DNA of 64,000 nucleotides from Yersinia frederiksenii ATCC 33641 (GTDB lineage: Bacteria > Pseudomonadota > Gammaproteobacteria > Enterobacterales > Enterobacteriaceae). A model generated the notes under the pieces. The model searched no databases and was not told the origin of the DNA. It saw only the letters and a program-made list of their open reading frames with translations. The number at the start of each line of letters is the position of its first letter. The stretch's first letter is position 1. This document shows, in pieces, positions 1 to 64,000 of this stretch. Both the position numbers and the translations under genes were made by a program. The stretch spans positions 4,555,642-4,619,641 of the forward strand of contig NZ_KN150731.1 in the NCBI RefSeq assembly GCF_000754805.1, given 5' to 3'.

Positions 1-626
1 AATCTATCTGCCCGCCAGGTGTGACTATCATGCATATTCGCCAAGGGCATGCTGAAGGTTTGGGCCATGCTGTATTATGTGCTAAGCCACTGGTGGGGGA
101 TGAGCCATTTGCCGTGTTGCTGCCGGATGTGCTGATTGATGATGCCAAATCAGACCTGACTCGAGACAATCTTGCCCAATTAGTCAAACGTTTCGAAGAG
201 ACGGGAACTAGCCAGGTTTTGGTGCATTCAGTCGAACCCGAGGCATTATCAAATTACTCGGTAATTTCTTGTGAGAAGCCTGAATTGGCTCCCGGTGAAA
301 GCAGCCGAATCAAAGCCATGGTTGAGAAGCCTCAAAGCCCGGCGGACCTGCAATCAAATCTGTCTGCGGTTGGGCGTTATGTGTTATCTGCCGATATCTG
401 GCCGCTATTAGAAAAGACCAAACCGGGAGCATGGGGTCGAATTCAGTTGACCGATGCCATTGATGCTTTGGCTGAGGAAAAACCGGTCGATGCTGTGGCC
501 TTAACCGGACAATCATACAACTGTGGTGAGAAACTTGGTTATATGCAGGCTTATGTTGCTTATGGATTACGTCATCCAAAACAAGGGGCTGAATTTAAAG
601 CTTGGCTGAAAGATTTTCTGGCGTAA
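1..626 (+). CDS. galF: GalF-type UTP-glucose-1-phosphate uridylyltransferase homologue, 3' end
   Basis: Only the C-terminal part (about 207 codons) is present; the frame is open from base 3 and the start lies left of the window. GalF/GalU proteins belong to the nucleotidyltransferase family that makes UDP-glucose from UTP and glucose-1-phosphate. The visible part holds the family stretch [17 protein letters not shown] and the late motif [12 protein letters not shown]. The latter is the GalF form; GalU has GAGDEIQLTDAI as I recall it. That favours GalF, which in E. coli is thought to modulate GalU rather than replace it. Elsewhere the sequence is partly GalU-like (for example APGES), so galU is the alternative. 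A terminator follows and gnd starts 255 bp downstream. Confidence 0.82.
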
Positions 627-645
627 GCAAAATTAAAGATAGATG

Positions 646-674
646 AAAAGCAATCCATGTGATTGCTTTTTTTT
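646..674 (+). terminator. Intrinsic terminator after galF
   Basis: AAAAGCAATC, a 5-base loop and GATTGCTTTT are followed by a long T run, about 20 bases after the galF stop. It should separate galF from gnd. Confidence 0.85.
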
Positions 675-826
675 TGTACTATTTGCCGTGGTGAATTGAG
701 TCATATGCGCTGTTTACTCAGATAAAGCAAACGAGTGCGGACAGCAACTGGTCAGTTGTGCTATCTATCGCACCAATCACTACCCAGCTGACATAATCCT
801 GAGTTAACATGTTTCCCACATCAAAA

Positions 827-855
827 ACCTGTTGGCCTCAAGGCCGGTAACAGGT
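827..855 (+). promoter_or_regulatory. Stem-loop in the gnd leader
   Basis: ACCTGTTGGCC and GGCC-GGT-AACAGGT form a strong hairpin with a TCAA loop and a three-base bulge, ending about 26 bases before the gnd start and just upstream of its AGGAG ribosome-binding site. There is no T run after it, so it is not an obvious terminator. A leader structure affecting gnd translation or mRNA stability is an inference. Confidence 0.4.
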
Positions 856-881
856 GTCATCCTTCAGACAGGAGTTTTTTA

Positions 882-2288
882 ATGTCCAAACAACAGATCG
901 GCGTTGTCGGTATGGCGGTGATGGGCCGTAACCTGGCGCTCAACATCGAAAGTCGTGGTTATTCCGTTTCTATTTTTAACCGTTCATCAGACAAAACCGA
1001 CGAAGTGGTTGCCGAGAATCCAGGTAAAAATCTGGTGCCAAGCTATACCGTTGAAGAGTTTGTTGACTCACTGGAAAAACCGCGCCGTATTCTGCTGATG
1101 GTGAAAGCGGGTGAAGCGACTGATAAGACTATTGCTTCACTGACGCCACATCTTGATAAAGGTGACATTCTGATTGATGGTGGCAATACCTACTATAAAG
1201 ACACCATCCGTCGTAATCGTGAACTTTCTGCACAAGGTTTTAACTTTATCGGTACCGGTGTTTCCGGTGGCGAAGAGGGCGCATTAAAAGGCCCTTCAAT
1301 TATGCCTGGTGGTCAGAAAGAAGCTTACGAACTAGTGGCACCTATTCTTGAGAAGATTGCTGCTCGTGCTGATGACGGTGAAGCCTGTGTTGCTTATATC
1401 GGTGCAGACGGTGCTGGCCATTACGTGAAAATGGTTCACAACGGTATCGAATACGGTGACATGCAGTTGATCGCAGAAGCCTATTCTCTGCTAAAACAGT
1501 CTTTGGGTTTGAGCAACGAAGAGCTGGCAAGCACCTTTACGCAGTGGAATAAAGGCGAGCTGAATAGCTACCTGATTGATATCACAAAAGATATCTTCAC
1601 CAAGAAAGATGAAGATGGTAAATATCTGGTTGATGTGATCCTGGATGAAGCTGCCAATAAAGGCACCGGTAAGTGGACTAGCCAAAGTTCTCTGGACTTG
1701 GGTGAGCCATTAACATTGATTACTGAGTCTGTATTTGCCCGCTATTTGTCCTCTCTGAAAGACCAGCGTGTTGCAGCATCTAAAGTGCTGACAGGCCCTA
1801 AAGTACAGCCTTTTGCCGGTGATAAAGCTGAATTTATCGAGAAAATCCGTCGCGCGTTGTATCTGGGTAAAATCGTTTCTTACGCACAAGGTTTCTCTCA
1901 GCTGAAAGCGGCTTCAGACGAGAATAATTGGGATCTGCACTACGGTGAGATCGCCAAGATTTTCCGTGCCGGTTGTATTATTCGTGCTCAGTTCTTGCAG
2001 AAAATCACTGATGCTTACGCAGAAAATGCGGATATTGCTAACTTGCTGTTGGCTCCTTACTTCAAGCAGATCGCTGATGAATACCAGCAAGCGCTGCGTG
2101 ATGTTGTGTCTTATGCGGTTCAGAACGGTATCCCGACACCAACATTCTCTGCGGCGATTAACTACTACGATAGTTACCGTTCAGCAGTGTTGCCTGCCAA
2201 CCTGATTCAGGCACAGCGCGACTATTTTGGTGCGCATACTTATAAGCGTACAGATAAAGAAGGTGTATTCCACACCGAATGGCTATAA
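882..2288 (+). CDS. gnd: 6-phosphogluconate dehydrogenase, decarboxylating
   Basis: Full length at 468 residues, the usual enteric length. It oxidises and decarboxylates 6-phosphogluconate to ribulose-5-phosphate, making NADPH in the oxidative pentose phosphate pathway (cytosol, homodimer). Seen in the sequence: the N-terminal Rossmann motif GMAVMGRN at residues 10-17, the substrate motif GVSGGEEGA near residue 127, and the catalytic segment [14 protein letters not shown] with its Lys near residue 184. The ATG start has AGGAG seven bases upstream. gnd sits directly downstream of galF, whereas in E. coli the O-antigen cluster separates the two. It is convergent with the his operon, and the two share a terminator. 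Confidence 0.97.
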
Positions 2289-2333
2289 GTTAACGGCTAC
2301 TGCGCGTTCGTATTTTGATATTGGGCAGTGCTC

Positions 2334-2368
2334 GTCATCCTCACGTACTGAGTGTACGTGAGGATGAC
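2334..2368. repeat. Perfect 15-bp palindrome with 5-bp centre, downstream of gnd
   Basis: GTCATCCTCACGTAC and its exact complement flank TGAGT. The GTCATCC/GGATGAC ends also occur in the ERIC-like element at 42289-42430, although the interior differs. There is no T run, so it is more likely a dispersed intergenic palindrome than a terminator. A second, weaker inverted repeat, GTGGTAAA (2407-2414) with TTTACCAC (2444-2451), follows. Confidence 0.6.
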
Positions 2369-2454
2369 TGTCCGCAATCAAACTACTTCCGCTCGCTACG
2401 CCTTTAGTGGTAAATGCCCTTGAGTACATTGCCTTATGAGTGGTTTACCACAAT

Positions 2455-2492
2455 AAAAATGCCCCGCAGTTAAACCGCTGGGGCATTTTTTT
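2455..2492. terminator. Bidirectional terminator between gnd and hisI
   Basis: AAAAATGCCCC pairs with GGGGCATTTTTTT. There are A runs on one side and T runs on the other, so the hairpin can stop both gnd (rightward) and the his operon (leftward). Confidence 0.85.
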
Positions 2493-2516
2493 ATCCTGCA
2501 TAAGTGCACCAGAAAA

Positions 2517-3124
2517 TTACTTCTCGTGGCGCTCTCGTAGGCGGCCAATCACTTTACTCAGATCCAAATCCTGATCTTGTAATAACACCAACAGATGGTA
2601 TATCAAATCTGCGGATTCGTTGGTTAACTCTGCGCGATCATTGACAGTCGCAGCAAGGGCGGTTTCTACCCCTTCTTCCCCCACTTTTTGCGCGATACGT
2701 TTAGTACCACTGGCATAGAGTTTGGCGGTGTAAGAGCTGGCCGGGTCTGCTGATTTACGTGATGCTAACAACTGCTCTAATTGATATAGGAAACTCCAGT
2801 CGCTGGCCGCTGGCGCGAAGCAACTGTTATTACCCAAATGACAGGTCGGGCCGATAGGGTTAACCAAAATCAACAGCGTGTCATTGTCGCAATCAGGGTA
2901 GATATTCACCACATTGAGGAAATGACCAGAGCTTTCGCCCTTAGTCCACAGGCGCTGTTTAGTGCGCGAGAAAAAGGTCACTTTGCCGGTTTCTTCTGTT
3001 ACTGCCAGCGCTTCCCGATTCATATACCCCATCATCAGAACTTCACCGGATACGGCATGCTGAACGATAGCTGGCATCAGACTGTCGACTTTTTCCCAAT
3101 CTAGTTGGTTAATTTGTTGTTCGC

Positions 3125-3131
<7 letters not shown>
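2517..3131 (-). CDS. hisI: Bifunctional phosphoribosyl-AMP cyclohydrolase / phosphoribosyl-ATP pyrophosphatase
   Basis: 204 residues, the fused HisI-HisE enzyme that carries out steps 2 and 3 of histidine synthesis. The N-terminal cyclohydrolase half has the metal-ligand region DCDNDTLL and the Cys-bearing GPTCH...C segment. The C-terminal pyrophosphohydrolase half (from about residue 118) has [13 protein letters not shown]. The start is GTG at 3131, chosen because GGAG lies six bases upstream and the protein aligns end to end with E. coli HisI. It overlaps the hisF stop by seven bases, consistent with translational coupling. It is the last gene of the his operon, and a terminator follows. 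Confidence 0.95.
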
Positions 3132-8744
<5,613 letters not shown>

Positions 8745-8747
8745 CGG

Positions 8748-9647
8748 TTACTCCATCATTTTTTCAATCGGTAATACCAGAATGGAGCTGGCACCCAGCG
8801 CCTTCAGTTTTTCCATGGTTTCCCAGAATAACGTTTCGCTACTGACCATGTGCATGGCTACGCGGCTCTTGTCACCCGCCAATGGCAGAATAGTCGGGCG
8901 TTCAGCACCTGGCAGCAGGGTAATGATCTCATCCAGACGCTCGCTTGGCGCGTGCATCATAATGTACTTGGATTCACGGGCTTGAATGACGCCCTGAATC
9001 CGAGTCATCAAGCGGTCAATGAGTTGCTGTTTATCCGCTGGCATTTCGCCATCACGCTGAATCAGGCAAGCTTTGGAGCGGTAGATGACTTCAACTTCGC
9101 GCAGGCCGTTGGCCTCTAACGTGGCACCGGTTGACACCAAATCGCAGATAACATCGGCCAGACCGGCACGTGGTGCCACTTCAACGGAACCATTCAGTAA
9201 GCAAGATTTAAAAGTAACGCCTTGTTTATCAAGATATTGCTTTAAAATGTGTGGGTAAGAGGTCGCGATGCGCTTATTTTGCAGGCACTGCGGGCCGGTA
9301 TACTCGGTATCCAGTGAGGCGGCGAGTGACAGGCGGCAACCACCGAAATCCAGGCGGCGCAAGGTGAAGTAACGTGGGTCTTCACCCTGAGCACGGCGGC
9401 TCAGTAACTCTTCTTCCAGCACGTTTTCGCCAATAATGCCCAAGTCAACCACGCCATCCATCACCAGCCCAGGGATATCGTCATCACGCACACGTAGGAT
9501 ATCGATTGGCATATTTTCAGCAAAAGCGATTAGGCGCTGTTGTTGCAAATTGATCTTAATCCCGCAGCGCGATAACAGTTCGTGGCAATCATCACTCAGG
9601 CGGCCTGATTTCTGCATCGCAATGCGTAAACGTGTTTTATCTAGCAT
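8748..9647 (-). CDS. hisG: ATP phosphoribosyltransferase, long form
   Basis: 299 residues, the hexameric long form with a C-terminal regulatory domain, which catalyses the first committed step and is feedback-inhibited by histidine. The PRPP loop is visible as [14 protein letters not shown] near residue 170. The start ATG has GAGGA six bases upstream. First structural gene of the operon, directly after the attenuator. Confidence 0.97.
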
Positions 9648-9702
9648 GGTAATCCTCTTAACTTATTAATTTTTGATTTAATTTTATAAAATCGTGAGCA
9701 AC

Positions 9703-9738
9703 AAAAAAGCCCTCGGAAGATAATCTTCCGAGGGCTTT
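9703..9738 (-). terminator. his operon attenuator (leader terminator)
   Basis: Read on the minus strand, AAAGCCCTCGGAAGA, a TTA loop and TCTTCCGAGGGCTTTTTT form a very strong intrinsic terminator between hisL and hisG. A matching segment around 9740-9790 (CTTCCAGG, GGAAGAC) could form the competing earlier hairpins. This is the classical his attenuation layout. Confidence 0.93.
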
Positions 9739-9806
9739 CTCTATTGCGTTCTACCGCCACCTGGAAGATTCGTTAACCGTCTTCCAGCACACATCGGCCT
9801 GCAAGA

Positions 9807-9854
9807 CTAGTCAGGATGATGGTGATGATGGTGATTAAATTGAACGCGATTCAT
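9807..9854 (-). CDS. hisL: his operon leader peptide
   Basis: A 15-codon frame read as [15 protein letters not shown], ending in TAG. Six consecutive His codons (CAC/CAT) make ribosome stalling sensitive to charged tRNA-His. Stalling permits the antiterminator and readthrough into hisG; no stalling lets the 9703-9738 terminator form. E. coli and Salmonella HisL have seven histidines in the same context, so this version is one shorter. Confidence 0.95.
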
Positions 9855-10202
9855 AATAGCTTCTCTGTTTAGGCTTTCTGATATAGCCAAAATAGCCATA
9901 TTCAGGACGTGCCATAATTTATGTCAATCAACGTAAACCATTAAGCGGGTAGGGCGCAACCTTTTTTTCACTGGATGTTTTTATTTCGCTTCGGTGTGGT
10001 ATGCGCTATCTACCGGTAACGGTTTTATTCTTAGCGAATACCTCTTTATTTACTGTCAGCTTAAGCAGGAAATTGTTACATATGCCTATTACACCGATGA
10101 ATGAAAATATATCCATAATATTGAGTAATTATTAGCTTACATTACTGAGTGTAGGTTATTAGTATGGGAGTTGTCGGTATTAACCGGTGGAGAGCCATTA
10201 AA
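9855..10202. other. Divergent intergenic region hisL / yeeZ
   Basis: 348 bases holding the leftward his promoter and, nearer yeeZ, AT-rich sequence likely to carry the yeeZ promoter. An in-frame ATG at 10164 would extend YeeZ by 13 residues, but its context is weaker than that of 10203. The yefM-yoeB toxin-antitoxin pair found here in E. coli is absent. Confidence 0.6.
9899..9927 (-). promoter_or_regulatory. Probable his operon promoter
   Basis: On the minus strand, TTGACA (9922-9927) is followed after 17 bases by TGAATA (9899-9904), about 45 bases before the hisL start. The -35 hexamer is perfect and the -10 is weak. Stringent control is known for his promoters but cannot be read here. Confidence 0.55.
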
Positions 10203-11030
10203 ATGAAAAAAATTGCTATTATCGGATTGGGTTGGTTAGGCCTGCCTTTAGCGCAATCACTGATCCGCCGTGGTATTCAGGTGGTCGGGAGTAAAACGAC
10301 GCCAGATGGGGTTGAAGCTGTCAGAATGAGCGGGATTGATTGCTATCAATTGCAACTGACTCCCGAACTGATTTGTGAACCGGATGATTTGGCACAATTG
10401 ATGACGGCAGATGTCCTGATCATCACTTTACCTGCTAGCCGCACTACTGAAGGTGGGGCGCAGTATTTCCAAGCGGTACAAATGGTGGTTGATAGCGCAC
10501 TGGCTTTTGGGGTGCCGCGTATTATTTTCACCAGTTCAACCTCGGTGTATGGCGAAACCCGTGGTCGCATCAAAGAGAGTTCACCGCTGCAACCGGTCAC
10601 CACAGCAGGAAAAACACTGGAAGAACTTGAACTCTGGCTGCACCAACTGCCTCATACCTCCGTGGATATTTTACGTCTGGCTGGGCTGGTGGGGGCAGAT
10701 CGCCATCCGGGGCGTTTCCTGGCCGGGAAAACCAATGTGAAAGGTGGTTCGCAGGGTGTGAATCTGGTGCATCAGGAAGATGTGATATCCGCTATCGAGT
10801 TACTGCTTAATTTACCTAAAGGCGGTCATATTTATAATCTTTGTGCGCCTAAGCACCCGCGCAAACGTGACTTTTACCCAGCCTGTGCGCGGGCCTTGCA
10901 ATTAACGCCGCCCGAATTTGCCCCAGAAGATATTGAAGAGCCAATTCGTGAGATTGATGGCAGTAAGATTTGCAGTGAGTTGGGGTTCGAATATGCTTAT
11001 CCGGACCCTGAAAGAATGCCGTTAAACTAG
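10203..11030 (+). CDS. yeeZ: NAD(P)-dependent epimerase-like SDR protein YeeZ
   Basis: 275 residues, aligning throughout with E. coli YeeZ, an atypical extended SDR of unknown substrate. The N-terminal GLGWLGLP is the dinucleotide-binding loop. TSSTSVYG carries the Ser/Tyr region of the active site, and LAGLVGADRHPGRF is a conserved late motif. The start at 10203 is chosen for the GGAG upstream and the MKKIAIIGLGWLG family N-terminus. Its position next to his is the same as in E. coli. Confidence 0.9.
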   Translation: MKKIAIIGLGWLGLPLAQSLIRRGIQVVGSKTTPDGVEAVRMSGIDCYQLQLTPELICEPDDLAQLMTADVLIITLPASRTTEGGAQYFQAVQMVVDSALAFGVPRIIFTSSTSVYGETRGRIKESSPLQPVTTAGKTLEELELWLHQLPHTSVDILRLAGLVGADRHPGRFLAGKTNVKGGSQGVNLVHQEDVISAIELLLNLPKGGHIYNLCAPKHPRKRDFYPACARALQLTPPEFAPEDIEEPIREIDGSKICSELGFEYAYPDPERMPLN

Positions 11031-11037
11031 CGGGATT

Positions 11038-11065
11038 AAAGGGAAGCGGTCAGCTTGCCCTTTTT
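11038..11065 (+). terminator. Terminator after yeeZ
   Basis: AAAGGGAAGC and GCTTGCCCTTTTT form a stem with one bulged base, followed by T's. It lies between two convergent genes. Confidence 0.75.
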
Positions 11066-11084
11066 CTCAATACTCACCTAAATA

Positions 11085-12083
11085 TCAGCGTTTTTGATGA
11101 ATATAGGTCAGTGCCAGGGCCATCGCCAGTACCAGTCCTTTGATGATGTCCATGGCGTAGTAAGGCACTGACAGCATAACCAGCCCATTTTGCAACACAC
11201 CCAGAATCACGGCACCAATTAAGGTGCCGACAGCATTAGGTTTACCAGAGCCGGCCAGTGAAAAACCAATATAAGCGGCTGCCACGGCATCCATCAGGTA
11301 ACCGCCACCGGCATTGACTTGTGATGAGCCAATGCGAGATGCCAGCAGAATTCCCCCCAGTGATGCCAAAAGTGACGACAACACATAGGCCAGCACGCGA
11401 TAGCGCACTGTGCGAATCCCCGCCAGGCGGGCTGCTTCCGGGTTGCCGCCAATGGCATACATCCGTCGGCCATGTTTAGTTAGCGACAAATACAACTGCA
11501 CCACAATCGTCACGGCTAACATGATAAGCACGATAACCGGCACTTGCCCCAATGCTGAAAACATCTCAGGAATGACGCCTTCCGCCATGTCGCCACTCGG
11601 TAGCAACATATTCTGCGTAATAGAGCCACCGTAGCTGTAGGTCATCGCCACGCCCTGAATCACAAACAGACTGGCCAGGGTTGCCAGCATATCGGGGATC
11701 TTCAGTACCACAATCAAAAATGCGTTAAACAGCCCCACCAGCGTACAAATCAGTAGCGTCAGAATAATAGCGCCAGTGGTGCCAAAGCCATACCAGACAA
11801 ACAGCGACACCACGATGGCATTGGCTAACGAAGCGGTCGAACCAACCGATAGGTCAAATCCACCAATCGACAGTGAGATTGACACCCCGATAGCAATCAC
11901 CGTGACGATGGCTATAGAGCGTAAAATATTGATGATATTGTTCGGGTCGAGAAAGTTATCCGAGGCTAAGCCAAATAACGCGATTAGCGCCACAACGGTG
12001 AGTAACATCCCCCATTTGTAGAGAAAATCAAACAATTGGTGACGCCACGGCTGCGCGTCCGGCAGGGGTATTTCTTTACTCAC
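11085..12083 (-). CDS. CUT2-type sugar ABC transporter permease
   Basis: 332 residues, RbsC/BPD_transp_2 family inner-membrane permease with about ten hydrophobic segments. Recognisable family stretches are SLSIGGFDLSVG, GGNPEAARLAGI (the cytoplasmic coupling segment) and a late glycine-rich AAAYIGFSLAGSGKPNAVG. It overlaps the ATPase gene by four bases, so the two are one operon. The substrate cannot be read from the sequence. No binding-protein gene is adjacent, which is unusual for this class. Confidence 0.88.
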   Translation of the reverse strand: MSKEIPLPDAQPWRHQLFDFLYKWGMLLTVVALIALFGLASDNFLDPNNIINILRSIAIVTVIAIGVSISLSIGGFDLSVGSTASLANAIVVSLFVWYGFGTTGAIILTLLICTLVGLFNAFLIVVLKIPDMLATLASLFVIQGVAMTYSYGGSITQNMLLPSGDMAEGVIPEMFSALGQVPVIVLIMLAVTIVVQLYLSLTKHGRRMYAIGGNPEAARLAGIRTVRYRVLAYVLSSLLASLGGILLASRIGSSQVNAGGGYLMDAVAAAYIGFSLAGSGKPNAVGTLIGAVILGVLQNGLVMLSVPYYAMDIIKGLVLAMALALTYIHQKR

Positions 12084-13591
12084 TGAGGGGTTCCTCCGGT
12101 TGAAAATAGTAATAATGTTTCTTCGTCGATATCTGCGGCATTCAGCTCAGCGACAATGCGCCCATCCCACAACACACAGATACGATCACATAAGCCGACC
12201 AATTCTGAGAATTCACCGGACGCATAAATAATGCCTTTTCCTTGCTGTGCCAATCCGTCAATCAGCGCGAACAGATCCTGTTTGGCTTTGATATCCACCC
12301 CTTTGGTTGGCTCATCAAAAATCAACACTTGAGCATTGCCGCGTAGCCACTTGCCGATGGCCACTTTCTGTTGATTACCACCCGATAAACGCGCCAGTTT
12401 CTGTTGTGGCGATGAGGTGCGCACCCCAAGGCGCTGAATCAGTTCTTTAGCCCAACTCAACTCTTGGCGGCGGCTGAAAATACTCCAGCGCGAAAAGCTG
12501 TCGTCAGCCGCCACACTCAGGTTCATTGGGATACCTTCGTGGATAAAAATGCCTTCCTTGCGACGCTCTTCTGGCACTAGAGCCAGCCCTTGGGCGACGG
12601 ATCTTTCCGGCGAGCGCGGTTTCCAGGGCTTGCCTTGCAATTCGCCGTGATCAACACGGCTAGGAGTGGCACCAAACAAAGCTTTGCACAATTCAGTTTT
12701 GCCTGCGCCGGCCAGCCCGGCAATCCCTAAAATTTCCCCTTCATGTAATCTCAGGGAGATATCGCGCAACTTAAATTGGTCATGTAACCCACTGATGGAC
12801 AACAGAGTTTTATCACTGAATGCCACCCGCCGTGGTGGGAAAATATCATCCAAGGTGTGACCGAGCATCTTCTCGACAATCTGTTCGCCAGTCAGGTTAC
12901 CCATGGCATCATGACTGACGCGCTTGCCATCACGTAACACCGTTAATTGGTCGCAAATTTCACGCAACTCATGGATACGGTGTGAAATAAAAACAATCGC
13001 CATCCCTTCAGATTGCAAGCGGCGCACCACGCGAAACAGCCGTGCACTCTCTTCTTGGTCCAGTGGCGCAGTGGGTTCGTCTAAAATTAGAAAGCGGCAT
13101 TGATGGGAAAGGGCGCGAGCCAGCAGCACCTGTTGTTTCTCGGCTAATGTGCAAGCTTCCAGTCGCTGGCGCACATTCAATTTGAGATCAAGTTGCTCAA
13201 GTAAAGCTTCAGCCTGACGGTAAAGTTGTGGCCAGTTAAGCAGATGTCCCTGCTCAGCCAATGTATCCAGCATAATATTTTCTGCGACAGACAGAGTGGG
13301 GATCAGCGCGACATCAACCTCTTGTTGAACCACATGAATGCCGTGCTGTTTTGCCTGCCGAGGGGAGTGAATATCGATCTGCTGACCATCAATAAAGATC
13401 TCACCGCGATAGTGGCTATGGGCACCGGAGAGAATGGCCATCAAGGTTGATTTGCCTGCGCCATTAGCCCCTATTAGTGCATGGGTAGAGCCGCCTTCTA
13501 GCGTAAAATCAACTTGTTGCAGGGCATGAAATCCAGAGAACGAGATAGAGATACTCCGCATCTCAAGGCGGGAGGAAGAGGTGCTGGACAT
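12080..13591 (-). CDS. CUT2-type sugar ABC transporter ATP-binding protein
   Basis: 503 residues with two fused ABC domains (RbsA/MglA type). The N-terminal domain has Walker A GANGAGKST and Walker B LILDEPTA, but a degenerate signature (TLAEKQQV). The C-terminal domain has GLAGAGKTE as Walker A, LSGGNQQKV as signature and LIFDEPTKGVD as Walker B. The frame is open up to 13774, but the ATG at 13591 gives the usual N-terminus; the extra 61 residues have low-complexity AT-rich coding and are discounted. Upstream of 13591 no strong ribosome-binding site is visible. It is divergent from hcxA. Confidence 0.87.
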   Translation of the reverse strand: MSSTSSSRLEMRSISISFSGFHALQQVDFTLEGGSTHALIGANGAGKSTLMAILSGAHSHYRGEIFIDGQQIDIHSPRQAKQHGIHVVQQEVDVALIPTLSVAENIMLDTLAEQGHLLNWPQLYRQAEALLEQLDLKLNVRQRLEACTLAEKQQVLLARALSHQCRFLILDEPTAPLDQEESARLFRVVRRLQSEGMAIVFISHRIHELREICDQLTVLRDGKRVSHDAMGNLTGEQIVEKMLGHTLDDIFPPRRVAFSDKTLLSISGLHDQFKLRDISLRLHEGEILGIAGLAGAGKTELCKALFGATPSRVDHGELQGKPWKPRSPERSVAQGLALVPEERRKEGIFIHEGIPMNLSVAADDSFSRWSIFSRRQELSWAKELIQRLGVRTSSPQQKLARLSGGNQQKVAIGKWLRGNAQVLIFDEPTKGVDIKAKQDLFALIDGLAQQGKGIIYASGEFSELVGLCDRICVLWDGRIVAELNAADIDEETLLLFSTGGTPQ

Positions 13592-13809
13592 AAATTTCTG
13601 CAACTGCCCTATAAAGTATTTAACAAACCAGGCAGTCAATAATGCTGCGGTAGCTCTCTTTTTTAACACAGTTTCTATTATTCGCAACAAACTAAAATAG
13701 TTAAGGTATATCAAAAAATTATTAAACAATGATGAGTATGCCCTTAAGATGGAAAAACAGTGATGGCATCGCAACGTGCAAAAAATAATGATTTAAAAGG
13801 AACAGTGGC

Positions 13810-14901
13810 ATGAGCAGCAACGCAATCCGAGTGCAGGTCGGGCCTGCAAACTATTTCTCTTTTCCAGGAGCTATCGATAAATTGAGTGAATTTTATCCTC
13901 AGACGGCACTGGATAATGCACTGTGGATCTACGGTGAGCGTGCATTGGCGGCCGCCAGTGATTATTTGCCTGCGGTCTTCTATAGCCCATATGCCGTGCG
14001 CGCTTCATTTTCGACCCATTGCAGTGAGTCTACCGTCGCTGATTTGGTGCAAAAGGCGGGGAGTGACCGCCAGGTTGTGATTGGTATTGGCGGTGGCGCG
14101 GTATTGGATACGGCGAAAGTTGTGGCGCGAAAACTGGGATTGCCGCTGGTGGCAATTCCAACTATTGCGGCCACTTGCGCAGCCTGGACACCACTCTCGG
14201 TCTGGTATAACGATGCCGGACAAGCGCTGAATTTTGAAATTTTCAAAGATGCCAATCATTTGGTACTGGTTGAACCGCGTATCATTTTACAAGCGCCGGT
14301 GGAGTATCTGCTAGCGGGTATCGGCGATACATTGGCAAAATGGTACGAGGCAGTCGTATTGAGCCCACAACCAGAGAAGTTATCACTGACGGTTCGTTTG
14401 GGATTGCAAGCCGCGCTGGATATTCGCAATGTCCTGCTAAAACAGAGTGAAGCGGCCTTGCAGGCGGTTAAGCTGTGTGAACTGACGCAAGATTTTCTTG
14501 ATGTAGTGGATGCCATTATTGCCGGTGGCGGCATGGTTGGCGGGCTGGGCGAGCGTTATACCCGAGTCGCCGCGGCTCATGCCGTACACAATGGGCTAAC
14601 ACTACTGCCACAAACCGAACATTTCCTACATGGAACCAAAGTGGCTTACGGGATTTTGGTTCAGACCGCACTTTTGGAGCAAGATGATGCATTACAGTCA
14701 CTGATTGCTGCGTTCAATAAATTAGGATTGCCGACGCATCTGGCTGCACTGGATGTGGATATTAATGACCGTGATGCTATTGAGCGCGTAATTGGCCGAA
14801 TTCTGAAACCGGGAGAATCAATCCATTACCTGCCTGTCGAGTTGAATTCAGACAAAATGTGGGCAGCAATTGAACGGGTGGAAATTGCCGCTCAGCGCTG
14901 A
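13810..14901 (+). CDS. hcxA: Iron-type alcohol dehydrogenase family protein, hydroxycarboxylate dehydrogenase HcxA (YbdH)
   Basis: 363 residues, near-collinear with E. coli YbdH/HcxA, which reduces 2-oxo acids such as 2-oxobutyrate with NADPH. Motifs: GIGGGAVLDTAK (NAD(P) binding), TIAATCAAWTPLSVW, and metal ligands in GIGDTLAKWYEA (Asp), AHAVHNGLT (His) and FLHGTKVAYG (His). The start has AAGGA nine bases upstream. It is transcribed away from the ABC importer across a 218-bp AT-rich divergent region, which suggests, without proving, shared control. Confidence 0.88.
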   Translation: MSSNAIRVQVGPANYFSFPGAIDKLSEFYPQTALDNALWIYGERALAAASDYLPAVFYSPYAVRASFSTHCSESTVADLVQKAGSDRQVVIGIGGGAVLDTAKVVARKLGLPLVAIPTIAATCAAWTPLSVWYNDAGQALNFEIFKDANHLVLVEPRIILQAPVEYLLAGIGDTLAKWYEAVVLSPQPEKLSLTVRLGLQAALDIRNVLLKQSEAALQAVKLCELTQDFLDVVDAIIAGGGMVGGLGERYTRVAAAHAVHNGLTLLPQTEHFLHGTKVAYGILVQTALLEQDDALQSLIAAFNKLGLPTHLAALDVDINDRDAIERVIGRILKPGESIHYLPVELNSDKMWAAIERVEIAAQR

Positions 14902-15354
14902 TACAGCGGGGGAGTAGCCGTTTCGGGGCAGCTAAAATAATATTATCGTTTCAGGCGGTTTAACATCTTGTTTTTTGCTCTCAAGTTAGGGCAAAATACG
15001 CACATGCAATAACCGACGTTTAAACGCGTCGGTTATTTTTTTGCATTCGTGTTTTCACTAAATCAAGAGGCCGGACAACGATCCGGATAGATAAACAGGT
15101 CCGCGAGCGATTATTCACATACGAAAATCGCCGTTATGAGGAAAGAAAGATGGGGCAATTATTCACACTGGCACCGGTGCCCACCGGTATGCGCTGCACA
15201 TGCAGCGATTATGGAGCAACAGGTATGACAAATACCCGTTACACCGCTCTCGTTTCCCCACTTACGTATCCCAGGCAGATACGAAGTTTCCCCGTCACCT
15301 CTGACCTGCGAGCGACACTTGCAAATTGGGTTAAAGGTATGGGGAGGCTGAATC
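14902..15354 (+). other. hcxA-plaP intergenic region with structured plaP leader
   Basis: 453 bases. After a terminator at 15008-15042, the second part holds at least five hairpins: CCGGA/TCCGG (15071-15086), GCGATT/AATCGC (15107-15131), ACCGGT/ACCGGT (15173-15188), CGCTGC/GCAGCG (15192-15207) and CGTATC/GATACG (15265-15283). Two TTTCCCC runs (15253-15259 and 15287-15293) could pair with the GGGGAGG ribosome-binding site of plaP at 15341-15347. This looks like a regulated mRNA leader; I do not recognise it as a named riboswitch. Confidence 0.5.
15008..15042 (+). terminator. Intrinsic terminator upstream of the plaP leader
   Basis: AATAACCGACG and CGTCGGTTATT with a T run. It is about 107 bases after the hcxA stop, so it ends either the hcxA transcript or a short separate RNA. 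Confidence 0.85.
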
Positions 15355-15365
15355 ATGACGCATAA
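15150..15365 (+). CDS. Candidate upstream reading frame in the plaP leader
   Basis: A 71-codon frame with a good ribosome-binding site (GAGGAAAG six bases before ATG) that overlaps the plaP start by 11 bases in a different frame. The product has no recognisable domain, and its codons also form RNA hairpins. If translated, it could couple to or regulate plaP translation. It may equally be a chance frame across a structured RNA, so confidence is low. Confidence 0.3.
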
Positions 15366-16743
15366 TGCTACTGTTGCAGTCGGCACCAATCAAACGGGTG
15401 CAAATAACCGTGTTCAACTTAGAAAAACACTGACATTGGTACAAGTGGTGATGATGGGGCTGGCTTATTTACAGCCGATGACCATTTTCGATACTTTTGG
15501 CATTGTATCCGGCCTGACTGATGGTCATGTCGCGACTTCTTACGCCATTGCGTTGATTGCGGTGCTGTTCACCGCCATCAGCTATGGCAAATTGGTTAAG
15601 CGCTTCCCGTCTGCGGGATCGGCCTATACCTACGCCCAGAAATCCATTAGCCCGAATGTTGGCTTTATGGTGGGTTGGTCATCACTGCTGGACTACTTGT
15701 TCATGCCGATGATTAACATTCTGTTGGCAAAAATTTATCTCGAAGCGATTTTCCCTGGTGTGCCATCGTGGATTTTTGTTGGCGCACTGGTCACCCTGAT
15801 GACGCTGTTTAACCTGCGTGGCATCAACGTGGTGGCAAACTTGAACTCGATCATTGTGGTGGTTCAGGTGGCTATCATGGTGGTCTTCATGGGGCTGTTG
15901 ATTCATGGTGTTTATCAGGGGGAAGGTGCGGGCACATTGGTTAGCCCACGTCCGTTCTACTCTGAAAATGCCCATTTGGTGCCGATGATAACCGGGGCTA
16001 CGATACTGTGCTTCTCATTCCTTGGCTTCGACGGCATCAGTTCGCTGTCTGAAGAAACTCCGAATGCCGGTAAAGTGATCCCGAAAGCGATTTTCCTGAC
16101 GGCGTTAATTGGCGGCATCATCTTTATTGTGGTGTCTTACTTCTTACAACTCTATTTCCCGGACATTTCGCGTTTCAGTGATCCTGATGCGTCACAGCCG
16201 GAAATCATGTTGTTTGTGGCTGGTAAATTCTTCCAGTCGGTGATTCTGTGCTTCTCTTGTGTCACGGTATTGGCATCAGGTATGGCAGCACATGCGGGCG
16301 TTTCGCGTCTGCTGTATGTGATGGGTCGCGACGGAGTATTCCCGGAGAAAGTATTTGGTTACGTGCATCCTAAATGGCGTACGCCAGCCATCAACGTACT
16401 GTTGGTGGGGGCCGTGGCACTGTCCGCTATTTCCTTTGACTTGGTAACGGCAACAGCATTGATTAACTTCGGCGCGCTGGTGGCCTTTACTTTCGTTAAC
16501 CTGTCGGTGATTTCACAGTTCTACATCCGTGAGCGCCGCAACCGCACGTTCAAGGATCATTTCAGCTACCTGATTCTGCCAATGATTGGCGCAGGGACGG
16601 TCGGTGTGCTGTGGATGAATCTGGAAAGCAGCTCAATGACGCTGGGCTTGGTGTGGGGGGCTATTGGCCTGTTGTATATGATCTGGAAAACCCGCGCTTT
16701 CCGTCAGGCATTGCCACAATTTAATGGCGAACTGGCACAGTAA
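15355..16743 (+). CDS. plaP: APC-family amine/amino-acid permease, putrescine importer PlaP
   Basis: 462 residues, matching E. coli PlaP (YeeF), a low-affinity proton-coupled putrescine importer of the inner membrane with about twelve TM segments. The first helices begin at [20 protein letters not shown], typical of the PuuP/PlaP subfamily; [14 protein letters not shown] is the conserved TM6 region. The start is set by GGGGAGG seven bases upstream. Its position between yeeZ and sbcB matches E. coli. Confidence 0.9.
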
Positions 16744-16762
16744 TAACCTGTTATTGCTGACG

Positions 16763-16792
16763 AAAAACGGAGCCAACTGGCTCCGTTTTTTA
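16763..16792. terminator. Bidirectional terminator plaP / sbcB
   Basis: AAAAACGGAGCC, an AACT loop and GGCTCCGTTTTTT. The A's on the left make it usable for sbcB as well. Confidence 0.85.
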
Positions 16793-16830
16793 TTGTCTGA
16801 TGTTCATTGGCTGGTGTTAGTACATCAATA

Positions 16831-18261
16831 TCAGCTGACCAAACTTCTGGCATACTCAAATAGGGCTTTCAGCAGTGCCAGCTTCTCTTTATCGTCTTCA
16901 TATTGGTTGTAGAATTGCTCCAGTTGTAGCACGTAGTCTTGCACTCTCTCTGGGCTAAGTGCCGCACGGCGATGCTCTAACCAGCGTTGTTGCTCACTGT
17001 CGGTCAAAGTATTTGGGTAATTGCGGGCGCGGAAACGGAAGAATAATGGCTCCAGCCGCGAGTCTTGGAATGTCAGATCCAGAGCAGGCAGATTTTGCGG
17101 CTCAGTTTGCAGAATAATTTTCATGGTAGCGCGGTCAGCATCGCTGAAAAAACCGTTATACAGCTGGGCATCCACATCATCAGAAACCGCAAAAGCCTCA
17201 GCCTGCGCAAACAGTGCCACGACTTTTTCGCGGATTTGCGGGTTTTGTCGCAGCAGTTGTAGATTTTCCAGGCAGCGCTGGCGATCAATACCCAATCGCT
17301 CGGCATTCTCTGCCAGCAGAGTTTTGGCGGGTGCCAGTACCGGGCATTTATTGATATGCACCAGTTTCAATGGTACTGCGGCATCTCCAGCATTGAGCTT
17401 ATCGCGGCGGGTATAGAGACGCTCGCGCAGGGTATCGCTATCCAGTGAAAGTAACGGCGACATGTCCCCCGCCAGGTCACACATAATCACTGCATTTTTA
17501 TTGTCGGGATGCCATGCCAGCGGTGCAACCCAACTGGTATTGCCGCGCGCTGCACCAAACATGCCGGAAACATGAACCAGTGGCGTCATATTTACGATAT
17601 CAATCAATGCATTTATTTTATGCTTACTACGGTGTTGATATAGGTAATCAAACAGCCGAGGTTGTGCCTGTTTAACCAACTTTGCCATGGCGATGGTAGC
17701 GTGCACATCAGACATCGCATCATGGGCGTGTAAATGTTCGACACCATTGGCTTTGGTTAAATGCTCCAATTTGAAGCTCGGCAGGCCATCTTCATTTTCC
17801 GGCCAGACAATACCTTCCGGACGCAAGGCATAGCAGGCGCGCATCACATCCAGCAAATCCCAGCGGGAGTTCCCTCCTTGCCAACTATAGGCATAAGGGT
17901 CATAAAAATTGCGATAGAAAATATTGCGGCTGACTTCATCATCGAAACGAATATTGTTGTACCCGAGAATGCAGGTGCCGGGCACATTGAATGCCTGGTG
18001 AATTTGGCGGGCGAACTCAGCTTCATTGACCCCATTGGCTAAGGCATGTTGCGGGGTAATCCCTGTAATCATCACCGCTTCAGGTTGCGGCAGGTAGTCA
18101 TCGGCGGGTTTACAGTAAATCACCAGTGGCTCTTCGATGATATTGAAATCCAAATCGGTACGTACCCCAGCGAACTGTGCCGGTCTGTCCAGTGCCGGGC
18201 GTTGACCGAAAGTTTCATAATCGTGAATGTAAAAAGTGGGTTGTATGCGGTTGTCTGGCAT
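16831..18261 (-). CDS. sbcB: Exodeoxyribonuclease I
   Basis: 476 residues. A DEDD-family 3'-5' exonuclease on single-stranded DNA acting in recombination and mismatch repair. The first catalytic acids are in HDYETFG (Asp14, Glu16), then the conserved NNIRFDDE segment, and HDAMSDVHATIAMA provides the late His/Asp. The C-terminal half is the SH3-like and helical region typical of ExoI. The flanks match E. coli on the plaP side only. Confidence 0.96.
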   Translation of the reverse strand: MPDNRIQPTFYIHDYETFGQRPALDRPAQFAGVRTDLDFNIIEEPLVIYCKPADDYLPQPEAVMITGITPQHALANGVNEAEFARQIHQAFNVPGTCILGYNNIRFDDEVSRNIFYRNFYDPYAYSWQGGNSRWDLLDVMRACYALRPEGIVWPENEDGLPSFKLEHLTKANGVEHLHAHDAMSDVHATIAMAKLVKQAQPRLFDYLYQHRSKHKINALIDIVNMTPLVHVSGMFGAARGNTSWVAPLAWHPDNKNAVIMCDLAGDMSPLLSLDSDTLRERLYTRRDKLNAGDAAVPLKLVHINKCPVLAPAKTLLAENAERLGIDRQRCLENLQLLRQNPQIREKVVALFAQAEAFAVSDDVDAQLYNGFFSDADRATMKIILQTEPQNLPALDLTFQDSRLEPLFFRFRARNYPNTLTDSEQQRWLEHRRAALSPERVQDYVLQLEQFYNQYEDDKEKLALLKALFEYARSLVS

Positions 18262-18586
18262 TGCCTGAATTAGCCTCTTAAATTATGACATGTTCCACGA
18301 AATAAATTTTTTTTAAAACAATGCCTTAATAATTGTATTTATGCTCGTTCCTCTTATCTGACATGCATCTTATCAAATAAAGCCAAACTGGCCCACTTGA
18401 GCTCTCAGAAGCCATGGTTTGGTAGTAAGAATATTCCTGTTCAATGTTGCATCCAATCCTATATACGTAGCAGTAAAATGCATATTAAATGCATCTAAAC
18501 GTAGTCTGAATATAAAAATAATATGAATAGATTGATTTATTAACATTATGATTTTTAAGTAATATTACTACACCAGGAAATTTGAT
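18262..18586. other. AT-rich divergent region sbcB / autotransporter
   Basis: 325 bases, strongly AT-rich, probably carrying promoters for both genes. I see no clear operator or terminator. Confidence 0.5.
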
Positions 18587-21271
18587 ATGACTAAAACCTG
18601 CGGATATACCACTTTGACTTTTCCAAGAAAAGTCTTGCAGTCATCATCTGATATACAAAAGTATGCTGCACTAAAAAATAGCAAATTGATAATGGCTATT
18701 TTTCTTAATACGCTGCTCATCGCAGTATCACCGGCTCGCGCAGCGACCATTGATGGCGGTGACATAGTCACTGTACCCGACACACAACCTTCACCTTGGG
18801 ATATTATTGGCAACCTTGATATTGGCGGTATTGGTACAGGAACATTAAATATTTTCAATGGCGGCAGCGTAACGAATAGTGGGTATGCCTATATTGGTCA
18901 GGTCAATGGCTCTGGAGAAGTTAATATATCAGGGGCAGGTTCATCCTGGAGACAAAATGGCAGCCAGATATTTATCGGTCATGAAGGCTCAGGAGTGCTA
19001 AATATTACCGATGGCGGGGTTTTATCCAGCGGTCCTGAAGAAGCTTTCATTAACGATATGGATGGTGTTTATATTGGTAATGAAGTTGGCGTCCATGGTA
19101 GCGCTATAGTCTCTGGAGTTGGCTCCAAATTGGATGTTAGCACCGGATATATAGTTGCTGGCCTATACGGTATTGGATCTCTCAATATTACCGATGGTGG
19201 TGAGGGGGACAGTCGGCAAGTTCAAATTGGTAGTTATGCAGGTTCTATCGGTACAGCGACGGTATCAGGGGCAGGTTCCGTCTTGAAGAGTAAGGAATTA
19301 TTCGCTGTTGGTACCAGTGGTACCGGCATACTGAACATCTTGGCCGGTGGTGTTGTTTCAAATAATGGAACTGGTTATATCGGTGCGAATGCAGGAAATG
19401 GAAACGTAACGGTCTCAGGGACGGGATCTCAATGGAATAATACCGGCCTCCTCAATATTGCTAATAAAGGCACGGGTGTGCTGAATATCGAAAATGAGGG
19501 CGTGGTCTCAAGCTCAGCTGTAAATATTGCTCGGTTGGCTGGCAGTATCGGTACATTAAATATTGGGGCCGCAGCCGGCTCTACCGCGACTGCTGCAGGC
19601 ACGCTAGATGCTGCATCCATTACCTTTGGTGCCGGTGATGGCCGGATTGTTTTCAACCATACAGATATGTCAGGTACTTATACTTTCGCCCCGGCCATCA
19701 GCGGAACAGGCAATATTGATGTGTATAACGGTATCACTCTGATGGATGGTATTAGTGACTATTCTGGTTCGACGACAATCTATGGCGGCACATTGGCAGC
19801 CGGAACCACAGGGGCTTTCAGTCGTAATGCGAATTATATCACTGAGAGCGGTGGTACTTTGGACTTGCGTGACTATAGCCAAACGATGGGGAGTTTGAAT
19901 CACTCCGGTCGCCTAAATTTTGGTAGTGCCCCAGGTACGATTTTAACTCTTGTCGGTGATTATACCGGTAATAATGGCCTGCTGAATTTTAATACTTTAC
20001 TGAGTGATGACACCTCGGCGACCAATAAACTGGTGGTTGAGGGGGATACCTCCGGCACGACTCTGGTGACGGTAACTAACGCTGGGGGGAGTGGCGCCCA
20101 TACATTGAACGGGATTGAGCTAATCACGGTGGCAGGCGCTTCTGATGGTGAATTTATTCAAAATGGGCGCATCGTTGCGGGTGCCTATGATTACTTTTTA
20201 GAGCGCGGTATTGGTAGCAATGAAGCTAACTGGTATTTGAACAATGCCATGCCGACAGAGGGGCCGGGGACTCCGGGGGAACCTTCGCCAGTGATGACTG
20301 AGCGCCCGGAAGCCAGCAGTTACAGTGCCAACTTGGCGGCGGCCAATAACATGTTTGCTACTCGTTTACATGACCGACTAGGTGAAACCCAATATCTTGA
20401 TGCACTGACGGGTGAGCTGAAAGTCACCAGCATGTGGCTACGTAGCGAAGGCGGGCATAACCGCTCGCGTGATAGTCAGAACCAACTGCGCACCCAAAGT
20501 AACCGCTATGTGATGCAACTGGGGGGCGATATTGCGCAGTGGAGCAATGACGGGTTGGATCGTTTCCATTTGGGGGTAATGGCCGGTTATGGCAATAGTA
20601 AAAGTACCACCGAATCGCGTTTATCAGGTTATAGCGCCCGAGCCTCTGTAGATGGTTACAGCACCGGTATATATGGCACCTGGTATGCCAATAGCGCGGA
20701 TAAAACGGGTTTGTATGTGGACAGTTGGGCGCAATACAGCTGGTTTAATAACACTGTCAATGGTCAGGGTTTAGCGGCTGAAGAGTACAAATCCAAGGGT
20801 GTGACGGCTTCGGTTGAAAGCGGCTATACCTTTAAAATGGGCGAAAATGCTGCGAAAAACGCGAGCTACTTTATTCAGCCTAAAGCCCAAGTGACTTGGA
20901 TGGGGGTGAAAGCTGATGACCATAAAGAAGCCAATGGGACGAATGTATCCGGTGAAGGTAACGGCAATATTCAGACTCGCCTTGGGGTGAGAGCCTTTAT
21001 GAACGGTTATGCGGATCAGGATAAGGGCAAGGATCGCGTGTTCCAGCCGTTCGTCGAAGCTAACTGGATCCATAACACTAAAGATTTTGGCACCACCATG
21101 GATGGCATGACGGTGAAGCAAGCGGGAGCTGCCAATATTGGTGAGCTGAAGCTGGGTGTGGAAGGGCAGATTAATAAGAATGTTAATCTGTGGGGCAATG
21201 TTGGCCAGCAGGTCGGTAATAAAGGCTACAGTGATACATCAATGATGTTAGGGGTTAAATACAACTTCTGA
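18587..21271 (+). CDS. Type Va autotransporter with beta-helix repeat passenger
   Basis: 894 residues. The long N-terminal signal region has a hydrophobic core (about 33-47) ending SPARA, with predicted cleavage near residue 52. The passenger has five loose repeats beginning G-x-LNI near residues 85, 136, 197, 247 and 297, each with YIG and VSGxGS elements, typical of right-handed beta-helix passengers. A Pro/Gly/Glu-rich linker near residue 560 leads into a C-terminal beta-barrel of about 280 residues, ending GVKYNF with the terminal Phe expected for Bam recognition. No protease or lipase motif is visible, so an adhesin-like role is inferred. AGGA lies eight bases before the ATG. Confidence 0.88.
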   Translation: MTKTCGYTTLTFPRKVLQSSSDIQKYAALKNSKLIMAIFLNTLLIAVSPARAATIDGGDIVTVPDTQPSPWDIIGNLDIGGIGTGTLNIFNGGSVTNSGYAYIGQVNGSGEVNISGAGSSWRQNGSQIFIGHEGSGVLNITDGGVLSSGPEEAFINDMDGVYIGNEVGVHGSAIVSGVGSKLDVSTGYIVAGLYGIGSLNITDGGEGDSRQVQIGSYAGSIGTATVSGAGSVLKSKELFAVGTSGTGILNILAGGVVSNNGTGYIGANAGNGNVTVSGTGSQWNNTGLLNIANKGTGVLNIENEGVVSSSAVNIARLAGSIGTLNIGAAAGSTATAAGTLDAASITFGAGDGRIVFNHTDMSGTYTFAPAISGTGNIDVYNGITLMDGISDYSGSTTIYGGTLAAGTTGAFSRNANYITESGGTLDLRDYSQTMGSLNHSGRLNFGSAPGTILTLVGDYTGNNGLLNFNTLLSDDTSATNKLVVEGDTSGTTLVTVTNAGGSGAHTLNGIELITVAGASDGEFIQNGRIVAGAYDYFLERGIGSNEANWYLNNAMPTEGPGTPGEPSPVMTERPEASSYSANLAAANNMFATRLHDRLGETQYLDALTGELKVTSMWLRSEGGHNRSRDSQNQLRTQSNRYVMQLGGDIAQWSNDGLDRFHLGVMAGYGNSKSTTESRLSGYSARASVDGYSTGIYGTWYANSADKTGLYVDSWAQYSWFNNTVNGQGLAAEEYKSKGVTASVESGYTFKMGENAAKNASYFIQPKAQVTWMGVKADDHKEANGTNVSGEGNGNIQTRLGVRAFMNGYADQDKGKDRVFQPFVEANWIHNTKDFGTTMDGMTVKQAGAANIGELKLGVEGQINKNVNLWGNVGQQVGNKGYSDTSMMLGVKYNF

Positions 21272-21597
21272 TTGATGCTTCATCGATGATAAAGGGCGCA
21301 TACGATAACTATGCGTCTTTTTTTTCGAGAAAATATCTCTGTCCATTAATTCGACACTCTGCATTATCAGCGCGATGAAATAGCCTAATTTACCGCGGAC
21401 TGGTAGGGGACTAACATATTGAGCGCATAAGTTATGAAAAGAGAAAGTGTCAGTAATGAAATGATGCTTATCTTTAAGTTTAAAACGATATTGTATTATT
21501 CAAAAAGTGAAACAGGATTATTCAAAATCATAAAGATGAAAAATGTGAGCAATAATAGCTTTCTCTAGTTTAGATAAAGAATTTCTATCTTAAATAG
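21272..21597. other. Intergenic region after the autotransporter gene
   Basis: 326 bases. Apart from the terminator at 21297-21326, nothing coding or repetitive was recognised; the sequence is AT-rich toward the LysR stop. Confidence 0.5.
21297..21326 (+). terminator. Terminator after the autotransporter gene
   Basis: GCGCATA and TATGCGTC form the stem, followed by a long T run. Confidence 0.8.
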
Positions 21598-22554
21598 TCA
21601 CTCTTCAACACAATGGATTTTTGTGGTGGATTTAGGTACATCCATCTCTTTAGCAAAACTCAAAATCAGCTGGCGAATCCAACGGTTAGCCGCATTATTA
21701 TGTACTCTATGATGCCAAATTAAACGGACATTATATTTTTTGGGTGGGTTTGGTGAAGGGATGATGACCAAGGACGCTGCTTTAACAAAGTGCCGTGCTA
21801 AGCGCGTTGGGATAACTGATGTCAGTTCACTGCCTTTCAAGAGAAAAGGAATGCTGGAGAAATAAGGAACACAAATAATATCCGTTTGGCGCGCTTCATC
21901 AAACGGTGTCGTGGTAACAACATGCCCGGTTCTTCCGCCTCGAACACTAATAACCACTCGTTTGTACTTTTCAACTTCTTGTGTTGATGGGATGCGACCA
22001 ACTTTAGCGTAATAGGCCAAGGGATGGCATTTATGCACCACAAAACTAAACGACTCCTCGAATAAATCAGCTTGATGAAAATCAGCGGGTAGCAATGAAT
22101 CTGAATAAATTGCCATATCTAAAATCCCATTTTCTATTTGGGAAAACAGTGTTTCGGTAATTAACGTAACTTCTATGCACAGCTGAGGGGCGATTTTAAC
22201 CACTTCATTAATTACCTTGGATAAGATAACAAACATGCCATTATCTACCGCCCCGATACGCACCAAGCCATTCAATCGTTTTGGGTCGAATTGGGCAGGT
22301 TCTAACAATTGGTCAAGGTCAAAAAGTGTCGCAACTACTTGTGGAAATAAGCTTTTTGCTCGCTCTGTTGGTTTCATGCCGTAATGCATTCTGATAAATA
22401 AATCATCTTTAAATAATTTTCTCAAATGAGCTAATTGCCGACTTGCAGAAGCCTGACTCATACCTAATTTTTCAGATGTTTTAGTCAATGAGCCCGTTTC
22501 CATCAGGGTTTTGAAGAAGAATAAGATTTCTGTGTTAAATTTTGGAAACTCCAT
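21598..22554 (-). CDS. LysR-family regulator divergent from assT
   Basis: 318 residues. The N-terminal winged HTH includes TGSLTKTSEKLGMSQASASRQLAHLR (about 17-42), followed by a LysR substrate-binding domain. The late region is rather basic and lacks any named signature, so the ligand cannot be read. Divergent placement across 348 bp from assT is the usual arrangement for a LysR protein controlling its neighbour, so control of assT-dsbL-dsbI, perhaps by an aryl sulfate or phenol, is a reasonable inference. Confidence 0.88.
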   Translation of the reverse strand: MEFPKFNTEILFFFKTLMETGSLTKTSEKLGMSQASASRQLAHLRKLFKDDLFIRMHYGMKPTERAKSLFPQVVATLFDLDQLLEPAQFDPKRLNGLVRIGAVDNGMFVILSKVINEVVKIAPQLCIEVTLITETLFSQIENGILDMAIYSDSLLPADFHQADLFEESFSFVVHKCHPLAYYAKVGRIPSTQEVEKYKRVVISVRGGRTGHVVTTTPFDEARQTDIICVPYFSSIPFLLKGSELTSVIPTRLARHFVKAASLVIIPSPNPPKKYNVRLIWHHRVHNNAANRWIRQLILSFAKEMDVPKSTTKIHCVEE

Positions 22555-22902
22555 TGTTAAGATCCTTCTCAGAAAATTTAAGTTCTATACCTATTTATCA
22601 AGTCATATTTTCCAGCTGATAATTTAAAATAATAATGCCAGTTACATGTTAATTCTATCCAATAATTTTTATGCAATCTCAAACTGAGATCACCTTTTCC
22701 TTTTTTTGAATAATTCTATTCCACTTTGAGTGCATGATTAGAATAACGTTCATACATATAATCACTTCAAGTTAATAAATGAGTATCCATCACCAAAGCC
22801 CATACAAGCGTACGACCGAGTAATAGTAATAACAGGCAGAATGGCAAGACCCTATAGAATGTTTAATTTATTTTTACTATTAGCATATAAGGAAGAATTT
22901 GT
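22555..22902. other. Divergent region LysR / assT with two inverted repeats
   Basis: 348 AT-rich bases. TTATCA-N16-TGATAA at 22595-22622 lies near the LysR gene, and ATTCTA-N20-TAGAAT at 22713-22744 lies nearer assT. Either could be a LysR-type operator; both are short enough to arise by chance in such AT-rich DNA. Confidence 0.4.
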
Positions 22903-24735
22903 ATGATAAAAATAAAACTAAAAAGTATTCTTGTTCCTACCATATTGTTGGCAACTATGGTCGCATTTATGCCGTCAACAGTGCTGGCAATAGGTGGCCC
23001 TAGCGGGCCTAAAGTTGACTATCAGGTGCCAGGAAAAATTGGCGAAGTGGTCATGAACCCATACGAAATAGCACCACTGACCGCCATTATTAAGAATGGA
23101 GGATATGTTCTTAAAGATGCAACTGTGCGAATTGTACCTAAGGACAAAGGACAGGAAATAAAATATGCTGTTGCTAACAAACATCTCTTAACCCACGGCG
23201 GTATTCCTATATTTGGGCTCTATTCTGATTATGTTAATACTGTAGAAGTTGAATACACTCGTATCTTTGGTGAAAAAGTAGAGACACTGAAAGAAACATA
23301 TCAAATTTATGCTCCGCCAATCTATGTAGAACCTAATGGTTTAGGTGGACAGAAGTCCGCGATGTTTGATACTCAAGTCAATAAAATATCTCCAGAATTT
23401 AAAGACAGGCTTTATCTGGTTAATAACTTTTTAGATAAATCAGGTAAAGGAACTCGTGCTGTCTGGAATAACCCAACAGGCGGTGCATTAGAGTGGAACT
23501 ACTATCCGCAAAACGCCATTATCGATACCAGTGGTGAAATTCGTTGGTATATGTTCGTGCCTTCAATTTATGACCTTAATTCCATCTATAATGCTGGCGT
23601 TATGATGGGGTTCAAACAGAATACTGACGGCGCATTAAGCTGGGGATTCGGCCAGCGCTATGTCAAATACGATATTATGGGGCGTGAAGTATTCAACCGT
23701 CGTCTACCTGGAAACTATAACGACTACTCCCATTCGATGGACAACTCTCCGAACGGTAACTATTTCTTACGTGTTGCCAGCTCAAACTATAAGCGACCAG
23801 ATGGCAAAAATGTTAGAACAGTGCGTGACGTTATTATTGAAATTGATGTAAATGGTAATGTGGTTGATGAGTGGCGCTTATTTGAGATATTAGATCCTTA
23901 TCGTGATATTAACCTGAAAGTACTCGACCAAGGTGCTGTTTGTCTAAATATTGATGCAACCCAGGCAGGTCATACATTAACTAATGAAGAATTAGCAAAA
24001 CTTGATTCTTCAGATAGTTTTGGCGATATCGTCGGGAGTGGTGCTGGGCGCAACTGGGTACATGTTAATAGTGTTGATCACGACACCGAGGATGACTCCA
24101 TTATTATCAGTTCACGTCACCAAAGTGCCATTGTTAAAATTGATCGAGATAAGCAAGTTAAATGGATTTTAGGTAGCCCTGAGGGATGGAGTGATAAATA
24201 TAAGGATAAAATCTTAACGCCTATTGATGATAAAGGTAAGTCCATTAAATGTGGGAACAGTAAGTGCGAAGGTGGCTTTGACTGGGCGTGGACACAGCAT
24301 ACAGCCTTTAAGATCGATAGTATGAGTAAAGGCGATAATATCTATATTAGTACCTTTGATAACGGCGACAGTCGCGGCATGGAACAACCTGCTTTACCAA
24401 CGATGAAATATAGTCGTGCTGTTATTTACAAAATTGATCAAAAAGCTAAGACAGTGCAACAAATTTGGGAATATGGCAAAGAACGCGGTAATAGTTGGTA
24501 TAGCCCAGTAACCTCGTTAACAGAATACCAGCAGGATAAAAATTCAGTATTCGTATACTCTGCCACGGCAGGTGCAGAATTCGACCTTTCAACGGGGGCA
24601 TTCTTGACTTCGCCGAATCCATTTATCAATGAATTTAAATGGAATGCAAAAGAACCTTCCGTCGAAATTCAATTAAAAAATACCACTGGCTATCAAGCTA
24701 TGCCATTCAGCCTAGAGAAATCTTTTGGGCAATAA
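22903..24735 (+). CDS. assT: Periplasmic arylsulfate sulfotransferase
   Basis: 610 residues. The signal peptide (1-29, ending TVLA) is followed by an N-terminal beta domain and a six-bladed propeller. AssT transfers sulfate between phenolic compounds without PAPS. The residues corresponding to the known active site are present: His277 (DYSHSMD), His387 (WVHVNS), Arg405 (SSRHQ) and the catalytic His466 (WTQHTAF). The Cys450/Cys455 pair just before it matches the structural disulfide made by DsbL. It is the first gene of assT-dsbL-dsbI, the same order as in uropathogenic E. coli. Confidence 0.95.
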   Translation: MIKIKLKSILVPTILLATMVAFMPSTVLAIGGPSGPKVDYQVPGKIGEVVMNPYEIAPLTAIIKNGGYVLKDATVRIVPKDKGQEIKYAVANKHLLTHGGIPIFGLYSDYVNTVEVEYTRIFGEKVETLKETYQIYAPPIYVEPNGLGGQKSAMFDTQVNKISPEFKDRLYLVNNFLDKSGKGTRAVWNNPTGGALEWNYYPQNAIIDTSGEIRWYMFVPSIYDLNSIYNAGVMMGFKQNTDGALSWGFGQRYVKYDIMGREVFNRRLPGNYNDYSHSMDNSPNGNYFLRVASSNYKRPDGKNVRTVRDVIIEIDVNGNVVDEWRLFEILDPYRDINLKVLDQGAVCLNIDATQAGHTLTNEELAKLDSSDSFGDIVGSGAGRNWVHVNSVDHDTEDDSIIISSRHQSAIVKIDRDKQVKWILGSPEGWSDKYKDKILTPIDDKGKSIKCGNSKCEGGFDWAWTQHTAFKIDSMSKGDNIYISTFDNGDSRGMEQPALPTMKYSRAVIYKIDQKAKTVQQIWEYGKERGNSWYSPVTSLTEYQQDKNSVFVYSATAGAEFDLSTGAFLTSPNPFINEFKWNAKEPSVEIQLKNTTGYQAMPFSLEKSFGQ

Positions 24736-24744
24736 GTCATATAG

Positions 24745-24775
24745 GGCCTTGTCCTTAATGTATTTGGGCAAGGCC
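24745..24775 (+). promoter_or_regulatory. Intercistronic hairpin assT / dsbL
   Basis: GGCCTTGTCC and GGGCAAGGCC form a 10-bp stem (one G-U pair) with an 11-base loop. There is no T run, so an mRNA-stabilising or processing hairpin after assT fits better than a full terminator. Confidence 0.5.
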
Positions 24776-24826
24776 TTACAGTGATAAATAACAACAAATA
24801 CAAGTTACCTTATGAGGAATATAGTG

Positions 24827-25489
24827 ATGCTCAATACTCTTGTGAAAAAAATCACTAAAGGTTTGGTTGTTATATGTGCCATTTTGTCATTCAGTGTAGC
24901 GGCATTTACTGAGGGCACAGATTATATCGTACTGGAAAAAGTTATCCCTGATGCACAAGGCACTTTAATCAAAGTTTTTAGTTACGATTGCCCATTCTGT
25001 TATCGATACGATAAGGGCGTCACTCCTGTCGTTATGCAACAAGTTAATGATTTTGTTAAATTTGATCCTTTCCATCTTGAAACTAAAGGGAAGTATGGTG
25101 TCGTTGCCAGTGAGCTATTTGCCGTATTGATTAATAAAGACCAAGAAAGCGGTGTTTCGCTTCTGGATGATAAATCTTTATTCAAAAAAGCGAAATTTGC
25201 TTTTTATAATGCTTATCACGACAAAAAAGAGCGCTGGGATGGTGGTGCTGATGAGTTTTTAAAAACGGGGCTTGATGCAGTAGCTATGAGCAAAGAAGAT
25301 TTTGAACAGGCCCTGACCGATCCGAAAGTTCAGGCAATGCTCAAGCGCTGGAAAGAATACGCTTATGATGTTGCCAAAATACAAGGGGTTCCCGCTTTTG
25401 TGGTAAATGGTAAATATTTGATCCTTACTAAGAGTATTCGTTCGACTGAATCAATGGCGGACCTTATTAAACAATTGGCGAGCCAATAG
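24827..25489 (+). CDS. dsbL: DsbA-like thiol:disulfide oxidoreductase DsbL
   Basis: 220 residues from the ATG at 24827, chosen because GAGGA ends eight bases upstream; an ATG at 24812 overlaps that site. The signal peptide covers about 1-26. The active site is Cys55-Pro-Phe-Cys58, the CPFC motif characteristic of DsbL rather than the CPHC of DsbA, and the cis-proline loop is GVPAFVVNG. It is a strongly oxidising periplasmic enzyme that makes the AssT disulfide and is reoxidised by DsbI, encoded 11 bp downstream. Confidence 0.93.
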
Positions 25490-25500
25490 AGGGGGCGATA

Positions 25501-26175
25501 ATGGGCCTTATCAGAGACTTATTTTCTTCGCCCTCCGAGACTCTTTACCGTTGGCAGAATAAACGATTTCTATGGTTACTCATGGCTGTTGCCATGGGTG
25601 GGTTGGTGATTATTGCACACTCGTTTTTCCAAATTTATCTCTATATGAATCCGTGTGAGCAGTGTGTTTATATTCGGTTTGCAATGCTGATAATGGTATT
25701 TGGCAGTTTAATTGCGGCCATCAATCCTAAAAACCTTTTACTTAAACTATTTGGTGTTATTTCTTGTTTTTATGGTGCCGTCACTGGCCTGCAATATTCA
25801 ATAAAACTGAATCGTATTCATCATGCGGTACACGGTGTTGATGATGCTCTGTTTGGCGTGCAGGGCTGCTCAACTGACCCCAGTTTCCCCTTTGGCCTTC
25901 CTTTGGCGAAGTGGTCACCGGAGTGGTTTAAACCCACCGGTGATTGCGGTTATGATGCGCCAGTGGTTCCCCTTGATGCTCAGCTAGATAGTGTTCAGAA
26001 ATGGTTTATCGATATGTATGTTCAAGCTGATGGCTGGTATCTGATTCCAAGTTTGAAATTTATAAATATGGCACAAGCTTGTGCTTTGGCTTTTGGCCTA
26101 TGCCTTATTATTCTGGTGATTATGATTATTGCTTGGATCATGAAAATCGTCGCTGAAAAAAGAATTATGGCTTAG
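25501..26175 (+). CDS. dsbI: DsbB-like inner-membrane quinone reductase DsbI
   Basis: 224 residues with four TM segments (about 24-42, 56-74, 82-98 and near 190-215). The first periplasmic loop has Cys52-Glu-Gln-Cys55. The second has Cys123 and Cys149, the partner pair that exchanges with DsbL. It passes electrons to quinones. Longer than DsbB because of the extended second loop, as in other DsbI proteins. It completes the assT-dsbL-dsbI operon. Confidence 0.93.
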
Positions 26176-26501
26176 CAATTCTGAAGCCCAAAAACTAACT
26201 GCCTGTGATTAGGCACAGTTCTCGTTGGCAAAGCCCTACTCAAAAGGTTAGGGCTTTAATTAGGAGACAGGTTACGGTTACACGGTTCCTTTACGACTGT
26301 TATGGCATAAGGGATTACCTGACAATACTGATCATCGTGGCATTTTGCCTGTGTCGGATAAGGTCCAATATCGAACAAAGTCTCAAGATTTATTTTGAAA
26401 AAAATTATGTTTCTATCTAAATGTGCCGATCTAACTCATATTTACCTGCCGTTTACTTAGCTATTCATACAATCCACCTACTGAATATCATTGTAGGACT
26501 C
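26176..26501. other. dsbI - SDR intergenic region
   Basis: 326 bases. Beyond the dsbI terminator, a 71-codon frame (26205-26420) crosses the terminator and has no ribosome-binding site, so it is not called. The remainder probably carries the promoter of the SDR gene. Confidence 0.45.
26230..26259 (+). terminator. Probable terminator after dsbI
   Basis: AAAGCCCTA and TAGGGCTTT form the stem with an 10-base loop; the T run is short, so efficiency may be moderate. Confidence 0.6.
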
Positions 26502-27614
26502 ATGGTGAAAACACTTCTGTTAACCGGTGCCACAGGTTTCTTGGGCGGCGCAGTATTAGAAAAGCTATTGTTAGAAAACTCAGATTTTAATTACTTATTA
26601 CTTGTACGGGCTAATACACCGGAGCAGGGTGTCACACGCATTAGAGAGAATCTGGCGAAATTTTATTTACCTAATGCGCTGCTGAATAAAATAAATGCCA
26701 GCCATATTTTATTAGGTGATTTAGCGACACCGGACAGCTTTATTAATGATCCGCGGATTGATGCCGTGACGCATGTTATCAACTGCGCGGCTGTGGCGTC
26801 ATTCGGTAATAACCCACTAATTTGGAAAGTGAATGTTGACGGCACGCTAGCTTTTGGCAAAAGAATGTCGCAAGTGGCCGGTTTAAAAAGATTTATCCAT
26901 GTGGGTACCGCGATGTCTTGCACGCCAGATGCGGATACCTTGGTCGGTGAACGGATATTATCCGCAGAAGATGATGCGCATTTGGTGGAGTATACCAAAT
27001 CGAAATCGGCTATTGAGCGCCTGTTCGCTGAGCAATGCCCAACCTTGCCATTGGTCTTTGCCCGGCCTTCAATTGTTGTCGGACATACCCGTTTGGGGTG
27101 CCAGCCCTCCAGTAGCATTTTCTGGGTATTCCGCATGGCATTAATGCTGCGCAAGTTTATGTGCTCGTTGGATGACTATATCGACGTTATCCCCGTCGAT
27201 TATTGCGCGGAGGCTTTATTGTGTATTTTGCAGCATCCAAATTTACCCGAAAATATCTACCATATTTCTGCCGGAGCCACGGACAGTGTCAGTTTTGCTG
27301 ACATTGATCAGGCGATGTCTTCAGCCGCCAGACAGAAACCGGTGGGTACAGATTATTGCCAGGTAGATTATGGTGCTTTGGTGCAGATGAGAAAGCAGTT
27401 AAAAGGGATTTTCGGCCCCTGCAATGAGCGGTTAATGTTGAAAGCGATGCGATTATATGGCTCCTTTGCTATGTTGAATGTACGCTTTAGCAATGAAAGG
27501 TTACTGAATTTAGGTATGCCACGTTCACCACGCTTCACTGATTATATTGCCTGTTGTGTAGAGTCCAGCTCTGGCATGACTATCCAGCAACAAATGGCGG
27601 TTGATTTTAAATAA
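26502..27614 (+). CDS. Stand-alone thioester-reductase-like SDR protein
   Basis: 370 residues from the ATG at 26502, preceded by TAGGA; the open frame begins at 26421 but the earlier part is not domain-like. The Rossmann motif TGATGFLGG is at 8-16, followed by an NVDGT segment, HVGTAMSC, and the catalytic YTKSK (Tyr-x3-Lys), all typical of extended SDRs of the male-sterility / thioester reductase (NAD_binding_4) type. Such domains usually reduce a carrier- or CoA-bound acyl group, but no carrier or adenylation domain is nearby. Substrate unknown. No close operon partner. Confidence 0.75.
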   Translation: MVKTLLLTGATGFLGGAVLEKLLLENSDFNYLLLVRANTPEQGVTRIRENLAKFYLPNALLNKINASHILLGDLATPDSFINDPRIDAVTHVINCAAVASFGNNPLIWKVNVDGTLAFGKRMSQVAGLKRFIHVGTAMSCTPDADTLVGERILSAEDDAHLVEYTKSKSAIERLFAEQCPTLPLVFARPSIVVGHTRLGCQPSSSIFWVFRMALMLRKFMCSLDDYIDVIPVDYCAEALLCILQHPNLPENIYHISAGATDSVSFADIDQAMSSAARQKPVGTDYCQVDYGALVQMRKQLKGIFGPCNERLMLKAMRLYGSFAMLNVRFSNERLLNLGMPRSPRFTDYIACCVESSSGMTIQQQMAVDFK

Positions 27615-27618
27615 GCCG

Positions 27619-27651
27619 ATTTCCCCGTATGGATGCAACCCGCGGGGAAAT
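27619..27651. terminator. Probable terminator between the SDR and LysR genes
   Basis: ATTTCCCCG and CGGGGAAAT with a 15-base loop, between convergent genes. The T run is poor on both strands. Confidence 0.5.
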
Positions 27652-27736
27652 ACACCTTTCTCGTGCCCAGTTATATCGTCCCTTTTTGGCTCAATCAGTG
27701 TGATGTCGCGGACAGACAATGTATAGCTGTAGGGTA

Positions 27737-28642
27737 TTATTGAATACTGGGGGAAAAGTGCTGTGCCTGCTGGTAAATGAAATCGGTAAATGCCTGGGCG
27801 CAATCAGGCTGGTGGCGGCCCTTTACCGTCACCAAATAGACGGCGCGTTCTAGTGCCAAATCGCGGAATGGAATAATAGCGATATCTTTGTGGCGGAACT
27901 GGAACAATGTCAGACCCGTGGTAATACTGACGCCGTAATTAGCAGCAATCAGCCCCATCATTGTCGTGAGCTGCCGTACTTCCATCTGATAGTTGAAGCC
28001 CTCACCACCGTCGCACAATCGATCGGTATGTTGACGAATACTGGTTCCTGGGCAAAAACCAATAAAGGGATGCTGACCAATATCAGCAAGATCGACTGTC
28101 TCCATTTGTGCTAATGGATGATTACGATGGCACAACAAATAAAACTTATCGGAAAACAACAGCGTTGAATTAAATGTACTTAACGATGGTTGACCCGCCG
28201 TAAGTGCCAGATCCGCCTGACCGTCTAACAACGCTTTTAGACAACGATCCCATTGCGTATCTATCATTTTAATACGTGTTTCGGGATGAACGAGGCTATA
28301 TTTTACCAAGACTTCCGGTAACCATTCGACGGCAATAGAAGGTAATACCGCTAAGGTGACATGGCCCTTATCACCCGCTACGCGCAATTTTATTTCCCCA
28401 ACGGCATCATCATGGTTTTGCACTAATCGGCGAGCCAGGTCGATAAAATGAATACCGTTGGCATTCAACTGTACCCGACGGGTATCTCGGTCAAATAGAC
28501 GATAACCGACTTCGTCCTCCAGACCGGCGATTAATGCACTGAATGCGGGTTGCGATAAATTAAAGGTTTTGGCGGCGCGGGTAAAACTGTCAGTTTCACT
28601 TAAAATAAGAAATGCCCTTAACTGTTTTATCGATAAATTCAT
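27737..28642 (-). CDS. LysR-family regulator divergent from the AtuA/CoA-transferase operon
   Basis: 301 residues. The HTH is at about 14-40 (TDSFTRAAKTFNLSQPAFSALIAGLE), with the typical FDRDTRRVQLNANG wing and a C-terminal LysR effector domain. The architecture is of the CynR/CbbR-like kind that activates a divergent catabolic operon. The most likely target is the operon starting at 29097, across 454 bp; the effector is probably its substrate or an intermediate (inference). Confidence 0.88.
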   Translation of the reverse strand: MNLSIKQLRAFLILSETDSFTRAAKTFNLSQPAFSALIAGLEDEVGYRLFDRDTRRVQLNANGIHFIDLARRLVQNHDDAVGEIKLRVAGDKGHVTLAVLPSIAVEWLPEVLVKYSLVHPETRIKMIDTQWDRCLKALLDGQADLALTAGQPSLSTFNSTLLFSDKFYLLCHRNHPLAQMETVDLADIGQHPFIGFCPGTSIRQHTDRLCDGGEGFNYQMEVRQLTTMMGLIAANYGVSITTGLTLFQFRHKDIAIIPFRDLALERAVYLVTVKGRHQPDCAQAFTDFIYQQAQHFSPSIQ

Positions 28643-29096
28643 TTCACGCCTTCACCCTTTGCTCAATATACTTAATAGTTTATTCGTTTTACTTTTCACA
28701 TAAAACTTAGAAAAATCATTTTCATGATCAATAGCACAATTAATCTATTTATATCTTCCTGACAAAAATTAAGGCCATCAAAGAAAACATGAAGTCACGC
28801 ATGATAATTTTTTCTCCTTAGAAAGTATTAGTTTAACCATCTGTTTTTAATCTGTTTTTCATTTAAAAATAAAACAAATTAATGTATTTGATTAACAAGT
28901 AAATCTATTTATCTGTAAATGTTTAAGAGTTATTTAAATGACAAATTGGTAATAATAGGTACCCACATGATAAAAATAACGCAGTCAGAAATTTGATGAG
29001 ATTAGTATTTTAAGTTTTTCTTTTTTTGTTAATTTGACTCAACCATATGCAACATAACATTAACAGTGACAAACTAATAAATATAAGGAGAGAGGT
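28643..29096. other. Divergent AT-rich region LysR / CitMHS operon
   Basis: 454 bases, very AT-rich, with no frame of note. It must hold both promoters. TATAAGGAGAG at 29083-29093 is the ribosome-binding site for the transporter gene. No convincing T-N11-A palindrome was picked out by eye. Confidence 0.45.
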
Positions 29097-30401
29097 ATGT
29101 TGGCGTTAATTGGTGTGCTCACCATTGCCACTTTGTTATTTTTCATCATGTCGAAACGCATGTCACCTCTGGTCGCCCTGATAGTTATTCCTATCATTGG
29201 TGCTTTGGTTGCGGGCAGCGGTACAGATACGGCGAAATATATTATTGAGGGAATTACCAAACTGGCTCCAATGGCGGCTATGTTTGTTTTTGCTATCACC
29301 TTTTTCGGTGTTATCACCGATGCAGGGATGTTCGATCCTATTATTCGTGGGATCTTGCGTTTTGTCGGTACCAATCCCGTTAAGATTATTATCGGTACCG
29401 GTATTTTGGCACTGATCGCCCATCTTGACGGCAATGGGGCCGTCACATTCCTCATTACTATTCCTACCATGCTGCCATTGTTTCATCGGCTAGGGATGGA
29501 TAAGCGAATTTTAGTGGGGATCACCGCGTTAAGTGCGGGAGTCAACTTTCTGCCCTGGACCGGGCCGATGATTCGAGCCTCGGCTGCGTTAAATATTCCC
29601 ACCCATGATCTGTTTATCCCGCTGATTCCTGCACAAATTTGCGGCCTGATATTCATGGTCGGAATGGGATGGTATTGGGGTAAGAAAGAAGAAAAACGGC
29701 TTGGTATTGCGCATTTCCAAATGGCTGCCGGCGATTTTTCACACAACAAAGAGTTAACTGATCAGGAAAAAACACTGCGCCGGCCTCACTTGTTTTGGTT
29801 GAATTTGGCACTGGTTATTGCGGTGATCGGCACGATGGTATTGACCCGAATTTCACCCACTGTGGCTTTTATGGTGGCCCTGACGGTGGCACTGATGATC
29901 AACTATCCCAACGTTGAGATGCAGAAAGAACGTATCAATGCCCATGCCAAAGCCGCACTAATGATGGCCAGTATCCTGTTCGCCGCTGGTGCATTCACTG
30001 GAATTATGGGAGGCACTGGCATGCTGAAGGCGATGTCAGAGGCTGCGGTTGGCTTTATGCCGGAATCCTTTGCTTCGCACATTCCTTTCATCGTCGGCTT
30101 GATTGCTATGCCACTCAGTTTGGTGTTTGACCCTGATTCATACTATTTCGGCATCATGCCGGTGATAGCTCATACCGTGCAATTGATGGGGATCCCAGCC
30201 ATTCAGGTAGCACAGGCTTCGGTTCTGGGACAAATGACGACCGGTTTTGCGGTTAGCCCACTGACACCAGCTACTTTCCTGCTGGTGAGTCTGGCTGGAG
30301 TCGATTTGGCCGATCACCAGAAATTTTCTATCCCAGTCTTATGGGCCGCCAGTGTGATTATGACTTTTGCTGCGGCGATCACCGGTGTGTTCCCATTTTA
30401 A
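29097..30401 (+). CDS. CitMHS-family carboxylate transporter
   Basis: 434 residues, a hydrophobic inner-membrane protein with about twelve TM segments. The order of motifs (MSPLVALIVIPIIGAL, HLDGNGAVTFLITIPTMLPL, LSAGVNFLPWTGP) is typical of CitMHS (citrate-Mg:H+ symporter-like) proteins. The GNGA and PWTGP loops are the conserved substrate and ion regions of the family. Because it heads an operon of AtuA, CoA transferase and thiolase, it probably imports the acid that operon degrades. Citrate itself is not assured. Confidence 0.85.
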   Translation: MLALIGVLTIATLLFFIMSKRMSPLVALIVIPIIGALVAGSGTDTAKYIIEGITKLAPMAAMFVFAITFFGVITDAGMFDPIIRGILRFVGTNPVKIIIGTGILALIAHLDGNGAVTFLITIPTMLPLFHRLGMDKRILVGITALSAGVNFLPWTGPMIRASAALNIPTHDLFIPLIPAQICGLIFMVGMGWYWGKKEEKRLGIAHFQMAAGDFSHNKELTDQEKTLRRPHLFWLNLALVIAVIGTMVLTRISPTVAFMVALTVALMINYPNVEMQKERINAHAKAALMMASILFAAGAFTGIMGGTGMLKAMSEAAVGFMPESFASHIPFIVGLIAMPLSLVFDPDSYYFGIMPVIAHTVQLMGIPAIQVAQASVLGQMTTGFAVSPLTPATFLLVSLAGVDLADHQKFSIPVLWAASVIMTFAAAITGVFPF

Positions 30402-30454
30402 TACTGCAACACATTGAATTGATAAATACTGAATGTAGTCACTAAGGATTAAGC

Positions 30455-31798
30455 ATGAAGAAGATTAGGATTGGTTCGGGTGCTGGTTATGCCGGTGACC
30501 GTATAGAACCTGCAGTTGAATTGGCCGAGAAAGGCGATATCGATTATTTAGTATTCGAATGTCTGGCCGAGAGAACTATTGCCATTGGTCAAAAACAGAA
30601 ACAGCAAGATGCCAGCAAAGGTTATAACGAATTACTGATCGACCGAATGCGCGCGGTATTACCTATTTGCATGGCTAAGGGTATTCGTATTGTCACCAAT
30701 ATGGGCTCGGCAAATCCCCAAGCTGCAGGGGAGGCCGTTATCGCTGTCGCACGAGAACTCAATTTGCCCAAGATTAAAGTCGCAGTCGTCGGCGGTGATG
30801 ATGTGTTGGATACCTTGTTGTCGTTGAATCTGGCGCTGGACGAAGCGGGGGGGCCCGTCTTGCAGTCGGGAAAAGAGATCCTGTCGGCTAATGCATATAT
30901 GGGGGCGGAAGGATTAGTTCAGGCTCTGAATGATAATGCTGACGTGGTAATTGCGGGCCGTGTTGCCGACCCATCGCTGTTTCTGTCAACAATGATTCAC
31001 GCCTTCGGCTGGGCGACAGATGATTGGGATCGCCTTGGCAAAGGGACTTGCATCGGTCACCTGCTTGAGTGCGGCGGGCAGGTGACTGGTGGCTACTACG
31101 CCGACCCAGGATTTAAAGATGTTCCGAATCTGGCGCGGCTTGGTTTTCCTATTGCTGAAGTTAACGCTGAGGGTGACGCTATTATTACCAAGGTTGCCGG
31201 TTCAGGTGGTTGTGTCTGTGTCGATACTTGTAAAGAACAATTAATGTATGAAATTCACCGGCCAGATCGTTATCTGACACCAGACGTGGTCGCTGATTTT
31301 AGTCATGTTAGCTTCACTCAACAAGATAACGATGTTGTCAGAGTCAGTGGCGCTACGGGGATAGCACGGACTGATACATTGAAGGTATCTGTCGGCTATC
31401 AGGACGGTTTTATTGGTGAAGGTGAAATCGCCTATGCTGGACCAGGTGCGGTCACTCGTGGCCAATTAGCGCTGGATATCGTTCGGGAACGTTTTGATAT
31501 TTGCCGTCTTGAACTATTCGAAACACGTTTTGATCTGATCGGTGTCAATGCATTACATGGTGGCCAACGGTCTCAGTGCAGTGAGCCTTACGAAGTTCGG
31601 GCGCGGGTTGCTGCACGTTGTCAGTCACGCCAAGAAGCCGTCAAGGTCGGTAACGAAGTGGAAACACTCTATACCAATGGCCCTGCTGGCGGTGGCGGTG
31701 TCATGAAATCGGTAAAAGAGATTCTGGCAATGGATTCGACTTTATTGCCACGAAAATATACTCAAGCGACGGTCATCTATTTGGAGAGTGCCCTATGA
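30455..31798 (+). CDS. AtuA family protein (DUF1446), N-terminal domain protein
   Basis: 447 residues matching the acyclic terpene utilization AtuA family, beginning KKIRIGSGAGYAGDRIEPAVELAE and containing EGLVQAL, AGRVADPSLFLS and ECGGQVTGGYYAD. In Pseudomonas, AtuA is part of the citronellol/geraniol pathway, but its reaction is not firmly known. Here no terpene genes are present. It overlaps the next gene by four bases (ATGA), and together the two make up a complete AtuA. Role in this operon: an unidentified step before CoA transfer (inference). Confidence 0.85.
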   Translation: MKKIRIGSGAGYAGDRIEPAVELAEKGDIDYLVFECLAERTIAIGQKQKQQDASKGYNELLIDRMRAVLPICMAKGIRIVTNMGSANPQAAGEAVIAVARELNLPKIKVAVVGGDDVLDTLLSLNLALDEAGGPVLQSGKEILSANAYMGAEGLVQALNDNADVVIAGRVADPSLFLSTMIHAFGWATDDWDRLGKGTCIGHLLECGGQVTGGYYADPGFKDVPNLARLGFPIAEVNAEGDAIITKVAGSGGCVCVDTCKEQLMYEIHRPDRYLTPDVVADFSHVSFTQQDNDVVRVSGATGIARTDTLKVSVGYQDGFIGEGEIAYAGPGAVTRGQLALDIVRERFDICRLELFETRFDLIGVNALHGGQRSQCSEPYEVRARVAARCQSRQEAVKVGNEVETLYTNGPAGGGGVMKSVKEILAMDSTLLPRKYTQATVIYLESAL

Positions 31799-32094
31799 AA
31801 TTACGTGAAATAGCTCATTCTCGTACTGGTGATAAAGGTAATATTTCTAATATTTCTTTAATTGCATATAACGCGAACGATTACGAAAAAATAAAATCAG
31901 CCGTCACTGCGGATAAAGTCAAAGATTGGTTTGGCGATATTGTTTTTGGTGATGTTGTTCGCTATGAACTTCCGGCAATCTCAGCACTGAATTTCGTGAT
32001 GTATAACGCGCTAGGTGGCGGTGTTACTCGCTCTCTGGCGCTAGATATGCACGGAAAAAGCCTCAGTTCAGCGCTGATGGATATGGATATCTGA
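31795..32094 (+). CDS. AtuA-like C-terminal domain as separate small protein
   Basis: 99 residues starting KLREIAHSRTGDKGNISNISLIAY, the recognised start of the AtuA C-terminal domain. In many AtuA proteins this domain is fused to the C-terminus of the large protein; here it is its own gene with ATGA coupling, which suggests equal synthesis and complex formation. The basis is clear in sequence, while the function is unknown. Confidence 0.82.
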   Translation: MKLREIAHSRTGDKGNISNISLIAYNANDYEKIKSAVTADKVKDWFGDIVFGDVVRYELPAISALNFVMYNALGGGVTRSLALDMHGKSLSSALMDMDI

Positions 32095-32117
32095 ATTAAT
32101 TGTCTTTGTAAAATAGT

Positions 32118-32159
32118 CACGATTATCCGGCAGAAGTCTCTTCTGCCCGGATAGTCGTG
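32118..32159 (+). repeat. Long intercistronic hairpin inside the AtuA operon
   Basis: A near-perfect 19/20-base stem, from CACGATTATCC to its partner GGATAGTCGTG, with a TCT loop. GC-rich at its centre and not followed by T's, so it is more likely an mRNA processing or stability element than a terminator. It separates AtuA_C from the CoA-transferase genes. Confidence 0.7.
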
Positions 32160-32185
32160 GCCTGAAAATGAATAAAGAGATATTT

Positions 32186-32845
32186 ATGAAGAATAAAAAC
32201 CTCGACGCTGTGCAATTTCGCGCTTTATTACATGATGGCATGTCTATTATGTTTGGCGGTTTTATGGGAATAGGTACACCTGAACATTTGGTCGCGGAAA
32301 TAATAAAGTCTGGTGTAAAAGATCTGGTCTTGATTGGTAATGACACTGGATTTATCGATACCGGCGTCGGCCCTCTCATTGCTAATGGTCAGGTAAAAAA
32401 AGTGATTGCCTCACATATTGGTACTAATCCCGAAACGGGAAAGAAAATGATCAGCGGCGAGCTGGAAGTCGTGTTGGTACCCCAAGGTACACTGGTCGAA
32501 CAAATTCGCGCAGGTGGTGCGGGTCTTGGTGGTTTCCTCACGCCAACAGGGGTTGGGACGGTGGTCGAGGAGGGCAAGCAAGTCTTAACTCTTGACGGCA
32601 TTGTCTATCTGCTTGAACGCCCACTACGTGCCGACCTGGCCATACTTGAAGCCGGTCTTGCCGATCAGCAGGGTAATTTGATTTATCATCTGACCGCGCG
32701 CAACTTTAATCCATTGATGGCGCTAGCCGCAGATACAGTCGTGGCACAAATCGACACGATTGTATCTGTCGGGGAGTTAAATCCAGAAAATATCGTCACC
32801 CCCGGTGCACTGGTTGATCATTTGTATGTGGGAGTCAGCGCATGA
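32186..32845 (+). CDS. 3-oxoacid CoA-transferase subunit alpha (AtoD-like)
   Basis: 219 residues from the ATG at 32186, which has AAAGAG upstream; an ATG at 32168 is less well placed. It is collinear with E. coli Ato[51 protein letters not shown] and [15 protein letters not shown]. With the beta subunit it moves CoA from acetyl-CoA or succinyl-CoA to a short 3-oxo acid. Overlaps the beta subunit by four bases. Confidence 0.92.
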
Positions 32846-33501
32846 ATGCCAAAGAACGTATCGCGCGGCGCGTTGCGCTGGAATTACACGATGGTGATGT
32901 GGTTAATCTCGGTATTGGTTTACCGACCAAAGTCGCTAATTATCTTCCATCAGATATCAATGTCACCTTTCAATCCGAGAATGGCTTTTTAGGTCTTGGT
33001 CCTATCACCGAAGAAAACGCCAAACTGGTCAATGCTGGTGGGCAACTGTGCGGCATGACCCCAGGAGCGGCAATGTTTGACAGTGCCTTCTCCTTTGCTC
33101 TGATTCGTGGCGGTCACGTCGATGTTTGCGTTTTGGGTAGCTTACAAGTCGATGAACACGGCAGCTTGGCGAACTGGGTTGTACCGGGGAAAATGGTGCC
33201 CGGCATGGGGGGAGCGATGGATCTGGTGGTAGGTGCCAAGCGGGTGATCATCGCGATGGAACATTGTGCTAAAAACGGTGAGGCTAAACTTTTACGTGAA
33301 TGTACCTATCCACTGACGGCTGTCGCAAAGGTTAGCAAAGTTATCACTGAACTGGGTGTATTCCGCTTTACCAATGGTCAGATGTTCCTTGATGAAATTA
33401 GCCCAGACGTGACATTGGAAGAGTTGCGCGCCAAAACTGAGGCGATATTTATTGTCTCTCCAACCCTTTGCCTGATGAAACAGCCGATGGTGGCACAATG
33501 A
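32842..33501 (+). CDS. 3-oxoacid CoA-transferase subunit beta (AtoA-like)
   Basis: 219 residues. The catalytic glutamate is Glu46 in [10 protein letters not shown], which forms the glutamyl-CoA thioester in class I CoA transferases. [15 protein letters not shown] and [16 protein letters not shown] are family motifs. Its stop overlaps the thiolase start as ATGA. A cytosolic heterotetramer with the alpha subunit is expected. Confidence 0.92.
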
Positions 33502-34676
33502 ATAATTCTGTCGTGATTGTAAGCGCTAAGCGCACTGCCATCGGTAAGTTTTCCGGCAGCCTTGCAAATACCTCTGCAGTTGCTCTCGGTGCGGCAACTG
33601 TGCGGGCGAATTTGTCCGAGCTACCTGAGCATATCCAGATTGATGAAGTTATTCTTGGCAATGTGCTTCAGGCGGGTCTTGGGCAGAATCCGGCGCATCA
33701 GGTCACTCGTACTGCGGGACTTAATGACACCATTCCCTCATTAACCATCAATAAAGTTTGTGGCTCAGGGCTAAAAAGTGTGGTGATGGGCGCTCAATCT
33801 ATTTTGAGTGGTGATAATCAGGTTTGTCTAACTGGCGGCATGGAAAATATGAGTGCCGCGCCGTATTTATTGGAAAAAGCACGTCAGGGCTATCGGATGG
33901 GGGATGGCAAACTGATTGATGTGTTGATCCGTGACGGCTTGTGGTGCGCCTTTAATGATTTCCACATGGGGGTCACGGCAGAAAATATTGCCCGTCGTTA
34001 TCAATTTAGTCGTCAGGAACAAGATCAAGTTGCGGTAGATTCACAGCGTAAGGCCAGTGCAGCCATACAAGCGGGCTATTTCAATGATGAAATTGTGCCG
34101 CTGACGCTAATGGTGAAAAAAGAGCCGAGGATTTTCGAGCGTGATGAATTCCTTCGTATTGACACCACGCTAGAGTCTCTTGCGAAATTACGTCCTGCGT
34201 TCGAACCTGATGGCACAGTTACCGCAGGCAATGCTTCTGGCATTAACGATGCATCTGCCACTTTGATACTGATGTCAGAACAGGCTGCTCGCGCACAGGG
34301 CATAACCCCGCTTGCCCGCATCCGTAGTTGGGCATCTGCCGGGGTTGGCTCTGATGTTATGGGGCTGGGGCCAATACCCGCGACACAAAAAGCGTTGATG
34401 AAAGCCGGAATGACTGTTGCAGATCTCGATTTAATTGAAGCTAACGAAGCCTTCGCGGCGCAGTATCTGGCAGTCCAACGTGATTTGGCTCTGGATCCGC
34501 AGAAGGTTAATGTCAACGGCGGTGCTATCGCGCTAGGTCACCCAATCGGAGCCAGTGGTGCGCGGATCCTTGTCACGCTAGTACATGCGCTGAGAAATCG
34601 AGATAAAACGACGGGGCTGGCAACATTATGCATCGGTGGTGGTCAAGGTATTGCAATGGTTATTGAACGGATTTAA
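33498..34676 (+). CDS. Acetyl-CoA acetyltransferase (thiolase)
   Basis: 392 residues from the ATG at 33498, coupled to the preceding stop; an in-frame start at 33468 lies inside the previous gene and is rejected. The nucleophile is Cys88 in [25 protein letters not shown] carries the active-site His and LCIGGGQG the second Cys. It should cleave acetoacetyl-CoA (or a 3-oxoacyl-CoA homologue) to acetyl-CoA plus an acyl-CoA. As last gene of the operon it defines the likely end products. E. coli AtoB is the close relative. Confidence 0.92.
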
Positions 34677-35314
<638 letters not shown>

Positions 35315-35332
35315 TTTCACTCGCGTTAAACG

Positions 35333-35362
35333 AAAAGGCTGGTATTGATTACCAGCCTTTTT
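35333..35362. terminator. Terminator after yeeX, probably bidirectional
   Basis: AAAGGCTGGTA, TTGAT, TACCAGCCTTTTTT. The A run on the left may also serve the leftward ABC operon. Confidence 0.85.
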
Positions 35363-35380
35363 TGTTGCTTAAAATAGTGT

Positions 35381-36364
35381 TTAATTTGATGGTTTGTCTG
35401 GTCGCAAGAAACGCAGTGCCGGAATATTAACCCCTTTAATAAAGATAAAGGCCAGCAGCAACGAGCCCCACAAGGCCATGGTGATATAGCTACTAACCCC
35501 CATAATATTCAGCCCGCTCTCTAGCATTTGCAGTAAGAACAGCGCCAGCACAATGCCGAAAATCTTACCAAACCCGCCATCCGGATTCACGCCACCTAAT
35601 ACCGTGGCCAAAATAGTGATAAGCAACAGTGACTCACCGTAAGATGCTTTAGCCGAGTTCAGTTTTGACATCATCAACAACGCAGCAACGGCGCACAGCA
35701 GTGATGAAATCACATACACCCAAATTAGCGTGCGGCGAGTGTTAATTCCGGAGAAAAAGGTGGCTTTTTCATTGGATCCAGACAAATAGATCTGGCGGCC
35801 CAAAGGGGTTTTAGCCAGTATTAGCCAGATAATCGCCGCCACAACGATAAACAGGTAGAGCGGCACTGGGACACCGAGAAAATAGCTGCGATCCAGCGCC
35901 AGTACATAATTCGGAAAGTTAGAAATAGCCGAGCCTTTGGAGATAAGCACATTCACACCTTTGAGCAAGGTCATGATGCCCAGAGTTGCCAGAATAGGAG
36001 ATACCCGGACAATCGAGATAAGTATCCCATTAATCAGCCCGACCACTAAGGCGATTGATGCCCCGGCTAACAGCATCAAAATCATTGAACTGAAGGTTGG
36101 CTCCAGATGGGTGCAAACCCAGGCCATGACCAGTGCACTGGCATTGGCAGTGGCAATAATGGATAAGTTAATCCCGCCGGTTAGCATGGTGATAGCCATT
36201 GCCAGTGTTAATACCCCAGCCACTGGGATTTGTGATGCAATGGACTGGAAGTTAGCTGCAGACCAAAAAACCTGCGGAATTAGCACACTGAATACCACCC
36301 CAACCAGCACCAACAGTGCTACCAGCCAGCGTTCGGTATGATCACGTTGAGTTGTTTTCGACAT
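35381..36364 (-). CDS. CUT2-type sugar ABC transporter permease 2
   Basis: 327 residues, RbsC-like inner-membrane permease (LsrD/RhaQ position). Family features: MLTGGINLSI, the coupling segment SGSNEKATFFSGI, and TVLGGVNPDGGFG. It is the last gene of a four-gene operon, two bases after permease 1. Two different permeases imply a heterodimeric channel, as in the Lsr and Rha importers. Substrate not readable. Confidence 0.87.
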   Translation of the reverse strand: MSKTTQRDHTERWLVALLVLVGVVFSVLIPQVFWSAANFQSIASQIPVAGVLTLAMAITMLTGGINLSIIATANASALVMAWVCTHLEPTFSSMILMLLAGASIALVVGLINGILISIVRVSPILATLGIMTLLKGVNVLISKGSAISNFPNYVLALDRSYFLGVPVPLYLFIVVAAIIWLILAKTPLGRQIYLSGSNEKATFFSGINTRRTLIWVYVISSLLCAVAALLMMSKLNSAKASYGESLLLITILATVLGGVNPDGGFGKIFGIVLALFLLQMLESGLNIMGVSSYITMALWGSLLLAFIFIKGVNIPALRFLRPDKPSN

Positions 36365-36366
36365 GG

Positions 36367-37389
36367 TTATATCCCTACCTTATGACGTTGGCCCCAGGCC
36401 GTCACACTGATGCTGATGACAATGACCAAACCGATAACCACGGTATGCCAGTACGACGAAATACCCAGTAAATTCAAACCATTTTGCAATATTGCCAGTA
36501 AAATCACCCCTAACAAGGTCCCGGTTAGGGTGCCACGCCCGCCGACAATGCTGGTTCCCCCCAGAACGACGGCTGCCAGCACTGTTAGCTCATAACCGAG
36601 CAGTGAATCAGGTGCTACCGTCAATACGGTATAGGACTGCACCACACCGGCAATACCGGACAAAAAGCCCATATAACCATAGACAAACAGTTGCAGTTTG
36701 AGAATGCTGAAACCCATACGTGATGCCGCTTCCTGATTGCCACCCAGTGCATAAATTTGGCGGCCAATGCTGGTACGAGTCATCAATAGGGCAGTGACAA
36801 TAATGGTGGTCAATAGCGTCAGAATAGGTAATGAGAGGCCATAGTCATAGCCATCCGCCGCGGTGAACGAGAATAACATTGGCCCATGCTCAAACCATTC
36901 TGGATAGGTATACAGCCAGACGCCTCGGCTGAGATACAGCAATAATCCATAGAATATATTCAGCGTAGAAATAGTAATAATGATGGATGGTACGCGCAGG
37001 CGGTTAACCAACAGCGCATTTATCAGCCCCAATAATAAGCCAATCCCTCCCGCTAACGCGAAAGCCACCGGGAAATTACCACCAAACTTCACAATTAAGG
37101 TCACCATGACATATTGAGAAATAATGGTCATGGCCGGGAATGAAATATCAATACCGCCAGAAATCAATACGATAAATAACCCGCAAGCCAGAATGGTCAA
37201 CATGGCATAGTTATTTATCAAATCATAAATATTGGCGAGCGTCAGAAAATCCGGGCTGGTGAAAGCAAGATAAGTCGAAATAATCAATATAGTGAAAGCC
37301 AACATCACTTCATGGCGTTTCAGTTGTTCTTTATTAAATAGAGCTGATTTAGTCACATCAGGTTTATTAACTGCATGGGGGTTAGCCAT
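36367..37389 (-). CDS. CUT2-type sugar ABC transporter permease 1
   Basis: 340 residues. About ten TM segments; ISGGIDISFPAM and GGNQEAASRMGF (coupling helix) are typical, with VVLGGTSIVGGRGT near the end. The family is RbsC/LsrC-like. It overlaps the ATPase gene by eight bases. Confidence 0.87.
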   Translation of the reverse strand: MANPHAVNKPDVTKSALFNKEQLKRHEVMLAFTILIISTYLAFTSPDFLTLANIYDLINNYAMLTILACGLFIVLISGGIDISFPAMTIISQYVMVTLIVKFGGNFPVAFALAGGIGLLLGLINALLVNRLRVPSIIITISTLNIFYGLLLYLSRGVWLYTYPEWFEHGPMLFSFTAADGYDYGLSLPILTLLTTIIVTALLMTRTSIGRQIYALGGNQEAASRMGFSILKLQLFVYGYMGFLSGIAGVVQSYTVLTVAPDSLLGYELTVLAAVVLGGTSIVGGRGTLTGTLLGVILLAILQNGLNLLGISSYWHTVVIGLVIVISISVTAWGQRHKVGI

Positions 37390-38863
37390 TTACTACCTCC
37401 GCAATGGCTGCTTCGCTGCTGTTACCTGGCAAAAACTCCTGCACAAGCTGCCCGGACCGCATGACTAAAATACGGTGGCTGTTAAAGTAAGCTTCATCAA
37501 TTTCATCACAAACCATCAATACCGCGATCCCTCGTGCAGCCAGTGCATTGATAATATTATAAATACCGGCTTTGTTAGCGATATCGACCCCGACGGTCGG
37601 AGAGTCGAGGATCAGTATTTGTGGCTCGGTCGCCAGCCATTTGGCAATGGCAATACGCTGTGCATTACCGCCGGATAACGTATTGACCGGCAAGTCACTG
37701 TTACCGATTTTGATCGACAGGTGTTTGACCATATCTTCCACCAAGGTGTCGACCCGCTCAGAGCGCATTAGGTGGACAGCATTTTTCAGCCGATGCAAAA
37801 CGGTGGCGCTGATATTGTCGCGAATGGATTGTTCCATAATCAGCCCAGTGCTCATTCGGTCTTCCGAGACATAGCCGACACCGGCCGCAATAGCATCACG
37901 GTTACTGGCAAAAATCATCGGTTTATCATTAATACGAATGGTACCCGACTCCGGCGTGGTTAAACCGAATAGGCTGAGGCACAGTTCGGTGCGGCCAGAA
38001 CCCAGCAACCCCACCAACGAAACAATTTCGCCGGGGTGCAAAGTCAGTGAAATATTGTGGTATTCATTGCTGCGGGAAAGCTCTTCCACAGCCAGTACCG
38101 GCGGGCGGGCAGCGCTATAGGGAGGCAGTACCTGAAAATCAAATTTCATACCGGTCATCAACCAAGCCAGCCGCGCGTTATCTACCTCAGCTGCAGGATA
38201 GGTACCGACCCAATCACCATCTTTCAGCACAGTGATACGGTCTGAAATCTCTAATACCTCACTTAACCGGTGACTGACAAATACCACGCAGATATTGCGT
38301 GATTTTAGTTCGTGCACCACTCGCAATAAGCCATTAACTTCTTGGCGGGTTAGCGAGGCGGTAGGTTCATCCATAATAATCAGGCGGGCATCTTGCGCCA
38401 GAGCGCGGCAAATGGCGACCAACTGTTTTTGGGCAATAGGTAAATTCTCAACCAATTCATCCAGATCAAGATGGGCATCAATGCTATTGATGACGTGCTC
38501 GGCTGTCTCCCGCATCTGGCGTTTATTCACCCATAAATGATGGTGATAATGGTTCATGGCGATATTCTCAGCCACCGTCAGGTTTGGGAATAATGACAAA
38601 TCTTGATAAATAACCTGAATCCCCAGACGAACGGACTCAATTGGTGTCAGGGTCGAATAGGTTTTGCTATCAATAGTCATCGCGGCATCTATATCGGGTT
38701 GATAGACGCCAGAAATAATCTTGATCAGTGTCGATTTACCACAACCGTTCTGCCCTGCAAGGCAATGAACCTCACCCGGTAGCAGAGTCATAGCGACCTT
38801 ATTTAGCGCCTTGACGCCATAAAAAGTTTTACTGATATTTTCCAGGGTAATGAATGGCTGCAT
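37382..38863 (-). CDS. CUT2-type sugar ABC transporter ATP-binding protein
   Basis: 493 residues from the ATG at 38863, with AGAGGA seven bases upstream; the longer open frame to 38944 runs into the binding-protein gene and is not used. Two ABC domains. The first has GQNGCGKST and LIIMDEPTASL. The second has GLLGSGRTE, in which Arg replaces the Walker A Lys as is common in this class, plus LSGGNAQRI and LILDSPTVGVD, where Ser replaces the usual Glu next to the Walker B Asp. This suggests that one site hydrolyses and the other mainly binds ATP. Confidence 0.88.
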   Translation of the reverse strand: MQPFITLENISKTFYGVKALNKVAMTLLPGEVHCLAGQNGCGKSTLIKIISGVYQPDIDAAMTIDSKTYSTLTPIESVRLGIQVIYQDLSLFPNLTVAENIAMNHYHHHLWVNKRQMRETAEHVINSIDAHLDLDELVENLPIAQKQLVAICRALAQDARLIIMDEPTASLTRQEVNGLLRVVHELKSRNICVVFVSHRLSEVLEISDRITVLKDGDWVGTYPAAEVDNARLAWLMTGMKFDFQVLPPYSAARPPVLAVEELSRSNEYHNISLTLHPGEIVSLVGLLGSGRTELCLSLFGLTTPESGTIRINDKPMIFASNRDAIAAGVGYVSEDRMSTGLIMEQSIRDNISATVLHRLKNAVHLMRSERVDTLVEDMVKHLSIKIGNSDLPVNTLSGGNAQRIAIAKWLATEPQILILDSPTVGVDIANKAGIYNIINALAARGIAVLMVCDEIDEAYFNSHRILVMRSGQLVQEFLPGNSSEAAIAEVVNG

Positions 38864-38940
38864 ACATACATCCTCTTGATTCTGTTGGCTATTAATGGCA
38901 GAGCCGGAGACAATCCCCGGCTCTGCGATAACACAAAGAA

Positions 38941-39924
38941 TCAATACAGCGAATCGACGTTATCTTTGGTAACCCGCAGCACATTGTGGAACTGAATCAG
39001 ACGCTTATCCTGATCAACTTCCGCTTTGCCTACTCCCGGAATTTCCATACCGGTCTCGATCTTTTCACCTTTCAGTACTTTGTCAGCCACGGCTGTCAAC
39101 GCATAACCGGCAGAGCCTGGGTCATAGGTGACGCCCATAGCGATATCACCACTTTTAACCAGTGAAGCGGCTTGAGATGGAATCATCATGCCGAACACAT
39201 GCACGTTGTTTTTCGCCCGTTTTTCTTTCACAGCACGACCGGCACCAATCGGGCCTTGTGAACCGAAAGCAACAATGCCTTTCAAGTCACTGTGTGCCTT
39301 CATCAAGTCCAGTGTGGTGCGGCGTGAATCATCAATGCTCTCAGCAACAGGCATACGGCTGGTCACTTCAAACATGTCTGGATAGTGTTCTTTCTGATAT
39401 TTAACGAACAAATCTGCCCACAGATTATGTTGTGGCACGGTCAGGCTACCAACATAAATGACATAACCACCTTTGCCGCCCATAGCTTTCGCCATCTCTT
39501 CAACGTTATCTGCGGCGAATTTGGCGTTATCAATGATTTCGATATCCCAGTTGGCGCTTGGCTGTCCCGGTGATTCGTTGGTTAACACCACGATACCGGC
39601 CTCACGGGCTTTCTTGAATACCGGCTCCAGCACATCGGCGTCGTTCGGTACAATGCTGATAGCGCTGACTTTTTTGGCAATTAAATCTTCGATGATTTTA
39701 ACTTGTTGAGGTGCATCGGTGCTGGATGGGCCGACCTGATAGGCTTTGATACCCAGGTCCTTACCGGCATGTTCCACACCTTCACCCATGCGGTTAAACC
39801 ACGGCATACCTGCGATTTTCGAGATATTGACCACTTCGACTTCTTGCGCCAGTGCGCTACCTGAGCACATCATCATGCTGAGCAGGCTGGCAGCCAGTAA
39901 GGTTTTTACACTCAATTTTTTCAT
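38941..39924 (-). CDS. Periplasmic sugar-binding protein of a CUT2 ABC importer
   Basis: 327 residues with a clear signal peptide (1-26, ending SALAQ). Type I periplasmic-binding fold, closest by eye to LsrB/RhaS-type proteins: NISKIAGMPWFNRMGEGVEHAGKDLG at the start and GIVAFGSQGPIGAGRAV later. Of the LsrB residues that bind AI-2, the Lys is kept (SKIAG), but the two Asp sites differ (LTNESP and PQHNLW here). AI-2 is therefore unlikely, and a sugar or polyol is more likely. First gene of the operon. Confidence 0.85.
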   Translation of the reverse strand: MKKLSVKTLLAASLLSMMMCSGSALAQEVEVVNISKIAGMPWFNRMGEGVEHAGKDLGIKAYQVGPSSTDAPQQVKIIEDLIAKKVSAISIVPNDADVLEPVFKKAREAGIVVLTNESPGQPSANWDIEIIDNAKFAADNVEEMAKAMGGKGGYVIYVGSLTVPQHNLWADLFVKYQKEHYPDMFEVTSRMPVAESIDDSRRTTLDLMKAHSDLKGIVAFGSQGPIGAGRAVKEKRAKNNVHVFGMMIPSQAASLVKSGDIAMGVTYDPGSAGYALTAVADKVLKGEKIETGMEIPGVGKAEVDQDKRLIQFHNVLRVTKDNVDSLY

Positions 39925-40319
39925 CTAAAGCTCCAAGAGCGGGTGTAGGTTGAGGTTATCGTTATTTCCTGCGGTGTAAGTGCAATATTCTTAGTTTTTA
40001 TTACATGAGTTTTATTTATGTTTTTAAAAAAATGAAGATTTAACAGGAACCAGATTTTACATCTGTACTACATTTCCTGTAGATGGACTCTAATACTCCG
40101 GTAGCTATTTTCCCCATATCTTTGAATGCTATTTACATGGACAAAATAGCTGCTTTCCCTGTTTGTGACTGGGGTCATGATTCTGAGGGGCAAGGTAATG
40201 AGAATTACAGAAAAATGGTACTCGAAAGGGGAATAACAATGCTATTAACATGGACATTGTCACCTGGTTAAGGCTTGATAGTTTAACTATGACGCAGGAC
40301 TGAATAGCTGCCTATCTGG
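39925..40319. other. Intergenic region between the ABC operon and pduX
   Basis: 395 bases. ACAGGAA (40042-40048) and TTCCTGT (40074-40080) form an inverted repeat about 120 bp upstream of the binding-protein gene and may be an operator. A half-good CRP-like site, TGTGA-N6-TCATG, lies at 40164-40179. A 62-codon plus-strand frame at 40083-40271 has no ribosome-binding site and is not called. No strong terminator for the pdu operon is visible. Confidence 0.4.
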
Positions 40320-41180
40320 CTATCGCACTCCACCGGGTACCATAGTTAATAGGTGTTGGCGTGGATAATTTTGCGTGATGCCGCGTTGCTGTAATTGCCA
40401 ATATAACTTTTCGACATCATGCCGTTGGCGGTTTAACAGCAAACCGACCACACTGCCGCTGTGGGCTACATTCAGGCCATATAAATCCAGCTCTTCGACT
40501 AACTCTAACAAGGCGGCAAAGTCGGGTTTGACTAGCAAGTGCTGGCTAGCTCGAGCACTGAGTGTGGCGGCTTGACCTAACAAGGAGCAATCGTGCTGGC
40601 CAGCAGCTTGCGCAAATAATTGCCATGCTTGTTCCAAAGCAGTGGCACTTGCCAACAATGCTGTCTGGCGATCACGGCGATGGTAATCTTCGGTGCTGAG
40701 AATATGCGGGCTTTCCAGTAGCAGAATATCTACCTTGGGCTGCCAGTCATAAGAAATTTGCGTGGCGGCGGTTTGGTGGTCAAATAAGGTCAGTTGCTGA
40801 AATAAGGTGCTATCCGTGGGTTCAAGGCTAACACATAGCGCGGCCAGCGCGGCCTCATCAAGTGTTTCGCCCAAATGACGCGCGGTGGCCATTGCGGTGG
40901 CGGCAATATCTGCGGTACTGCTGGCTAGCCCTTTTGCCACTGGAATGGTGGACTCAAAACTGATGTGCAGGTCACGGGCCATCTCCACGGGCAGCTCGAA
41001 ATGGGCCAGTACCGCCACCAGCATTTGGCGCATGCGTGGCCGCTCATGTTGACCTGGCACGCCGTTACTGACGGATACGGTGCTGAACCAGTTGACTGGG
41101 CAGGAAATCAGCTTCTCGCCACCTAATATCCAGCCCTGAATCAACTCGCCACAGGAGGCCGGGCAACGGGCTTCAGCCAT
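40320..41180 (-). CDS. pduX: L-threonine kinase PduX
   Basis: 286 residues, GHMP kinase family. It phosphorylates L-threonine to the substrate of CobD, feeding the aminopropanol linker of cobalamin. The N-terminal ARCPASCGELIQGWILGGEK is close to Salmonella PduX, and the ATP loop VAKGLASSTADIAA is the GHMP motif. The ATG at 41180 overlaps the end of cobD by eight bases and gives the family N-terminus; longer starts lie within cobD. Last gene of the pdu operon. Confidence 0.93.
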   Translation of the reverse strand: MAEARCPASCGELIQGWILGGEKLISCPVNWFSTVSVSNGVPGQHERPRMRQMLVAVLAHFELPVEMARDLHISFESTIPVAKGLASSTADIAATAMATARHLGETLDEAALAALCVSLEPTDSTLFQQLTLFDHQTAATQISYDWQPKVDILLLESPHILSTEDYHRRDRQTALLASATALEQAWQLFAQAAGQHDCSLLGQAATLSARASQHLLVKPDFAALLELVEELDLYGLNVAHSGSVVGLLLNRQRHDVEKLYWQLQQRGITQNYPRQHLLTMVPGGVR

Positions 41181-42246
41181 GGCCAAAAACCTGCTGCATG
41201 GCGGTGATGAGCTGTTGGTTATCCGCAGCACTTTTAATGGCGACACGGTAGTGGTCGCGTGTCAGACCGGGGTAGTTTGCACAATGGCGGATCAGAATAT
41301 GGTGCTGTAATAGTGCTTGTTGCAGGTCAATTTCTGGCCTCAGGCAGCGCAGGAAAATATAGTTTGCCGTCCCTTGCCACACCTGCAATGCCGCTATCTG
41401 ACACAATTCCTGATATAACCAGTTCTGTTGCTGTGCTAGCCATTGATGAGTGGCTTGAATATAAGGTTGGTCATCGAGAATAATCTCACCCGCCAGAGCG
41501 GCAAATGCATTGATAGTCCAAGGCTCGCGCTGCTGTTTCATTTGCCGGATACCCGCTAGATCACCACTGAGCAAGTAACCCAAGCGCAGGCCCGGAATAG
41601 CAAAAAACTTGGTTAGTGAGCGCAATACATATAAGCGAGGAAAATCAGCTAATTGAGGCGTTAGCCCCGGCGCATCTGGCAGAAAGTCGATAAAAGCTTC
41701 GTCGACAATCAGGGCAATCTGCTGTTGATGGCAACACTGCACAATGGCTTGCAATAGCGCAGTATCTGGCATCAGGCCGGTTGGGTTGTTTGGCGTCGCT
41801 AGGAATAGACAATCAGGGCGCTGTTTTTCCAAAACGGTGAGTAAACGCTCATCGGGTTGGTAGCCGTCAGCTTCGCTCATATCATAATCGTGAATCTGGC
41901 AGCCCATGCGATGGAGGGCGCGGCGGTACTCCGCAAAGCCGGGTGTCAGCAGCATTGCTGTTCGAGGTTGCAGATACTCGACTACCGCATAAATTAATTC
42001 GGTGGCGCCATTACCCGCCATGATGTTTTCCGGCAAGCAATGGTGGGCGCGAGCCAGTGCGCTGTGTAATTGGCGATACTCAACATCAGGATAGTGTTCA
42101 GCACGTGCTAACTGCTCAACAATGGCAACCTTTAAAGCATCCGGCATTCCCAACGGATTGATATTGGCACTGAAATCAATGATGTTTGCTGCATCAGTCC
42201 CGATTTTCAGTGCCATTTCCAGTACATTCCCACCATGCTCACTCAT
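41173..42246 (-). CDS. cobD: L-threonine-O-3-phosphate decarboxylase CobD
   Basis: 357 residues, a PLP aminotransferase-fold enzyme that gives (R)-1-amino-2-propanol phosphate for the cobalamin linker. Motifs: SANINPLGMP, AGNGATELIYA (phosphate cup), TPNNPTGLMP, DEAFIDF, and RSLTKFFAIPGLRLGY with the PLP lysine. In Salmonella cobD is outside the pdu operon; here it is next to pduX, the enzyme making its substrate, and is translationally coupled to it. Confidence 0.92.
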   Translation of the reverse strand: MSEHGGNVLEMALKIGTDAANIIDFSANINPLGMPDALKVAIVEQLARAEHYPDVEYRQLHSALARAHHCLPENIMAGNGATELIYAVVEYLQPRTAMLLTPGFAEYRRALHRMGCQIHDYDMSEADGYQPDERLLTVLEKQRPDCLFLATPNNPTGLMPDTALLQAIVQCCHQQQIALIVDEAFIDFLPDAPGLTPQLADFPRLYVLRSLTKFFAIPGLRLGYLLSGDLAGIRQMKQQREPWTINAFAALAGEIILDDQPYIQATHQWLAQQQNWLYQELCQIAALQVWQGTANYIFLRCLRPEIDLQQALLQHHILIRHCANYPGLTRDHYRVAIKSAADNQQLITAMQQVFGHG

Positions 42247-42288
42247 CGCTACATTAAACCCCTATTTAGCTTGTGTGTTCAGAGTATC

Positions 42289-42403
42289 ATACCCTTCGTA
42301 CTTGAAGCTGTAGGGTTGTTAGCGGTATTTGTCATCCGAATCACTGACTTGTCGTTGGCATGACATAAGTCAGTGATTCGGGATGACCTTAAGGGCTGTC
42401 AAC

Positions 42404-42430
<27 letters not shown>
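42289..42430. repeat. ERIC-like (IRU) palindromic element between cobD and cobA
   Basis: About 142 bp. Ends ATACCCTTCGTACTTGAAG and a GGGT-TAT-like mirror end, with a central pair GTCATCCGAATCACTGACTT (42331-42350) and its partner (42367-42387, one extra base). The ends and the overall form fit an enterobacterial repetitive intergenic consensus. The right end runs into cobA and supplies its last eight codons. Confidence 0.72.
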
Positions 42431-44890
<2,460 letters not shown>

Positions 44891-44894
44891 GGCA

Positions 44895-45245
44895 TCAGGT
44901 CCGAGTCATCGGGCAAGCAGTAAACTTCATCATGTCGCCCAAAGTGTGAATCACCTGTTTGAGTGCATACTCCACCGCAGAAACATCGCCGGTAAACACT
45001 ACCGCACCAGTAAAACGGTCGATAAAACCAATCTCAACTGCGCCGGATTTAGTGGCAATATCACTGGCAATAATCGAGGCTTCACTGGGGGTGATGGTCA
45101 AAATACCAATGGCGCTGCTGACATCGTTTAACCCCAATTTTTTATAAAGTGCCTTATTGGGATTGGCTATCAGATGCGCGAGGGTTATCTGTTTGCCGGG
45201 AACATATTCCTGAATTACGCGCTCGGGGGTGCTGTTCGCTTCCAT
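44895..45245 (-). CDS. pduU: Microcompartment shell protein PduU
   Basis: 116 residues, a circularly permuted BMC-domain hexamer with an N-terminal extension forming a small beta-barrel over the pore. The core [23 protein letters not shown] is nearly that of Salmonella PduU. The ATG at 45245 overlaps the pduT stop (TGATG), with AGGAGG upstream; two earlier in-frame Mets are poorly spaced. Confidence 0.94.
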
Positions 45246-45802
45246 CATGCCTCCTGAACTAACTGACGCCACAGCGCCTCATGGGGCCGTGGGATCACGG
45301 CGCTGTAAACCAATAATCCCTTTTCACCAGCACACTGACTGGCCACATCCACGGCGGTTTGCACATCGGCAATATCACCACTGAGCACTTGGTAGCATTT
45401 TCCGCCAATGCCAAACGCCATATGAATACGCACCAAAGTGACATTAGCCGCCTTGACTGCGCGATCGGCTGCGGTAATACAGGCCGCCACGCTCCAGGTT
45501 TCGACAACGCCTGCCGCTTGACGGTTTTCCACCGGATTCAAGCCGCTGATGGCCGGTAATACGGAGGGATGAAGGTTGGGGAGCACGATGCTATCGACTA
45601 ATAAATGGCCGCTGTGTCGCTCGCCATTTTGTACTGATTGGCTGACTGCGCCGATATCACCTCCCACCATCAGCAGATACTTGCCGGGGCACAGGGTTTT
45701 GCTTACCAGCAGGTTGACGTTGGCACTTTTTAGCATCAAATCGCAGACTTCCATCCCTTTGGCGATACTGCTTAATTCAACAATTCCAATGGCTTGTGAC
45801 AT
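45245..45802 (-). CDS. pduT: Tandem-BMC trimeric shell protein PduT with Fe-S site
   Basis: 185 residues with two BMC domains. IGGKC in the second domain provides the cysteine that, three per trimer, holds a [4Fe-4S] cluster in the pore, probably for electron transfer with PduS. The ATG at 45802 has GAGGA seven bases upstream; the ATG two codons earlier is too close to it. Confidence 0.93.
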
Positions 45803-45814
45803 GCCCATTCCTCT

Positions 45815-47209
45815 TTAAGAAACCCGGTCAATGGTGATGGTGAGACTATTGATGGAGCTGATAACACCGCTGATACTGGCGTGTAATGGCGCACCCAAAG
45901 CACTATCTGGGATCTGCCCGATCAGTTGACCTTGCGCGACTCGTTCACCCACAGTGACAGTGGCCTCGGTGGCTGCACCGATATGCTGGCGCAGCGGCAA
46001 AATGACCTGCTGTGGCTGATAGGTATCCTCGCTAAATGGAGCGGCTTGATACCAGTCAGTCAGATCCAACCGGGCAATCAGTCGGGATGTCGGCACCATA
46101 CGGTAATTGGCCATCGGGTCAGCTTCGCGCAGCTCCCCTTGATAACGAGCACCTTGTGCCCGCAACTGGGTTTTCAGCAGGCGATTAATGCGCATTGGCG
46201 AGATATCTACCGGGCAGGCATAGCTTTCACACACCCCACATTCTGAGCAGGTGAGGGCGCTGAGCAAGATATCTGGGGTTGCGACTTGTTGATAGATAAT
46301 CGCCCGCACCAGCAAATGCGGCGGTAATTCATGGCCGATCAAGTGGCGTGGGCACAGCTCGGTGCACATGCGGCACTGTTCACATACCGTGCGGGCAATG
46401 GCTAACACATCTTTATCACTGCGGGCGCGGCGAGTGATGAGCAAATGGTCAGCCGGTAGCACCAGCAAGCCGCCGGTGGTTTTAGTCACGGGTTGGTCAA
46501 GGTCATGCAGGGCATGGCCCATCATTGGGCCGCCATTGATATAAGCCGGATTATTTATGGTGACGCCGCCAGCTAGCGCCAGGACTTCCCGTAGTGGTGT
46601 ACCCAATGGCACCGTTAGGGTTAATGGCCGCGCCACTGCCCCATTGACTGTCAAAGTACGACGAGTGACCGGCCATTGTTGCTCAACCGCACGCGCCACA
46701 TTGAGCAGGGTTTGTACATTATTGACCACCACGCCAATACTGATGGGCAGAGCCGCAGGCGGTACCCGGCGACCGGTGGCCAGCCAGATAGTAATGACTT
46801 CATCACCAGCGGGGTAAACGTCAGGCAAGATATGCAGGCGAATCTGTGCAGGCAGCAAAGGTGTCAGTGCCGCAATCGCCTCGGTATATTTGGCTTTTAG
46901 CGCAATAATACCTTCTCGTGCGCCGGTGGCGGTCATGCCATACAGCACGCCACGTACCAGCCGCGCGGCCTGGCGCGGGATCAATTGCTGGTCCACTTTC
47001 AGCATCGGCTCGCACTCAGCGGCATTGACCAGAAAAATCTCTGCTTGCGCCTGAAGTTTCACCGCCGTTGGGAACCCGGCTCCGCCGGCACCGACCACAC
47101 CGGCATCACGTACCCGCTGCTGGACGGTGGCTGCGTCACATTGGGCCAGTTCTCCATAAGCGGGGGGAGCGCGCATTAAGGGGTTATCAGGCATCTGAAT
47201 ATCACTCAT
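45815..47209 (-). CDS. pduS: Cobalamin reductase PduS (RnfC-like Fe-S flavoprotein)
   Basis: 464 residues. The N-terminal GVVGAGGAGFPTAVKL is the RnfC/NuoF-like nucleotide and flavin region, and two ferredoxin clusters follow as CEQCRMCTELCP and CSECGVCESYACP. It reduces cob(III)/cob(II)alamin so that PduO can adenosylate it. The ATG at 47209 overlaps the end of pduQ and is preceded by GAGG; longer starts fall further inside pduQ. Confidence 0.93.
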   Translation of the reverse strand: MSDIQMPDNPLMRAPPAYGELAQCDAATVQQRVRDAGVVGAGGAGFPTAVKLQAQAEIFLVNAAECEPMLKVDQQLIPRQAARLVRGVLYGMTATGAREGIIALKAKYTEAIAALTPLLPAQIRLHILPDVYPAGDEVITIWLATGRRVPPAALPISIGVVVNNVQTLLNVARAVEQQWPVTRRTLTVNGAVARPLTLTVPLGTPLREVLALAGGVTINNPAYINGGPMMGHALHDLDQPVTKTTGGLLVLPADHLLITRRARSDKDVLAIARTVCEQCRMCTELCPRHLIGHELPPHLLVRAIIYQQVATPDILLSALTCSECGVCESYACPVDISPMRINRLLKTQLRAQGARYQGELREADPMANYRMVPTSRLIARLDLTDWYQAAPFSEDTYQPQQVILPLRQHIGAATEATVTVGERVAQGQLIGQIPDSALGAPLHASISGVISSINSLTITIDRVS

Positions 47210-48317
47210 AAAGTGCCTCAATAATTGTGCGGATGTCATTACCGTCAGCCGGACGTGGATTAGTGCGCAGTGTGACGTCTGCCAGTGCGGCGGTTATCAT
47301 GTCCGGAATCCGTTGCTGTAACTGGCGTTCGTCCACTTTCATCGCCGCCAATGGTTGCGGTATTCCGCACTGGCGTTTCAGCAGTTCAATTTGATGAATG
47401 AGCTGGTTGACGGCACCTCGTTCATCACCTTTTACCGGGCTGAAATGGCATATTTTCGCCAATCGGGCATAACGTTTACGTGCCCGCGTGTCGGCAGCAT
47501 TAAAACGAATGACCGGCACTAACAGCAGTGCATTCGCCAAGCCGTGGGCAATGTGAAATTGCCCCCCTAACTGGTGAGCGATGGCATGATTGATGCCAAG
47601 CCCGGCTTGGCTGAATGCCATGCCAGCCAGCGTTGAGGCATTGTGCATTTTGCCGCGGGTAATCAGACAATCACCTTTGCGGCAAGCGGTGGGCAGATGA
47701 CGAAACACCAATTGCACCGCTTTCTCTGCCAGTGCATCAGTAAAATCACTGGCGCGCGGCGATACATAAGCCTCTAGCGCGTGTGTCAGCACGTCCAATC
47801 CGGTATTGGCGGTGATAACCGGAGGCACGGTTGCCACCAGCGCCGGATCCAAAATGGCGATATCCGGGTAAATCTCATCGTCAAATAGGGGATATTTAAT
47901 ACTTTTTTCCGGGTCACTTATCACGCAGGCACTGGTGACTTCCGAGCCAGTGCCGCTAGTGGTCGGGATGGCGATACAGGTTTCTATCTCCAGACCTTGT
48001 TGGCGGCTAAACCAGACAATCGCTTTGGCCGCATCCAGCGCCGAGCCACCACCAAAACCGATGACAATATCCGGGCTTAGCGCATGCATTTGCTCGATAC
48101 CCTTGACCACGGTGGCGATATTCGGGTCCGGCGTGATATCACTGAACAGGCTTATGTGATTGTCAGCGGGCAAGGCTTCTTTTAGGCGATTCAACAGAGG
48201 TGAGGTCGCCAGAAAGCCATCGCAAATTATCCAGATTTTGCGCTGATGGAAGCGTTGCAGCACTTTGAGGCTGCCTTCCCCGCTATAAATGCGGGTTTGC
48301 AGGAAAAAAGTCTTCAT
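47202..48317 (-). CDS. pduQ: 1-propanol dehydrogenase PduQ
   Basis: 371 residues, iron-dependent alcohol dehydrogenase (family III). It reduces propionaldehyde to 1-propanol, regenerating NAD+ inside the microcompartment for PduP. Motifs: IGFGGGSALDAAKA, PTTSGTGSEVT, and metal ligands in NTGLDVLTHALEAYV and GINHAIAHQLGG. Short spacing to pduP (10 bp). Confidence 0.94.
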   Translation of the reverse strand: MKTFFLQTRIYSGEGSLKVLQRFHQRKIWIICDGFLATSPLLNRLKEALPADNHISLFSDITPDPNIATVVKGIEQMHALSPDIVIGFGGGSALDAAKAIVWFSRQQGLEIETCIAIPTTSGTGSEVTSACVISDPEKSIKYPLFDDEIYPDIAILDPALVATVPPVITANTGLDVLTHALEAYVSPRASDFTDALAEKAVQLVFRHLPTACRKGDCLITRGKMHNASTLAGMAFSQAGLGINHAIAHQLGGQFHIAHGLANALLLVPVIRFNAADTRARKRYARLAKICHFSPVKGDERGAVNQLIHQIELLKRQCGIPQPLAAMKVDERQLQQRIPDMITAALADVTLRTNPRPADGNDIRTIIEALYE

Positions 48318-48327
48318 ACGTCCTCGC

Positions 48328-49716
48328 TCAGCGAATAGAAAAACCGTTAGTCAGCACACAACGCCGTTGGCGCGCAAAGGTGCGAGCTGAAGTGGTGCCC
48401 TCTCCGGTTGGGGTGGCGATAGTAAAGGTGGTAAAACCTTCGCCACCGACGCCAATCCCGGCATAGGACGGGCCGTTTTTGACAAAGATTGAGGTCTGCA
48501 ATAGACGCGCTGCCAGATTCAGGCGCGAAACATTTTGCGAATGCATAGTTGCCGTATGATGCAGGCCCGCTTCCACTTGCAGTGCCAGTGTCAGGCCGGC
48601 ATCAAAGTCCTTTACCCGAACGACCGGTAACAGCGGCATCAATTGTTCAGTGGTGACCAGAGGATCGTCACCGGCCACTTCAACCAGTAACAGGCGCGGT
48701 GCTTTTGCCGGGCAGGTGAGTCCGGCAGCTTTCAGCAATTCAATTGGGCTCTTGCCGACCAGATTTTTATTGGCGTGGCCCTGTGGTGTCAGGCAAGCTT
48801 TGCGCAGGCTGTCGACATCTTGTGGGTTGCTGATAAGCAAGGCATCGAAAGCCTGCATTTGTTGCAATAGGCGGTCGGCGACGCTCTCCACCACAATCAG
48901 GCTTTTCTCTGCAATGCAGGGCAGGTTATTGTCGAAGGATGCACCTGCCACAATATCCTGTGCCGCCTTCACCAATTCGGCAGTTTCGTCCACTAAACAA
49001 GGTGGGTTACCGGCTCCGGCACCAATCACTTTTTTGCCGCTTTTCATGCCCATGGCAACAATGGCTGGCCCGCCAGTAATGGCTAGCAAGGCAATTTTGT
49101 CGTGCGCCATCATCTGTTGAGTGGCTTCAAAACTGGGGTCTTTCACCGTCACTACCAGGTTGCGGATGCCGCAACTGTTGAAGATTATCTCTTCAATTTG
49201 GGCAATTAAATCCAGTGATACCGCTTTGGCTCCGGGATGTGGGCTGAAATACACCGCATTACCGGCCGCCAGCATGCTGATGCTGTTGTTGATGATGGTT
49301 TCCGTCGGATTGGTGCTGGGGGCGACGGAACCAATCACGCCAAAGGGCGAGTATTCAAATAACACCATGCCACCGTCACCGGTCAGGGCTGTGGTGGACA
49401 GGTCTTCAATACCGGGGGTGTTTTCCAGTGCCGCTTTGTTTTTCAGGAATTTGTCTTCTTTATTCCCCATACCGGTTTCACTGGCACCGCGTTCAGATAA
49501 AGAGGCTAACTGCGGTTTGAGTTGCTCACGGAGAGCACTGATAATGGCGCTGCGAGTTTTCATCGGGCTTTGCTGATAGCGCAAGAATGCGCTATGGGCG
49601 GCATTGACAGCTTCATCCACGCTGGCAAAAATAGCGCTGGAGGCAGACGTAGTTGCGGGCGTCAGTTGCTCGGTGAGGATAGTGCGAATGAGAGATTCAA
49701 GGTTATTAATGTTCAT
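48328..49716 (-). CDS. pduP: CoA-acylating propionaldehyde dehydrogenase PduP
   Basis: 462 residues, aldehyde dehydrogenase family, turning propionaldehyde into propionyl-CoA with NAD+ and CoA. The N-terminal 18 residues (NINNLESLIRTILTEQL) form the amphipathic helix that targets PduP into the microcompartment. The catalytic Cys is in NNLPCIAEKS, and GAGNPPCLVDE is the nucleotide region. It overlaps the stop/start of pduO by one base. Confidence 0.95.
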   Translation of the reverse strand: MNINNLESLIRTILTEQLTPATTSASSAIFASVDEAVNAAHSAFLRYQQSPMKTRSAIISALREQLKPQLASLSERGASETGMGNKEDKFLKNKAALENTPGIEDLSTTALTGDGGMVLFEYSPFGVIGSVAPSTNPTETIINNSISMLAAGNAVYFSPHPGAKAVSLDLIAQIEEIIFNSCGIRNLVVTVKDPSFEATQQMMAHDKIALLAITGGPAIVAMGMKSGKKVIGAGAGNPPCLVDETAELVKAAQDIVAGASFDNNLPCIAEKSLIVVESVADRLLQQMQAFDALLISNPQDVDSLRKACLTPQGHANKNLVGKSPIELLKAAGLTCPAKAPRLLLVEVAGDDPLVTTEQLMPLLPVVRVKDFDAGLTLALQVEAGLHHTATMHSQNVSRLNLAARLLQTSIFVKNGPSYAGIGVGGEGFTTFTIATPTGEGTTSARTFARQRRCVLTNGFSIR

Positions 49717-50756
49717 TATTCATTCCTCAGATGTAAAGCCGATATGGCCGCTTCTGCTATGTGCATATCTTGTTCGACGCTACCGCCGCTAATTCCTAAA
49801 CCGCCCACCAGTTGGCCACTGCGCCACAGAGGGTAGCCACCACCAAAACTCACCACTTTGCCGCCGGTGCTGGCTTCCAGTTGGAATAGGTCGGCCCCCG
49901 GCTGAATAGCCTGGCTGAGCTGGTGTGTCGCGGTTTTCATCGCCACCGCAGTCCAGGCTTTTTTCGGAGCCAGTTCACTGCTCACTAGCAGGGTATCGGG
50001 CATACGGTAGGTCATAATCATGTTGCCGTGGCGGTCAGCTAGAGCCACGACCACCGCGACGTGTAATTTCATGGCGGCATCGACAGCCAACTTAACCAGT
50101 TGATGGACATCAGCAAATCCGAGTCCGGCAGTGGTGGGCGGTGTGGTTTGCGCAGCCGCAGTCGGGGGTGCTTGCATGGCTGATACCTCAGTGGCTGCCA
50201 GATAACGGGCTACCACGGTTTGAGCGGTTTGTTGCAGTTGTTGGCGCTGGTCTTCATCACGAGCCAGTGCGTACAGGCAATCAGATAACCGGTTCAGATA
50301 CTGCAATAGCACCGGGCGTACCGGCACTTGCTCTGCCAGTTCAATCAGCCGCCGCTCGCAGCGCCGCGCCAGAGTGCGGGCAAAATGCAAACGGCTGCCG
50401 GCTTCGGTATTTCCGGGCAAGATAAAACCGTGCACTGGCGGTAACTGCGCCATACAGCGGTCGACAGCTTGTTCCAGTGCATGAATGTCTTGTTCATGAA
50501 TACTTTTGCGTCCAACCGGTGGCGCCTCAATCCCTTCGCTGGCCAGTTCGGCACTGAAATAAAACAGCTGATGTTGTACGGCATCGAGTAACTGAAGGTT
50601 TTCCTCACCTTGTGCCGCACGGGCACACAGACTCAGCGCAGCATTCAGTTCATCAAGGGTGCCGTAGGTTTCTACCCGTGGGTGGCTTTTTTTCACCCGT
50701 TGACCAGTGAACAGGGCTGTGGTTCCTGCATCACCGGTTTTGGTATAGATGCTCAT
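49716..50756 (-). CDS. pduO: ATP:cob(I)alamin adenosyltransferase PduO
   Basis: 346 residues in two domains. The N-terminal PduO-type adenosyltransferase has the ATP loop YTKTGDAGTTAL at 4-15 and the helix ERRLIEL. The C-terminal GlcG/HbpS-like domain (about 205-346, starting FADVHQLVKLAVDAAM) binds haem in related proteins. It regenerates adenosylcobalamin for the diol dehydratase inside the compartment. Confidence 0.94.
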   Translation of the reverse strand: MSIYTKTGDAGTTALFTGQRVKKSHPRVETYGTLDELNAALSLCARAAQGEENLQLLDAVQHQLFYFSAELASEGIEAPPVGRKSIHEQDIHALEQAVDRCMAQLPPVHGFILPGNTEAGSRLHFARTLARRCERRLIELAEQVPVRPVLLQYLNRLSDCLYALARDEDQRQQLQQTAQTVVARYLAATEVSAMQAPPTAAAQTTPPTTAGLGFADVHQLVKLAVDAAMKLHVAVVVALADRHGNMIMTYRMPDTLLVSSELAPKKAWTAVAMKTATHQLSQAIQPGADLFQLEASTGGKVVSFGGGYPLWRSGQLVGGLGISGGSVEQDMHIAEAAISALHLRNE

Positions 50757-50772
50757 AAAATCACCTGCTCAA

Positions 50773-51048
50773 TCAGTAAGAACACTCATCGACGATGGCG
50801 ACGATCGCCAGATCGATGGCATCATTCGGCTCGGCAAAGACCCGCCGGGCACTGGACCCTCCTGATAACAGCACCAACTCACCCTGACCCGCACCCACCG
50901 AGTCGACCGCCACTTCATCCGGCGTCTTGCTATCCGGTGGCAGTGAGCCATCACCGGCAACGCGGCGCACCAACAGCAGTTTTTTCCCAATCAATGTTGG
51001 TGATTTTTGCGTTGAGACCACGGAACCTACCACTCTGGCCAGTTGCAT
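50773..51048 (-). CDS. pduN: Microcompartment vertex protein PduN
   Basis: 91 residues, EutN/CcmL family (BMC-P pentamer) that caps the vertices of the shell. Motifs [21 protein letters not shown] and [21 protein letters not shown] are those of the family. Confidence 0.94.
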
Positions 51049-51051
51049 GAT

Positions 51052-51549
51052 TTACTCCTGCCTTAACAGTTGAATGTGACCGGCTGACAACTGGTCTTGT
51101 GCCAGCGGTGTCACCAGTGTGTGGTGGTCAATGAGCAACCAGCCGGGGCCAAGCGTGGCAATATCGCGATAACTCAGCACCTTACCTGCATGGAGTCGCA
51201 CGGCGACACCGCGGCTATCACTGAATGTCAGTGGCAACGGACGCAATGCAGCAGCGGGCAGTGCGGGTAGCAACTGGCAATGCAGGCTGATATGGACTTT
51301 CATTCCCCATGACCATGCTTCGTTCAGTGCTGCTACCGCCGGGCAACGCGTATCGGATTGCGCCAAGCGGCAGATAAATGCCAAATCCGGTAGCATCAGG
51401 TGCAGATTGGCATGTTGCACGAATACCGCGGGATCAAGCCCGGCGCGCAGCTGAGGCAGCAGCAGGGCGTGAACCCGGCGTTCGCGCTCAGCTAACCGCG
51501 TGACAATCTGGCTGACCAGTTGTTCGGTTTGCGCCTGAGTCAGATTCAT
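51052..51549 (-). CDS. pduM: Microcompartment protein PduM
   Basis: 165 residues, identified by its position between pduL and pduN and by its PduM-family N-terminus (LTQAQTEQLVSQIVTRL). PduM is needed for proper microcompartment assembly in Salmonella; its molecular action is unclear. No recognised catalytic motif. Overlaps pduL by four bases. Confidence 0.88.
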   Translation of the reverse strand: MNLTQAQTEQLVSQIVTRLAERERRVHALLLPQLRAGLDPAVFVQHANLHLMLPDLAFICRLAQSDTRCPAVAALNEAWSWGMKVHISLHCQLLPALPAAALRPLPLTFSDSRGVAVRLHAGKVLSYRDIATLGPGWLLIDHHTLVTPLAQDQLSAGHIQLLRQE

Positions 51550-52193
51550 GGCTGCGTTGTCCGTGGTGGCGTCAACAACGTGGCAAAAGCGGCAGGGTCG
51601 TCGGCACCAGCGGCATTGGCCTCGTCAGTATCGATATGCATTTCCAGTTTCATTTGGGGTGAAACGCGAATAGCAACATCGTCCATGATTAAGCGGCGGC
51701 CACTGCCCTGAATGGCAACCTGTACCCGGTCGCCGTGTTTTACCCGATAGATAAGGGCATCCAGTGGGGACATATGAATATGTCGCAGTGCCACAATCAC
51801 GCCATGAGGCAGTTCCAGCTCGCCGTAAGGGCTAACCAGCCGGATAGCCGGGGTGTTGTCCAAGTTGCCTGACATGCGCAGGGGAGCATTGATCCCTAAA
51901 GTGCGAGCATCGGTGCGGGAGATTTCCACTTGGCTACGGCTACGTAACGGCCCAAGAATACGGACGTTTTTTAGACTGCCCTTTGGCCCGACCAAGGTTA
52001 CCGTCTGTTCGGCGGCAAACTGGCCGGGTTGTAGCAGCGCTTTTTTCTCGACCAGCAACTGGTCTGGGAATAATTGTTGATAGTCCTGCACCGAAAGATG
52101 CAGGTGTCGATTGGAAACCCCAAGCGGGATCGGACGAAGACGCATTTCGTCGAGGATCTTACTGACAACGGGCTCCAGTAACGCTTTTTCCAT
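51546..52193 (-). CDS. pduL: Phosphate propanoyltransferase PduL
   Basis: 215 residues, Pta-unrelated phosphotransacylase converting propionyl-CoA and phosphate to propionyl-phosphate. The N-terminal helix ALLEPVVSKILDEM is a likely encapsulation peptide. Zinc-binding histidines are in SNRHLHLS, RHIHMS and KLEMHIDTDEANAAG. It shares one base with the pduK stop. Confidence 0.94.
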   Translation of the reverse strand: MEKALLEPVVSKILDEMRLRPIPLGVSNRHLHLSVQDYQQLFPDQLLVEKKALLQPGQFAAEQTVTLVGPKGSLKNVRILGPLRSRSQVEISRTDARTLGINAPLRMSGNLDNTPAIRLVSPYGELELPHGVIVALRHIHMSPLDALIYRVKHGDRVQVAIQGSGRRLIMDDVAIRVSPQMKLEMHIDTDEANAAGADDPAAFATLLTPPRTTQP

Positions 52194-52756
52194 CAGACTT
52201 TTCCTCGTTTACCCAAGTGGATACAGCGAAAGCGAGGCTCACCTTTATGGCGTCGGCAAGCCGGATCGAGGCAGAGATTGCAGCTCACACGGAGAGCTGG
52301 CTGAGTCTCACTTTCATTGGTGCTAACTGTGGGTTCGTCAACGCTAGCGGCCTGTTCGGACGCATCATCGCTGGCGATATCAGCCGGTGGCTGGGTCTCG
52401 GTTTCTTCCGTCTTCTCAACCAGTGAGAGGATTTCTACTGCCGGTTCGACAGCCATCACCTCAACTGCGGCCACGGCAGCAGTAGGAGCCAACCAATATT
52501 CCATCAGAGCGGCTGCCGGACGGGCCAGCACCGCGCGCGAGACCAAGCCATGATGCTGTTCGGCAAAGGCGGCACCGGTACTGATTGCCGCCTGAACCGA
52601 GGCCACATCACCGGTCAGGCGGATTAACATCCAGCCGGAACCGTTGGTTTTTTCTATCCCGATCAGGTTGACGGATGCCGCTTTTGCCATGGCATCCGCC
52701 GCGCCGATCGCCAGCGCTAGACCGCTAACTTCAAGTAAACCCAGTGACGTTTTCAC
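52193..52756 (-). CDS. pduK: BMC shell protein PduK with C-terminal Cys-rich tail
   Basis: 187 residues. The N-terminal BMC domain (about 1-85) is followed by a Glu/Thr/Pro-rich linker (about 95-155). The tail then has CNLCLDPACRRHKG and a later Cys (FRCIHLGK), a pattern able to bind an Fe-S cluster or metal. It is a minor shell component. Much of the linker is low complexity and poorly conserved. Confidence 0.93.
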   Translation of the reverse strand: MKTSLGLLEVSGLALAIGAADAMAKAASVNLIGIEKTNGSGWMLIRLTGDVASVQAAISTGAAFAEQHHGLVSRAVLARPAAALMEYWLAPTAAVAAVEVMAVEPAVEILSLVEKTEETETQPPADIASDDASEQAASVDEPTVSTNESETQPALRVSCNLCLDPACRRHKGEPRFRCIHLGKRGKV

Positions 52757-52777
52757 GCTGTGCTCCTCTTCTTACCC

Positions 52778-53053
52778 TTAGGCAGAGGTCGGTAAAATGG
52801 CTTCTACATCGCTATGTGGGCGCGGGATCACATGGCAGGATTTAACTTCACCCACCGCGCTGGCTGCTGCAGAACCGGCATCAACCGCCGCTTTTACTGC
52901 GCCGACATCGCCGCGAACCATGACAGTGACTAAGCCGGAGCCGATTTTTTCGTATCCCACCAGCTGTACGTTGGCAGACTTGACCATGGCGTCAGCCGCT
53001 TCGATAGCCGCGACCAGGCCTTTGGTTTCAACGAGTCCGAGTGCGTTGTTCAT
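52778..53053 (-). CDS. pduJ: Major BMC shell protein PduJ
   Basis: 91 residues, single BMC-domain hexamer protein. [20 protein letters not shown] and [12 protein letters not shown] are the family ends. Very like PduA of this same operon (both keep the KIGSGLVTV pore region), consistent with ancestral duplication. Confidence 0.95.
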
Positions 53054-53087
53054 ATTTCTCTATCCTTCTAGGAGTTATGGAGTGACT

Positions 53088-53438
53088 TTAGGGTGAAAAC
53101 TTAAACGGTAAACCTTTAACCAACCGGGCGGCGTTGTTACCGAGTCGCCGTAATTGGTCTTCGTCTTGTGCCCACACCTGCCGGAACAGCGGGTTGGCGG
53201 GCGGTAAATTACGGTAATGCACCACCACTTCGTCGGCAGAACATGCCAACCCGACCAAAAGCGGAGAGCGGGTTGCCGCCTGCCAGGCGCGCTGTATGGC
53301 ATCTGCGTCATCATCTTGCTGCCATTGCCAGGGAATGCCTTCTTCCTCTATACCCAGCAATACCTGATGCCAGATGGCTTCTGGTGTTTGTGAGGTCCGG
53401 CTTATCACGATGGCGGGAGCATCATTGGTGAAATTCAT
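53088..53438 (-). CDS. pduH: Diol dehydratase reactivase, small subunit PduH
   Basis: 116 residues, DdrB/PduH family. With PduG it removes damaged cobalamin from the diol dehydratase by ATP-driven subunit swapping. The segment LGIEEEGIPWQW resembles the beta subunit of the dehydratase (GIEEEGI in PduD), which explains the swapping. It starts at TGATG overlapping pduG. Confidence 0.93.
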   Translation of the reverse strand: MNFTNDAPAIVISRTSQTPEAIWHQVLLGIEEEGIPWQWQQDDDADAIQRAWQAATRSPLLVGLACSADEVVVHYRNLPPANPLFRQVWAQDEDQLRRLGNNAARLVKGLPFKFSP

Positions 53439-55261
53439 CAGTAACTCTCCCGCTGATAGGCCAGAATTAGCCCGGTTGCCACTGCATTGCGCGGGCCTTC
53501 ACAGGCGCGAATATTGCCGCGCCCCGCCACCAGCTTGTAGTGGGAGAGGGCATCGGTCACCAATTGAGGGATTTCAAAGTCCAGTGACGAGCCGCCGACC
53601 AGCACCACGAAGGGGATATCGCGGATATTGCCGGTTGGGCTGACTTGACGCAGGGCGCGTAGTGCATTGGTAACAAACACCCGTTCTTTCGCCGAACGGC
53701 GGATATTGCGCACTTTTTCCAGCGCGTAATCCCCGGGCAGTGGCACCAGACCTTCAGGTTTGACGACCACCAGCCGGGCAAAAACCTCGGGCGGCAGTGG
53801 CTGTGGGAAGAACTGCACACTGCCGTCTTCATGGCGCAGGTGGAACAAACTTTCCACTTTTGCCAATGGGTGTTTTTTGATGTCTTCGGCCAGATAGCGG
53901 TCTTGAAGATCCAGTTCAGAGGCAATGATCATCGTGACCATGTCTCCGGCGCCTGCCAAATGGGTCGCTACGATTTGGCCTTGGGCATTGATGATGGAGG
54001 CATCGGTGGAACCCGCGCCCAAATCGAGGATGGCGAGTGGCCGTCGCGTTCCTGGTGTGGTCAGTGCGCCGAGTATCGCCGCTTCGGCTTCCGCCCCCCC
54101 GACCTGTACATCAATATTCAGGGTTTTCTCGATTTCACTGGCAATATGCGCCATTTGCAGACGATCAGATTTCACCATGGAGGCGATACCGACTGCCTGC
54201 TCGAGTGAGAACTCGCCCGCCAGACCCCCAATGACATTGACCGGCACCGCGGTATCAACCGCTAGCAAGTCTTGAATAAAGATTTCATTGGTCGGTTTGT
54301 TGGTCAGTTCTGCCATGGTTTGACGCACGTGCTCAAGCATGCCGCCGATATTGGTGCCGGGCTCACCGCTGACATTGTCCAGATGCCGGAAGCTATTTAC
54401 TGCAGTCATAATGGCTTCACTGCCGCTGGCAACATCCACGCGGACAGTCCGGCCCTCGGCAAATAGCTCCAGATGACCGGCCGGTATGGCCCGCGCTTTA
54501 ACATCCCCTTCAGGCGTTTTGACCACCACCGCTGAACGAGTGCCAATCAAGGCGCGCGCGACCGGAACAATATTTTTGGTTTCTTCGGCACTGAGTTCAA
54601 ATACAGTGGCAATACCATAAGGGTTAGAGAGGGTTTCAATCACCTGACCCGGCATGGCAACTTCAACTGCCGCCAACATGCCCATTGGGATGCGGTCGAT
54701 ATGCAGCACCTCATCAACAATTGGCAGTGGATGGTTTAGGCGGTTGCTGACCAGTACGCCATCATCCCGCTGCAAGATAATCGCCGTAATATGGTATCCG
54801 GCACCGTTAGCGGCGTTGACCACCGCAGCGGCATCAGCAAAATCAACAGCTGCGGGCACGACCAGAATGTAAGGTTGGGCAGGGTCACGTGTTACCAGCT
54901 CATCAATAGTGATGGTCAGTCCGACCCCAAGCCCCAGCCCTCCAGGGGTTTTCGGGTTGTGGCCGATCATGGTGGATTCAGTGATTATGGTTTCAGTGAT
55001 GGTTTCCATCGCCACATCACCAATTACCGGGGTCGCCTCATTGATGCGGATCAGACTGATATCACTGAGAGTGATACCGGCCTTTTCCACTAACATATTC
55101 AGCGCCTTATTGATGCCGAATATGTTGCGCTGCGTCCCCTTGACTCCGGTGGTCTCCGTCAGAGTGCTGGCAACAAACTGTAACTGACCGTCAGCTGCGC
55201 ATTGTGCCAATGCCACTTCTGTTGATGAGTTGCCGATGTCCACGCCTGCTATGTAACGCAT
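53438..55261 (-). CDS. pduG: Diol dehydratase reactivase, large subunit PduG
   Basis: 607 residues, DdrA-type actin/Hsp70-fold ATPase. ATPase motifs GVDIGNSSTEVAL near the start and LDLGAGSTDASI near residue 420. The frame is open upstream to 55330, but those codons are part of an ERIC element. The ATG at 55261 gives the usual MRYIAGVDIG start and follows a GGGTAAGGGA site. Works with PduH to reactivate PduCDE. Confidence 0.95.
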   Translation of the reverse strand: MRYIAGVDIGNSSTEVALAQCAADGQLQFVASTLTETTGVKGTQRNIFGINKALNMLVEKAGITLSDISLIRINEATPVIGDVAMETITETIITESTMIGHNPKTPGGLGLGVGLTITIDELVTRDPAQPYILVVPAAVDFADAAAVVNAANGAGYHITAIILQRDDGVLVSNRLNHPLPIVDEVLHIDRIPMGMLAAVEVAMPGQVIETLSNPYGIATVFELSAEETKNIVPVARALIGTRSAVVVKTPEGDVKARAIPAGHLELFAEGRTVRVDVASGSEAIMTAVNSFRHLDNVSGEPGTNIGGMLEHVRQTMAELTNKPTNEIFIQDLLAVDTAVPVNVIGGLAGEFSLEQAVGIASMVKSDRLQMAHIASEIEKTLNIDVQVGGAEAEAAILGALTTPGTRRPLAILDLGAGSTDASIINAQGQIVATHLAGAGDMVTMIIASELDLQDRYLAEDIKKHPLAKVESLFHLRHEDGSVQFFPQPLPPEVFARLVVVKPEGLVPLPGDYALEKVRNIRRSAKERVFVTNALRALRQVSPTGNIRDIPFVVLVGGSSLDFEIPQLVTDALSHYKLVAGRGNIRACEGPRNAVATGLILAYQRESY

Positions 55262-55271
55262 TTCCCTTACC

Positions 55272-55402
55272 CCATACCCTTTATCTTTCAATTCGCCGAT
55301 GTGTTGGCTGTCTTTACATCCCCCAGTCACTGACTTGAGTCAGTGACTGGGGATGATTTCTCGTGCCGCCTTCCTGCAACTTGACATCTATTGGGTATAA
55401 TC
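55272..55402. repeat. ERIC (IRU) element between pduE and pduG
   Basis: About 127-130 bp. Left end ATACCCTTTATCTTTCAA, a perfect central 15-bp palindrome (55321-55335 with 55338-55352, beginning CCCCAGTCACTGACT), and right half GCCGCCTTCCTGCAACTTGA ending in GGGTATAA. All of these match the enterobacterial repetitive intergenic consensus. It fills the whole gap between two genes that are normally close together and will be transcribed within the operon. Confidence 0.88.
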
Positions 55403-55409
55403 TGATTAA

Positions 55410-55937
55410 TTAATCGTCGCCTTTCAGCTTCTTACGCTGGACATACAAAACGGCAGCTTCGCGCACAAAAGCGGCGCAAATAGTGGCTTTGTACGTTTTT
55501 TCCAGATCATCAGCGATGGCATTTAATTCATCTTTGCTGGAACGGAATGGGCGCAGAGCGTTATAGATATCCAACACCTTGTCATCTGGCACCGCCGTCA
55601 GCTCTGCCGCACGTTCGAAGTTCATTGCCAACAGTGGGCGACCCGCATCTTTGGCTATAGAGGCCTGAATACGCAGGATTTCCGGTGTAATACGCAAATC
55701 CTGTGAGGTCACACTGCCGTTCAACACGTTAGCTAACGTCAGGTCATCCAACGTTTTATTGGTGGCGGTTTTAACCCAGTCAGGGTGTTTATTTGCCAGC
55801 GGATAGTCAGAGACTTTGGCATCACTGCGCGAACTGGCCGCCGGTGCCGGGCAAGCCGCAGCAGGCGACTGACCTTGCAAGCTGTTCATCTTGCTCAACA
55901 CATCGCGAACCATGGATTCAATAGCTTCGGAATTCAT
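55410..55937 (-). CDS. pduE: Propanediol dehydratase small subunit PduE
   Basis: 175 residues, gamma subunit of adenosylcobalamin-dependent diol dehydratase. The N-terminal helix EAIESMVRDVLSKM is like the targeting helices of PduD and PduP. The conserved segments DYPLANKHPDWVKTATNKTL and KDAGRPLLAMNFERAAELTAV are clear. Confidence 0.95.
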   Translation of the reverse strand: MNSEAIESMVRDVLSKMNSLQGQSPAAACPAPAASSRSDAKVSDYPLANKHPDWVKTATNKTLDDLTLANVLNGSVTSQDLRITPEILRIQASIAKDAGRPLLAMNFERAAELTAVPDDKVLDIYNALRPFRSSKDELNAIADDLEKTYKATICAAFVREAAVLYVQRKKLKGDD

Positions 55938-55951
55938 TGTGTTTTCCTTTG

Positions 55952-56626
55952 TTAAAGCGCTACCCGGAGTTCCTGGGGATTCTTGCCAGTCACCACATAC
56001 TTGGTTTCTTTAATGTGCAGAATCGCTGATTTGGCCTGATATTTTGGCCGAGCCATTTGGTCATTCAGGGTCGGAACCGGTTGTGGTGATTCCCGTTTGG
56101 CATAGCGGGCGGCGTTTTTGCCAATCAGACGGTAGGTTTCCAGCGTCAACAGTGGTGCCTGCGGGAACAACTCCAGATTGGAAAGTGGCGGCAGACCTTG
56201 CTGATGAATAACCGTTGTGCCTTTTGATTGGATACCGATAGAAATTCCGGAGCCACTCAGGCGGTTGCCTTCTACCGCAACAAAGGCCACGTCGGAGGAT
56301 TTAAAGCAGCGGATAACGCGCGCTTTAATTCCTTCTTCTTCGATACCAGCAATCAGCTCGCGCAGAATGTTTTTATGCGGTATTCCAACGATGTTGGTGG
56401 TCTGTGACAAACCAAATGCCGGGCCAACCGCAATAATCACTTCATCCTGATGAGTGCCGGGGCGAGCTTCACCCACTTCAGTGAGAAAATCCCCTGACGC
56501 CGTGGTGTTAACTGCGGCTGCGGGTTGAGTCTCTTGCTTAAAGGAGACGGTATTCTGGTCTCCCTGCATTTCCTGCAATACGCCTTCAATAATCTGGCGT
56601 AACAGTTTTTCGTTAATATCGACCAT
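55952..56626 (-). CDS. pduD: Propanediol dehydratase medium subunit PduD
   Basis: 224 residues, beta subunit. The N-terminal [15 protein letters not shown] (about 5-19) is the encapsulation helix, followed by a linker to about residue 45. The cobalamin-contact region [19 protein letters not shown] and [19 protein letters not shown] are conserved. Part of the PduCDE (alpha-beta-gamma) dimer within the compartment. Confidence 0.95.
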
Positions 56627-56638
56627 CTCGTGAACCCC

Positions 56639-58303
56639 TTAGCCAAGCTCATTCGGATCAAGCGCGTTTGGAATATTTTTGATCTCTTCCCAACGTGCAC
56701 CTTCCAGCCGGTAACCGGTCGCTGGCCCTGCGTAGTCATTGACGTCATTCACTGCCGATAACACTTGGTTGTCGCCTTTGATGATCGCCGAGGTATGCAG
56801 GTAGTCACCGGCAATCTTGGCTTTTTGGATGTTGAGCATGTCTTGCGCCACATCTTCGAAACCGCCTTGTGCCAAGGCTTTAACCACTTCCAGACCGGTG
56901 CGGTTTTTGCTGATGATCTCCTGCGCGAACTTGATGTCTTCGACGATGTTACGTTCCGGCATATCTTTTGAGCCGTGGGCATAGGTCGCCGCAATGACTT
57001 CTTCGTCAGTGATTGGTGGCAGGCCCATACCGGCGAACACGGCTTGCAGGGCGCGTGCGGCTTTATTACGAATGGCTACTACGTCTGCTTCCAACACCGG
57101 ACGCAGGCCACCATCGACTTTCAGGTCGCGTTGCATCACGTTGTAATCGTCAAAGTCTTCAGCATCTTCGTTGGAGCCGGCGAACATGTTGTCGTAGTTC
57201 GGCACCGCGGAATAACCTGAGGAGATGAAGTCAGTACCCGGCAGGAACTGCATCAGCAGGCGAGCAGTACGGCGCATATCTGAGTGGGTAAAGGTCTGGT
57301 CGTTACTGGAGGCACACTCCAGATCCAGTGCTGAACAGATCAGGTTCTCTGCCAAAATAGCGCGAATACCGGATGGCACCGCCGATGGCACACCGACACA
57401 GCTAACTGAGCCGTTTTGCAGCCCCTGAACCCCGGCAGCTTTGGTGATGTAAATACAGCGCGCTTCCAGATACAGCATGGATTTGCCTTCGGCATAACCC
57501 ATTTGTACTTCAGAGCCGGAACCCGAGGTAAAGCGCATTTTCAAGCCGCGTGATGCATAGGAAGAGGCCAGGAAACCTTTTGACCATGGGGTGTCATCGC
57601 CATCGGTAAACACCGGTTCAGTGCCATAAACCGAAATGGTTTCGGCGTAACAGGTGTGGCCTAGCATCCCCAGTTTCAGTTCAGTGGCTTCTTCCAGAGA
57701 GCATTGCGTCAGTACCCCCGGGCGACCCACTTGCGACCCCACTAACAGGGCGATGGCATTGAAAGGGGCGTAACGAGCTACCGCCACGGTGGTTTCTTGC
57801 TCATCGAAGCCACGGAATGCACCTTCGGCGGCGTCAGCGGCAATCTGCACCGGGTTATCTTTCACGTTAGTTACGTGGGCTTGTTGTGATGGGGTACGAC
57901 GAGCGCGCATTTTCTGCATCGACATCATCATTTCCACCACGTTCATGTGGGATACCACCTCGACAATTTTGGCCGGTGTCATGGCGGTGGTCAGTGGCAC
58001 AATGGTGCGGCGCGACACATTTGGGTCACACAGCATATTGGCCAGCTTGATGGAGTCCATCTTCATCACTTCTTCCGCATGCTCCAGATTGATACCGTAG
58101 CGGGCGATAAAGTGGTCGATCAGGTCGAAATTACTTTGTGGCTTGCCGTCCAGCTCGGTTACCACACCATTAACAATCTTGATGGAAGGTTTCGGATCAT
58201 TCGGGCTTTCCATGGCAATAAAGCCTTCCTCGATCCACTCTTTGACAAAGCCGTCCTGATTAACCGGGCGTTTCGCCAATGCTTCAAATCTTTTCGATTT
58301 CAT
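56639..58303 (-). CDS. pduC: Propanediol dehydratase large subunit PduC
   Basis: 554 residues, alpha subunit with the TIM barrel that binds 1,2-propanediol, adenosylcobalamin and potassium. It turns 1,2-propanediol into propionaldehyde by radical chemistry. Family stretches: RFEALAKRPVNQDGFVKEW at the start, TSGSGSEVQMGYAEGKSMLY, and SSNDQTFTHSDMRRTARL. Same length as the Salmonella protein. Confidence 0.97.
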   Translation of the reverse strand: MKSKRFEALAKRPVNQDGFVKEWIEEGFIAMESPNDPKPSIKIVNGVVTELDGKPQSNFDLIDHFIARYGINLEHAEEVMKMDSIKLANMLCDPNVSRRTIVPLTTAMTPAKIVEVVSHMNVVEMMMSMQKMRARRTPSQQAHVTNVKDNPVQIAADAAEGAFRGFDEQETTVAVARYAPFNAIALLVGSQVGRPGVLTQCSLEEATELKLGMLGHTCYAETISVYGTEPVFTDGDDTPWSKGFLASSYASRGLKMRFTSGSGSEVQMGYAEGKSMLYLEARCIYITKAAGVQGLQNGSVSCVGVPSAVPSGIRAILAENLICSALDLECASSNDQTFTHSDMRRTARLLMQFLPGTDFISSGYSAVPNYDNMFAGSNEDAEDFDDYNVMQRDLKVDGGLRPVLEADVVAIRNKAARALQAVFAGMGLPPITDEEVIAATYAHGSKDMPERNIVEDIKFAQEIISKNRTGLEVVKALAQGGFEDVAQDMLNIQKAKIAGDYLHTSAIIKGDNQVLSAVNDVNDYAGPATGYRLEGARWEEIKNIPNALDPNELG

Positions 58304-58323
58304 GAAACAGCCTCACTGTGGCG

Positions 58324-59166
58324 TCAGATATAAGAAGGGCGGTCGTTTTTCGGTTCAGCACCCAAGGTCGCTAATACCGTTTTGCCGATCTCACGAGCAG
58401 AAATCACTGCCTGACGAACTGCGCCAGAATCACCGGAGATAACCAGGATCACTTCGTTGCTGAAGCTGGTGCCTTGGGCTGGGGAACTGTAAGCCACCAC
58501 ATCAACATTGGCGGATTTAACGGCGGTATCAGCCATCAGAACGCCAATAGATGCCGGTGCACCGACGATCACACCGCAAGAGCGGCCCAGTGGGGCGCCG
58601 AATGCTTTTTCCAATGCATGACTGGCTCGGGCGCTGTACTGCAACTCAATGTGACCCGCTTCATTGGCGTAAACGTCACCGAAGGTCCGGTCTAACTCTT
58701 TCAGCGCGACTTCGACGGCGCGTTTTACATCTGAAACATCGTCACCACCGAAAATAATCAGTGAACCGTGACCCGCACCGCCTTTGGTATCGCGCGGCAA
58801 TTCAATGCTGACCACTTCGGTATTGGTGGCTTTTACCGCTTCATCTGCCGCCATAATGTGTGGTCCAGCACCGGTACGTGCGCCCAAAATACCAATAGAG
58901 CGATAACGTTTTTCCAGCTTCATTGCGTCTAGTAGGGCGCTGTCGACGTTGGCGATTACCAGTCCGACCGTGTCACCGATCGCGGTACCAACAAATTCCG
59001 TTAAACTGCAAGTTTTCTCAGCCATAGCCGTATCTCGTTGTTTATAGGATGGTTGTTTATTGAATGATGGTTTATCAAATGAGGGTGAGGAAGACGCCGG
59101 AGCGTGTTCGCTGACTTTCGCTATCACCTGCGCCATGATTTGGTCGATCAGGTCATTGCTTTTCAT
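58324..59166 (-). CDS. pduB: Tandem-BMC shell protein PduB (with internal PduB' start)
   Basis: 280 residues with two BMC domains (trimeric shell protein). The N-terminal extension (SNDLIDQIMAQVIAKV) is the part known to tie the enzyme core to the shell. An internal ATG at 59025 (MAEKTCSLTEF) is the expected PduB' start, giving about 233 residues. Between the two lies a tandem five-residue repeat, PSFDK-PSFNK-QPSYK, that makes the protein about ten residues longer than Salmonella PduB. Starts at TAATG overlapping pduA. Confidence 0.95.
   Translation of the reverse strand: MKSNDLIDQIMAQVIAKVSEHAPASSSPSFDKPSFNKQPSYKQRDTAMAEKTCSLTEFVGTAIGDTVGLVIANVDSALLDAMKLEKRYRSIGILGARTGAGPHIMAADEAVKATNTEVVSIELPRDTKGGAGHGSLIIFGGDDVSDVKRAVEVALKELDRTFGDVYANEAGHIELQYSARASHALEKAFGAPLGRSCGVIVGAPASIGVLMADTAVKSANVDVVAYSSPAQGTSFSNEVILVISGDSGAVRQAVISAREIGKTVLATLGAEPKNDRPSYI
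59041..59085 (-). repeat. Three 15-bp tandem repeats in the pduB linker
   Basis: TTTATAGGATGGTTG, TTTATTGAATGATGG and TTTATCAAATGAGGG stand in direct tandem, in frame, encoding PSFDK/PSFNK/QPSYK-type units. A small coding minisatellite that could change copy number. Confidence 0.75.
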
Positions 59167-59447
59167 TAGCTATTTCCCTTAGGTAAAAACTTCTCAACAT
59201 CAGTGTGTGGGCGCGGAATAACATGGGTTGACTTCACTTCACCCACGTTAGCGGCTGCAATGGCGCCAGCATCAGTGGCAGCTTTAACTGCCCCCACGTC
59301 ACCACGTACGATGACGGTAACCAGACCAGAGCCTATTTTTTCGTAGCCCACCAACGTCACATTGGCCGATTTCACCATGGTGTCAGCAGCCTCAATGGCA
59401 GCGGTCAGCCCTTTGGTTTCCACCATTCCTAGTGCTTCTTGTTGCAT
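59166..59447 (-). CDS. pduA: Major BMC shell protein PduA
   Basis: 93 residues, canonical BMC hexamer. The pore loop around [14 protein letters not shown] is typical of PduA, which lets 1,2-propanediol through. First gene of the pdu operon, and its upstream region carries a candidate PocR box at 59601-59615. Confidence 0.96.
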
Positions 59448-59600
59448 AAATACCTCGACGGAATATCAGGTGCCTTGTTCTGGCTTGAATTGTCATGTTC
59501 AGAAATAACGTTGTCAGGTTCGTGCTGGAACTGAATATACAAACAAGCAATGAAAAAGAATGGCTGTAATGAATTTACTGGCGAGAATGGTTAGTGATGA

Positions 59601-59615
59601 AATAACAAAATATTG
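59601..59615 (-). promoter_or_regulatory. Candidate PocR box upstream of pduA
   Basis: Minus strand CAATATTTTGTTATT. On the plus strand the wider segment 59601-59620 is also an inverted repeat (AATAACA-N6-TGTTATT). It fits the shared consensus and lies about 153 bases before the pduA ATG. Assignment to PocR is inference. Confidence 0.5.
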
Positions 59616-59901
59616 TTATTAAATATGTTAACTTATTATTTTTTAAGTCTATTATTTAATTGAGGTGTAAGAATAATTAGTTATGGCATATTCAGAATTA
59701 CAATTAATGCAGTGACATTGGCTATTATCTTTGGTATTTGCGCGCATGAATAAGAAAAGAGGGGTGGCTCACATTAAATGAGAAACTGCGAGCTTGATAA
59801 CAATAATAGAAAGAATAAATGACAAGAAAATCATATTTATTAATTATCCGCTGAGTTGCTTATTTGTAAGGCTTTGGGTGGTTTTTTTGACCATAAAATA
59901 G

Positions 59902-59916
59902 CAATAATTTGTTATT
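59902..59916 (+). promoter_or_regulatory. Candidate PocR box upstream of pduF
   Basis: CAATAATTTGTTATT, same orientation as pduF, about 140 bases before its ATG. Same motif as at 59601, 62176 and 62252. Confidence 0.5.
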
Positions 59917-60055
59917 GGCAGTCTAGTTTTTGTTTAGCTAATGGCAGTTTACGACAACACTTTCATTATTCGTCTCTTTATAGTGAGTAGGTCATGGGCC
60001 GTGCATTCGATACAGAACGTCATATAACTTAATTAATCACAAGCAGGGTAACCCT

Positions 60056-60877
60056 ATGAACGACTCGCTCAAAGCTCAGTGTATTGCGGAATTCCTCGGT
60101 ACCGGGCTGTTTTTATTTTTTGGTATTAGTTGTCTAGCTGCGATGAAAGTGGCGGGTGCCAGTTTTGGTCTGTGGGAAATTTGTATCGTATGGGGGCTAG
60201 GGATTTCACTGGCCGTCTATCTCACCGCCGGTATTTCTGGTGCTCATCTCAACCCCGCCATCACTGTTGCTTTATGGCTGTTCGCCTGTTTCCCTGGCCG
60301 TAAAGTTATTCCTTACAGCATTGCACAAGTCGCGGGTGCTTTTGGCGGTGCCGCTTTGTCATATATGTTGTATCACAACTTATTCACTGACTTTGAAACT
60401 GCTCATCAGATGGTGCGTGGTAGCTTGGAAAGCCTGCAACTGGCCAGTATTTTCAGTACCTTCCCATCACCGGCTATCAGTGTCTGGCAGGCCGCCTTTG
60501 TTGAAATTATTATCACCTCGATTCTGATGGGGCTGATTATGGCACTGACTGATGATGGTAATGGTGTGCCGCGTGGGGCATTAGGCCCACTATTGATTGG
60601 TATTCTGGTGGCGGTAATCGGTGCTTCTACCGGCCCGTTAACCGGGTTTGCTATGAATCCAGCACGTGATTTTGGTCCTAAATTATTTACCTTCTTTGCG
60701 GGTTGGGGAAAAATCTCGATGACTGGTGGGCGTGATATTCCTTATTTCATCATTCCTATTGTGGCACCTATTATTGGTGCGTGCCTGGGGGCGGCAGTTT
60801 ATCGCGTCTTTATTGGTAAAAATCTGGCTTGTAATACTTGTAAGTTAGATGATGAAAAAACAGTGAATGAGTCATAA
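60056..60877 (+). CDS. pduF: Propanediol diffusion facilitator PduF
   Basis: 273 residues, aquaglyceroporin (MIP) family with six TM segments. The two NPA loops are visible as HLNPAITV (near residue 65) and MNPARDFGP (near residue 201). The second loop in glycerol-type channels carries the Asp after NPAR, as here. Lets 1,2-propanediol and glycerol across the inner membrane. Confidence 0.94.
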   Translation: MNDSLKAQCIAEFLGTGLFLFFGISCLAAMKVAGASFGLWEICIVWGLGISLAVYLTAGISGAHLNPAITVALWLFACFPGRKVIPYSIAQVAGAFGGAALSYMLYHNLFTDFETAHQMVRGSLESLQLASIFSTFPSPAISVWQAAFVEIIITSILMGLIMALTDDGNGVPRGALGPLLIGILVAVIGASTGPLTGFAMNPARDFGPKLFTFFAGWGKISMTGGRDIPYFIIPIVAPIIGACLGAAVYRVFIGKNLACNTCKLDDEKTVNES

Positions 60878-61178
60878 CAATCAATGATGTCTTCCTCATC
60901 TTGGTACTGCAAACAGGTATTAAGATGAGGGAATTTCGTGATCTGTTCTAGTTAATGCACTGATTATAGTCCCCTGTTGATTATGACTCTGGTAAGGTTA
61001 ATTGTTATTTCTCTCCGATGTACCGGAGAATAGACCGCCACAGGGATATTAGGTTTTCATATTGTTAATGGGAATTAAAATATAACAATGCAGTAACACA
61101 TTTATCATTTCAGGGATGATTTATAGCAATATACGAAACTTAATAACAATAAATTAAAATTAACTGAGAGGTTTTATC
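60878..61178 (+). other. pduF - pocR intergenic region
   Basis: 301 bases. CCTCATCTT (60894-60902) and AAGATGAGG (60922-60930) form a nine-bp stem shortly after pduF, without a T run. TGTTATT occurs at 61003-61009 and AATAACAATAAA at 61142 in partial resemblance to the candidate PocR box; neither has the full motif. pocR probably has its own promoter here. Confidence 0.45.
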
Positions 61179-62081
61179 ATGATTTCTGCCAGTTCTCTAA
61201 ACTCAGAGCTCATAAATAAAATCGCGCAGGATTTTGCTCAGGCAACCGGGCTGGCTGTGGTGGTGGTAAATATTCACGGCGAAGAGATTTCTGATCTATT
61301 TAATTTCACTCCGTTTTGTCAATTGATGCGCCAGGATCCGGTTAATCACCTTCGCTGTCGAATGAGTGATCGTTGCGGTGGCCTTGAGGCTTCCAAATCT
61401 AATGAACCTTGTATCTATCGCTGCCATGCCGGGCTAACAGATTTTTCTATCCCACTGGTTATTGCCAGTCACTTGGTGGGTTTTGTTTTATGCGGCCAGG
61501 TGCGGCTGCATTCAGATGTTTACCTCATTGATATCCTTAATATTGATAATAATTGGAAACAGAACCCGGTACTGTTAGATGAATACCACAATGTGCCTAT
61601 TATGGATTTCTCGCGAGTGATCGCTTCGGCAGATTTACTGAAGTTGATCGTTGAGAACTGCTTGAAAAAGCATCTCAACTTTGTGGTGATTAATGACAAT
61701 ATGGGCAGTAAGGAACCCGGAAAAATACGCCCGGTACACCCTCATGACAGTAAAATGAAAAAAGCACTGCGCTATATTGATACTCATCTATCAGAAGAGT
61801 TGCGCCTTGAAGAGGTAGCCGCCAAGGTCTATCTCAGCCCTTACTACTTCAGCAAATTATTTAAAAAATATCAGGGCATAGGTTTTAATGCCTGGGTGAA
61901 TCAGCAACGGATGGTCAATGCGAGAGAAATGTTGCAACACAGTGATTGGAGCATTGCCAGTATTGCCAAAAACCTAGGGTTTTCACAAACCAGTTATTTC
62001 TGCAAAGTATTCCGTCAAGCCTATAATGTGACGCCGCAGGTATTTCGCTCACTTTCTTCTGAACGCAACAAAATGGAATGA
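61179..62081 (+). CDS. pocR: AraC-family activator PocR of the pdu/cob regulon
   Basis: 300 residues. The N-terminal PocR ligand-sensing domain (about 8-165) has the Cys-rich CQLMRQDPVNHLRCRMSDRC and CIYRCHAGLTDF segments. The C-terminal AraC double HTH (about 195-300) has LRLEEVAAKVYLSPYYFSKLFKK and IASIAKNLGFSQTSYFCKVFR. In Salmonella it activates pdu and cob with 1,2-propanediol. It sits between the two operons as expected. Confidence 0.95.
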   Translation: MISASSLNSELINKIAQDFAQATGLAVVVVNIHGEEISDLFNFTPFCQLMRQDPVNHLRCRMSDRCGGLEASKSNEPCIYRCHAGLTDFSIPLVIASHLVGFVLCGQVRLHSDVYLIDILNIDNNWKQNPVLLDEYHNVPIMDFSRVIASADLLKLIVENCLKKHLNFVVINDNMGSKEPGKIRPVHPHDSKMKKALRYIDTHLSEELRLEEVAAKVYLSPYYFSKLFKKYQGIGFNAWVNQQRMVNAREMLQHSDWSIASIAKNLGFSQTSYFCKVFRQAYNVTPQVFRSLSSERNKME

Positions 62082-62175
62082 CAGTTATTGATTTAATATC
62101 AATTGGTCATGTTTTTAATTCATATTTTCTTATTTAAAAATTAAAATAGTAATTGGTTTTAAAATTAATTAATGA

Positions 62176-62190
62176 CAATTTTTTGTTATT
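62176..62190 (+). promoter_or_regulatory. Candidate PocR box 1 upstream of cbiA
   Basis: CAATTTTTTGTTATT, oriented toward cbiA; 76 bases before the second copy. Confidence 0.5.
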
Positions 62191-62251
62191 AAACCAAAGG
62201 GGGAAGTTAACCTAACAAACTGTTACTAAGTGATTTTTTCAGGGTGGATGG

Positions 62252-62266
62252 CAATTTTTTGTTATG
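62252..62266 (+). promoter_or_regulatory. Candidate PocR box 2 upstream of cbiA
   Basis: CAATTTTTTGTTATG, matching the other three at 14 of 15 positions or better when W is allowed in the middle. Confidence 0.5.
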
Positions 62267-62506
62267 GTTGCACAAAAAAAATAGCAAATAAAAAATGAAA
62301 TTAACCATTTTTTATTTGTGGAAAAGAGTATATTAACCTTAATCAAATTTAATAAGTCACTTGACGTTAAAACTGTGTAAATAAAGAGATAAAATCTATA
62401 ACGAAATAGAAATAAAATAACAGAATCTAACATAGTGTAGTTACTGAGATGGTTATGCCAAAAGTTATTGGAGTTGCAGTTAACATCTTGCGGCTTCAAG
62501 AATAAA

Positions 62507-62660
62507 AGGCATGTTATGCACTAAAGCATAACTGGGAAGGGGGTGACAATCCCCCGCAGCCCCCGCTGCTGTGATGCTGACGAACCCGTAGAAACCACTG
62601 ATCCACAAGATTGGGAAGGTGCGGGAGAGGATGACGCTAAGCCAGAAGACCAGCCCGCTC
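62507..62660 (+). promoter_or_regulatory. Cobalamin riboswitch aptamer
   Basis: The conserved blocks appear in order: GGGAAGGGGGTGACAATC, CCCCCGCAGCCCCCGCTGC with CTGTGA, GGGAAGGTGCGGGAGAGG, and the B12 box TAAGCCAGAAGACCAGCC (62638-62655). Located just before the cbi operon, where cobalamin binding is expected to lower expression. Confidence 0.93.
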
Positions 62661-62754
62661 AGTAAAAGATTTTCAACTCCTTCGGTGGGAAGCGGGTTGT
62701 CATCAGATGCGCGCAGCGGTGACGTTGCGCAGATGCACCTTTTTGACACTGCAT

Positions 62755-62781
62755 ATCCCGCTTGAAATGGCGGGATTTTTT
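62755..62781 (+). terminator. Riboswitch-controlled hairpin abutting the cbiA start
   Basis: ATCCCGC (62755-62761), an eight-base loop, GCGGGAT (62770-62776) and six T's directly before the ATG. It has the form of an intrinsic terminator, and its 3' arm also carries the only Shine-Dalgarno-like bases (GCGGGA). It could act by terminating transcription, by hiding the ribosome-binding site, or both. AAGCGGG at 62690-62696 can pair with CCCGCTT at 62757-62763 as an alternative. Confidence 0.8.
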
Positions 62782-64000
62782 ATGCAACGATCAGGCAAAC
62801 AAGCATTTATCATCGCAGGAACCGGCAGTGGCTGCGGTAAAACCACCGTGACGCTGGGTATTTTGCGGGCGCTGATAGCGCGTGGATTGTCGGTGCAACC
62901 GTTCAAAGTCGGGCCGGATTATTTGGATACCGGCTGGCATACCGCTGTCAGTGGTGTGACGTCGCGTAACCTCGATGCTTTTATGCTGCCACCCGTTACC
63001 CTCAATGGGCTGTATAACCAACATCTGCGCCATGCCGATGTGGCAGTGATCGAAGGCGTTATGGGGCTTTATGACGGCTACGGCACAGACCCAAATTATT
63101 GCAGCAGTGCGGCCATGGCTAAACAGCTTGGTTGCCCGGTTATCTTGCTGGTAGATGGCAAGGCGGTATCGACCTCAGTGGCCGCCACGGTGATGGGGTT
63201 TTGTCAGTTTGATCCCAATCTGCAGATTGCGGGTGTCATTATTAACCGCGTCAATTCAGATAATCACTATCAGCTTATCCGTCATGCCATTGAACACTAT
63301 TGTGGCATTCCAGTTTTGGGTCGTTTACCGGTGCTGGACGATGTGGCATTGCCATCGCGTCATTTAGGACTGATTCCGGCGCAAGAGCGCGGCGGGCCAA
63401 TCGGCAAACAGCCGGATAATGCCCCGCGTTGGCAACGGCTGGCGCAACAGGTTGAAGAGTTTATCGATCTGGACCGATTACTGGCATTGACGCCTTGCAC
63501 CAAACTTCCTGCGGGAACCTCGCCGGAGTTACCTCCTCATGCCTTAGCCCATGGTCTGACACTGGCGCTGGCCGAAGATGAAGCCTTCAATTTCTATTAT
63601 CCCGACAACCTTGATCTGCTAGAGCAGGCCGGGGTGCGTATCCAACGTTTCAGTCCCTTACATGACCGCCAGCTACCTGCTTGCCAGATGGTTTATCTGG
63701 GGGGCGGCTATCCAGAAATTTACGCGGCTAAGCTGGCGGCCAATACCGCCATGCACGCGGCATTACAACAGGCACACTGTCAACAAATTCCACTGTATGG
63801 CGAATGTGGTGGTTTGATGTATCTGGGAGATGGCTTAACCGATGAAGAGGGGCAACGGCATCCAATGGTAGGGATTTTGGCTGGGGAAAGCCGAATGGGA
63901 AAACGCCTGACCCGCTTTGGTTACTGCCAGGCCGAGGCTCGCAGTGACACGCTATTAGCGGCGCAAGGTGAAATTCTGCGTGGTCATGAGTTCCATTACT
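62782..64000 (+). CDS. cbiA: Cobyrinic acid a,c-diamide synthase CbiA (partial)
   Basis: 406 codons are visible and the frame remains open at the window end, so the C-terminus is missing. The N-terminal P-loop GTGSGCGKTT (residues 13-22) and GPDYLDTG mark the dethiobiotin-synthetase-like ATPase. Later, YGECGGLMYLGDG carries the Cys of the glutamine amidotransferase domain. It amidates the a and c side chains of cobyrinate from glutamine. First gene of the cbi operon, under the cobalamin riboswitch and probably PocR. Confidence 0.94.
   Translation, partial: MQRSGKQAFIIAGTGSGCGKTTVTLGILRALIARGLSVQPFKVGPDYLDTGWHTAVSGVTSRNLDAFMLPPVTLNGLYNQHLRHADVAVIEGVMGLYDGYGTDPNYCSSAAMAKQLGCPVILLVDGKAVSTSVAATVMGFCQFDPNLQIAGVIINRVNSDNHYQLIRHAIEHYCGIPVLGRLPVLDDVALPSRHLGLIPAQERGGPIGKQPDNAPRWQRLAQQVEEFIDLDRLLALTPCTKLPAGTSPELPPHALAHGLTLALAEDEAFNFYYPDNLDLLEQAGVRIQRFSPLHDRQLPACQMVYLGGGYPEIYAAKLAANTAMHAALQQAHCQQIPLYGECGGLMYLGDGLTDEEGQRHPMVGILAGESRMGKRLTRFGYCQAEARSDTLLAAQGEILRGHEFHY

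Follow-up and report, generated by a model that had tools for sequence, protein, structure and literature searches.

Upstream of the pduA, pduF and cbi promoters of Yersinia frederiksenii ATCC 33641 we found four copies of a conserved motif, refined here to the 17-bp sequence TRRCAATWWTTTGYTRT, which very probably serve as operators for PocR, an AraC-family activator that responds to 1,2-propanediol and whose gene lies between them. An operator of this kind is an expected and known type of feature; what is now better defined is its recognition sequence and spacing. The whole analysed stretch of 64,000 nucleotides is called the window, and its features are collected in Table 1.

Table 1. Features of the pdu-pocR-cbi control regions in the window; offsets (+) are counted from the start of the proximal site
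Feature	Position	Strand	Sequence	Remarks
Proximal PocR-type site, pduA promoter	59602..59618	-	TAACAATATTTTGTTAT	corresponds to the 15-mer at 59601-59615
-10-like hexamer, pduA promoter (putative)	59534..59539	-	TATATT	79 bp from site start; same distance in 18/18 Yersinia
Motif-like element at +52, over presumed pduA -35	59550..59566	-	CAGCCATTCTTTTTCAT	weak match; putative role
Candidate degenerate distal site of pduA	59667..59683	-		65 bp upstream of proximal; score -4.3 in window; uncertain
Proximal PocR-type site, pduF promoter	59899..59915	+	TAGCAATAATTTGTTAT	window letters, matrix, Yersinia sites
Degenerate distal site of pduF	59820..59836	+	TGACAAGAAAATCATAT	79 bp upstream; score 3.1
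Weaker direct repeat of pduF site at +21	59920..59936	+	AGTCTAGTTTTTGTTTA	second-best offset in Yersinia pduF group; mean score negative
Motif-like element at +53, over presumed pduF -35	59952..59968	+		weak match; putative role
-10-like hexamer, pduF promoter (putative)	59979..59984	+	TATAGT	80 bp from site start
Distal PocR-type site, cbi promoter	62173..62189	+	TGACAATTTTTTGTTAT	window letters, matrix
Proximal PocR-type site, cbi promoter	62249..62265	+	TGGCAATTTTTTGTTAT	76 bp after distal site
Weak half-site at +21 of cbi	62270..62286	+		CAA in register, by eye; putative role
Motif-like element at +53, over presumed cbi -35	62302..62318	+	TAACCATTTTTTATTTG	putative role
-10-like hexamer, cbi promoter (putative)	62329..62334	+	TATATT	80 bp from proximal site
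pocR, AraC-family activator with PocR sensory domain, presumed binder	61179..62081	+		PF10114 E 7e-43; HTH_AraC E 2.6e-23
Cobalamin riboswitch, cbiA leader	62494..62672	+		RF00174, 103.5 bits

Results

The four copies and the refined motif

The original prediction had described a 15-letter pattern in four copies, each preceded by purines and oriented toward the gene downstream. Checked against the window letters, coordinates and strands were exact (59601-59615 on the minus strand, 59902-59916, 62176-62190 and 62252-62266), two purines (AA, AG, GA and GG) stand ahead of each CAAT, and the sites lie upstream of, and face, the promoters of operons whose control by PocR is taken from excerpts of Salmonella papers (PMC11264322, PMC4600919, PMC4245221). 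The pattern itself stood only in part. A matrix was built, with the window excluded, from 66 sites in 17 further Yersinia genomes. Alignments put these sites in the same columns; since they had been selected as the matches to the 15-mer with the fewest mismatches in the corresponding regions, they keep some dependence on it. In these sites conservation does not extend to the final K, Y and R prevail at positions 10 and 12, and the T three bases ahead of the C is nearly invariant (62 of 66). The motif combines an invariant C and a near-invariant G with spaced blocks.

Over all positions of the 64 kb and both strands, the four copies took matrix ranks 1-4 with scores of 24.6, 24.3, 23.4 and 23.1, the next-best score being 13.1; in 1000 dinucleotide shuffles per intergenic region the maximum reached 18.5 and 18.8. 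This is a fairer test than counting the first pattern with up to two mismatches, which gave 7 matches in the window versus a mean of 2.1 in 100 shuffles, as that pattern had been fitted to those same sites.

Distribution in Yersinia and the link to pocR

The 17-bp motif was present in 18 of 18 Yersinia genomes carrying pocR and in none of the 7 lacking it. It is less dense elsewhere: among the 64 exact matches in these 25 genomes, 61 fall within the pdu-pocR-cbi locus and three at other places. Two of the 61, on G004:C56, sit at a contig end, and their 77-bp spacing was used to infer that they belong to the locus. The off-locus 17-mers include matches in G003:C28 and G024:C2.

The motif is also conserved in other Yersinia pdu loci: each of the three promoters has a site in the 17 other pocR-bearing genomes, apart from the cbi side of L049, before which the contig ends. 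The pduA proximal site was found in 17 of 17 with at most one mismatch and in the same alignment column, and the distal cbi site in all 16 whose sequence reaches that far, with 0-3 mismatches to the first pattern; three mismatches were counted in the pduF site of L036 and the distal cbi site of L037. Mean column identity in the four Yersinia site groups was 0.85-0.96 within sites versus 0.60-0.74 in the 30 bp upstream, while at pduA the 30 bp downstream are conserved like the site itself (0.94 vs 0.96).

In the 4.94-Mb genome of the window the first pattern has five exact matches, namely the four copies and one within a coding frame. The fifth was rejected as an operator: the same 15 letters are kept within the coding frame of four other Yersinia loci (L099-L102), so the match is explained by conservation of the protein. 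In G007 and G008 (L103 and L104), exact copies located outside the listed frames were set aside as unlinked; by eye, the L104 copy adjoins a mobilisation-like frame. The relaxed pattern CAATNNTTTGYTRTD has 12 matches in this genome, 8 of them off-locus. Seven of the latter sit inside open frames and were discarded as further regulon members, and the eighth, G000:C1:3717047, is outside any complete frame of at least 70 aa.

Upstream of pocR itself no strong site was seen in 12 loci, the best scores being at most 7.5 versus 23-25 for the four sites, and autoregulation through a strong site in this region is not supported. A conserved weak match occurs about 30-35 bp ahead of the pocR ATG.

The sites could instead bind another DNA-bending or global factor (IHF, CRP, ArcA or H-NS) that co-regulates the locus, and excerpts of PMC4600919 and PMC4245221 do place the pdu and cob operons also under Crp and Arc control. 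For such a factor, however, near-restriction to a single locus and to pocR genomes would be unexpected, and we consider this explanation improbable. IHF is needed for cob/pdu transcription in Salmonella, and the site, read in reverse complement, is about one position away from the IHF core consensus, WATCAANNNNTTR; yet at the position where this core demands A, 186 of 204 site instances carry T or C, with A in 15 and G in 3, and near the sites the consensus was listed in 3 of 204 rows, all non-Yersinia pduA, 23 bp upstream. The CRP consensus, TGTGA-N6-TCACA, was absent from the promoter strand of all 204 rows in 8 groups. On these scans, together with the confinement to the locus and to pocR genomes, IHF and CRP were rejected as the primary explanation.

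Spacing and promoter geometry

Similar distances of the pduA and pduF copies from their start codons had also been claimed. The distance from the motif C to the ATG is in fact not constrained, varying in 18 Yersinia genomes from 161 to 329 bp for pduA and from 153 to 286 bp for pduF; what is fixed is the distance to a -10-like hexamer, located at +79 to +81 in 53 of 53 Yersinia promoters examined and, outside Yersinia, in 37 of 37 pduF and 32 of 37 pduA promoters. At the non-Yersinia cbi promoters the hexamer stands at +79 in 29 of 30 with a looser pattern only, and under the TATAAT criterion of the other groups 19 of 30 give TATTTT at +62/63 instead. A sigma-70 consensus scan listed none of the three proposed promoters (pduA, pduF, cbi), so the putative -10 positions are placed by conservation alone.

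The two cbi sites are 75-78 bp apart in 17 Yersinia (second site sought within 70-81); of 30 non-Yersinia loci with a recognisable pair, 26 have a spacing of 76 bp. In Salmonella, the top two motif matches are separated by 76 bp in L058 and by 75 bp in L067, compared with 76 in the window. In these spacing groups each site is the best match inside a set stretch and the spacings lean toward that stretch; unrestricted hits were examined separately. Loci with no recognisable site pair were left out, namely L092-L094 (37 remain) and, for cbi, also L056, L060 and L087-L091 (30 remain), and the distal cbi position of L079 was placed by hand.

At pduF, 12 of 18 Yersinia promoters and 36 of 37 non-Yersinia ones had their best upstream offset at -78 or -79. 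The repeat at +21 is weak: it falls outside the best offsets at Yersinia cbi and pduA, and comes second at non-Yersinia cbi. On the opposite strand, nearly the same stretch as the candidate pduA distal site (59668-59684, plus) scores 11.4, rank 6 in the window.

A fixed distance to a -10-like hexamer would also be expected of an A/T-rich, UP-like promoter element contacted by RNA polymerase rather than by an activator. Usual UP elements, however, sit closer to the -10 than the approximately 80 bp by which these sites precede it, the distal cbi copy is 76 bp further up, and the invariant C, near-invariant G and spaced blocks make no plain A/T tract; nor is an UP element expected to track pocR, and we regard this reading as very unlikely.

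Other genera and the order

The sites recur in Citrobacter, Klebsiella, Kosakonia and Salmonella. Searching the pdu-cbi regions of other genera, as the original prediction had proposed, gave sites at the corresponding promoters, conserved beyond drift, except that pduA is degenerate outside Yersinia and 10 of 40 loci have no cbi pair. These 40 loci are what remains of 48 after removal of 7 from Yersinia and the truncated L097, and the alignments cover at least 28 of them. The best match exceeded shuffles (p <= 0.05, 60 shuffles) in 40/40 pduF, 32/40 cbi and 29/40 pduA regions. In 19 of the 29 passing pduA regions, though, the best match on that strand is the near-palindromic pduF site read backwards, and the pduA position itself is the best match in 9 of 40. 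Two Citrobacter loci (L056, L060) and a Klebsiella locus (L078) carry the pduF site TAGCAATAATTTGTTAT letter for letter.

A cbi-side match at p <= 0.05 was absent in eight of the 40 loci (L056, L060, L087-L091 and L093), four of which (L056, L060, L088 and L093) do carry a cbiA match. L092 and L094 pass the cbi test through matches at other positions only, which leaves 30 of 40 loci with the pair; the best pduF matches of L092-L094 are likewise located elsewhere.

Across the order, the exact 17-mer occurred in 4 of 5 genomes with pocR and in 64 of 389 without a pocR match, where at most six pocR candidates were scored per genome among the 25 rows listed, and both surveys are assumed, from equal size and identifiers, to concern the same 394 genomes. 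The 17-mers of the pocR-less genomes are taken as background. They agree, as do the 33-36% G+C of the window's three regions and the extra copies with two mismatches, with chance similarity of AT-rich upstream DNA, but scores of 23-25 against no more than 18.8 in shuffles, conservation and spacing across genera, and near-confinement to the locus, with only three off-locus matches in Yersinia, make chance a negligible candidate, and it was rejected as the primary explanation.

Discussion

The reading as PocR boxes, as originally proposed, is supported by the tracking of pocR, by the presence of the sites in other genera, with exceptions, and by a fit with the Salmonella footprint. The cbi sites of the window resemble PocR boxes I and II of the Salmonella Typhimurium cob promoter (Rondon and Escalante-Semerena 1996, as quoted in an excerpt of PMC11264322) in regulator, promoter, short distal box and long proximal box beside the -35. 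According to that excerpt the Pcob footprint consists of 20 bp, a 52-bp gap, 48 bp and 9 bp to the -35, and both boxes are needed. This geometry, known by lengths and spacing rather than letters, is matched within about 4 bp by a single distal and a tandem proximal site; the footprint is from Salmonella, and the papers examined describe none in Yersinia.

For the Salmonella pdu promoter, the same excerpted source gives putative PocR boxes 215 bp apart with 80% and 56% similarity (PMC11264322), in the same intergenic region and for the same regulator as our pduA-pduF sites. L058 contains a 16-of-20 match with a gap of 215 bp, which is the pduF operator on the other strand; box I of the published pair may therefore belong to pduF. 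The second box has 23 of 48 matches here versus the published 56%, with a guessed box register and a strain differing from LT2. In L067 the best box pairs have gaps of 212, 214 and 216.

AraC-family activators are known to use tandem half-sites of the araI1-araI2 type. The sites described here are similar in being a direct repeat with a period of about 21 bp beside the -35, for a protein with an AraC-type helix-turn-helix pair, and differ in that the second repeat is weak, the strong half-site is farther from the -35 and a further distal site exists.

From this layout a mechanism may be proposed for PocR. Each promoter (pduA, pduF, cbi) has one strong proximal site starting about 79-80 bp before the -10-like hexamer, and the cbi promoter has a second strong one 76 bp further upstream, which would help the proximal site. 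The weaker copy about 21 bp downstream and the motif-like element over a weak -35 suggest that PocR lies along one face of the DNA from the proximal site to the -35, and that it brings RNA polymerase to a promoter that is poor by itself. Since pduF precedes pocR, activation of the pduF promoter may also increase the amount of PocR.

More tentatively, at somewhat less than even likelihood, a single operator grammar might serve the PocR promoters of this bacterial family: a helper about 65, 76 or 78 bp upstream, the strong site at 0, an in-phase weak repeat at +21, a PocR half-site covering the -35 near +53, and the -10 at +79/80. PocR would then line a single face of the DNA between the strong site and the -35, and the 215-bp pdu boxes in the literature would be a misassigned pduF operator.

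With a 17-bp recognition sequence defined and its distances steady, the proposed PocR sites become directly testable. The sequence singles out the promoter of pduF, which lies ahead of pocR, as a target that may provide positive feedback, and may offer a design rule for PocR-driven microcompartment expression in laboratory strains. The cobalamin riboswitch in the cbiA leader is a second control, separate from the PocR-type sites.

The PocR-type sites and their locus

The four copies of the motif, one before pduA (minus strand), one before pduF (plus) and two before the cbi genes (plus), occur in the window exactly at the positions and on the strands originally predicted. Their interpretation as the box of PocR, the AraC-family activator of pdu and cob/cbi, is supported as far as sequence allows. 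The predicted operator is that of a known regulator, and what this analysis adds is its proposed grammar.

Features of the pdu-pocR-cbi locus (window positions)
Feature	Position	Strand	Remarks
pduA	59166-59447	minus	BMC domain
pduF	60056-60877	plus	MIP channel family
pocR	61179-62081	plus	PocR sensory domain and AraC helix-turn-helix
Cobalamin riboswitch	62494-62672		3' of pocR
CbiA-domain gene			after the cobalamin riboswitch

Two further elements were noticed in this region. Between pduF and pocR (60890-60940) lies a strong hairpin, TTCCTCATCTT ... AAGATGAGGGAA (-26.7 kcal/mol, z -3.9 for the fold of an 83-nt piece), followed by no T run and recognisable by eye in the majority of the 18 Yersinia aligned. 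At 61140-61156, about 30-35 bp 5' of the pocR ATG, ATAACAAT is a weak match to the motif, present in 18/18 aligned Yersinia.

Motif definition and chance matches

The 15-mer of the original prediction matches the 4.94-Mb genome exactly at five places, these four copies and one inside a coding frame. A matrix was built from 66 sites of the 17 other pocR-bearing Yersinia genomes (that of the window was left out), chosen as those with the fewest mismatches to this 15-mer in the corresponding regions. It ranked the four copies 1-4 in the window (24.6, 24.3, 23.4 and 23.1; next score 13.1), and the top scores in shuffled intergenic regions (1000 each) were 18.5 and 18.8. The 66 sites give the refined 17-mer consensus TRRCAATWWTTTGYTRT; none of them deviates from C, A, A at positions 0-2 or from T at positions 8, 11 and 13.

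The 17-mer is not equally dense elsewhere: 61 of its 64 exact occurrences in 25 Yersinia genomes are at the pdu-pocR-cbi locus, including two, 77 bp apart at the end of contig G004:C56, that are presumed to belong to it, and 3 are off locus. It is conserved in the other Yersinia pdu loci, being found in 18 of the 25 genomes, namely all 18 with pocR (counted present at E <= 1e-60) and 0/7 without it. Occurrences at the locus are expected by construction; the informative results are the scarcity off locus and the absence from genomes lacking pocR. Read backwards, the pattern gave 5 matches in the same 25 genomes. Among 394 genomes drawn from the order, 68 carry the 17-mer (4/5 with pocR, 64/389 without); the latter are a background of chance matches, and therefore the 17-mer alone is no marker of pocR presence.

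Conserved sites and spacing in Yersinia

In the four Yersinia site groups, columns averaged 0.85-0.96 identity within the site and 0.60-0.74 over the 30 bp before it; the 30 bp that follow it are likewise well conserved at pduA (0.94) and pduF (0.86). The distance from site to start codon varies (161-329 bp at pduA, 153-286 bp at pduF) because some leaders contain extra sequence. Counted from the start of the proximal site, i.e. the one nearer to the promoter, a -10-like hexamer begins at +79 in 18/18 pduA regions, at +80 in 17/18 and +81 in 1/18 pduF regions, and at +79 in 16/17 and +80 in 1/17 (the window) cbi regions, where the two sites are 75-78 bp apart in 17/17.

By eye, the extra sequence in the pduA leaders of loci L033, L042 and L045 and the pduF leaders of L034, L039, L042, L045 and L049 resembles ERIC repeats. 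It lies 3' of the -10-like hexamer and ahead of the start codon, with the operator-to-promoter distance unchanged.

Sites in other genera

Forty-eight named loci were found, and the 40 non-Yersinia ones were scored with the Yersinia matrix, the best match of each region being compared with 60 shuffles (p <= 0.05). It exceeded them in 40/40 pduF, 29/40 pduA and 32/40 cbi regions. In 36/40 pduF regions the best match preceded the ATG by 150-158 or 232-237 bp; at pduA it was the pduF site read from the other strand in 28/40, the pduA position itself being top-scoring in 9/40. The pduF site TAGCAATAATTTGTTAT has identical letters in the window and in loci L056, L060 and L078. The cbi pair is recognisable in 30/40, spaced by 76 bp in 26 and by 54, 75, 77 and 78 bp once each, 54 bp being about two helical turns shorter.

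The -10-like hexamer was located at +79 to +81 in 32/37 and +83 in 5/37 pduA regions, and at +79 to +81 in 37/37 pduF regions. At cbi the same search returned TATTTT at +62/63 in 19/30 and a hexamer at +79 in 11/30; a looser pattern restricted to +76 to +83 placed it at +79 in 29/30.

In Escherichia locus L087 (5916-9356), the stretch after pocR holds a riboswitch-like leader and, by eye, frames resembling cobU, cobS and cobT. L089, L090 and L091 are pdu and pocR loci with a cobalamin-riboswitch-like leader after pocR; only L087, for which frames were listed, showed cob-type frames. These four loci lack both a cbiA match and a PocR-type site on the cbi side, and all retain a pduF site, a pattern that would fit retention of sites only where the target operon is retained. 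However, a cbiA match occurs without a cbi-side site above shuffles in L056, L060, L088 and L093, and L092-L094 depart from the scheme at pduF or cbi.

Proposed operator grammar

In each of the six proximal groups, which represent three promoters in two clades and not six independent cases, the mean matrix score by offset was highest at +52 or +53. Averaged over the groups, offset +21 came third after +52/+53; it ranked second in Yersinia pduF and in non-Yersinia cbi, and fell outside the top six in Yersinia pduA and cbi. Mean scores at +21 and +52/+53 were all negative, thus the matches there are weak. The element at +53 coincides in part with the presumed -35, e.g. GCCATTCTTTTT at pduA and ACCATTTTTT at Yersinia cbi. 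A distal pduF site lies at -78 or -79 in 36/37 non-Yersinia and 12/18 Yersinia loci; for pduA, -65 was best by mean, yet top in only 13/37 and 3/18, respectively. The window's own distal site at pduF and its candidate distal site at pduA are degenerate.

Over the presumed cbi -35 of the window there is also a perfect 13-nt inverted repeat, CAAATAAAAAATG / CATTTTTTATTTG (62285-62318); Salmonella locus L058 has, by eye, a different short dyad, AAACTG CAC CAGTTT, at a similar place.

Comparison with published Salmonella boxes

In the parts of the literature searched we found no description of a PocR operator in Yersinia and, older Salmonella footprint and control-region papers aside, no printed PocR consensus. 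One may be printed in Chen et al. 1995, the original footprint paper or an earlier control-region paper. The consulted portions of PMC4245221, PMC10433801 and PMC4600919 contain none, and a term search of PMC3162504 gave no match.

According to the sections seen of PMC11264322, the PocR-promoter interaction is still unclear, and the Salmonella cob promoter (Pcob) requires both a 20-bp and a 48-bp PocR box, which are separated by 52 bp, with 9 bp between the latter box and the -35. By manual count in L058, a single distal site and a proximal site with the +21 repeat match this footprint layout to about 4 bp. For pdu, the same source proposes boxes 215 bp apart; a 16/20 match with a 215-bp gap exists in L058, but it is the predicted pduF operator read in the opposite direction, and the second pdu box matches 23/48, as compared with the 56% given there.
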